Origin: Saprospiraceae bacterium
Lineage (GTDB): Bacteria; Bacteroidota; Bacteroidia; Chitinophagales; Saprospiraceae
Assembly: GCA_022841745.1 (NCBI GenBank)
Contig: JALHQW010000063.1
Span: forward strand, 1-32,750
Reading direction: 5' to 3'
Length of the DNA stretch: 32,750 nt
The position numbers and the translations under genes are program-made. A model generated the notes under the pieces. That model was not told where the DNA came from, did no database searches, and saw only the letters and a list, made by a program, of their open reading frames with translations. Each line of letters starts with the position of its first letter. Position 1 is the stretch's first letter. Below are positions 1 to 32,750 of this stretch, piece by piece.

Positions 1-37
1 ATGAGCCATAAGAAATTTACAATTTCTTATGGCTCAT
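1..37. repeat. Perfect 17-bp inverted repeat (hairpin)
   Basis: Positions 1-17 and 21-37 are exact reverse complements around a 3-nt loop. There is no T-tract, so it is not a classical intrinsic terminator. It starts exactly at the window edge and may continue outside. It could be a transcript-end hairpin for a gene to the left, or an interspersed palindrome. Confidence 0.6.
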
Positions 38-50
38 CCACCGCCCTATC

Positions 51-104
51 AATGATGTAGATTGCGGAAAATTTTTGAAAAAATTTTCCGCAACCTACAT
101 CATT
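51..104. repeat. Long inverted repeat downstream of the MarC-family gene
   Basis: About 25 bp on each side (51-76 and 80-104) are complementary around a tiny loop, with one G-U type mismatch. The centre is GCGGAAAATTTT and its complement. It lies about 36 bp past the stop of the minus-strand MarC-family gene, so it may act as its transcript end, although no clean U-tract follows the stem on that strand. Confidence 0.6.
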
Positions 105-140
105 GATTTCTTGGATTGCCAGAAAATGCGTCAGTTATTT

Positions 141-767
141 TTAGTCCATTTCCCCCACCAAATGCACCAGCCCATCCACAATGAACTGCACACCGATGGC
201 CACTACGAGGAAGCCCATGATACGGGCAATGGCACTGAGGCCACCTTGCCCGAGCACCTTAAAAAGAAATGGAGCAGCACGGAGCGTCAAATAAACCATT
301 AGGCCCATGGCAAGTATGGCAGCCAAAATCCAGACCCGTTCGCTCCAGTCGGGGTGCTGCTTGAACATGGTGATGAGGTAGGAAATGCTGCCCGGCCCTG
401 AAAGCAGGGGCATGGCCATGGGGGTAAAGGCAATTTCTTGACGGCTTTGGGAGTCGGCGGCCACGGTCTCGTTGTAGCCTTTTCGTTTGGCGAAATTGCC
501 TCCCATTAGGCTGAACCCGGTACTGAGGAGCACCATACCGCCCGCTATCCGCATGGAATGGATGGTGAGTCCAAAAAAGCTGAGGATGTAAGTGCCTGCC
601 AAGAAGAATCCAATCAGGATAAGCAGGAAATAGAAACTGGAAAAAAGTGCAATTCGGTTGCGTTGCTTTGCCTCCATACCACTCGTCAAGGAGATGTAAA
701 CAGGCACTGCGCCCGGCGGGTCAACAATGGAAAACAGGGAAAACAACGTAGCAAGAAAAAACTCCAT
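141..767 (-). CDS. MarC family integral membrane protein
   Basis: A 208-residue hydrophobic protein with about six predicted membrane segments. It has the family features of MarC/UPF0056: an N-terminal FSIVDPPGAVPVYISLT segment (residues ~12-28), the middle stretch FTPMAMPLLSGPGSI, and a C-terminal segment IMGFLVVAIGVQFIVDG. Length is normal for the family (about 200-220). MarC proteins sit in the inner membrane; the old link to multiple antibiotic resistance in E. coli has not held up, and the transported substrate is unknown. The start is an ATG. It is divergent from the T9SS cargo gene at 933, so the 165-bp gap must hold both promoters. No operon partner is visible. The family call is secure; the function is not. 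Confidence 0.9.
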   Translation of the reverse strand: MEFFLATLFSLFSIVDPPGAVPVYISLTSGMEAKQRNRIALFSSFYFLLILIGFFLAGTYILSFFGLTIHSMRIAGGMVLLSTGFSLMGGNFAKRKGYNETVAADSQSRQEIAFTPMAMPLLSGPGSISYLITMFKQHPDWSERVWILAAILAMGLMVYLTLRAAPFLFKVLGQGGLSAIARIMGFLVVAIGVQFIVDGLVHLVGEMD

Positions 768-834
768 GTCACTATTTTTTGCAAAAATAGCTAAGTTCTT
801 ACAGCCTTTTTTGCCTAGTTTTGAAACAAAAACC

Positions 835-864
835 TTGGTTTCTCTATTATATCCTTTAGCTTTG
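835..864 (+). promoter_or_regulatory. Bacteroidota-type promoter for the gene at 933
   Basis: TTG at 835-837, a 19-bp spacer, then TAGCTTTG at 857-864. This matches the Bacteroidota housekeeping consensus (TTG about -33, TAnnTTTG about -7). Transcription would start near 870, leaving a leader of about 60 nt before the ATG at 933. Confidence 0.6.
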
Positions 865-932
865 CAAGAATTATGGTCCCACCTCTATAGAATACGTCTC
901 CATTTCCGATTTAGACATATTTTATAATCACC

Positions 933-1583
933 ATGAAACAACGTCTATTCCCTTTATATTTCTTGTTGCTTTTAGCAACTTCCCCGCCGTTGAACGGCTA
1001 CAACCCCTTGTCACTTCCTGTTAAGGCAGAGCATGTCATTTCCCTTACTGCTGAATCTACAGGCTGGTCAGCTGAGCTTTATTGGACTGCTACATTTGAC
1101 GATGATCTCGTTTCCTTTGCCGTGCAACGCTCTTTCGATGGCGTTGATTATCAAGATATTATAAACTACGACCGCCATTTTGTCGCCGCAGGCGACACCG
1201 ATGCCTTTCGGGAACAGGACAACGATCCCATGCCGGGCGAAAACTTCTACCGTGTCCGTTTTGTACTTTCCAACGGCGAACAGGTGTTCAGCGAACGCAG
1301 GAAACTCTATTTCAAGGAGGTCGCCGCTTTCGAGATTTTCCCGAACCCCACGGGTCGCCAAGTGAACCTATTGATGAAAAAATTCAGGGGAAAAGAGGTA
1401 GAAGTCATGATTTTTGATGGCTTCGGCGATCAAGTTTACCAGCAACATATCGCCAACGTTGACGAAGGCATGCTCCGCATCGAATTGGAGACCATGCATC
1501 CTGGCATTTATTCCGTCAGTGTTTTGCACAGGGGTAAGACCTTTACCCGCCGACTTGTGGTGACCAGTTTACAAGAGAATTAA
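933..1583 (+). CDS. Secreted protein with T9SS type A C-terminal sorting domain
   Basis: 216 residues. An N-terminal hydrophobic signal peptide (residues ~1-20) is followed by a beta-rich domain with a FAVQRSFDGVDYQDI stretch, a pattern common in Bacteroidota fibronectin-like modules before sorting domains. The last ~80 residues are a type A T9SS sorting domain: FEIFPNPTGRQVNLLM at about 133-148, then a GIYSVSVLHRGKTFTRRLVV ending. The sorting domain directs export through the type IX system and is normally cleaved on anchoring. The cargo portion is only about 110 residues and has no recognisable enzymatic domain, so this is a small surface or secreted protein of unknown role. Start ATG; a good promoter lies at 835-864. 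Confidence 0.88.
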   Translation: MKQRLFPLYFLLLLATSPPLNGYNPLSLPVKAEHVISLTAESTGWSAELYWTATFDDDLVSFAVQRSFDGVDYQDIINYDRHFVAAGDTDAFREQDNDPMPGENFYRVRFVLSNGEQVFSERRKLYFKEVAAFEIFPNPTGRQVNLLMKKFRGKEVEVMIFDGFGDQVYQQHIANVDEGMLRIELETMHPGIYSVSVLHRGKTFTRRLVVTSLQEN

Positions 1584-1598
1584 CCAATGTACTTGTTA

Positions 1599-1672
1599 GA
1601 TGGGTTAGATGAGTTTGAGGGGTTTGAATTGTTTCACTCACAACTCAAACCCCTCAAACTCATCAAACCATC
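1599..1672. terminator. Long inverted repeat between convergent genes
   Basis: 1599-1631 and 1641-1672 form a long imperfect stem built from a repeated GATGAGTTTGAGGGG-type word. It separates the convergent T9SS cargo gene and the oxidoreductase gene, and its right arm runs into the last codons of the latter (stop at 1663-1665). It probably works as a bidirectional transcript end, although no strong U-tract follows. Confidence 0.5.
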
Positions 1673-3054
1673 TTCATGTTCACAGCATCCCACCGCACGA
1701 GTTTTTTCTCCGCATAGCTGATATTGGCAGCCAACGAAGGCGCCGCTGCCCTGAACCCGAAAACGGCATCCTCTACGGGTTTTTTCCCATTCCGCATACA
1801 ATCAAAGAAATTTCGGTGGTGGTCGAACCGTTCGTCATAACCTTCTGGCGTTAGCCATTGCTGTGTCTTAGGCTCTTGAAGCTTAGGAGGGAGTGGTGGA
1901 TATTTCTCTTTGTACCAACGCTCGTAGTCTTTTTGCTGTGCCGCTGTGAAGGTGTGGAACGTATCCCAGCCGCCATAACCTGGGTACGGGTCAATCGGGC
2001 TGCGGTGCAATTTCACGTCCGACCAGCCAATCTCCAGCACGCCCTCTGTACCGACCAACCTGTTCATCCATCCACCACCGTCGCCGCTGATGAGGTTCAC
2101 CCGCATTTGCAGGTTGAAAGCAGGGTGGGAGGCGGTCTTTGGGTAGTCCATCAGTGCGATTTGGATGTCGGGCACATCACGGCCATCCTTCCAATAGCGC
2201 AGGCCGCCCGTAGCAAAAATCAACTCGGGGCCAGCTGAGTCGAGCAGGAAATGTAGCCCAGTGAAAAGGTGAACGAAAAGGTCGCCTCCGACCCCAGTGC
2301 CGTAGTCTTGGTAATTGCGCCAGCGGAAGAACCGAACGGGGTCGTATGACCGCTTGGGGGCGTCGCCAATGAATCGGTTCCAGTCCACCGTCTTTTCCGA
2401 GGCGTCGGTCGGGATGCTGTACTGCCATGCGCCATTTGCTGACTGCCTGTCCACGAAAGCCTCAGCGGCAATCAACTCTCCGATGGCCCCCGATTGATAA
2501 ATCTCCTTGGCCTTTTGCATGGCGATGGAACTCGCCCGCTGGCTTCCTACTTGGAGTATTTTCCCGGTTTTCTTTTGGGCATCAATCACCGCATGGCCCT
2601 CGTCAATGTGCTGGACCATTGGTTTTTCGCAGTAAACGGCCTTGCCTGCATTCAGTGCTGCGATGCTGATATGGTCGTGCCAGTGGTCGGAGGTGCTGAC
2701 GAACACGGCGTCAATGTCCTTCCGGGAGAGGATTTCCTCGAAGCTGCGGGTCGTGAAAATGTCCTTGCCGTAAACCTCTTTGGCCCTTTCAAGACGACCA
2801 TCGTAGAGGTCGCAGACGGCGGCAATCTCCACGCCCGGTACTTGCTTGGCGGTATCCAAATTGCCAAAGCCCATGATGCCCATGCCGATACCTGCTATCC
2901 GGATTTTATCGTTTGGCCTGTAGCGGCCTTCGGGTTTCTCCCAATGGAGTACCTCAGGTTTTATATTGGCTTGTGTTGCCTTCGGCAAAATGGCAGAAGC
3001 AATGGCCCCAACGGTCAGTTTCTTGACGAAATTGCGGCGAGTGGTATTTTTCAT
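1663..3054 (-). CDS. Gfo/Idh/MocA family oxidoreductase, Tat-exported
   Basis: 463 residues. The N-terminus reads TTRRNFVKKL followed by a hydrophobic stretch, which resembles a twin-arginine export signal, as is usual for this Bacteroidota subgroup. An NAD(P)-binding Rossmann fold starts at ~51 with GIGMGIMG (55-62). The family EKP motif is at 142-144 (YCEKPMV). DHWHDHI (~122-128) matches the substrate-side loop of this subfamily. The C-terminal alpha/beta domain ends with an FFDCMRNGKKPVEDAVFG segment. Family members oxidise or epimerise sugars and related polyols; the substrate cannot be read from sequence. It stands alone between a T9SS gene and the tRNA cluster. A paralogue lies at 26620-27978. 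The ATG start is supported by a TAGCTTTG box 57 bp upstream. Confidence 0.9.
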   Translation of the reverse strand: MKNTTRRNFVKKLTVGAIASAILPKATQANIKPEVLHWEKPEGRYRPNDKIRIAGIGMGIMGFGNLDTAKQVPGVEIAAVCDLYDGRLERAKEVYGKDIFTTRSFEEILSRKDIDAVFVSTSDHWHDHISIAALNAGKAVYCEKPMVQHIDEGHAVIDAQKKTGKILQVGSQRASSIAMQKAKEIYQSGAIGELIAAEAFVDRQSANGAWQYSIPTDASEKTVDWNRFIGDAPKRSYDPVRFFRWRNYQDYGTGVGGDLFVHLFTGLHFLLDSAGPELIFATGGLRYWKDGRDVPDIQIALMDYPKTASHPAFNLQMRVNLISGDGGGWMNRLVGTEGVLEIGWSDVKLHRSPIDPYPGYGGWDTFHTFTAAQQKDYERWYKEKYPPLPPKLQEPKTQQWLTPEGYDERFDHHRNFFDCMRNGKKPVEDAVFGFRAAAPSLAANISYAEKKLVRWDAVNMKMV

Positions 3055-3110
3055 GGCGTTGAAAATTGCAGGATTGATTGATAGTTGAATTGTCGGTGGG
3101 GTTGTTCAAG

Positions 3111-3118
3111 CAAAGCTA
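3111..3118 (-). promoter_or_regulatory. -7 box of the oxidoreductase promoter
   Basis: On the minus strand this reads TAGCTTTG, an exact match to TAnnTTTG. No clear TTG is found 19-21 bp further upstream, so only the -7 element is supported. It gives a leader of about 50 nt to the ATG at 3054. Confidence 0.45.
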
Positions 3119-3160
3119 CAAATGGTGGGCTGTTGCGAGAATTTTTTTTCCGAATGGGCA

Positions 3161-3200
3161 AAAAAAGAAAAGCCGCTGTGAGTCAATTCACAGCGGCTTT
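3161..3200 (-). terminator. Intrinsic terminator of the tRNA-Gly/tRNA-Leu transcript
   Basis: A perfect 13-bp stem (3169-3181 with 3188-3200, core GCCGCTGTGA, 6-nt loop). On the minus strand it is followed by a T-rich run at 3161-3171. It begins 4 nt beyond the tRNA-Leu 3' end, so it terminates the minus-strand tRNA transcript. Confidence 0.85.
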
Positions 3201-3252
3201 CAGTGCCCGGAGCGGGACTCGAACCCGCACTGCCGCATGGCAACAGGATTTT

Positions 3253-3973
3253 CTTACCTGCTACGGCTTTCGCCGCTCACACCGAGAAGTGTGATTTGTG
3301 GTCTGGACTTTCTCTTGACCGTATCCATTTGGACTTAGGCCCCTCCCATTAAGTCTCTACACCTTCCCTGCTTCAAGGGCTTGGCTCGGGATTGCCAATT
3401 CAAAACATTGAATAAGGTTTCCCCGAATTTGAGAGGCTATACGCTGACGGTTTCCCATCAGGCACTCAAATTTTTCTGTTCTTTGAACGAAAGGTTTCCG
3501 TTTGGCTATGGCAATTTGGACAAAGAAGCTCTAAGTTCGAAATGTGTTGATTGGTTCGGTTACCATCTTTATGATGTAACTCTAACGAAAGTACTTTTCC
3601 TCTCCATGAAGAAATCCCACAAACTTCACATTCCAGCTTCTTAATCCCTTCTTTGATAAGTCTGTTTTTTAGTTTGAACGATTGATAGTGAGGATGTAGC
3701 CCCTCATGGATTATTTCCTCTAAAGGAATTTTAGGGGCAATTTTAGCTAACCCTCTACCCGATTGATTTGGCTTATAGCAGCCAAGGGGCAGGGCACGTT
3801 TTTTAAACGAATTAAAATGCAACCCAAGTTTCGTAGCAGCTTCTGCCATAGTTTTTGCAGTTTCGCATGCCTCGATGAATTCAACATCACTATGTCTTTT
3901 GTTCAAACGCCAATTAACCTTTTTCATTGAAGTAAATCGAACAGCCAAAGGATTTCAAAGAACAATCAGAACT
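3253..3973 (-). ncRNA. Group I intron (IC3-like) in the tRNA-Leu anticodon loop
   Basis: The 721-nt intron follows the 5' exon ending in U and itself ends in G (complement of 3253), as group I introns do. Core elements read on the minus strand: TTCGGGGAAACC (P4 5' side), GGCAATCCCGAGCCAAG (P4/P6 region), a CCCT..AGGG hairpin, GTGTAGAGACTTAATGGG and AAGAGAAAGTCC. The last two give P7 by AGACTT/AAGTCC pairing (3351-3356 with 3305-3310). P3 pairs TAGCCTCTC with GGGAGGGGCCTA. GAAA tetraloops close CTGATGG/CCGTCAG (P2-like) and CGGC/GCCG (P9-like). P1 pairs exon ACUU with intron GAGU, including the required U-G. The endonuclease gene fills the P1 loop. The resemblance to the Anabaena tRNA-Leu intron is from memory. 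Confidence 0.92.
3466..3927 (-). CDS. HNH homing endonuclease encoded in the tRNA-Leu intron
   Basis: 153 residues from the ATG at 3927; an in-frame TTG at 3948 would add seven. Residues ~14-50 look like a helix-turn-helix DNA-binding segment. Residues ~68-96 form the PLEEI...LKNRLIKEG lead-in typical of phage-type HNH enzymes. The HNH/zinc module is C100-x2-C103, H118-H119-x-D121-x-N123, N131, then C136-x2-C139-H140, with the family ending CPNCHSQTETF. All key residues are present, so it appears active. The role would be to cut intron-less tRNA-Leu genes and drive intron spread. The last codons and stop overlap RNA needed for P1 of the intron. It is far larger than the intron core requires, which marks it as the mobile part. 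Confidence 0.9.
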   Translation of the reverse strand: MKKVNWRLNKRHSDVEFIEACETAKTMAEAATKLGLHFNSFKKRALPLGCYKPNQSGRGLAKIAPKIPLEEIIHEGLHPHYQSFKLKNRLIKEGIKKLECEVCGISSWRGKVLSLELHHKDGNRTNQHISNLELLCPNCHSQTETFRSKNRKI

Positions 3974-4135
3974 AAGTCCTGCGTGTCTACCATTCCACCA
4001 CCCGGGCTTGGATAGTGCAAAAATAAAAAAGTCTTCAAAAATTGACACCAGTTTTAACAACAACCAACTATGGGTTTGACTTCATTCTAGAAATAGAAAT
4101 CGCTTCCACTGGAATCAATATTTGAAGACTTTAAG

Positions 4136-4208
<73 letters not shown>

Positions 4209-4349
4209 TTATTTGAATGCTTTTCTTGTAAAGCGGGGCAAATATATGACGACCAAGTTCAAATTGTCAAACACCTTCAAGGATTTTTTTTCAGTTTTTA
4301 ATTTCTAACTGAGCAATGAGGTGATAAGTTCCTGATAGTCAATGTATTT

Positions 4350-4997
4350 TCAAAGGTCAATTTTTTTATCGTAGCTGAAAAAAAACTCCTCGCCCAAGCT
4401 CACCATGACCAACCCGGCTCCTTGGCGTTCGCAGGTTTCGGAAATCAGCGCTGAAGCAAGTTGGATGTTTTCTTCGTCCAAATGGCTGAATGGCTCATCG
4501 AGCAACAGCATTTCAAAGGGCTGGCAAAGTGACCGCAAGATGGCAATCCGCTGCCTTTGACCATAAGACAGGGTGGCAGCGGTTTGGTTTAGGTAGGGTG
4601 CCATGCCAAGCCGTTCGGCCATTTGGAGGATAGCAGCTTCCGAGAAGTGGCCTGTTTGGCCATTTTTGAGCAGGATGTTTTCAAGGCCTGTCAACTGGGG
4701 AAACAACCGGAGGTCCTGGAAAACAATGGAAAGCTGGCGTTGGCGACAGTTTGCCCAATCGTTGGGGGAGAAATGCCTCACGTCCTTGCCGTGAATCGTG
4801 GCCAATCCTTCAAAATCTGTTCGCAACCCGTAGATGATATGCAGGAAAGTGGACTTCCCTTTTCCAGATGCCGCATTGACGAGGTAGCGCTTGTCTTTTT
4901 CAAAAAAACATTGCGTAGCAAAAATGCCTGAACCCGGTCTGATGCCATTGGGCATTTCCACGAGTGGGGTAGGGCGTAGGTTGTTCAGTTCAATCAT
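4350..4997 (-). CDS. ABC transporter ATP-binding protein (LolD-like size) lacking the H-loop histidine
   Basis: 215 residues, a single nucleotide-binding domain. The Walker A region is AASGKGKST (42-50), where the first glycine of GxxGxGKST is alanine. The Q-loop is FQD (Q94), the signature LSYGQRQR (143-150), Walker B MLLLDEP (163-169) and the D-loop SHLDE. The switch histidine that should follow about 32 residues after the catalytic glutamate is replaced: the segment reads VMVSLGEE with leucine at 201. Size and the LRLFPQLTGLENILL segment resemble LolD/MacB-type ATPases, but no permease gene is adjacent. Start ATG. The 65-bp gap to the upstream gene holds a word repeat. The ABC call is firm; substrate and activity are unknown. 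Confidence 0.85.
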   Translation of the reverse strand: MIELNNLRPTPLVEMPNGIRPGSGIFATQCFFEKDKRYLVNAASGKGKSTFLHIIYGLRTDFEGLATIHGKDVRHFSPNDWANCRQRQLSIVFQDLRLFPQLTGLENILLKNGQTGHFSEAAILQMAERLGMAPYLNQTAATLSYGQRQRIAILRSLCQPFEMLLLDEPFSHLDEENIQLASALISETCERQGAGLVMVSLGEEFFFSYDKKIDL

Positions 4998-5005
4998 ACG
5001 GATAA

Positions 5006-5040
5006 ACGGTTGACGATTGACGGCTGACGGTGGACGGCTG
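5006..5040. repeat. Short 'TTGACGG'-type word repeat
   Basis: Tandem variants of a 7-8 bp word (GTTGACG, ATTGACG, GCTGACG, GTGGACG) fill the gap between the ABC ATPase start and the nicotinamidase-like gene. The same word family occurs at 8771-8906. It does not look coding and no promoter was recognised in it. Confidence 0.6.
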
Positions 5041-5062
5041 GCTGCGGAGCAACTTTGGCCAA

Positions 5063-5599
5063 TCAGGGATTTCGGTATCGGCTGGCGTGGGTTAGGATGC
5101 TGGCTTTGTAACCTATTGCACCAGCATCCTCCAACGAATGTTGCACTTCTCCCTCCAACGGCATTCCCACAATGTCAATTTCAGTGATGCTTTGCGAAGC
5201 AAAAAAATCGGAAAGCCCCGTGTCATTTGCCTTGTTTGCATCAAAAAATGCGCTGTGTGGCGGAACCTCTTTTTTCGTGCCCATCTGGGCAATAAAGGCG
5301 ATGGGGCTTATCCTCAGCCCTGGAATCATCTCTGCCCCGAAGCTGCCGGGTACGCAATGGATATGCTGCAAAATGGTAGGGTGGCCGTTGATGGGGATGG
5401 TCTGGCCGGGCCTGCGCCAGAGGTGGTTTGCTGCGAACATAAGGTGGTCGGCAGGCATGGCAAAATTGGCGGCCACTACAAGCCCATAATTGGGGGTCAA
5501 TTCGTTGATTACCTGTACAAGTTCTTGACCATCAGGCACTTCAGCTGGGCCTCCGGGCAATAAATCCACCTGCATTCCAATGATGAGCAACGCTTTCAT
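5063..5599 (-). CDS. Isochorismatase/nicotinamidase-fold protein without catalytic residues
   Basis: 178 residues from the ATG at 5599, which shares one base with the ribH stop (TGATG), so translation is probably coupled; a TTG one codon earlier is the alternative. The fold is recognisable by LPGGPAEVPDG (14-24), HCVPGSFGAE (81-90), HSAFFD (115-120) and the C-terminal VGMPLEG...DAGAIGYK segment, all aligning by eye with E. coli PncA. The catalytic Asp (in VDLQNDF) is G8, the catalytic Lys is M106 and the catalytic Cys (in TDYCVKF) is E151. The metal ligands Asp and His of DWHP become F46 and M48, while a later His (H59) remains. It therefore should not hydrolyse nicotinamide and may be a binding or regulatory protein. 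Confidence 0.8.
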   Translation of the reverse strand: MKALLIIGMQVDLLPGGPAEVPDGQELVQVINELTPNYGLVVAANFAMPADHLMFAANHLWRRPGQTIPINGHPTILQHIHCVPGSFGAEMIPGLRISPIAFIAQMGTKKEVPPHSAFFDANKANDTGLSDFFASQSITEIDIVGMPLEGEVQHSLEDAGAIGYKASILTHASRYRNP

Positions 5600-6114
5600 C
5601 AATAGCCGATTTTAGCGGTTGGTTTGGCCAACTCCTTGCGGAGCGAAGCCATGCGTATAGCTGTTACGGCTGCTTCCACGCCCTTGTTGCCATGCTTGCC
5701 GCCGGCCCTTTCAAGCGCCTGCTCATGGTTGTTGGGCGTCAGCACCCCGAAAATACAGGGTATGCCGCTGGCAATGCTGAGGTTTGTCAACCCAGTTGCT
5801 ACGGCGTTGTTGATGTACTCGTCGTGCTGGGTCTCCCCTTTGATGACGCACCCAAGGCAAATGATGGCATCAAAACGCTTTACGCCCGCCATGATTTTTG
5901 CCCCAACGGGCAATTCAAAAGAACCAGGCACCTGAGCCGTCCGAATATCATCTTCAGCGACTCCGTGCTTTAGCAAAGTATCCAAACAGCCTTGGTATAG
6001 CACATGGGTTATGTCAGTGTTCCAATCTGAAACCACAATGCCGAAGCTAAGCCCAGCCGCCGAGGGCAGGTTCGATTCATCGTAAGTGGAAAGGTTTTTT
6101 AATGAACTGGCCAT
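5599..6114 (-). CDS. ribH: 6,7-dimethyl-8-ribityllumazine synthase
   Basis: 171 residues. It catalyses the penultimate riboflavin step, condensing 5-amino-6-ribitylaminouracil with 3,4-dihydroxy-2-butanone 4-phosphate. Family landmarks: FGIVVSDWN (24-32), VPGSFELPVGAK (62-73), LGCVIKGETQHDEYI with the catalytic histidine at 97, and the C-terminal ERAGGKHGNKGVEAA. Length is normal for an icosahedral or pentameric lumazine synthase (150-170) with a short N-terminal extension. The gene follows the TPR protein on the same strand after a terminator-like hairpin at 6188-6224, and its stop overlaps the start of the nicotinamidase-like gene. No other rib genes are in the window. Confidence 0.96.
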   Translation of the reverse strand: MASSLKNLSTYDESNLPSAAGLSFGIVVSDWNTDITHVLYQGCLDTLLKHGVAEDDIRTAQVPGSFELPVGAKIMAGVKRFDAIICLGCVIKGETQHDEYINNAVATGLTNLSIASGIPCIFGVLTPNNHEQALERAGGKHGNKGVEAAVTAIRMASLRKELAKPTAKIGY

Positions 6115-6187
6115 TGAAAGAAGTATTAAGTCCCTTTTTCAAGGGGGTGAAGCGGGAAAAGGAATTATGGATGAAGAATAGGGCCAA

Positions 6188-6224
6188 CAAAAAAAGGCAA
6201 GATTCAGTTGAAATCTTGCCTTTT
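6188..6224 (-). terminator. Intrinsic terminator after the TPR protein gene
   Basis: A 13-bp stem (6192-6204 with 6212-6224, core GGCAAGATT) is followed on the minus strand by a T-run (6188-6195). It lies 24 bp past the TPR gene stop and before ribH, so ribH may need read-through or its own promoter in the remaining 70 bp. Confidence 0.75.
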
Positions 6225-6247
6225 CTGCTGCAAATATTCTTGGCCAA

Positions 6248-6931
6248 TTAGTTCAAGCTCGTGATGTATTTGTCGGCCTCACGGGCTTCATTGGACTGTG
6301 GAAACTCGTCCTTGATTTTTTGCCAAGCATTTTTTGCAGCTTCCTTATCACCTTGTTTGTTGCTCAGCAGGGCAACTTTCTTGAGGTAATATGGCGTGAT
6401 GACATCATTTTCATCTTCGTTAGCTGCCTTTTTATAAAGACTGAGTGCTTTTACGAGGTCGCCTTTTTCTGCGTAGGCATCGCCAAGGGTGCCGCTTTTC
6501 ATGGCTGGCAACAGGGAGCCGGCTGGGCTGAAATCTTCCAAATAGGAGATGGCAGCATCGAAATTGCCCATGTTCAGGTTGCAGACGCCAGCATAGTAAA
6601 GGGCGGCGTTGCCTGCATCGGTGCCACCATATTTCTTAACGATGTCAGCAAAACCAGGGAAGCCACCACCCGGATTGGCAAGTGCCAATGCGAATGAATC
6701 ACGCTGGAATTGGTGCTCGGCCTGTGCCATTTGCTCCAATGCCTCTTTTTGGCGTGGACCTACATATGCGAACTTGTAGGCTACCCAGCCACCAATGAGG
6801 AGCACCAAACCACCACCAATGATGAGGATTTGCTTTTTATATTGCTCAAAAAAGTTCTCTGCTTGCCCGGATACTTCCGAGATGTCAATCAATACATCAT
6901 CCGGTTTCGTTGTCTTCTTGCGTTGTGCCAT
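6248..6931 (-). CDS. Membrane-anchored tetratricopeptide protein
   Basis: 227 residues. A basic N-terminus (MAQRKKTTK) and about 30 soluble residues lead into one membrane helix at ~34-56 (QILIIGGGLVLLIGGWVAYKF). The rest is a helical repeat domain: AALYYAGVCNLNMGNFDAAISYLEDF, then GTLGDAYAEKGDLVKALSLYKKAANED, then YLKKVALLSNKQGDKEAAKNAWQ, typical TPR pairs. The topology resembles YfgM-like proteins, which hold chaperone contacts near the Sec translocon, but that equivalence is inference. Start ATG. A TTG-N21-TATTTTTG promoter lies about 90 bp upstream at 7024-7055, and a terminator follows. Confidence 0.82.
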   Translation of the reverse strand: MAQRKKTTKPDDVLIDISEVSGQAENFFEQYKKQILIIGGGLVLLIGGWVAYKFAYVGPRQKEALEQMAQAEHQFQRDSFALALANPGGGFPGFADIVKKYGGTDAGNAALYYAGVCNLNMGNFDAAISYLEDFSPAGSLLPAMKSGTLGDAYAEKGDLVKALSLYKKAANEDENDVITPYYLKKVALLSNKQGDKEAAKNAWQKIKDEFPQSNEAREADKYITSLN

Positions 6932-7023
6932 TTTACGTTAATCTGAATGTTAAGTTTAGTAAAAACCTTGGTTTAAGCCTCCGTTTTACGGTGAAAACCG
7001 GATAAGGTTTTTCAAAAGTGGCG

Positions 7024-7055
7024 CAAAAATAAAGAAAGTTTTAAACGTAGGCCAA
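7024..7055 (-). promoter_or_regulatory. Promoter of the TPR gene
   Basis: On the minus strand: TTG (7055-7053), 21-bp spacer, TATTTTTG (7031-7024). It matches the Bacteroidota consensus exactly at -7. The leader would be about 85 nt. Confidence 0.6.
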
Positions 7056-7059
7056 TGTT

Positions 7060-7089
7060 TTGTGTTCTTAGCAAAAAACCTTTCTTTTG
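7060..7089 (+). promoter_or_regulatory. Possible promoter of the 7103 small gene
   Basis: TTG at 7060-7062, 19-bp spacer, TTCTTTTG at 7082-7089 (one mismatch to TAnnTTTG). If used, transcription would start near 7096, leaving an almost leaderless message for the ATG at 7103. It overlaps the divergent TPR promoter. Confidence 0.4.
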
Positions 7090-7102
7090 CACAAAGCAAT
7101 AA

Positions 7103-7351
7103 ATGATGACAGCTGAACCAGTTTCCATCTTCGACGAGCTTGCTCAATTTCTGGCAAGCCTTTCACCAAGAAGGGTGTTGAACTTCAAGACTTCGAAAAA
7201 ATCACAGGAGAGGGTGAGTTTTTTGCTTGAAAAAAATGCTTCTATTGGGTTGTCCGAAAGTGAGCAGAAAAAAATGGAGAAGCACATGCTGATAGAGCAT
7301 ATTGTACAATTGGCCAAGGCTAAAGCGCTCATCAAATTGGCTCAAAAATGA
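7103..7351 (+). CDS. Small helical protein paired with an HNH gene
   Basis: 82 residues, all predicted helix, no signal peptide or membrane segment. It has a conserved-looking pattern: FDELAQFLASLSPRRVLNFK, then SFLLEKNASIGLSESEQKKM, then LIEHIVQLAKAKALIKLA. I recall similar 70-80-residue proteins encoded directly before small HNH nucleases in Bacteroidota and cyanobacteria, but their role is not known to me. Its stop overlaps the start of the next reading frame (ATGA at 7348-7351), so the two were translated together. Because the HNH partner here is truncated, this may be the surviving half of a two-gene cassette. An alternative ATG one codon downstream is possible. Confidence 0.65.
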   Translation: MMTAEPVSIFDELAQFLASLSPRRVLNFKTSKKSQERVSFLLEKNASIGLSESEQKKMEKHMLIEHIVQLAKAKALIKLAQK

Positions 7352-7461
7352 GGTTTCATATTTCAAAAGCCCTTCGTGACCTTGTTGTATTGCGGGCATC
7401 AAACCGATGTGAATATTGCAGAATACCACAAGTGCTTACCAACTACGAGTTTCATATTTAG
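7348..7461 (+). pseudogene. Truncated HNH endonuclease (N-terminal fragment)
   Basis: A 37-residue frame starting in the ATGA overlap with the upstream gene. It contains LRASNRCEYCRIPQ followed by YEFHI and then a TAG stop at 7459-7461. In intact relatives this point continues into the DHI...GG...N core of the HNH motif; here only the first CxxC half of the zinc site is present. The DNA after the stop runs straight into a terminator at 7473-7507, with no continuation of HNH coding in any frame that I can see. It therefore looks like a 3'-deleted remnant, not a single point nonsense. It could still be translated as a short peptide. Confidence 0.7.
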
Positions 7462-7472
7462 CTTCAAAACAC

Positions 7473-7507
7473 AAAAAAGGCCGCTGTCCTCGACAACGGC
7501 CTTTTTT
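7473..7507. terminator. Bidirectional intrinsic terminator
   Basis: The stem AAAAAAGGCCG-c-TGT pairs with ACA-a-CGGCCTTTTTT around CCTCG, with runs of A and T on either side. It serves the HNH remnant on the plus strand and pdhA on the minus strand (pdhA stops at 7510). Confidence 0.85.
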
Positions 7508-7509
7508 CG

Positions 7510-8559
7510 TCAATCCTTCATAAAAGGATAATTCGGCTCAGCGTAGTTATCCGTGTAAAGCTCAGCAGCATCGGGGTAGGGTGAAGCCTCTGCAAATGCC
7601 TCTGCTTCATCTATCTCCTGCCTGATGCGCTCTTTGATTGCCTCGATTTCCCCTTCCGTGGCATATCCAAGGCTCATAATCTTTCCTTCAGTGACCTTGA
7701 TGGGGTCAATATCTTGATAGCTTTTCAGTTCATCCCTTGTGCGATAGCTACCGGGGTCGGATACCGAGTGGCCTTTGTAACGATAGGTCTTTATTTCGAG
7801 GTAATACGGGCCTGCCCCGCTGCGGATATGGGCTGCGGCCTTGCTGATGGCCTCGTAAACAATTTCAGGCGACATGCCGTCCACTGCCTCGCTTGGCATC
7901 TCGTAGGCATGGCCCAGTTTGTACAAGTCCTGCACATTGCTGGTGCGCTCCACCGAGGTGCCCATGGCGTAATGGTTGTTCTCACAAATGAAAAGAACGG
8001 GCAGCTTCCAGGTCATGGCCATGTTGAAGGCTTCGTGCAGGGCACCCTGACGGGCAGCGCCATCGCCAAACATGGTCACACAAAGGTTGTCCGTGCCTCG
8101 GTATTTCTCAGCGAAGGCAATGCCTGCACCGATTGGAATCTGAGCGCCCACGATGCCGTTGCCCCCAAAATATTTGTGCTCCCTTGACATAAAGTGCATG
8201 GAGCCACCTTTGCCTTTGTTCACCCCTGTGACCTTGCCGTACAACTCGGCCATGGCCTCCTTGGTCGTAATGCCCCTGCCGATGGCCGTTCCATGCTGCC
8301 GATATCCCGTTACGATGCAGTCCGTTGGGCGGAGCACGCTTTCCATGCCAGCCGTGATGGCCTCTTGGCCAATGTACACGTGAAGAAAGCCCCTAATTTT
8401 CTGTTGGCTGTAAGCCATGAGGCAGCGCTCTTCAAAGCGGCGGATGCGGAGCATCAATTCATACCAAAACAGGTATTGTTCCCTGCTGTATGCCGCTTTT
8501 TTGGATTCTGCCTTTTTGGGTGCTGCTTTTTTCACTGGTTTTGCTGTTTCAAGAACCAT
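7510..8559 (-). CDS. pdhA: Pyruvate dehydrogenase E1 component, alpha subunit
   Basis: 349 residues. It is the thiamine-diphosphate-binding half of the E1 heterotetramer that decarboxylates pyruvate for acetyl-CoA. The ThDP motif GDG...NN spans 165-195 (GDGAARQGALHEAFNMA, then ICENN). Also seen are GFLHVYIGQEA (57-67), GYRQHG (85-90), the KGKGGSMHF segment (115-123) and the regulatory-loop sequence YKGHSVSDPGSYR. The first ~22 residues are Lys/Ala-rich, an extension with no catalytic role. Neither the beta subunit nor E2 is adjacent; the minus-strand neighbour upstream is the TIR-TPR-SDR fusion. A 2-oxo acid dehydrogenase of another specificity is possible, but the sequence fits pyruvate best. 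Confidence 0.93.
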   Translation of the reverse strand: MVLETAKPVKKAAPKKAESKKAAYSREQYLFWYELMLRIRRFEERCLMAYSQQKIRGFLHVYIGQEAITAGMESVLRPTDCIVTGYRQHGTAIGRGITTKEAMAELYGKVTGVNKGKGGSMHFMSREHKYFGGNGIVGAQIPIGAGIAFAEKYRGTDNLCVTMFGDGAARQGALHEAFNMAMTWKLPVLFICENNHYAMGTSVERTSNVQDLYKLGHAYEMPSEAVDGMSPEIVYEAISKAAAHIRSGAGPYYLEIKTYRYKGHSVSDPGSYRTRDELKSYQDIDPIKVTEGKIMSLGYATEGEIEAIKERIRQEIDEAEAFAEASPYPDAAELYTDNYAEPNYPFMKD

Positions 8560-8770
8560 TTTATTATCAAGTAAAAAGGTAAAAGTTTAAGGAAATAGTT
8601 TAGGCCGTGACTACCCCGTCTATTGTGCAAGCCATCTTATCCTGTTGTGATTCAATCGCTTATGCAAAAAAATGGGCAGTTTATGCCGAGACAAGTCAGT
8701 GTTCAATTAACAATACACAACTTGCCGGGTTGCAAAAGTCCGCATTTTCCGTAAAAAATGAAATAAAAAA

Positions 8771-8906
8771 ACGGTGGACGGTGGACGATGGGCGTTAGAC
8801 GGACAAGGGTAAACGTACAACGGTGGAGTTGATTATTCATGGCCAAATGTGCCAGTATCCTCCTAAACTCTGCAACGTCCACCGTCTATCGTCCACCGTC
8901 CATCGT
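8771..8906. repeat. Inverted 'CGGTGGAC' word repeats in a 347-bp gene-free gap
   Basis: The left arm 8771-8791 and the right arm 8886-8906 are inverted repeats (about 19 of 21 matching), each made of tandem CGGTGGAC/CGATGG words, with extra copies around 8821 and 8876. The right arm ends exactly at the stop of the fusion gene (8907). The rest of the gap, 8560-8770, shows no gene or RNA that I can recognise; it must carry the pdhA promoter, of which only a weak TACCTTTT near 8575 is visible. Confidence 0.65.
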
Positions 8907-11900
8907 TTACCGCCCCGACCTGTCAATAAAATTTGACCCGGCCTGTTGTGTGCCGAACATCAGCACATCCTGTACATTGACGTGCGGCGGCCTCGTGGCC
9001 ATGAAGTAGATGACCTCTGCCACGTCGCTGGCCCTGAGGGGTTGGAAATTTTCGTAAACCTTTGCCGCCCTATCCTTGTCGCCATCAAAACGGACGCTTG
9101 CAAACTCCGTCTCCTCCACATGGCCAGGCGCTACTTGGCTCACCCGTACATTGTGCTGGTAGAGGTCGAGGCGCATGGACTTGGTGAGGGCATCCACGGC
9201 AAATTTGGTAGCGCAATACACATTGCCACCAGGATAGACTTCCTTGCCTGCACTCGAAGCCACGTTGATGATATGACCGCTGCGCCGCTTCACCATGTGA
9301 GGAGCGATGGCCCTTGTCAGGTAGAGCAGCCCTTTGATATTGGTGTCAATCATCGTCTCCCAATGTTCCAATTCGCCTTCGTGGATAGGCGAAAGGCCAC
9401 GAGAAAGCCCGGCGTTGTTGATGAGGATGTCCACCTCCCGCCATTCTTCAGGCAAGGTTTCGATGGCTGACGTAACGGCGTCGTAGTTGCGCACATCGAA
9501 GGGTAGGGTGAAGAGGTCGGCGTTGTATTTTTCCTTGAAGATAGTTTTCAACTCGTCCAAGCGCTCGGCCCGGCGGCCAGTGGCGATGACCCTGTAGCCA
9601 TGCTTCGCAAAAAGCGCTGCCGTGGCTCGACCTATTCCCGAGGTTGCGCCAGTAATCAGAACGGTTTTGGTTTTCACGCCCGATTTGTCGTTGGAGAGCG
9701 GCAGCACGAACTCGTCCTCCTCCATCTCGTCTTCTTGGTCGAGGATTTCTTCCAGCGTAGCGGTGAAGTTCTTGTTCGAAGGGTCGGCAATGGTTTTTGC
9801 CACCGCTATAGGTTCGACATCTGGCATGGTTGCTGGCTCCTCTATCTCGTCCTCCAACAAATCTTCCAAGGTAGGATTCGATTCCGGTTCAGCATCGGCT
9901 GGCGCCACAATTGAGTCCTCCAAGGTTTCCATGCCCGCTTCTACTGCCGTTGCAATTTCCTCAGCGGTATCCGCTATTTCAGCAGCCTCGGTCAGTTGCT
10001 CCACAGCTGCGAAATTATCCACAGCATCTGCTATGGCCTCTGCTGGTTCTTCCATTTCAGCATCATCGGCAAAATCCTCCAAAGCTGCAAAATTGTCCAC
10101 GGCTTCTGTTATGTCCACGGAAGGTGCTTCCACTTCAACTTCATGGCTCAATTCCTCCACAGCTGCGGAATCATCCACAGCCTCAACGATAGGGGCAGCG
10201 GGTTCTTCCATTTCAGCATCATCGGCGAAATCCTCCAAAGCTACAAAATTGTCCACGGCTGCTTCAATGGCCGCATCCTGATCGTCTTCAATATTTGGCG
10301 TTAGCGCCGCTTCATCCAATCCAGCCAACTGCTCCGTAGCCTGTGCCGCCTCTTCTATGACTTCCTCCACTTCGGCAGCTTTGGGTGCTTGCGCAATGGC
10401 TGTTTCATGCGGTTGGGGCTCACTGCTTTGCGGAGCAACAAAAGCCGCATCATTTTCTGGTGATTTCAACTCAGGGTTGAGGGCAATCGCCTTTTGGTAA
10501 AACTCGGCTGCCAGTTGCCTGTCGCCATTGGAAAAATGGAGCAATGCGAGGTCGTAATTGGCGTAAGAGTGTGCCGGGTCGTATTTGAGTGCAAGGTTGA
10601 AATGTTTGATGGCATTGGCCTTGTCGTTGGCTGATTCATTGTACAGGGTAGCAAGGATGTATTGCGCATCTGCGTTCCTTTGGTTGTGCTCCACCGAATT
10701 CTTGAAGAACTCCAACGCCAAGTTCTCTTGTCCTTCAAAATGCTGCAAGGTGAGCATCCCCAATCGGTAATAGACCTCTGGGAAATCGGGCTGGAGCGCT
10801 GCAACGGTTTCGAAATTGAGCTTTGCATCCTCGTATTCGCCTTGGCTCTCGGAAAGTTCGCCGAGCAGGAACAGGGCATCAGTATGCTCCATGTCATTGG
10901 CAAGAATGACCTCCAACTGACTTTTTGCATTTGAGAAGTCCTGCCCATAGCGGGCCAGTGCATACGCATAGTAGTAGCGCATGGTATTGTCGCTTGCATT
11001 GAGTTGGACGGTTTGTCGCAGGAAGTCAAGCCCCTCCGATTTTTTGCCTTCGTCAAAAAGTAACACGGCATGTTCTAGCACTTCTTCCGGGGTGGAATGA
11101 CCATTGCCATCGGCCCTCAGTACCAGGCCTTCATCTTCATCAGAAACAAGTTCCAAATGAACTTTGTCCGTGTTCAGGTAGTCGTCCACCTCGTTGTCCT
11201 CAACCGTATTATCGTCCTCGTCAAACAAGGAATCAAGGTTGAAATCTTCTGGCTTATCAGGGTCTTCGCCCACGAACTTGAAATCCTCGCCTTCGTCGTC
11301 ATCCCCCAAGACTTCGTTCAAAAGGCTGGCAAGTTCAACGCCATCTTCATCGTCGTCGGTTTTCTTGGGCGATGCAATCTGTACGTGGCTGGCTTGGTCA
11401 AGTTGGCGAAGTTGGTCGAGGCCCGGTATTTCGTTGAGGTCAATGGGCGGTGCCTCTTCCATTGCTGCTTTTTTCGGTTTTCCGATGTCAGTGTTTTCAG
11501 CCATCAGTTCCTCGCCAGAGGCTTTGATGATTTCAGCAAGGGATTGCTGCTGGGGTTGGCCGCTGGGGTTGGGGTTCACTGGCGCTACGGTGAGCCGTTC
11601 CGATTCTGTGGCTTCCTGTCCATTGTCCGTGAATTGCCGAAAGGCAGCATAGTTGTTTGCCTTAAAATCGGCAAAATGGTGCCAACGCAGGTTGCGCAGG
11701 TAGCGAAGGAATTCGCCAACCTCACCACCGACTTGCCTGGTCACTTCGATTTTTGCCTCCAGGTCGGGATTGTCCTCCTGCCCTTTGAAATCCTTGCGCA
11801 AGGCCAGGTACCTGTCCTGCCAGTGGTTCATGTAGCTGATGATATTGCTCACCCGCTCAAAGGAGGTCGGCACCGGTTCCCAAGTTGTGCCATCGGAAGA

Positions 11901-12194
11901 AAGGTACCGGCCATCAGCAACGATAGGCACCAGTTGCCCGCTGTCTGCCCAATGCTGAAGGGCTTCCAAGGCACCATTCATGCACTGCTCCGATTTCAGG
12001 AAATTGTCCGTGATGAGCAACAGGATTGCGCCGCTGGGCGATGATACTGCTTGTCTTAATGGTGTACTTAGGCTGCTATTCAGGTTCCTGCCTTCCACGA
12101 GGTAGCCCTGTTTGGCGAGTTCTTCCCGTATTTGTGTCGCAACCTGTTGGTTATCAGGGTGGTATGCGATTATGTGCTGCTTGTTGATTGACAT
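8907..12194 (-). CDS. TIR-like / TPR / acidic linker / short-chain dehydrogenase fusion
   Basis: 1095 residues in one open frame. Residues 1-~130 resemble a TIR domain (HIIAYHPDN, then AILLLITDNFLKSEQC at 56-71), but the catalytic Glu expected three residues after C71 is G74. Residues ~131-367 are partly helical, then Asp/Glu-rich. Residues ~368-575 hold about six TPR units (e.g. DALFLLGELSESQGEYEDAK, YANYDLALLHFSNGDRQLAA). Residues ~580-835 are acidic with repeats of AVDNFAALEDFADDAEMEEP. Residues ~842-1090 form a complete classical SDR: TGATSGIG (848-855), NNAG (926-929), VASSAG, catalytic Y993-x3-K997. The SDR is closest in feel to YdfG-type NADP-dependent 3-hydroxy acid dehydrogenases. 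No signal peptide, so cytosolic. It is preceded by word repeats and flanked by tlpA-like and pdhA genes. Function unknown. Confidence 0.8.
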   Translation of the reverse strand: MSINKQHIIAYHPDNQQVATQIREELAKQGYLVEGRNLNSSLSTPLRQAVSSPSGAILLLITDNFLKSEQCMNGALEALQHWADSGQLVPIVADGRYLSSDGTTWEPVPTSFERVSNIISYMNHWQDRYLALRKDFKGQEDNPDLEAKIEVTRQVGGEVGEFLRYLRNLRWHHFADFKANNYAAFRQFTDNGQEATESERLTVAPVNPNPSGQPQQQSLAEIIKASGEELMAENTDIGKPKKAAMEEAPPIDLNEIPGLDQLRQLDQASHVQIASPKKTDDDEDGVELASLLNEVLGDDDEGEDFKFVGEDPDKPEDFNLDSLFDEDDNTVEDNEVDDYLNTDKVHLELVSDEDEGLVLRADGNGHSTPEEVLEHAVLLFDEGKKSEGLDFLRQTVQLNASDNTMRYYYAYALARYGQDFSNAKSQLEVILANDMEHTDALFLLGELSESQGEYEDAKLNFETVAALQPDFPEVYYRLGMLTLQHFEGQENLALEFFKNSVEHNQRNADAQYILATLYNESANDKANAIKHFNLALKYDPAHSYANYDLALLHFSNGDRQLAAEFYQKAIALNPELKSPENDAAFVAPQSSEPQPHETAIAQAPKAAEVEEVIEEAAQATEQLAGLDEAALTPNIEDDQDAAIEAAVDNFVALEDFADDAEMEEPAAPIVEAVDDSAAVEELSHEVEVEAPSVDITEAVDNFAALEDFADDAEMEEPAEAIADAVDNFAAVEQLTEAAEIADTAEEIATAVEAGMETLEDSIVAPADAEPESNPTLEDLLEDEIEEPATMPDVEPIAVAKTIADPSNKNFTATLEEILDQEDEMEEDEFVLPLSNDKSGVKTKTVLITGATSGIGRATAALFAKHGYRVIATGRRAERLDELKTIFKEKYNADLFTLPFDVRNYDAVTSAIETLPEEWREVDILINNAGLSRGLSPIHEGELEHWETMIDTNIKGLLYLTRAIAPHMVKRRSGHIINVASSAGKEVYPGGNVYCATKFAVDALTKSMRLDLYQHNVRVSQVAPGHVEETEFASVRFDGDKDRAAKVYENFQPLRASDVAEVIYFMATRPPHVNVQDVLMFGTQQAGSNFIDRSGR
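10045..10260 (-). repeat. 60-bp direct repeat inside the acidic linker of the fusion gene
   Basis: 10045-10104 and 10201-10260 are 58/60 identical and spaced 156 bp apart, which keeps the frame (52 codons). They encode the two AVDNF(A/V)ALEDFADD blocks. Weaker copies lie between and beside them. This looks like expansion of a low-complexity linker by in-frame duplication. Confidence 0.8.
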
Positions 12195-12292
12195 ATTGGT
12201 TAGATGCTTGATGCTGGATACTTGTTACTTGATGCTGGATATTTGATGCTGGAAAATTCCATATTCATCATTCCATCATTCATCATTCATCA
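12195..12292. repeat. TTGATGCTGGATA and CATCATT word repeats
   Basis: The gap between the TlpA-like gene and the fusion gene contains three to four copies of a TTGATGCTGGATA-type word, then tandem CATCATTC units near 12265-12292. No promoter match was found for the fusion gene here; it may be co-transcribed from the promoter at 13674. Confidence 0.6.
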
Positions 12293-13645
12293 TTATTGGC
12301 TTAGTTGAGCGACAAACTTATTAAAATTTTCTTTAAACGATGCGTACTCGCTTGTAGCTGGGCCGCTGAAACCAGTATGAATTTTCACGACCCGGTCATT
12401 TTTGTCCAAAAACAACATGGTGGGGTAGGCGATTACTTCGTTCAGCATTGGGAGCGACTTGGCAGCCTCTGCTTTTTTGTTCGTGCCGGCGTACACTACT
12501 TCGTAGGGCATTTTGAATAGCTCCTTGTAAGTGCGTATGCCACGGTCAGCTTTTGCTTTGTCAGCATGTTTTTCAAAAGCCAAGGCAATCACCGCCAAGT
12601 TTTGCGGGTCCTGCTCTTTCAAAAAACTGACCAAAAATTCCGTTTCGTCCCGGCAATTCGGGCACCAGGTACCCAATATCTGGATGATTTTCGCTTTGCC
12701 CTTGTATTCGGGATTGTCGAGGGAGATGGTTTTGCCATCAGGGTTCTGGAAGGAGAAGGCTATTTTTTCGAAGCCCGGCTTCAAGAATGTCAACGAGTCT
12801 GCATTTGCCAGCTTGAAGTCAGGGTCACGCTTGCCCGACCAAGTGGTTCGGTAGTGCTTCCCGGAGTAAAATGCGCCAGTCAAGGTATTGTCAGGCAGTA
12901 TTTTACCCTTAAAAAGAAAGGCATGGGAGCCATCAAAACAGGATAGGTAAAACTTGTCATCCTGCACCGTTCCTTCAAGGAAACGGTAGTCGCCCGTCTC
13001 GGTCAGGAAGGTACCTGTGAGTCGGTTACCCTCCTGCTTGAACTCAGCTATGGCAGGGTAAGTTTCTTCTGGTTCTGGAAAGGACTCCAATCCGAAGGTG
13101 CAGGCCCATTTGCCACCAAGGTCAAGTTTTGGTTGCTTGTGCAATGTGGTGAAGCGCCAATCATCGCCATGCTTCGCAACAAAAGGGATGGAATAATTTT
13201 CTCTTGTCGTAACCACCCATTGACCCTCGATGGTATTGCCGGCAAACGCCCCGCTGATATAGGACTCGTACATAGGGAAATTAATGCGGATCGTGTCTTG
13301 CGACCGCTTCTTGCTACGCCCAAACTGAATATTGCTGGCTGGCACCATGATGCGCTCATCGCCATTGATGATTTCGAGATGGAAACTGGTGTCGTTGTCA
13401 TAGATCACGTCGAAATTGAACGGCAGTTCGTATTCGTTCACATCGGCAAATTTCATGTCCACCTTGTCGGGCAGCGGTTTGCCCTTTGGGTTGGAGGAAA
13501 TGAACTCCGGCGTGAGCTTCAGCGCAGCTCGCCATTTACCTGGCGGCAGCTTGGTGTAACTGCCATCCATGACAAAACAACTATTGAACAACAAGCAGGT
13601 GGACAGGGCAATAAGGCTAAGAAATAGGTTGAGTTTTGAATGCAT
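12293..13645 (-). CDS. TlpA-family thioredoxin-fold lipoprotein
   Basis: 450 residues from the ATG at 13645. A longer frame to 13714 is disfavoured because a TATTTTTG promoter box lies at 13674-13681, inside that extension. The N-terminus is a lipoprotein signal (LSLIALSTCLLFNSC) with the lipidated Cys at 23. Residues ~30-300 are beta-rich with no family I can name; they include a GTFLTETGDYRFLEG repeat-like strand pattern. The C-terminal ~150 residues are a thioredoxin fold with active site WCPNC (C328, C331), followed by AVIALAFEKHADK and the cis-Pro segment VIAYPTMLFLDKNDRV. TlpA-like proteins reduce periplasmic disulfides, often in cytochrome maturation. Here the outward-facing anchor suggests a periplasmic thiol reductase of unknown partner. 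Confidence 0.85.
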   Translation of the reverse strand: MHSKLNLFLSLIALSTCLLFNSCFVMDGSYTKLPPGKWRAALKLTPEFISSNPKGKPLPDKVDMKFADVNEYELPFNFDVIYDNDTSFHLEIINGDERIMVPASNIQFGRSKKRSQDTIRINFPMYESYISGAFAGNTIEGQWVVTTRENYSIPFVAKHGDDWRFTTLHKQPKLDLGGKWACTFGLESFPEPEETYPAIAEFKQEGNRLTGTFLTETGDYRFLEGTVQDDKFYLSCFDGSHAFLFKGKILPDNTLTGAFYSGKHYRTTWSGKRDPDFKLANADSLTFLKPGFEKIAFSFQNPDGKTISLDNPEYKGKAKIIQILGTWCPNCRDETEFLVSFLKEQDPQNLAVIALAFEKHADKAKADRGIRTYKELFKMPYEVVYAGTNKKAEAAKSLPMLNEVIAYPTMLFLDKNDRVVKIHTGFSGPATSEYASFKENFNKFVAQLSQ

Positions 13646-13673
13646 TTTGCTAATGACTAAGTATTTTAATGGC

Positions 13674-13681
13674 CAAAAATA
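13674..13681 (-). promoter_or_regulatory. -7 box upstream of the TlpA-like gene
   Basis: TATTTTTG on the minus strand, exact consensus. No TTG at the proper spacing upstream. Its position decides the start at 13645, with a leader of about 25 nt. Confidence 0.45.
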
Positions 13682-13758
13682 AGGGGTTTTAAAAGAAATG
13701 ACCGGATGGTTCATTTAAACGCACCCGGTCATTTTCAGTTGACTTTAATTCAGCTGTT

Positions 13759-15108
13759 TTATTCCTTGTCTTCGACAAAAAGTACAGCCACTGCCCCAAC
13801 CAAGAACAACACGCCCGCCATGATCAGCGCATAGACAGCCTCCGACCCAAACGCATGCTTGACCAAAGGGCGATTGGCCACTCCACTGACAATTTGGGGA
13901 ATGGTGATGAAGAAGTTGAAAATGCCCATGTAAACCCCCATTTTCTTCAAGGGAATGGAGCCTGCCAGGATGGCGTAGGGCATGGCCAAAATGCTTGCCC
14001 ATGCAATGCCGACACCTATCATCGAGAAATGCAGAAAGAATGGGGTTTTGATGAAATAGATGGAAATAAGGCCCAAGGCCCCGCAGGTCAAGGCAATGGC
14101 ATGGGTCTTCCTCCTGCCAACGGCATTGGCGATGAAAGGAATCAACATTGCAAAGAACATGGCGACCAAGTTATAGGTCCCGAAAATGGTTCCCACATAG
14201 TCCCCCGCATCTTGGAAAGTCTTGGAACTTGTGTCATCAATGGCGCAACCATAAATATGGACTGCTACTGCTGGGGTTGTGAAAACCCACATTGAAAAAA
14301 GGCCAAACCAAGCGCAGAATTGCACCAAGCCCAGTTGCCGCATGGCCTTGGGCATGTTAGCGATGTCCTTGAAAATATCGAAGAAACTACCGCTGCCTTC
14401 TACTCCAGCCTCGCCTTCTTCTTCAAACTGCGAGACTTCTTCCGGGGAGTATTCTTTGGTGGTTATCACCGTCCACAAAATTGCAGAGATGAACACCGCT
14501 GCGCCTACATAAAACGACATGATCACGTTCGGGGCTACCTGGCCTTCAGGGGCAGTATTGGGCACACCAAACCAGTTGGCCAAGATGTAGGGCATCCAAG
14601 AACCGACAACAGCACCGACGCCAATCAATGCCGTTTGAACCGAGAAGCCCAGAGTACGCTGCTCGTTGGGCAGTTTATCGGCGACAAGTGCCCGGAACGG
14701 CTCCATGCTCACGTTGAACGAGGCGTCCATAATCATCAACATGCCAGCCCCAATCCAAAGCGGTGCAATCAAGGAACTCAAAGAACCTGCATTGGGCATC
14801 AGGCAGAGGGCGATGCAAGCGCAAATGGCCCCAGCAAGGAAATAGGGCCTGCGCCTGCCAAGCTTTGTCCAGGTACGGTCGCTGTAATGGCCGATGATGG
14901 GCTGGATGAGGAGGCCGATGATGGGTGCCACGAGCCAAAAATTGGGCAACTCCTCTACGTTGGCCCCAAATCCTTGAAGGATGCGGCTGGCATTGCCATT
15001 TTGGAGGGCAAAGCCGAATTGAATCCCCAAGAAGCCTACGCTCATGTTGATGATTTGACCGAGCGATAAACGAGGCTTTGACCGTTTGCCAGAAATTTTG
15101 TTTTCCAT
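13759..15108 (-). CDS. MFS transporter, glycoside/sugar cation-symporter type (SLC45-like)
   Basis: 449 residues with about 12 membrane segments and a central charged loop (~225-245, EEVSQFEEEGEAGVEGS). The loop between helices 2 and 3 has HYSDRTWTKLGRRRPYFLAGA (residues ~74-94), the R-x-G-R-R-R-P signature shared by SLC45 and bacterial disaccharide carriers. The opening NMSVGFLGIQFGFALQNGNASRI is typical of the same group. Likely role: proton- or sodium-coupled uptake of a disaccharide or glycoside across the inner membrane. It has its own promoter (15127-15156) and no sugar-hydrolase gene directly beside it. Substrate is inferred, not shown. Confidence 0.85.
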   Translation of the reverse strand: MENKISGKRSKPRLSLGQIINMSVGFLGIQFGFALQNGNASRILQGFGANVEELPNFWLVAPIIGLLIQPIIGHYSDRTWTKLGRRRPYFLAGAICACIALCLMPNAGSLSSLIAPLWIGAGMLMIMDASFNVSMEPFRALVADKLPNEQRTLGFSVQTALIGVGAVVGSWMPYILANWFGVPNTAPEGQVAPNVIMSFYVGAAVFISAILWTVITTKEYSPEEVSQFEEEGEAGVEGSGSFFDIFKDIANMPKAMRQLGLVQFCAWFGLFSMWVFTTPAVAVHIYGCAIDDTSSKTFQDAGDYVGTIFGTYNLVAMFFAMLIPFIANAVGRRKTHAIALTCGALGLISIYFIKTPFFLHFSMIGVGIAWASILAMPYAILAGSIPLKKMGVYMGIFNFFITIPQIVSGVANRPLVKHAFGSEAVYALIMAGVLFLVGAVAVLFVEDKE

Positions 15109-15126
15109 ATTATTTTTTGTTGGGTC

Positions 15127-15156
15127 GAAAGGTAAAACGAGTTTCCGATTTCACAA
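15127..15156 (-). promoter_or_regulatory. Promoter of the MFS gene
   Basis: On the minus strand: TTG (15156-15154), 19-bp spacer, TACCTTTC (15134-15127), one mismatch to TAnnTTTG. The same TACCTTTCG string lies upstream of the tricorn-like gene (29082-29090), and TACCTTCG lies before the GH2 gene (18929-18936). Confidence 0.5.
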
Positions 15157-15341
15157 GAATTGAAAGTAAAAACTGTGTGTTGACTAGTGCGGCAAGAAGG
15201 TTGGGAGGTAACAGAAGGTGCTGATTCTTCGTTTGAATGACGGTTTCGTTTTGCTACAAATCAAATAAAGACGGAAAACAGGTAAACATTGGCTACACCG
15301 TTGAGGCTAACTTGCAATCTTTGCGGTAAAAAATAAAAACC

Positions 15342-16160
15342 ATGTCTTCAAATCCAAAGCCCACATCGAAGTTCAGTACGATGTTTGCGGCCATAGTCAT
15401 TCCTTTGGTGCTTGTGATCGGCATCGTCGTTTATAGGTTCATATTGGGCAATGCCTCCAATTTTGAAGGGGGCGACCCGGATGGCCACCCTTTGCAGGGC
15501 AATTATTTAGGCATGATGTACAAAGGCGGCGTGTTGGTACCAGTGCTCATTGGTGCCTTCTTGCTGGTTTGGACGGTATTTTTCGAGCGAATCTTTACAC
15601 TCATGAGCGCAAACGGCAAGGCCACAACCCAGCATTTCATCCGCAAGGTGCAGCAATACCTAACCGCTGGCAACGTGGACAACGCCATTGCCGAGTGCGA
15701 TGCCCAGCAAGGCTCTGTGGCCAACGTCGTGAGGGCCGCACTTGAAAGGTACAAGGAGGTGGAAAAAGCGCCGAACATGGACCGTGACCAAAAGGTGCTG
15801 TCCATCCAAAAAGAAATAGAAGAGGCAACCGCATTGGAGCTGCCCATGTTGGAACGCAACCTCGTCATCTTGGCCACTCTCTCGTCGGTTGCCACCTTGA
15901 TAGGCTTGTTAGGGACGGTGTTCGGGATGATTCGGGCCTTCTCGGCGATGGCCACCACGGGTGCGCCCGATGCCGTTCAGCTTTCGGAGGGTATATCCGA
16001 AGCGCTCATCAATACGGCACTTGGCATCAGCACCTCGGCATTTGCCATTGTTTTTTACCATTATTTTACGACCCGAATTGACGGCATGACCTATGCCATT
16101 GACGAAGCAGGCAATAGCATCACCAAGACCTTTGCCGCAACGCACAAGTTGGGAGGGTAG
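15342..16160 (+). CDS. exbB: MotA/TolQ/ExbB proton channel protein
   Basis: 272 residues. Membrane segments at ~14-36, ~63-83, ~167-192 and ~212-235; the first is an extra N-terminal helix usual in Bacteroidota ExbB. The core motif region LERNLVILATLSSVATLIGLLGTVFGMI is at about 167-194, and EGISEALINTALGISTSAFAI contributes the second channel helix. With ExbD it forms the inner-membrane motor that uses the proton gradient to energise TonB-dependent outer-membrane uptake. It heads an operon of five genes on the plus strand; no tonB is in the window. The ATG start is preceded by an imperfect AATCTTTG box at 15316-15323. Confidence 0.92.
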   Translation: MSSNPKPTSKFSTMFAAIVIPLVLVIGIVVYRFILGNASNFEGGDPDGHPLQGNYLGMMYKGGVLVPVLIGAFLLVWTVFFERIFTLMSANGKATTQHFIRKVQQYLTAGNVDNAIAECDAQQGSVANVVRAALERYKEVEKAPNMDRDQKVLSIQKEIEEATALELPMLERNLVILATLSSVATLIGLLGTVFGMIRAFSAMATTGAPDAVQLSEGISEALINTALGISTSAFAIVFYHYFTTRIDGMTYAIDEAGNSITKTFAATHKLGG

Positions 16161-16174
16161 TCCGCAAGGGAATT

Positions 16175-16338
16175 ACAAAAGTTATCGGGTTTTGGGGTTT
16201 TCGGGTTCTTAGGTTTTCGGGTTTTCTGGTTGTCAGGGCAAGTACTCAACCCCAAAACCCGAAAACCCCCAAACCCCCAAACCCCAAACCCCAAAACCCC
16301 AAAACCCCCAAACCCCCAAACCCGAAAACCCGAAACAG
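16175..16338. repeat. GGGTTTT / CCCAAAA inverted repeat between exbB and exbD
   Basis: 16178-16226 is a run of GGGTTTT(n)GG words. 16250-16336 is a longer run of CCCCAAAA / CCCAAACC words in the opposite sense. In RNA the two halves could fold into a long G-C/A-U hairpin directly before the exbD start at 16340. It resembles telomere repeats in composition only. Confidence 0.75.
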
Positions 16339-16339
16339 C

Positions 16340-16951
16340 ATGTCACAAATCAAGCTTCCAAGAAAAAGTACGGCCATTGATATGACGGCGATGTGCGATG
16401 TGGCGTTCCTGCTGCTGACGTTCTTCATGCTTACCACGAAGTTCAAGCCGCAGGAGCTTGCAAAAATCAACGTCCCCGTTTCCACTGCCCAGAACCCGGT
16501 GCCAGAGGCCAATGTCCTTACCATTCAGGTGAATGAAAAAGGGAAGGTCTTTTTGGGCGTCAATGACCAGCATACGAGGGAGGCTTGGTTGGATAAGATT
16601 GCTGTGCATTACAAGTTACCGGCCTTCGATGAGAGCCAGCTCGACAATTTCAAGCTGATGGATGCCTTTGGGGTGCCAATCGAGCAGTTGCCGAGGTTGC
16701 TAAACATGGAACCGGAGGAGCGGGCAGGGCACGCCCAGCCCGGCATCAGGCTCGACTCGCTCGATAACCAGTTGGGCATGTTGGTGAAATTGGCCAAAGA
16801 AGCCAACGAAGAACTGCTGATAGCCCTCAAATGCGACGGCGCTACCGATTACGAAAAGGTGGATAAGGTCATCCAAACATTGCAGGCCCAAAAAGTGTAC
16901 AAGTTCAATTTGATAACCTCCGCCAAGCCTTTGGGCGAGGGGAGGGAGTAG
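16340..16951 (+). CDS. exbD: ExbD/TolR biopolymer transport protein (first copy)
   Basis: 203 residues. A short basic cytosolic tail is followed by one membrane helix at ~13-34 (IDMTAMCDVAFLLLTFFMLTT); the Asp in TAMCD is the proton-carrying residue of the family. The periplasmic part is about 165 residues, longer than E. coli ExbD (141 total), with an inserted region around residues 85-145. It ends with the usual ExbD fold (LLIALKCDGATDYEKVDKVIQTLQ). It works with ExbB (upstream) and a second ExbD (downstream). The ATG directly follows the CCCAAAA repeat, so no standard ribosome binding site is present. Confidence 0.9.
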   Translation: MSQIKLPRKSTAIDMTAMCDVAFLLLTFFMLTTKFKPQELAKINVPVSTAQNPVPEANVLTIQVNEKGKVFLGVNDQHTREAWLDKIAVHYKLPAFDESQLDNFKLMDAFGVPIEQLPRLLNMEPEERAGHAQPGIRLDSLDNQLGMLVKLAKEANEELLIALKCDGATDYEKVDKVIQTLQAQKVYKFNLITSAKPLGEGRE

Positions 16952-17140
16952 CAATGGTTCGTGAAGGTTCAGGTTTCAGGTTTCAGGGTTCAGCTTTCAG
17001 CTTTCACGGTAGCACCTGCTTGAATCATTTTTTAGGAGGTTGATTGTGCAAATCAACCGTTTCGAAAATACAGTGCTTTTGCAATTGATACAGAAACCCC
17101 ATGAAACCTGAAACCCTCAAGAAATCTTCACGAACCATTG
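16952..17140. repeat. Long inverted repeat between the two exbD genes
   Basis: 16952-16966 and 17126-17140 are a perfect 15-bp inverted pair (CAATGGTTCGTGAAG). Inside it, GGTTTCAGG words at 16967-17004 face CCTGAAACC words at 17100-17117, and a hairpin GGTTGATT/AATCAACC lies near 17038-17060. The whole gap can fold as one structure within the operon message. Confidence 0.75.
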
Positions 17141-17160
17141 ACTAGTAATACCTTTGAATT

Positions 17161-17748
17161 ATGGCAGAAATGGCTTCCCCCGACGGTGGGGCAAATAGGA
17201 GCGGCAAAAAAAAGGTTCGCACCAAGAAATTGTCAACTCGGGTTGACTTGACGGCGATGGTTGACCTTGGCTTCCTGCTCATAACCTTCTTCATGTTGGC
17301 AACCTCCTTCAACAAGCCCAAGGCAATGGAGGTGAATAAGCCAGCACAGGATGAAAACGTGGCAACGGAGGATTTGCCGGAAATCCAGCAATCCAAAACC
17401 TACACGGTGCTGATTGGCACGAACGACAAAGCATATTGCTATTCAGCAGGTGCCGATGAAACTGGCAGCATTGCCGTGGACAGCACTGATTTTTCGAGGA
17501 ACGGTTTACGGGAGCGACTGCGAGAAAGGCAAAAAGCGGTCGCCGCCCAGTGGGGCTCACAGGATGAGCTTTTTGTGCTCATCAAGCCATTGCCCCAGTC
17601 CGACTTCCGCAACCTTGTGAACGTGCTCGATGAAATGGCCATCAACGGTATTAAGAAATACGCTATCATTGACGAGTTCAGCGCCGCCGACAGTTCGATT
17701 GTTGGGCAGATTGGGCAGTATCTTGGAACGAAACAAGCGACCAACTGA
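17161..17748 (+). CDS. exbD: ExbD/TolR biopolymer transport protein (second copy)
   Basis: 195 residues. A Lys/Arg-rich cytosolic start (~1-25) and one membrane helix at ~25-45 (VDLTAMVDLGFLLITFFMLAT) with the conserved Asp in TAMVD. The periplasmic domain includes NGLRERLRERQKAV and ELFVLIKPLPQSDFRNLVNVLDEMAINGIKKYAIID, the typical ExbD C-terminal fold. It differs clearly from the first copy, so the pair probably forms a heteromeric ExbD assembly, as is common in Bacteroidota. It is followed by a small membrane protein 19 bp later. Confidence 0.9.
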   Translation: MAEMASPDGGANRSGKKKVRTKKLSTRVDLTAMVDLGFLLITFFMLATSFNKPKAMEVNKPAQDENVATEDLPEIQQSKTYTVLIGTNDKAYCYSAGADETGSIAVDSTDFSRNGLRERLRERQKAVAAQWGSQDELFVLIKPLPQSDFRNLVNVLDEMAINGIKKYAIIDEFSAADSSIVGQIGQYLGTKQATN

Positions 17749-17767
17749 ACATAAAATTCACCTAAAA

Positions 17768-17959
17768 ATGGCATCAACACCTTTTGTTTTGAGGCTTTTA
17801 ATAAGCCTGGCCTATTTTGGCGTAGGCATTTACATGCTCATCAACCGGCCCCTGCAAACGCCGGTTTACGACGTTTCCTTTGCCTTGGCTTGTTTTGCCT
17901 ACGGCGCCTTCCGGGCTTACCGGGCTTATGTCGGTTACCGGGAGGAAAATCAAAATTGA
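17768..17959 (+). CDS. Small two-helix membrane protein in the exb operon
   Basis: 63 residues from the ATG at 17768 (AAAATGGCATC). Two hydrophobic segments, ~7-27 (VLRLLISLAYFGVGIYMLI) and ~34-53, are followed by a basic and charged end YRAYVGYREENQN. No family recognised. Its position between exbD and the PstS-like gene, with its stop overlapping the next start (TGATG at 17957-17961), makes it a genuine operon member. It may be an accessory to the ExbBD motor; that is inference. Confidence 0.75.
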   Translation: MASTPFVLRLLISLAYFGVGIYMLINRPLQTPVYDVSFALACFAYGAFRAYRAYVGYREENQN

Positions 17960-18897
17960 TGAAAAAAGCCTTTTTCATCTTATTTCCAATGGTCGCCTTG
18001 CTTGGCTGCAAGGAGTTGCCTGAAAAGGGGACCACCTACGGCAAGGCCAAAATTGTTGCCGACGAGACCTTGTACCCCATTGTTGATGCCTTGGAAAAAG
18101 CCTTTGAGCATACCTACCAGCGGACGGCAATTGAGGTCATTTATTTGCCGGAGGCAACCGCATTCAATGCATTTTATGAGGACGGTGCGGAGGTCATAAT
18201 CTGCGCAAAGCAGTTGGACGAAAAAGAGGTGGCCTATTTTAAAATCAAAAAACTGAACCCAAGGACGGCTTTGCTGGCCAACGACGCATTGGCCCTCCTT
18301 TTCAGCCCGTCGAATACGGACACAGCCTTGACCTGTGAGCAGGCCACCGCCATTTTTAAGGGAGAAATCACGGATTGGGGGCAAATCGGAAAGACCAACA
18401 AAAGCGGCCCGATTCAAATCGTTTTTGACCACCAAGGCTCCAGCACGGTTGGTTATTTTATGAAAATGGCTGGGAAAACATCGCCTCCAGCGCAGGCTTA
18501 TGCCCTAAACACCACCCAGGCAGTGGTGGACCATGTTTCCAAAAATCCAAACGCTTTGGGGGTGGTAGGGTACAGTTGGCTGAGCGACGCCGATGACCCG
18601 CTTTGCCGTGAATTTCATTCAAAATGCAGGGTGGCAAGTGTTTCGCCTTGCGGCAATCAGCTGGCAACAGGTTTTTACCAGCCCCTCGCTGAAAATGTGT
18701 TGGAAAGTTTGTACCCATTCAGCAGGCAGGTTTTTGCCATCAATCGGGAAACGAGCAATGGCACGGGCACGGGCTTTGTGGCATTCATGGCGGGTGAAGT
18801 TGGCCAGCGCATCATTTACAAAGCTGGCATTCTGCCGGCTTACAAAGTGGAGCACCAAATTGAACTCAGGTCGGAGCCGTTCAGGGTGACAAACTGA
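17959..18897 (+). CDS. PstS-like substrate-binding lipoprotein in the exb operon
   Basis: 312 residues from the ATG at 17959, which overlaps the previous stop. A clear lipoprotein signal, MKKAFFILFPMVALLGC, puts the lipidated Cys at 17. The body is a phosphate-binding-protein-type fold: VADETLYPIVDALEKAFE near the N-terminus, ATAIFKGEITDWGQI in the middle, and then the hallmark FDHQGSSTVGYFMKMAG and NPNALGVVGYSWL. No pst permease genes follow. In Bacteroidota, PstS-like proteins are recurrent partners of ExbBD operons, where phosphate transport is doubtful; a role in ligand sensing or motor coupling is more likely. The next gene (GH2) starts 69 bp later, with a separate weak promoter. Confidence 0.85.
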   Translation: MKKAFFILFPMVALLGCKELPEKGTTYGKAKIVADETLYPIVDALEKAFEHTYQRTAIEVIYLPEATAFNAFYEDGAEVIICAKQLDEKEVAYFKIKKLNPRTALLANDALALLFSPSNTDTALTCEQATAIFKGEITDWGQIGKTNKSGPIQIVFDHQGSSTVGYFMKMAGKTSPPAQAYALNTTQAVVDHVSKNPNALGVVGYSWLSDADDPLCREFHSKCRVASVSPCGNQLATGFYQPLAENVLESLYPFSRQVFAINRETSNGTGTGFVAFMAGEVGQRIIYKAGILPAYKVEHQIELRSEPFRVTN

Positions 18898-18965
18898 ATG
18901 TTTTCATGTGAAAATCTGTCCGCTGTCCTACCTTCGCCCCAAATTTCAAAGCAAAAATCGGTAAA

Positions 18966-21407
18966 ATGACATTGCGCAAACTTCCCATTTCCATTACCTT
19001 ATTCCTTGTTTTTCAACTGTTCATCGCTGCTGCACAACCCTCCAAGTGGAAGCCCGTGCCGGGTACCATGACGACCCCTTGGACAGACAAGGTGAACCCA
19101 GCCAACCCCTTGCCGGAATACCCCCGCCCGGCCATGTTCCGGCAGGATTGGGCCAACCTGAATGGCCTTTGGAACCTCCAAATGATAGAAATCAAGACTG
19201 GAAAGCCCGTGAAACAAGGCGAGGTGCTCGTGCCCTATCCCGTGGAGTCTGCACTGTCTGGCTGCGGCTGGCGGGTAGCACCTGACAACTCGTTGGCTTA
19301 CTCCAGAAAGCTGACCCTGCCGGAGCGTTGGCAAGGGCAGCGCATCCTGCTGCATTTCGGGGCCTCCGATTGGCGCACCCAGGTCTCCATCAACGGAAAG
19401 AAAATAGGCGACCACAAGGGGGGGTACGACGCCTTCGTGTTCGACATCACCGAGCACCTGACGGTGGGAAAGGACGCCATGTTGACCGTACAAGTGGACG
19501 ATCCAACCAATGAAGGCCACCAAGCCATCGGCAAGCAGCACTTGAATCCGAGCGGTATTTGGTACACCCCGACCAGCGGTATCTGGCAGACCGTTTGGAT
19601 GGAGCCTGTGCCAAAAACCTTTATCAAAAGCTACCGGGTGGAACCACAGCCTGAGAAGAACAGGGCTATCGTTCGAGTGGCCACCGAAGGCAACATGGAT
19701 GGCCTTAAAGTCGTGGCCCGTGTGCGGCAGGAGGGCCAAGTCGTCACTGAGGCCACGGGCAAGCCCGGCGCACCGCTCATGATTTTCATCAAAAGCAGCC
19801 GACTTTGGTCTCCTGAAGACCCCTTTCTGTACGACCTCGACATCCAGTTGGAAGATGCAAAAGGCAAGGCAACGGACAAAGTAAGGGGCTATTTTGGGAT
19901 GCGCAGCATCGAGGTTGGCTCTGATGAGAAGGGTGTTCGGCGGATGCTGTTAAATGGCAAGCCAGTTTTCCAACTCGGCCCCCTCGACCAGGGCTTCTGG
20001 CCAGACGGCCTCTACACCCCCGCTACCGAAGAGGCCATGCTCCACGATTTAAAAACGCTCAAGTCGCTGGGATTCAACATGATACGCAAGCACGTAAAGG
20101 TGGAACTCGCCCGCTGGTACTACCACTGCGACCGCATGGGCTTCCTCGTCTGGCAGGACATGCCACACGGCAACCCCGTTTCGGAGGAAGACAAAACCCA
20201 ATTCCGATGGGAAATGAAGGCAATGGTTGATCAACTCGCCAACCACCCCTGCATCGTGATGTGGGTGCCCTTCAACGAAGGCTGGGGCCAGCACGAAACG
20301 CCTGATTATGTAGAAAAACTAAAAGAATGGGACCCGACCCGCCTCGTCAACAACGCCTCCGGCTGGACGGATGCTGGCGTCGGCGATGTGCTCGACATCC
20401 ACGACTACCCCGGCCCCAAAGCCCCCAAGCCCACCGATGGCCGGGCGGCTGTTTTGGGTGAGTTTGGCGGCCTCGGCCTTAATGTTGCTGGCCACCAATG
20501 GTCGAAAACTGGCTGGGGCTACCAACAAATCGAAACCCCAGAGGCATTGCTGGAACGCTATGAAGAACTGTACCGGGAGTTGTGGTCAATGGTGCAAGGA
20601 GATGGGCTATGTGCCGCCGTCTATACCCAAGTCAGCGATGTGGAAACCGAGAGCAACGGCCTGATGACCTACGACCGCAAGGTGCTGAAAATGGACTCCA
20701 ACCTCGTGAAACTTACGCACAAGGGCCAGATGCCGCCAAAGCCCGTAAGCAAGGCACCGATTTTTATTAAAAGCACCAATGTCGAACTGGCAACGGCCAA
20801 GCAAGGGGGCAGCATTGAATACGCCATTGAAACAAACAAAGGGCCATTGACTTGGCAGCCCTATTCCATGCCGATTCCCCTCAAAAACACGACGGCAATT
20901 GTTTGCCGGGCAACATGGCCTGATGGGGCAAAGAGCCGGGAACAGCGCTACCTTATCACAAAGACCAAGCCGATGAGTCCCAAGGGTAAAACAGGCAAAG
21001 CCGCTGGCCTGCGGGCCAAAATCTATTCAGGAAGTTGGGATAAATTGCCCGACTTCGCAACATTGACGCCAGTCAACGAATTGAATGTCAGTGAGATAAG
21101 CCTAAAGCAGGTTGATGCCAAGGAGGATTTTGGCGTCGTGTTTGAAGGATGGGTGGAAGTGCCCGCCACAGGCGTTTATACCATCCACATGCCTTCTGAT
21201 GATGGTTCTCGGCTTTACCTTGATGGGCAAAAATTGATTGAAGAGGACGGACTGCATGGTATGATAGACCGACCCGCCCATCTGGCATTGAAAGCAGGGA
21301 AGCATCCGCTGCGGGTGGAGTTTTTCCAGAAAAAAGGTGGGGTAGGGTTGGAGTTTTGGTTGGAGGATACGAAGGGGAGTAAGGTAATTTCAACCTTTGG
21401 GCATTGA
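18966..21407 (+). CDS. Secreted glycoside hydrolase family 2 enzyme with PA14 domain
   Basis: 813 residues. Signal peptide 1-23 (ending FIAAAQ). GH2 sugar-binding domain ~60-215 (DWANLNGLWNLQM, WRTQVSINGKKIGDHKGGYDAF), immunoglobulin-like domain ~220-315, catalytic TIM barrel ~325-600. The acid/base is E438 in WVPFNEGWGQ and the nucleophile E499 in VLGEFGG. Then comes a chitobiase-C-terminal-like module (~635-715) and a PA14 domain (~680-810; VFEGWVEVPATGVYTIHMPSDDGSRLYLDG), which binds glycans. Specificity (beta-galactosidase, glucuronidase or mannosidase) cannot be fixed from sequence. It probably acts in the periplasm or on the surface on plant or algal glycans. TACCTTCG at 18929-18936 is a weak -7 match. 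Confidence 0.92.
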   Translation: MTLRKLPISITLFLVFQLFIAAAQPSKWKPVPGTMTTPWTDKVNPANPLPEYPRPAMFRQDWANLNGLWNLQMIEIKTGKPVKQGEVLVPYPVESALSGCGWRVAPDNSLAYSRKLTLPERWQGQRILLHFGASDWRTQVSINGKKIGDHKGGYDAFVFDITEHLTVGKDAMLTVQVDDPTNEGHQAIGKQHLNPSGIWYTPTSGIWQTVWMEPVPKTFIKSYRVEPQPEKNRAIVRVATEGNMDGLKVVARVRQEGQVVTEATGKPGAPLMIFIKSSRLWSPEDPFLYDLDIQLEDAKGKATDKVRGYFGMRSIEVGSDEKGVRRMLLNGKPVFQLGPLDQGFWPDGLYTPATEEAMLHDLKTLKSLGFNMIRKHVKVELARWYYHCDRMGFLVWQDMPHGNPVSEEDKTQFRWEMKAMVDQLANHPCIVMWVPFNEGWGQHETPDYVEKLKEWDPTRLVNNASGWTDAGVGDVLDIHDYPGPKAPKPTDGRAAVLGEFGGLGLNVAGHQWSKTGWGYQQIETPEALLERYEELYRELWSMVQGDGLCAAVYTQVSDVETESNGLMTYDRKVLKMDSNLVKLTHKGQMPPKPVSKAPIFIKSTNVELATAKQGGSIEYAIETNKGPLTWQPYSMPIPLKNTTAIVCRATWPDGAKSREQRYLITKTKPMSPKGKTGKAAGLRAKIYSGSWDKLPDFATLTPVNELNVSEISLKQVDAKEDFGVVFEGWVEVPATGVYTIHMPSDDGSRLYLDGQKLIEEDGLHGMIDRPAHLALKAGKHPLRVEFFQKKGGVGLEFWLEDTKGSKVISTFGH

Positions 21408-21437
21408 TTATTGGTGGGCGTCTTTGTCGGGCAGGCC

Positions 21438-21671
21438 TTATCGTTCCATGTTTTTCATGACCTCGTCGTGGTCAACGAGGTTGTCAGGGTGGTAGGTCTC
21501 CTCTATCGCCAATTCAAGTTCAGCCAATTGCTCGGGTGATAGGTCTGGCAATTGACCATAGGTTTCACTGACGATTTCTGTTATGGCTTCGAACATTTGA
21601 AGCAGGACTGCTTGGTCTTCGACCCTCGAAATCATGTTCATCATGCCTCCCTTCAATTCCAATGTATTCAT
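21438..21671 (-). CDS. Small antitoxin-like protein (orphan)
   Basis: 77 residues, helical and acidic. The first half is MISRVEDQAVLLQMFEAITEIVSE. The second half is LSPEQLAELELAIEETYHPDNLVDHDEVMKNMER; the pattern 'LS.EQ...LE.AI........L+.H+EVM+.M' is what many Bacteroidota addiction-module antitoxins show at their C-terminus. No RelE/ParE-type toxin is next to it on either side, so it is an orphan or a regulator that resembles antitoxins. It has a TAATTTTG -7 box at 21688-21695. The antitoxin call is tentative. Confidence 0.5.
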   Translation of the reverse strand: MNTLELKGGMMNMISRVEDQAVLLQMFEAITEIVSETYGQLPDLSPEQLAELELAIEETYHPDNLVDHDEVMKNMER

Positions 21672-21687
21672 TTCTATCGTTTTGCTC

Positions 21688-21695
21688 CAAAATTA
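21688..21695 (-). promoter_or_regulatory. -7 box of the antitoxin-like gene
   Basis: TAATTTTG on the minus strand, an exact TAnnTTTG match, 17 bp upstream of the ATG. The -33 region, inside the end of the upstream gene, has no clear TTG. Confidence 0.4.
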
Positions 21696-21713
21696 AGAAA
21701 GGAAAGTCATTTT

Positions 21714-22274
21714 TTAAATCGCATACGCTTTTTGCCCCTCCTTCAACGGAATGCACGGCTCCCATTTGCCTGGTACGGGCACGTATTCCAGTACTTCGCT
21801 CGCCCCGATTTCGGAAGTGAAAAAGCCCACCACGGTCAACTCCTTCAGCTTGCGCCAAGCGGCTTGGGGGGGCGTGGCCTTGTCGGCGGCGGCACGGGCC
21901 TCGGTGTCGAGTTTTTTCAAAAAAGCCTGTTTTTCCTCGGCGGAGGACTTGGCGAAACCTTTTGCATCGGCGTCCAATTGCTTCAAACCTGCAACGAAAG
22001 CATCCCGGTCGGTCTTTGGGGTGCATTCCATCATGATGGTGTGGATGAAACTGGGCACACCAGCCTCCGTGGCACTTGGCGTGTCGGTTTTCGGCAGGAT
22101 GAGGTCGCATAGTTCGGCCACCAATGCCTCCAAATTGGACGTAAGGTAGCCGGAACTGGCTGCTGCTACATTTGGGTCAGCCTTGCAGCCGGACATTATG
22201 GCGGCGATGGTCGGTGCGCTGATGGCCCCTCCCAAAAGGATGGCGGCACGTGAAAGGGCTTCTCTTCGGTTCAT
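21714..22274 (-). CDS. Gluconate 2-dehydrogenase subunit 3 family protein
   Basis: 186 residues. The start MNRREALSRAAILLGG is a short twin-arginine-type signal, and MSGC gives a possible lipidation Cys at 30. The domain follows: LEALVAELCDLILPKTDTPSATEAGVPSFIHTIM, the hallmark of this family, and VGFFTSEIGASEVLEYVPVPGKWEPCIPL near the end. These proteins are small subunits of periplasmic GMC-type sugar dehydrogenases and usually stand beside the flavoprotein gene. Here no GMC oxidoreductase is adjacent, so its partner must be elsewhere. Start ATG. Confidence 0.88.
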   Translation of the reverse strand: MNRREALSRAAILLGGAISAPTIAAIMSGCKADPNVAAASSGYLTSNLEALVAELCDLILPKTDTPSATEAGVPSFIHTIMMECTPKTDRDAFVAGLKQLDADAKGFAKSSAEEKQAFLKKLDTEARAAADKATPPQAAWRKLKELTVVGFFTSEIGASEVLEYVPVPGKWEPCIPLKEGQKAYAI

Positions 22275-22504
22275 GAAGTTGGATGCAGGATATTTTTGAT
22301 GCTGGGTGAATTTGCACGGAACTTGGGGTCGGCGAAAGGTATTGATTTTTCCTACAATGACAAAGAAACAATGCCCCTTGATGATGGGAAGCCAATTTTT
22401 CTTTCAAAACTTTCCCAAAGAAAACTTTCCTGACTACCTTGCCCCACGTTTTTTGACCATTCAAACTAACAATTCAATCATTTTTTGACAAAACCAACCG
22501 AAGT

Positions 22505-24022
22505 ATGAGTACAAACAAAGAAGCCTGGGGTTCGAGGGTAGGCTTGGTGCTGGCAATGGCGGGCAACGCCGTGGGCCTTGGCAACTTCCTCCGATTCCCG
22601 GTTCAGGCCATCCAAAACGGCGGTGGCTCCTTCATCATTCCCTACCTTGTCTGCTTCCTGCTGATGGGCATTCCGCTGCTTTTCGTGGAGTGGAGCATGG
22701 GCCGCTTCGGCGGTAAGCACGGCAACCACAGCACGCCTTTCATCCTCGATTCGATGGACAAGCGCAAGTTCTGGAAGTACCTTGGCGTGTTCGGTATCTT
22801 CACCAATATTGCTGTAGCAGCCTACTATTGCTACCTCGAATCATGGACGCTATCGTACGCCTTCCACTCGGTGGCTGGCACTTTTAGCGGCATGTCGCAA
22901 GAGGGTGTCAACGATTTTTTCACCAATTACGTAAGCCTCGGCACGAACCAGCCAATTGTGTTCTGGATACTTTGCTTGCTCCTGAACACCTATATCCTTT
23001 CCCGTGGCCTTAGCGGTGGCGTGGAAATAGTGGCCAAGATTGGTATGCCATTGCTTATCTTGTTCGGCATTTTCTTGGCCATCAAGGGCGTAACGCTGAC
23101 TGCCGGGGAAGAAGGTGCCGTAAATAACGGTACAGTCGGATTGAACTTCCTTTGGACGCCCGATTTCAGTACCATTTGGCAGCCAAAGGTTTGGTTGGCC
23201 GCTGCGGGCCAAATCTTCTTTACCCTCTCGGTGGGCATGGGCAGCATCCATTGCTACGCATCCTACCTGAAGTCCAAGGACGACGTGGCGCTGAACGCCA
23301 TGAGCGCTGGCTGGATGAACGAGTTCGTGGAAGTAGTGCTGGGCGCCGCCATCGTCATCCCCATTTCGGTGGGCTATCTCGGCATTGAAAAAGTAGTGGA
23401 ACTGACGCAAAACGGCGGCCTTGGCCTCGGTTTCCGCAGCTTGCCTTTCTTGTTCCAAAACTGGGGGCCGTTCTTGGCCGCCGCTGCTGGCTTTATGTGG
23501 TTCGTGTTGTTGTTCTTTGCGGGCATCACTTCGTCGCTGGCGATGGGCACCCCGGTCATGGGCTTCTTGCAGGACGAGTTCCATTGGAAACGGGAGAAAG
23601 CCGCTTGGACTTTCGGCCTCATCATCCTCTTGCTGGGCGCACCTTGCGTTTTCTTCTTTAATGAAGGAGTGTTTGACGAGTACGACTATTGGGCGGGTAC
23701 CGTATCGCTCGTGATATTTGCCGTGGCCGAAATCATCCTTTTTGCATGGGTCTTTGGCATGGGCAAAGGCTGGGACGAAATCACAAGGGGTGCCGACATC
23801 AAAGTGCCGAACTTTTTCAAGTTCATCATCAAATACGTCACGCCTTTGTTCCTGTTGTGGGTGTTCGCTAGCTCATTACCCGACATCATCACCAAGATTT
23901 CAAATCCGGCCAATGGCTACGTAACCGCTGCCAGAATCGGGTTGCTTGCCTTGTATGCTGGTATTTGCTATGTCGTTTACCTTGCTTATAAAAAGCGGAT
24001 GCGGGAAGGCAGGTTTCATTAA
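22505..24022 (+). CDS. Sodium-dependent NSS/SNF family transporter
   Basis: 505 residues, about 12 membrane helices. Helix 1 has the sodium/substrate motif GNAVGLGNFLRFP (20-32), followed by NGGGSFIIPYLVCFLLMGIPLLFVEWSMGR. Helices 6-8 show SVGMGSIHCYASY and LFFAGITSSLAMG, the second sodium-site region. Family members take up amino acids with Na+. The 42-residue membrane protein encoded at 24174-24302 resembles the MetS small subunit, which suggests a MetP-type methionine/alanine importer, but the substrate is inference. Its stop region is duplicated in the intergenic repeats that follow. Confidence 0.93.
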   Translation: MSTNKEAWGSRVGLVLAMAGNAVGLGNFLRFPVQAIQNGGGSFIIPYLVCFLLMGIPLLFVEWSMGRFGGKHGNHSTPFILDSMDKRKFWKYLGVFGIFTNIAVAAYYCYLESWTLSYAFHSVAGTFSGMSQEGVNDFFTNYVSLGTNQPIVFWILCLLLNTYILSRGLSGGVEIVAKIGMPLLILFGIFLAIKGVTLTAGEEGAVNNGTVGLNFLWTPDFSTIWQPKVWLAAAGQIFFTLSVGMGSIHCYASYLKSKDDVALNAMSAGWMNEFVEVVLGAAIVIPISVGYLGIEKVVELTQNGGLGLGFRSLPFLFQNWGPFLAAAAGFMWFVLLFFAGITSSLAMGTPVMGFLQDEFHWKREKAAWTFGLIILLLGAPCVFFFNEGVFDEYDYWAGTVSLVIFAVAEIILFAWVFGMGKGWDEITRGADIKVPNFFKFIIKYVTPLFLLWVFASSLPDIITKISNPANGYVTAARIGLLALYAGICYVVYLAYKKRMREGRFH

Positions 24023-24176
24023 CCGCTAATCCCTAAAAAGGCACCCACGGACGGAAACGTTCTGGGTTGCTCGGCTAAATAAATTATCATTAACCCCTGA
24101 CGCTAAAAGTGGAACCCACGTGGAGAATTTCTTTGGGTTAACCTTTAGGGGTCAGGGGTCAAAATAAAATATCATG
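24016..24176 (+). repeat. Duplicated leader-like element between the NSS gene and its small subunit
   Basis: Two copies, ~24016-24090 and ~24087-24176, each run from TCATTAACC through CTAAAA, an ACCCACG...TGGGTT hairpin, to AAATAAAAT-rich DNA ending in ATCAT. The first TCATTAACC contains the NSS stop, and the last ATCATG is the start of the small gene. The second copy also has ACCCCTGAC facing GTCAGGGGT. It appears to be a tandem duplication of the gene junction, able to form RNA hairpins. Confidence 0.55.
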
Positions 24177-24302
24177 AACGGTTCAGCTTTAGCGATGATG
24201 CTGCTTGCGAACATCACTGTGACCGTTTTCACGGTCTATTTCTTTATGAAAGTACTCCGCACACCTACCAAGGACGCAGGGGATTTTCCGCCAGGAGCAT
24301 GA
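24174..24302 (+). CDS. MetS-like small subunit of the NSS transporter
   Basis: 42 residues starting with ATG at 24174. One membrane helix (~5-26, ALAMMLLANITVTVFTVYFF) is followed by a basic-then-acidic tail MKVLRTPTKDAGDFPPGA. Single-helix proteins of this type follow NSS transporters in many bacteria; in Corynebacterium the MetS subunit is needed for methionine import by MetP. It is close behind the NSS gene and is followed by a terminator, so the two form one operon. The match rests on size, topology and position, since so short a protein has little sequence signal. Confidence 0.72.
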   Translation: MNGSALAMMLLANITVTVFTVYFFMKVLRTPTKDAGDFPPGA

Positions 24303-24321
24303 TGCTTGGCCGATTGCAATG

Positions 24322-24358
24322 AGAGGTGACACCTTTTTGAATAGGTGTCACCTCTTTT
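24322..24358 (+). terminator. Intrinsic terminator of the NSS operon
   Basis: A perfect 13-bp stem (24322-24334 with 24343-24355, core GAGGTGACACCT) is followed by TTTTGATTTTA. It sits 20 bp after the small-subunit stop. Confidence 0.9.
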
Positions 24359-24384
24359 GATTTTACTTACCCACTTCTTTTTCC

Positions 24385-25182
24385 GTGTACCAATTCTGGA
24401 GCAAAAACCGCAACATCCACTTCGGCTATTACCGATGGGGGATGAACCCATTCCGATTGGAAGGCATGTTGGAGGCCATGAACGATTTTGTCGCTTCGCA
24501 ATTAGGCTTGCAGGGCGATGCTGGAAGCAGGATACTGGATATTGGATGCGGGTACGGCACGACGGTTCGTCAATTGCTGCGGCACCATCCGAACTTGAAC
24601 TTGGTAGGTGTGGGAAAGGACGAAGGGCAAATCAAAGCAGCTTCGGCTTCTTGTCAGGCGAGTTTTATTGTGGCTGATTTTGAAGAAATCCCCTTGCCGG
24701 ATGCAAGTTTTGATGCCGCTTATGGCTTAGAGAGTTTTTGCTTCGCAAAAGGCCGTTCCAAGGAAGGCTTGATAAAAGAGGCGGCAAGGTTGCTCCAACA
24801 CGATGGGGCTTTGGTGGTAGTGGATGGTTTCCTCAAAAACGGCAATGAACTACCCTTTCCCGTCCGGTTTTTATATGAAAAAGCGATAAAAGCGTGGAGC
24901 ATAGAGGATTTGCCGGTATTAGACGCTTTTTTGCAAGCACTTGAAAAACAAGGCTTTACTTCGATAAAAGTACAAGACCTGGCTTGGCGGATGGCACCTT
25001 CCCTGCTGCAAGTGCCAAGGGTTTGCCTTCGCTTGTGGATTGCCTATTTTCGCAGCAAGGACGAAAAACTGCTGCGCTATTGTTCGGCTTTATGGCTTGC
25101 CATACTGTTGTCACCTTTTAGAAGGTACTTCGGTTATTACGCTGTGACTTGTCGAAAATCAGCCGTCAGATTGGGGAATTGA
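24385..25182 (+). CDS. Class I SAM-dependent methyltransferase
   Basis: 265 residues from a GTG. SAM-binding motif I is ILDIGCGYG (50-58). The acidic and post-motif regions read FIVADFEEIPLPDASFDAAYGLESFCFA, then LLQHDGALVVVDGF. The early segment FWSKNRNIHFGYY is shared with tocopherol/sterol-type small-molecule methyltransferases. In frame, conserved-looking residues (TSFS) continue upstream of the GTG to a stop at 24358-24360 that lies in the terminator tail, so the usual first 15-20 residues of the family seem to be missing. No other start codon is available in between. The target molecule is unknown. It ends 28 bp before the next gene. Confidence 0.8.
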   Translation: MYQFWSKNRNIHFGYYRWGMNPFRLEGMLEAMNDFVASQLGLQGDAGSRILDIGCGYGTTVRQLLRHHPNLNLVGVGKDEGQIKAASASCQASFIVADFEEIPLPDASFDAAYGLESFCFAKGRSKEGLIKEAARLLQHDGALVVVDGFLKNGNELPFPVRFLYEKAIKAWSIEDLPVLDAFLQALEKQGFTSIKVQDLAWRMAPSLLQVPRVCLRLWIAYFRSKDEKLLRYCSALWLAILLSPFRRYFGYYAVTCRKSAVRLGN

Positions 25183-25210
25183 TTCATCTTTGCAAAAAAA
25201 AATCAAGACA

Positions 25211-25612
25211 ATGGAATTTAAGAATCCTTTGGCTGGCATTCGTTGGGGCCGCATCATTTTATGGACAACGCTGGCTGTTGTGATAGCGGTTGGCGGTTAT
25301 ATGTACTACAGTTTTGGCCTCGTTTACAGCGACGGTTACCGGGACGGTACGCTCATCAAATTCTCCCGCAAGGGCTATATCTTCAAGACCTACGAAGGCG
25401 AACTGAACCAGGGCGGCATAGTCAATCCTGTGCCCGGTACGGCTATGACCAACCAGATATGGCGCTTCTCCGTCAAGGACGATGCAGTTGCCGAAAAACT
25501 GAATGGCCTCGGTGGCAGACAGGTGAGGTTGCATTATAAGCAGTACAACAGGAACTTCGTCTGGGAAGGCGAAACCAACTATATCGTGGACAATGCGGAA
25601 GAAGTGAAATAG
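25211..25612 (+). CDS. Conserved single-pass membrane protein
   Basis: 133 residues from the ATG at 25211. An N-terminal membrane helix at ~13-36 (GRIILWTTLAVVIAVGGYMYYSF) is followed by an outward soluble domain with YSDGYRDGTLIKFSRKGYIFKTYEGEL, WRFSVKDDAVAEKL and VRLHYKQYNRNFVWEGETNY. I recall this family as common in Bacteroidota and often mislabelled as 6-phosphogluconate dehydrogenase; nothing here supports an enzyme. The domain resembles a small beta barrel. It follows the methyltransferase on the same strand and may be co-transcribed. Function unknown. Confidence 0.75.
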   Translation: MEFKNPLAGIRWGRIILWTTLAVVIAVGGYMYYSFGLVYSDGYRDGTLIKFSRKGYIFKTYEGELNQGGIVNPVPGTAMTNQIWRFSVKDDAVAEKLNGLGGRQVRLHYKQYNRNFVWEGETNYIVDNAEEVK

Positions 25613-25677
25613 TTGTTCCGCAACTTATCTATTCGGGCAATGGGCAACCGTTGCCCGACTGGGCAATAATACTCAAA

Positions 25678-26493
25678 ATGAAAAACCTCCTTACACTTTC
25701 AAGCGTCCTGCTTGCCCTATGCTTTTTGCCAGCCTGCCAACCCAAATCAGCCAATGGGGGTTGGATTCAACTCTTTAACGGCAAAGACCTCGCTGGCTGG
25801 GACATCAAAATAACTGGCCACAACCTCAACGACAACTACCTGAACACCTTTCGGGTGGAAAACGGGGTACTGAAATGCGCCTACGACCGCTACCAAAACT
25901 TCGAGGATAAATTCGGGCACATCTATTACAAGACCCCATATTCACACTATCGCCTGCGGGTCGAGTACCGCTTCACGGGCAACCAAACACCCGGCGGCGC
26001 TGAGTGGAACGTGCGCAACAGCGGCGTGATGCTCCATTCGCAGCCCGCCAGTTCCCTGTCCAAGAACCAGACCTTCCCCGTTTCCCTCGAAATGCAGATG
26101 CTCGGCGGCCTCAGTGACGGAAAGGAACGTACCACCGCCAACCTCTGCACCCCTGGCACCCGCTGCGAAATGGGCGGCCAACTCCGCACCGACCACTGCA
26201 TCAACTCCACCAGCAAAACCTACGACGGTGACCAATGGGTGACGGTCGAGATGCTCGTGCTCGGCGACTCACTCGTGCAGCACAGCATTGATGGCAAGGT
26301 CGTTTTTGAATACAACAAACCCACCGTGGACGACGATGAGCGAATGATTACCTACCTCAACATGGAAAACGATTGGTTTGAAAAGCACCGTGGCCCATTG
26401 AAATCAGGGTATATTGCTTTGCAGGCAGAGAGCCATCCAGTAGAGTTTCGGAAGGTGGAGTTGTTGGATTTGAGCAAGAAGGTGAAGCCATGA
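25678..26493 (+). CDS. DUF1080 (3-keto-disaccharide hydrolase-like) lipoprotein
   Basis: 271 residues from the ATG at 25678. Lipoprotein signal LLALCFLPAC with lipidated Cys at 20. The domain starts with GWIQLFNGKDLAGWDI, the classic DUF1080 opening, and continues with FGHIYYKTPYSHYRLRVEYRF, NSGVMLHSQ and a concanavalin-like beta sandwich ending in GYIALQAESHPVEFRKVELLDL. Some DUF1080 proteins hydrolyse 3-keto sugars made by Gfo/Idh/MocA-type dehydrogenases; here a Tat-type Gfo/Idh/MocA gene lies convergent just downstream, which fits such a pairing. Cell location: periplasm or outer membrane. The two genes share a terminator at 26566-26610. Confidence 0.9.
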   Translation: MKNLLTLSSVLLALCFLPACQPKSANGGWIQLFNGKDLAGWDIKITGHNLNDNYLNTFRVENGVLKCAYDRYQNFEDKFGHIYYKTPYSHYRLRVEYRFTGNQTPGGAEWNVRNSGVMLHSQPASSLSKNQTFPVSLEMQMLGGLSDGKERTTANLCTPGTRCEMGGQLRTDHCINSTSKTYDGDQWVTVEMLVLGDSLVQHSIDGKVVFEYNKPTVDDDERMITYLNMENDWFEKHRGPLKSGYIALQAESHPVEFRKVELLDLSKKVKP

Positions 26494-26565
26494 TTTGAGT
26501 TCTTTGTAGGCGTGGACGGAAGAAAAACCAACCTCCCAAAATCTTTTCTTTTCCTAAAATACCTT

Positions 26566-26610
26566 CAAAAAAAAAACAGTGGGGCTGCAAGATGCAACCC
26601 CACTGTTTTT
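26566..26610. terminator. Bidirectional intrinsic terminator
   Basis: AAAACAGTGGGG pairs with CCCCACTGTTTT across an inner TGCA-containing loop, with A- and T-runs on both sides. It ends the DUF1080 and Gfo/Idh/MocA convergent transcripts. Confidence 0.88.
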
Positions 26611-26619
26611 CAATTCGAA

Positions 26620-27978
26620 TTAGCTTGGCAACTTCCACCCATTGTGGTACTTCGCTTTCGCCAAGGCATTCGCCTCCGGGTCGTTCTTGAACTCGCCTTT
26701 TTCCATATCCCAGAACACTTTGCGTCCCAGCTTGAAGGCCACATTGCCCATTGCCGCATTGATGGCAGCAACAGCCCCGGTCTCTATGCCACATTTCAGA
26801 ATGGAAGGGTCGCCCTTTTTGATGGCTTCGACGAAGTTCTGGGTATGAAGCTGCAAGTAATCGGCACTGCCCTTGGCTTGGTAGGGTAGGGCCTCTATCT
26901 TGTTCACCTTCCAGCCATCGTCGTTTCGCTTGGTTTCTGGGATGATTTCCCAGCCGCCCCGGTTCACCACGAGTGTGCCGTTGTTTCCGATGAAGGCAAT
27001 GCCCTCGGTCTTGCCGTAGTTGCCGCCGTCAATGCCCGTGGCATGTTCCCAGAGCATGTTGAAATTGTCGTATTCGAACACCGCTTGCAGCGTGTCTGGT
27101 GTCTCGCTGGCATCGTCGGGATAGGCGAGCTTGCCACCACTGGCCATGATGCTTTTCGGTGCTTTAGCTCCCATGAAGAAAAGGGCAATGTCAATTTCAT
27201 GGACGCCCCAGTCGGTCATCAGGCCACCAGCGTAGTCCCAGAACCAGCGGAAATTGAAGTGGAAACGGTTCTGGTTAAACGGCCTTTTGGGTGCAGGGCC
27301 GAGCCACATATCGTAGTCAACGCCAGGGGGTGGGGTGCCGTCTGGGAGTACAGGCACCGGGTTCATCCAGCCTTGGTAGGCCCAAGTCTTCACGAGGCGG
27401 ATATTGCCGAGCTTGCCAGACTTGAGGTAGTTGTGTGCCTGCTCGTAGTGGGTGCCACTGCGCTGCCACTGGCCGATTTGCACCATTTGCTTGGGGTAGC
27501 GCTTTGCTGTACGCAACATGGTATAGCATTCTTCGATATTGGCGGAGACGGGCTTCTCGCAATAAACGTGCTTGCCAGCCGAGAGGCTGTCGCAAAAATT
27601 AAGGCAATGCCAGTGGTCTGGCGTGGCGATGACTACGGCGTCCAAGTCCTTCATTTCCAGCAACTTGCGGTAGTCCTTGAACTGCTTAGGCTTGTTGCCC
27701 CGCAGTTTTTCCACGTCGTTGGAGCGCTCGTCGAGCACGCTTTGGTCAACATCAGCGAGGGCCACGCATTCCACCTCTGGCATGCTGGTGAGGTGGGCCT
27801 TCATATTGGCCCAGCCCATGCCTTTGCAGCCAATGAGGCCGTAACGGATTTTGTCACTGGGTGGTACCTTTTTGCTATCATGGGCAGCAAAAGATTCAGT
27901 AGGGATAGCCGTGGCCAGGGTGGTGCCAGCCAAAGCGGTGGCAGAATTACGGATGAAGTTGCGGCGGGAGTTTTTCAT
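26620..27978 (-). CDS. Gfo/Idh/MocA family oxidoreductase, Tat-exported (second copy)
   Basis: 452 residues from the ATG at 27978 (MKNSRRNF), preferred because the twin-arginine signal then starts properly; a longer frame begins at 27990. Signal ~1-32. NAD-binding fold from ~43 (IRYGLIGCKGMG), DHWHCLNF (~121-128) and EKP at 141-143. The C-terminal domain has WFWDYAGGLMTDWGVHEIDIALFFMG and ends PEANALAKAKYHNGWKLPS, typical of the Bacteroidota periplasmic subgroup. It is only distantly similar to the copy at 1663-3054. It probably oxidises glycosides or inositols, possibly feeding the DUF1080 protein. A 15-bp tandem repeat lies just upstream. Confidence 0.92.
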   Translation of the reverse strand: MKNSRRNFIRNSATALAGTTLATAIPTESFAAHDSKKVPPSDKIRYGLIGCKGMGWANMKAHLTSMPEVECVALADVDQSVLDERSNDVEKLRGNKPKQFKDYRKLLEMKDLDAVVIATPDHWHCLNFCDSLSAGKHVYCEKPVSANIEECYTMLRTAKRYPKQMVQIGQWQRSGTHYEQAHNYLKSGKLGNIRLVKTWAYQGWMNPVPVLPDGTPPPGVDYDMWLGPAPKRPFNQNRFHFNFRWFWDYAGGLMTDWGVHEIDIALFFMGAKAPKSIMASGGKLAYPDDASETPDTLQAVFEYDNFNMLWEHATGIDGGNYGKTEGIAFIGNNGTLVVNRGGWEIIPETKRNDDGWKVNKIEALPYQAKGSADYLQLHTQNFVEAIKKGDPSILKCGIETGAVAAINAAMGNVAFKLGRKVFWDMEKGEFKNDPEANALAKAKYHNGWKLPS

Positions 27979-27985
27979 TTTGATA

Positions 27986-28015
27986 GTCATTTGTCATTAG
28001 GTCATTTGTCATTAG
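27986..28015. repeat. 15-bp perfect tandem repeat upstream of the oxidoreductase
   Basis: GTCATTTGTCATTAG occurs twice in tandem (27986-28000 and 28001-28015), 8 bp from the start codon of the minus-strand gene. The remaining gap to 28248 shows no gene; it must hold the divergent promoters, none of which I could place with confidence. Confidence 0.8.
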
Positions 28016-28247
28016 GATAGAAAAAGTCTATAACCTCATTGACAATTGACGCATTTACCGCCGAAAGCTAAAGCGTTTTAACAAATAAATAAGCCCTGAT
28101 TTTTTACGGTTAACATGTTATTACAAACTGGCATTGTTTTACTTGTGAAATTGCAGCGTTTTTGGCTCTATTGCATATCCGGTTGAAAATGATTGGCCTG
28201 AACCCCACCCAATACTTCGATGCCGGCTCACCAACTCAATTATTTCA

Positions 28248-28718
28248 ATGAAATCAATCTCGTTTTTTGCTGCTGCCGTTTTCGGCTTTCTACTGCTATC
28301 CAGCCAAACCATCAGTGCCCAAGTTGACATGACCTGGGAGGCCCATCAGGTTGGGTTCAAGGTGCCTCGTGGCTTCCAAATTGAAACCAACAACGATGAG
28401 GAGTTTTCAGCGGGCAATGATAACCTCTTCGTGACCATTGCCCCCATTCAAGATGAAAACCTTACAAAAGACGACCTTGCCGACGTGGTGGATGCCATGG
28501 CAAAAGAACTTGATTACGACCTCATCACCGATGGCAGTGAAGTGGATGTGAACAATTTCACGGGCTACTACAAGCGAGGCTCGAAGGACGGCTCCAGCGC
28601 CATCGTGATGGCCCTGCTCGACCCGGAAAGTGCAACCAATCTAATCGTCGTTGCCATCTATTCGGATGACGCTGAAGACGCTGCATTGACGGTGGTCAAT
28701 AGTTTTTACAGCTATTAA
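28248..28718 (+). CDS. Small secreted protein of unknown function
   Basis: 156 residues. Signal peptide 1-24 (FAAAVFGFLLLSSQTISA, cut before QVD). The mature part is a single alpha/beta domain: WEAHQVGFKVPRGFQIETNNDEEFSAGNDNLFVTIAPI, then DDLADVVDAMAKELDYDLI, then GYYKRGSKDGSSAIVMALLDPESATNLIVVAIY. The pattern resembles PsbP/DcrB-like domains, but I do not claim membership. Acidic overall. It is monocistronic, with a strong terminator at 28738-28787. Confidence 0.7.
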   Translation: MKSISFFAAAVFGFLLLSSQTISAQVDMTWEAHQVGFKVPRGFQIETNNDEEFSAGNDNLFVTIAPIQDENLTKDDLADVVDAMAKELDYDLITDGSEVDVNNFTGYYKRGSKDGSSAIVMALLDPESATNLIVVAIYSDDAEDAALTVVNSFYSY

Positions 28719-28737
28719 TCACAGACCGCATAAAATC

Positions 28738-28787
28738 AAAGCGGCTGTTTGGAGGGTGATGCCTCTGAACAGCCGCTTTTGTTTTTG
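28738..28787 (+). terminator. Intrinsic terminator
   Basis: AAAGCGGCTGTT (28738-28749) pairs with AACAGCCGCTTT (28768-28779), followed by TGTTTTTGATT. It ends the small secreted-protein transcript. Confidence 0.88.
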
Positions 28788-28904
28788 ATTTGTATGATTT
28801 TTCCACAACCAGCCAATCACCTTGGCAAAAAAGAAAGGTATCGAACTGAGGTGCCAATTGGGTTTTATCGGAATAATGCACCAACTTTTATTTGTGAAAT
28901 CGCA

Positions 28905-29036
28905 TCACCTTAAAATATTCACCTCCCCCTTCTTCACTTCTTCCACTTCCTGGGCATAATTGGCCAACAGGTTCCCATTTGTTGCGGAGCAACAAAACGA
29001 TAAAATGAGTAGGATATAGCTTGCATGGATTTTCAT
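28905..29036 (-). CDS. Possible 43-residue secreted or lipidated peptide
   Basis: ATG at 29036, stop at 28905. MKIHASYILLILSFCCSATNG has the look of a short lipoprotein signal (Cys 15 or 16), and the remaining ~25 residues are charged (QEVEEVKKGEVN). No family is recognised and no promoter or ribosome binding site is evident, so it may not be real. The rest of 28788-29128 shows no other gene. Confidence 0.35.
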   Translation of the reverse strand: MKIHASYILLILSFCCSATNGNLLANYAQEVEEVKKGEVNILR

Positions 29037-29128
29037 TCCGGCGAAAAATAAGAAGCCAAATCGAAACTTTGCAACTTTACCTACCTTTCGCCCTCCTTAT
29101 GCCAAATCAAAACTTAAGTTTATTTAGT

Positions 29129-32100
29129 ATGAAACAATCCATTACCACCCTTGCAATCCTAGTTGTAACTGCCTTCGTGGCTATGGCCCAATCCCCAGCC
29201 CTCTGGCTGCGCTATCCTGCAATCTCCCCCGATGGCAGAACCATCGTTTTTAGCTACCAGGGCGACCTCTTCAAAGTTGGCACCGACGGCGGTACGGCCA
29301 CCTTGCTCACTACCCACGATGCCTACGACTTTGCCCCGGTCTGGTCGCACGATGGGCAGAAAATCGCCTTCGCCAGCGACCGTTATGGCAACATGGATGT
29401 GTTCATGATGTCGGCCAATGGCGGCTCAGCTACCCGGCTCACCTACCACTCGGCGTGGGAATATCCAACTGATTTTACCCCTGACAATCAAGCAGTTATA
29501 TTCACGAGCAGCCAAATGGACGCCGCCTCCAACCAAATGAACCCCAGCGGCGCTATGCCAGAGTTGTACCAAATCCCGGCCACGGGAGGGCGGCCAATCC
29601 AATTGCTGACGACCCCCGCAGAACTGACCCGCTTCAATGCCAATGGCACGGTCATGGTGTTCCAGGATGTGAAGGGCTTCGAGGACGACTTCCGAAAGCA
29701 CCATACCTCCAGCGTGGCCCGGGACGTTTGGAAATACGAAATTGCCACGAAAAAATTCAACCAGTTGACCAATTTTGAGGGCGAGGACCGCAACCCCGTC
29801 ATTGCCCCAAACCAACAAGATATCTTTTTTTTGAGTGAAAAAAGCGGGACGTTCAACATCTGGAAAATGGGCCTCAACGGCGGTATGCCCACCCAGGTCA
29901 CCCGCCTCGACAAGCACCCCGTGCGATACCTCTCCATTGCCAATGACGGCACGATGGCCTTTAGCTTCAACGGCGAACTTTACACCCTCAAAGACGGCAG
30001 CCAGCCGCAAAAACTCACGGTGAACGTCATCAACGACGGCCGATACAATCCCGTGAAGACCCTTAGCGTGGGCGGTGGTGCCAGCGAGGTAGCTGTTTCA
30101 CCGAACAACAAAGAAGTGGCCTACGTGTTCCGGGGCGAAGTCTTTGTTTCTTCCATTAAAGAAGGCACGACCAAGCGAATCACCAACACGCCGGAGCAGG
30201 AGCGCAGCATCAGTTTCAGCCCCGACGGGCGTAGCATCCTCTACGCAGGCGAACGCAATGGCAGTTGGAATGTCTATGAAACGAGCCTAACAAGGGAGGC
30301 CGAAAAGCAGTTTTTCAACGCCACTTTATTGAAGGAAAAGGCCGTGGTAGAGACACCTGCCGAGGAGTTCCAACCCGCCTACTCACCTGATGGCAAGGAG
30401 GTGGCCTATATCGAGGAGCGAACCACGGTGAAGGTCGTCAATTTGGCCAGCAAGGTCAGCCGCACCGTTTTGCCAGCCAGCAAGAATTACTCCTATGCTG
30501 ATGGTGACCAGTGGTACGAGTGGTCGCCTGATGGCAAATGGTTGCTCGTCAATTTTTTGCAGGAAAACCAATGGATTTCGCAGTGCGGTCTCGTGGCGGC
30601 AGATGGGAAAAGCGAGGTCGTCAATTTGACCAAAAGCGGCTACAACAACTGGGGGCCTCGTTGGGCGATGGGCGGCAAGGCCATGCTCTGGTTCAGCGAT
30701 CGTGACGGCATGAAAAACCATGCAAGTTGGGGCGGCGAAGGCGATGCCTATGCCATGTTCTTTACCCAAGAAACCTTCGACAATTTCAAGCTGAGCAAAG
30801 AGGAATGGGAACTGAAACAGGCCGAGGAAAAAGAGAAAAAAGAAAAAGAGGCCAAGGAAAAAAAGGAAAAAGAGGAGAAGGAAGCTGAGAAAAACAAGGA
30901 TAAAAAGAAGGAAGACGACAAGAAGAAAACCGAGAAGAAAGAAGAGGAAAAAAAGGTCGAACCGCTAAAAATCGAACTGGAAGACATCGAGAAGCGCAAA
31001 ACCCGCCTCACGATGCACTCCACCCGGTTGGGCGACGCCATTTTGTCAAAAGATGGTGAAAAACTGTTCTACCTCGCCGCCTTCGAGAAGGGTTTCGACC
31101 TCTGGGTGACGGAGTTGCGCACCCGTGAGACGAAGGTACACGCCAAGCTTGGCGCCAACGGCATCAGCGGCATGGTACTCGATACGGCAGGCAAGACCAT
31201 TTACATGATTGTGGACGGTGGCATCACGAAAATTGGCGTAGAGGATGGCAAGCGGGAGGGCGTGTCCATGAAGGGCGAAATGGTGCTGAACGAGAACGTG
31301 GAGCGGGAGTATCTCTTCGAGCATATCTGGCGGCAGGTGCTTAAGAAATTCTATACCACCGACCTGCACGGCGTGGACTGGGCTTTTTATAAAAAAGAGT
31401 ATGCCCGCTTCCTGCCCTACCTCAACAACAACTACGACTTTGCCGATGTGTGCAGCGAGATGCTTGGTGAACTGAACGCCTCGCACACGGGCGCCTTCAC
31501 GGGTAAGAGCATCGAAAACCCCGACCGCACCGCTGCGCTCGGCTGTTTTTACGATGAAAACCACCGAGGCAACGGCCTGAAAATCAAGGAGATAATCAAA
31601 AAAGGACCGTTGGCCAACGCAAATTCGAAGGTGCGGGTAGGCACCATCATCGAGAAGATTGACGGGGAGGAAATCCTCGCAAACACCAATTGGCATTCCT
31701 TGCTGAACAGGAAGGATGGGAAGAACACCCTGCTCTCACTTTACAATGAAAGCACCAAGGAACGCTGGGAAGAGGTGGTGAAACCCATCGGCCTTGGCAT
31801 GGAGAACGAGCTTCGTTACCAGCGCTGGGTGGACCGTTGCCGCCACATCGTGGACAGCCTGAGCGCCGGACGCATCGGCTATGTCCACGTCAGGGGCATG
31901 GACGACCGCAGCTTCCGCACCGTTTATGAGGAGGCTTTGGGCAGAAACGGCGGCAAGGAGGCCCTCGTGGTGGACACCCGCTTCAATGGCGGCGGCTGGC
32001 TACACGATGACCTCGTGACCTTCCTCAGTGGCAAGCCCTATCTTGGCTTCTTGCCCCGTGGGCAGAACCTCGGCGGCGAGCCGCAATTTAAGTGGAAACG

Positions 32101-32422
32101 CCCCAGCGCCGTGGTCATGTGCGAGGCCAACTACTCCGATGCGCACACCTTCCCCTATGCCTATAAGACGCTTGGCATTGGGAAGCTCATCGGGATGCCC
32201 GTGCCCGGCACCAGCACCAGCGTGTGGTGGGAGGGCCTTCAGAACAACGTGGTGTTTGGCATTCCACAGGTCACGAACCTCGACACGGCGGGAAAACCCC
32301 TTGAAAACCAGGAGCTTATGCCTGACCTCTTAGTTCCAAATGAGTATGGCGAGGTGAGCAAGGGAAGGGACCAGCAGTTGGAGGCAGCGGTGAGGGAGTT
32401 GTTGGGGCAGTTGAAAAAGTGA
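29129..32422 (+). CDS. Tricorn-type protease (S41 family) with TolB-like propeller, secreted
   Basis: 1097 residues from the ATG at 29129; the longer frame to 29021 would bury the signal peptide (residues 1-20, ending AFVAMA). Residues ~28-550 are WD/TolB-like beta-propeller blades (PAISPDGRTIVF, PVWSHDGQKIAFASDRYGNMDVFMM, SISFSPDGRSILYAG). Residues ~557-612 are a Lys/Glu coiled insert. A second propeller remnant, the C1 domain, a PDZ-like domain (~800-890) and the C2 peptidase follow. By tricorn analogy the catalytic residues are S785-H786 (NASHTGAF) and nucleophile S1003 (ANYSDAHTFPYAY). The likely job is periplasmic degradation of peptides. It has no operon partner, and a palindrome array follows directly. 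Confidence 0.9.
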   Translation: MKQSITTLAILVVTAFVAMAQSPALWLRYPAISPDGRTIVFSYQGDLFKVGTDGGTATLLTTHDAYDFAPVWSHDGQKIAFASDRYGNMDVFMMSANGGSATRLTYHSAWEYPTDFTPDNQAVIFTSSQMDAASNQMNPSGAMPELYQIPATGGRPIQLLTTPAELTRFNANGTVMVFQDVKGFEDDFRKHHTSSVARDVWKYEIATKKFNQLTNFEGEDRNPVIAPNQQDIFFLSEKSGTFNIWKMGLNGGMPTQVTRLDKHPVRYLSIANDGTMAFSFNGELYTLKDGSQPQKLTVNVINDGRYNPVKTLSVGGGASEVAVSPNNKEVAYVFRGEVFVSSIKEGTTKRITNTPEQERSISFSPDGRSILYAGERNGSWNVYETSLTREAEKQFFNATLLKEKAVVETPAEEFQPAYSPDGKEVAYIEERTTVKVVNLASKVSRTVLPASKNYSYADGDQWYEWSPDGKWLLVNFLQENQWISQCGLVAADGKSEVVNLTKSGYNNWGPRWAMGGKAMLWFSDRDGMKNHASWGGEGDAYAMFFTQETFDNFKLSKEEWELKQAEEKEKKEKEAKEKKEKEEKEAEKNKDKKKEDDKKKTEKKEEEKKVEPLKIELEDIEKRKTRLTMHSTRLGDAILSKDGEKLFYLAAFEKGFDLWVTELRTRETKVHAKLGANGISGMVLDTAGKTIYMIVDGGITKIGVEDGKREGVSMKGEMVLNENVEREYLFEHIWRQVLKKFYTTDLHGVDWAFYKKEYARFLPYLNNNYDFADVCSEMLGELNASHTGAFTGKSIENPDRTAALGCFYDENHRGNGLKIKEIIKKGPLANANSKVRVGTIIEKIDGEEILANTNWHSLLNRKDGKNTLLSLYNESTKERWEEVVKPIGLGMENELRYQRWVDRCRHIVDSLSAGRIGYVHVRGMDDRSFRTVYEEALGRNGGKEALVVDTRFNGGGWLHDDLVTFLSGKPYLGFLPRGQNLGGEPQFKWKRPSAVVMCEANYSDAHTFPYAYKTLGIGKLIGMPVPGTSTSVWWEGLQNNVVFGIPQVTNLDTAGKPLENQELMPDLLVPNEYGEVSKGRDQQLEAAVRELLGQLKK

Positions 32423-32432
32423 AACAAAAAGA

Positions 32433-32750
32433 GCGGCATTTCTGCCAAGTAAAAAACAAACAGGGGGACGTTTCGCATGAAACGTCCCCCTGTAAAACTA
32501 AAGATGGTAAGCAACCACATCGCACCCTTACTTACCATTGGCAAGCGGCATTTCTGCCCAGTAAAAAACAAACAGGGGGACGTTTCGCATGAAACGTCCC
32601 CCTGTAAAACTAAAGATGGTAAGCAACCACATCGCACCCTTACTTACCATTGGCAAGCGGCATTTCTGCCCAGTAAAAAACAAACAGGGGGACGTTTCGC
32701 ATGAAACGTCCCCCTGTAAAACTAAAGATGGTAAGCAACCACATCGCACC
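32433..32750. repeat. 112-bp tandem repeat array with perfect palindromes
   Basis: Units start at 32433, 32545 and 32657; the third is cut by the window end (94 of 112 bp). The copies are nearly identical (one difference: TGCCAAGT versus TGCCCAGT). Each unit holds a perfect 15-bp stem, ACAGGGGGACGTTTC with GCAT loop (32460-32493 and +112, +224), and a second stem ATGGTAAG/CTTACCAT. Since 112 is not a multiple of 3, open frames crossing the array are not coding. The first palindrome may also end the tricorn transcript. Confidence 0.9.

What the first reader, a model, noticed from the sequence alone, without database searches (positions are those of the whole stretch)
3204..4007. tRNA-Leu(UAA) group I intron with an HNH homing endonuclease in a Bacteroidota-like genome
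The sequence shows a complete split tRNA-Leu with exon junction CUU|AAAA, a recognisable group I core (P3, P4, P7, GNRA-capped hairpins, terminal G) and an intact HNH enzyme. Introns at this site are classic in cyanobacteria and plastids, where they are generally small and ORF-less. A large, endonuclease-bearing version in this lineage suggests either horizontal arrival or an active mobile intron in an essential tRNA.
Basis: partly seen in the sequence, partly recalled or inferred. Interest (0 to 1): 0.85.

Follow-up and report, generated by a model that had tools for sequence, protein, structure and literature searches.

The report
tRNA-leucine intron carrying an HNH endonuclease
In this bacterium the only gene found for one leucine tRNA is split by a self-splicing-type intron that carries a DNA-cutting enzyme, and relatives of that enzyme sit in or right beside the same kind of tRNA gene in many other bacteria and phages, which looks like a natural record of how introns become mobile.

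Summary
Window 4007-3204 (minus strand) is a tRNA-Leu(UAA) gene split between positions 34 and 35 by a 721-nt group I intron with an intact 153-aa HNH ORF; no second Leu(UAA) gene was found. The core is supported by covariation. Four same-genus genomes have the gene uninterrupted. The larger result concerns the HNH. Its relatives, found by protein similarity alone, sit at tRNA genes. Of 80 genome loci, 36 lie in a group I intron (33 read as tRNA-Leu(UAA)), 4 just after an intron-bearing tRNA-Leu, 27 abut the 5' end of an intact tRNA (17 Leu(UAA)), 13 are other. Of 80 viral-contig loci, 36 are in introns, 5 beside an intron-bearing tRNA-Leu, 20 abut an intact tRNA, 19 are other. None of 30 other HNH loci from relatives holds a tRNA. 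In the intron the ORF occupies two different places (P1 loop or P6 loop). This matches the intermediates predicted by 'collaborative homing': a free-standing endonuclease aimed at a tRNA gene is captured, apparently more than once, by an intron at the same site. Splicing, cleavage and homing are inferred. The intron and enzyme classes are known; this family's four arrangements and phage tRNA-Leu introns were not found described in the open-licence papers searched.

The parts
3974..4007 (-). 5' exon of tRNA-Leu(UAA), ends ..GGACUU (position 34)
   Evidence: ARAGORN on joined exons and on the split gene; same 35-mer uninterrupted across the junction in L092-L095 of the same genus
3253..3973 (-). 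group I intron, 721 nt, terminal G at 3253
   Evidence: Rfam RF00028 61.5 bits; Leu-intron model R1 176.9 bits at 3475-3298 (the window is one of R1's 18 building sequences); covariation
3204..3252 (-). 3' exon of tRNA-Leu(UAA), begins AAAAUCC
3466..3927 (-). HNH endonuclease ORF, 153 aa from ATG, between the 5' splice site and the proposed internal guide sequence (P1 loop); its stop codon UGA (3468-3466) overlaps the guide
   Evidence: AlphaFold2 model mean pLDDT 88.6
3464..3470 (-). proposed internal guide sequence UUUGAGU: GAGU pairs ACUU of the 5' exon (P1, U.G at the splice site), UUU pairs AAA of the 3' exon (P10)
   Evidence: the same motif directly before the core in relatives. In the window another intron position was picked first with an equal 7 bp, so the assignment rests on conserved position
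3342..3436 (-). P3 (3436-3431 with 3347-3342), enclosing P4 (3426-3422 with 3390-3386), P5 and P6 (3384-3362)
3306..3355 (-). P7 (3355-3351 with 3310-3306) around P8 (3339-3319)
   Evidence: P7 paired in 18 of 18 sequences at all 5 pairs; one pair U-A in 12 and A-U in 6
4135..4208 (-). tRNA-Gly(GCC), neighbour of the split tRNA; also next to tRNA-Leu in the 6 same-genus loci checked

Best explanation
The intron splices itself out of the tRNA-Leu(UAA) precursor, leaving a normal tRNA, and encodes an HNH endonuclease that recognises the uninterrupted tRNA-Leu(UAA) gene and drives copying of the intron into intron-less genes. The HNH belongs to a family of tRNA-gene endonucleases that also exists free-standing, immediately beside intact tRNA-Leu genes in bacteria and phages. 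An ORF-less tRNA-Leu intron and such a neighbouring endonuclease met at the same site, and the ORF entered the intron's P1 loop here; in other lineages it entered the P6 loop. Shown by sequence: intron class, splice sites, intact ORF, purifying selection on relatives, the uninterrupted orthologous gene, and the family's residence at tRNA-Leu genes. Inferred: splicing, cleavage, homing, and the direction from free-standing to intron-borne.
For: Intron and ORF. Uninterrupted orthologous site: L094 of the same genus is 80% identical over 1,556 bases on one side and 77% over 887 on the other, tRNA unbroken. HNH loci: 80 kept of 103 in genomes, 80 kept of 184 in viral contigs, sorted by hand and recounted. 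Genomes: 36 in a group I intron, 4 just downstream of an intron-bearing tRNA-Leu, 27 abutting the 5' end of an intact co-directional tRNA (17 Leu(UAA)), 13 other. Viral: 36 in intron, 5 beside but outside an intron-bearing tRNA-Leu, 20 abutting (5 Leu(UAA), 12 other Leu), 9 within 260 bases after an intact tRNA, 10 other. Spliced in silico, 30 of 36 genome introns and 34 of 36 viral ones give tRNA-Leu(taa). Control: 0 of 30 loci of other Pfam HNH proteins from relatives hold a tRNA. In the own family all 5 HNH hits are at tRNA-Leu(UAA): 3 in introns, 2 decayed pieces just after an intron-less gene. Two positions of the ORF in the intron. dN/dS 0.04-0.16 in 7 of 7 pairs tried. The own HNH group of 10 falls with 15 viral HNHs in a starred set of 25 (95*). 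Phage L220 and Bacteroidales introns group together (99/97*) while uniting their HNHs is rejected (p 0.003).
Against: No splicing, cleavage or homing data. Rfam's own model reaches its threshold in only 10 of 20 genome loci tried and E 0.001 in 5 of 20 viral loci tried; the rest rest on R1, built from this family, plus splice sites. Two viral 'intron' loci (L215, L277) gave no tRNA on splicing. The introns whose HNHs form the own group are not rejected as one intron clade (p-AU 0.106), so co-inheritance there remains possible; HNH-bearing introns are clustered in the intron tree (0 of 500 shuffles as low), and that tree is poorly resolved around the window. Free-standing copies sit next to an intact tRNA that they must spare; how is unknown. 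Opposite-strand neighbours exist (L179, L203). Large phages carry tRNA arrays, so mere nearness there is weak. Direction of capture rests on a quick, unrooted tree.
Confidence: 0.7

Rival explanations
1. Old, vertically inherited intron with a passenger HNH: the intron has been in this family for a long time, splices, but no longer homes; the HNH is a leftover or has another role.
For: At least 15 of 198 relatives have the Leu(UAA) intron; the AU test does not reject one intron clade for the own HNH group (p 0.106).
Against: The ORF is intact and keeps the conserved HNH and zinc residues; relatives show dN/dS 0.04-0.16; 1 of 14 same-genus genomes has the HNH and 4 have the uninterrupted gene; HNH-less introns lie among HNH-bearing ones in the intron tree.
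Confidence: 0.2
2. The HNH family sits at tRNA genes for another reason (for example a defence or RNA-directed nuclease that keeps a tRNA gene as its partner), and residence in the intron is secondary.
For: Near-zero spacing to an intact tRNA in 27 of 80 genome loci; in the one free-standing genome checked, Nocardioides albidus, that tRNA is the only Leu(UAA) among 45 tRNA matches; weak matches of the HNH domain to ZorE and IscB.
Against: Those matches cover only the HNH domain, far below cut-off. Residence in group I introns at two places is the usual pattern of homing endonucleases (established knowledge), and a relative beside tRNA-Leu in Escherichia phage BP32 is annotated F-TflIV.
Confidence: 0.08
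3. Assembly or binning artefact: the split gene or the HNH was joined from another organism.
Against: Both flanks match L094 of the same genus in order and orientation (77-80% DNA identity), and one flank matches L092, L093 and L095 at 70-74%; the same architecture recurs in many separate genomes.
Confidence: 0.02

Closest known systems
[quoted passage not shown] recalled; titles seen in the reference list of PMC3984707)
   Same: From memory: same tRNA, same anticodon-loop site, group I core, U.G at the 5' splice site, terminal G
   Different: Those are, from memory, mostly small and ORF-less; this one carries an HNH ORF in the P1 loop and lies in a Bacteroidota genome. Sequence kinship was not tested here
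tRNA-Leu(UAA) and tRNA-Arg(UCU) introns of Beggiatoa and Thiomargarita (PMC4853749, passages read)
   Same: Putative group I introns in the same tRNA outside cyanobacteria
   Different: In the passages seen, their subtype was not determined and no endonuclease is mentioned for them
Intron-borne endonuclease of Synechocystis tRNA-fMet (I-Ssp6803I; recalled)
   Same: Homing endonuclease inside a tRNA anticodon-loop group I intron
   Different: PD-(D/E)XK fold and another tRNA (recalled). In relatives an fMet intron ORF is of that fold (L010, PF11645, 2.1e-45); the window carries HNH
Free-standing phage HNH enzymes such as F-TflIV and the T4 mob/seg set (PMC2988022 passages read)
   Same: HNH gene ending a few bases before tRNA-Leu in Escherichia phage BP32; 55% identity to the window HNH over 80 aa
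   Different: Not in an intron
Collaborative homing (PMC2988022 passage read; original papers recalled)
   Same: Endonuclease-lacking intron and free-standing endonuclease aimed at its site recombine into a mobile intron
   Different: There a proposed scenario in a review of phage elements; here the arrangements occur at a cellular tRNA gene in several phyla
tmRNA group I introns of Saprospiraceae (PMC11915505 passages read)
   Same: Same host family, structured-RNA target
   Different: T-loop of tmRNA; the endonucleases reported in the passages are LAGLIDADG

Membership tests
Group I intron | P3-P8 catalytic core with P7 pseudoknot | tested here: met
   Rfam 61.5 bits; 97.0% of 662 cells paired, 28 of 37 pairs with changes on both sides
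Group I intron | U before the 5' splice site pairing G in the guide; terminal G | tested here: met
   U3974, G3467, G3253; guide assigned by conserved position
Group I intron | Guanosine-initiated splicing | not testable with these tools
   needs RNA
tRNA-Leu(UAA) anticodon-loop intron | Insertion between 34 and 35 of tRNA-Leu(UAA) | tested here: met
   ARAGORN, intron position 34-35
tRNA-Leu(UAA) anticodon-loop intron | Common descent with cyanobacterial introns | not tested
   no cyanobacterial sequence was fetched
HNH homing endonuclease | HNH active site and zinc cysteines | tested here: met
   C99, C102, E115, N130, C138, H139 invariant in 44 sequences (window included), H118 and C135 in at least 90%; roles of the residues recalled
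HNH homing endonuclease | Named protein-family model above its cut-off | tested here: inconclusive
   Pfam HNH domain above its cut-off; no NCBIfam model reaches its cut-off
HNH homing endonuclease | Cuts the intron-less allele | not testable with these tools
   needs protein
Collaborative-homing system | Free-standing relative and ORF-less intron at the same target gene | tested here: met
   17 free-standing genome HNH loci at intact Leu(UAA); ORF-less Leu(UAA) introns in relatives; both side by side in L131, L132, L147, L148, L204, L211
Collaborative-homing system | Free-standing and intron-borne enzymes cut the same site | not testable with these tools
   needs protein

The most novel reading that the evidence does not exclude
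A family of HNH endonucleases spread over phages and bacteria is dedicated to tRNA genes, chiefly tRNA-Leu. It lives either as a free-standing gene at the very edge of the intact tRNA or inside the tRNA's group I intron, has entered the intron at least twice at different places, and moves introns between phage and bacterial tRNA-Leu genes. The tRNA-Leu intron, often cited (from memory) as ancient and immobile, would then be repeatedly remobilised.
Probability: 0.5. Interest if true: 0.8.

Novelty: new variant of a known kind. Interest (0 to 1): 0.7.

Why it matters
How a splicing intron acquires a homing endonuclease is usually argued from single cases. Here one endonuclease family sits at one tRNA gene in the predicted stages: beside an intact tRNA, beside an intron-bearing tRNA, and inside the intron at two different positions. 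Each stage can be expressed and tested. It also bears on whether tRNA-Leu(UAA) introns are only inherited or also spread, and it points to phages as carriers: PMC3984707 (2014, passage read) states that all phage introns observed to that date were in protein-coding genes.

Tried and rejected
Idea that the free-standing HNH travels with its own spare tRNA-Leu: rejected for the one genome checked, Nocardioides albidus, where the HNH-adjacent gene is the only Leu(UAA) among 45 tRNA matches. Idea that the ARAGORN labels Leu(caa), Ser(cga), Ile(tat), Phe and so on in intron loci are real: fMet introns read GGGCU|..|CAUAACCC, and the others tested give Leu(taa) on splicing with CTT|..G|AAAATC. Sequence search of solved structures with the HNH alignment: 0 matches. 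Fold search: 0 matches with E up to 0.001; weak ones to EcoKMcrA, Cap5 and I-HmuI. Test that the own HNH group and its introns have different histories: not significant (p 0.106).

Bookkeeping. Row L027 of the first core alignment was on the wrong strand; it, L211 and L034 were left out of the rebuilt alignment. In one search the junctions picked for L153, L240 and L242 are spurious; L153 is not counted in the 30 of 36, and L240/L242 are read as Leu(taa) by ARAGORN. Of the 36 genome introns the 6 not counted are L152, L153, L156 (Lewinellaceae, intron apparently one base upstream, ARAGORN Leu(taa)), L181 and L184 (no tRNA resolved; loci end near the core) and L194 (tRNA-Thr by ARAGORN). The automatic classes were re-sorted by hand: seven viral loci with two core pieces moved to the P6-loop class; L204 and L278 moved out of the in-intron class; L131, L132, L147, L148, L211, L212, L252 placed beside intron-bearing tRNA; L127 placed in introns. 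L252 rests on a weak R1 match (38.0 bits) and ARAGORN. The HNH tree had 83 rows: the window, 52 of 80 genome loci and 30 of 80 viral loci; for the HNH test seven long or gappy rows were dropped (L145, L165, L170, L177, L179, L215, L224). Two of the seven dN/dS pairs (L190/L191, L183/L186) include ORF sequence that overlaps the intron core.

Papers: no report of a Bacteroidota tRNA intron with an HNH, or of a phage tRNA-Leu intron, was found in searches (open-licence PMC only). Passages were seen in PMC11915505, PMC4853749, PMC3984707, PMC12363816, PMC2988022, PMC11878797, PMC11835236, PMC3706429, PMC7344957 and PMC7824862; none was read whole. All others were seen only as listings.

Full report
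WHAT IS THERE. On the minus strand of the window lies a split tRNA-Leu(UAA) gene: 5' exon 4007-3974, a 721-nt intron 3973-3253, 3' exon 3252-3204. The joined exons give an 83-nt tRNA-Leu(taa), and ARAGORN with introns allowed finds the split gene with the intron between positions 34 and 35; without introns it does not see it. Rfam's group I model scores 61.5 bits (cut-off 50) at 3508-3283, the only such match in the 8.43-Mb genome. A BLASTN search of the genome with the joined tRNA finds no unbroken Leu(UAA) copy. In the stretches around the 44 Rfam tRNA matches the leucine anticodons are CAA, CAG, UAG and GAG, besides the split UAA. So the intron sits in the only gene found for this tRNA.

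CORE AND SPLICE SITES. Eighteen related cores, the window among them, were aligned. The named P2-P8 structure with P7 as a pseudoknot pairs in 97.0% of 662 cells; 28 of 37 pairs show changes on both sides (shuffled mean 19.5, 0 of 500 as high), and sliding the partners by 1-3 columns drops pairing to 32-52%. The motif UUUGAGU (3470-3464) can pair with both exons across the junction: GAGU with ACUU (P1, U.G at the splice site) and UUU with AAA (P10). In the window another intron position scored an equal 7 bp; the assignment rests on the motif's fixed place before the core in relatives.

THE ORF. The HNH ORF (ATG 3927 to stop 3466, 153 aa) lies between the 5' splice site and the guide, so in the P1 loop; its UGA stop is inside the guide. 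Pfam HNH and PHROG HNH families match; no NCBIfam model reaches its cut-off. Conserved HNH and zinc residues are invariant or nearly so in 44 sequences. The AlphaFold2 model (mean pLDDT 88.6) has a helical N-terminal part and a strand-strand-helix C-terminal part; solved structures give only weak matches. Seven of seven pairs of relatives tried, intron-borne and free-standing, give dN/dS 0.04-0.16.

EMPTY SITE. Four genomes of the same genus (L092-L095) carry an uninterrupted tRNA-Leu(UAA) with an identical 35-mer across the junction, next to tRNA-Gly(GCC) as here. For L094 the flanks match the window at 80% over 1,556 bases and 77% over 887, and the neighbouring proteins at 90% and 78%; for the other three only the tRNA-Gly side matches at length. 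Of 14 same-genus genomes (own included) 3 have a Leu(UAA) intron and 1 has the HNH. Of all 198 searched, at least 15 have a Leu(UAA) intron and 31 some group I match; the tool warns that its filters lose weak matches at this scale.

THE HNH FAMILY LIVES AT tRNA GENES. A protein-only scan of the genome collection found 103 relatives and kept 80; a scan of viral contigs found 184 and kept 80. I sorted them with ARAGORN, a group I model built here (R1) and in-silico splicing, by hand, and recounted. Genome loci: 36 in a group I intron, 4 just downstream of an intron-bearing tRNA-Leu (L131, L132, L147, L148), 27 free-standing with the stop codon -36 to +22 bases from the 5' end of an intact co-directional tRNA (17 Leu(UAA), 4 Ser(UGA), one each of Leu(CAA), Leu(UAG), Ser(GCU), Thr, Glu, Lys), 13 other or cut by contig ends. 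Viral loci: 36 in introns (29 distinct HNH stretches), 5 beside an intron-bearing tRNA-Leu, 20 with the stop -54 to +23 bases from the 5' end of an intact tRNA (17 of them tRNA-Leu, 5 UAA), 9 within 260 bases after an intact tRNA, 10 other. Thirty of 36 genome introns and 34 of 36 viral ones give tRNA-Leu(taa) on splicing (exceptions in Tried and rejected). Rfam's own model supports fewer: 10 of the 20 genome loci and 5 of the 20 viral loci given to it; the rest rely on R1 and the splice sites. R1 finds no core in the free-standing genome loci. Such abutting would be rare by chance: one checked genome has 45 tRNA matches in 4.5 Mb, so a 100-base target at each covers about 0.1%. As a control, 30 loci of other Pfam HNH proteins (30 of 56 matches found in 13 relatives) hold no tRNA. 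Opposite-strand neighbours at the stop side are few: L179 and L203, besides L278, where the intron-bearing tRNA-Leu is on the other strand.

TWO PLACES IN THE INTRON. In the window, other Bacteroidota and many viral contigs the ORF lies before the core. In Chloroflexota bins, a planctomycete, a Bacilli bin, UASB270 and viral contigs such as L217 the core is split in two R1 matches with the ORF between them; in L133, L135 and L217, whose sequences I read, the ORF lies between the 3' strand of P4 and GTGTAGAGAC, which is the P6 loop. The simplest reading is at least two separate captures.

WITHIN THE OWN FAMILY. An HNH search of 198 relatives gives 7 with a match. All 5 in the own family are at tRNA-Leu(UAA): the window, G019 and G043 inside the intron, and G027 and G074 as decayed pieces shortly after an intron-less gene. 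The other two (G180, G123; other families) have no Leu(UAA) gene in the locus.

TREES. In a quick, unrooted HNH tree of 83 rows the window falls in a starred group of 10 rows (8 intron, 2 downstream), which with 15 viral rows makes a starred set of 25 (95*). In the intron tree (55 rows) HNH-less introns lie among HNH-bearing ones: L040 (HNH inside) with L132 (HNH outside) and L033 (none), 96/91*; phage L220 with Bacteroidales introns, 99/97*. HNH-bearing introns are nevertheless clustered (0 of 500 shuffles as low) and the window's own place is unresolved. Uniting the HNHs of L220 and those Bacteroidales is rejected (p 0.003), so intron and enzyme have separate histories there; the same kind of test for the window's own group is not significant (p 0.106). 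Groups were named after seeing the trees.

PHAGES WITH NAMES. At E 1e-8 the window HNH has relatives in 183 of 50,697 phage records. Six were opened, and all six have a tRNA-Leu in the opened stretch. In Aeromonas phage avDM5 and Escherichia phage BP32 (product name F-TflIV) the HNH ends within 10 bases of tRNA-Leu(UAA). In Salmonella phage Munch it starts about 65 bases after tRNA-Leu(UAA); in Edwardsiella phage PEi26 it lies between tRNA-Leu and tRNA-Met; in the 642-kb record LR756502 it follows tRNA-Leu(UAA); in Salicola phage SCTP-2 it lies between two opposite-strand tRNA-Leu genes. Separately, the 735-kb record LR756501 has a tRNA-Leu(UAA) split by a 205-nt group I intron (R1 170.1 bits), and ARAGORN reads a split tRNA-Lys(UUU) around an R1 match of 120.6 bits in Gordonia phage Daredevil. 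PMC3984707 (2014, passage read) states that phage introns observed to then were all in protein-coding genes.

READING. The best-supported account is a homing intron whose endonuclease is a captured member of a tRNA-gene-targeting HNH family. PMC2988022 (passage read) describes collaborative homing in these terms: an endonuclease-lacking intron recombines with a free-standing endonuclease pre-adapted to its insertion site. The loci here show that series at one tRNA gene. Not shown: splicing, cleavage, transfer, and how a free-standing enzyme spares the intact tRNA beside it.

NOVELTY. Group I introns in tRNA-Leu(UAA), HNH homing enzymes and free-standing HNH genes near phage tRNAs are known kinds. 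The HNH-bearing tRNA-Leu(UAA) intron in Bacteroidota, the four arrangements of one family, and phage tRNA-Leu introns were not found in the papers I could search, which leave out most subscription journals.

Noticed in passing
L295 1465-1763 (plasmid pCTX-M3); 1,266 of 72,556 plasmid records: An unannotated group I intron core (R1 166.3 bits, about 70% identical to the window core over 81% of the query). ARAGORN reads a split tRNA around it, labelled Stop(tta); by eye I read it as Leu(UAA). It lies beside a gene annotated AAA family ATPase and aac(3)-IId in this record. 1,266 plasmid records, mostly Enterobacterales by name, match; only this one was opened.
   Followed up: partly
L010, L017, L021, L023 (relatives in the own family): Group I introns in tRNA-fMet(CAU) carry a different ORF; the one scanned (L010) is PDDEXK_5 (E 2.1e-45). 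ARAGORN labels some fMet introns Leu(caa) or Ser(cga).
   Followed up: partly
L009, L012, L014, L019, L032; L030, L037: Group I introns in tRNA-Gln(CUG), one (L019) with a different HNH ORF, and in tRNA-Arg(UCU), in the same family.
   Followed up: partly
L132 about 1340-1430; L291 about 1360-1430: Between tRNA-Leu and the HNH lies what looks by eye like a second, partial tRNA-Leu 3' half with a short hairpin insert.
   Followed up: no
L220 236-482: A second group I intron match (Rfam 65.9 bits) on the same viral stretch, about 0.9 kb before the split tRNA-Leu.
   Followed up: no
   Followed up: no
L142, L144, L151, L164: Actinomycetota tRNA-Leu(UAA) genes next to the HNH are short (78-79 bases by ARAGORN) with an odd-looking D arm; in L142's genome it is the only Leu(UAA) found.
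   Followed up: partly
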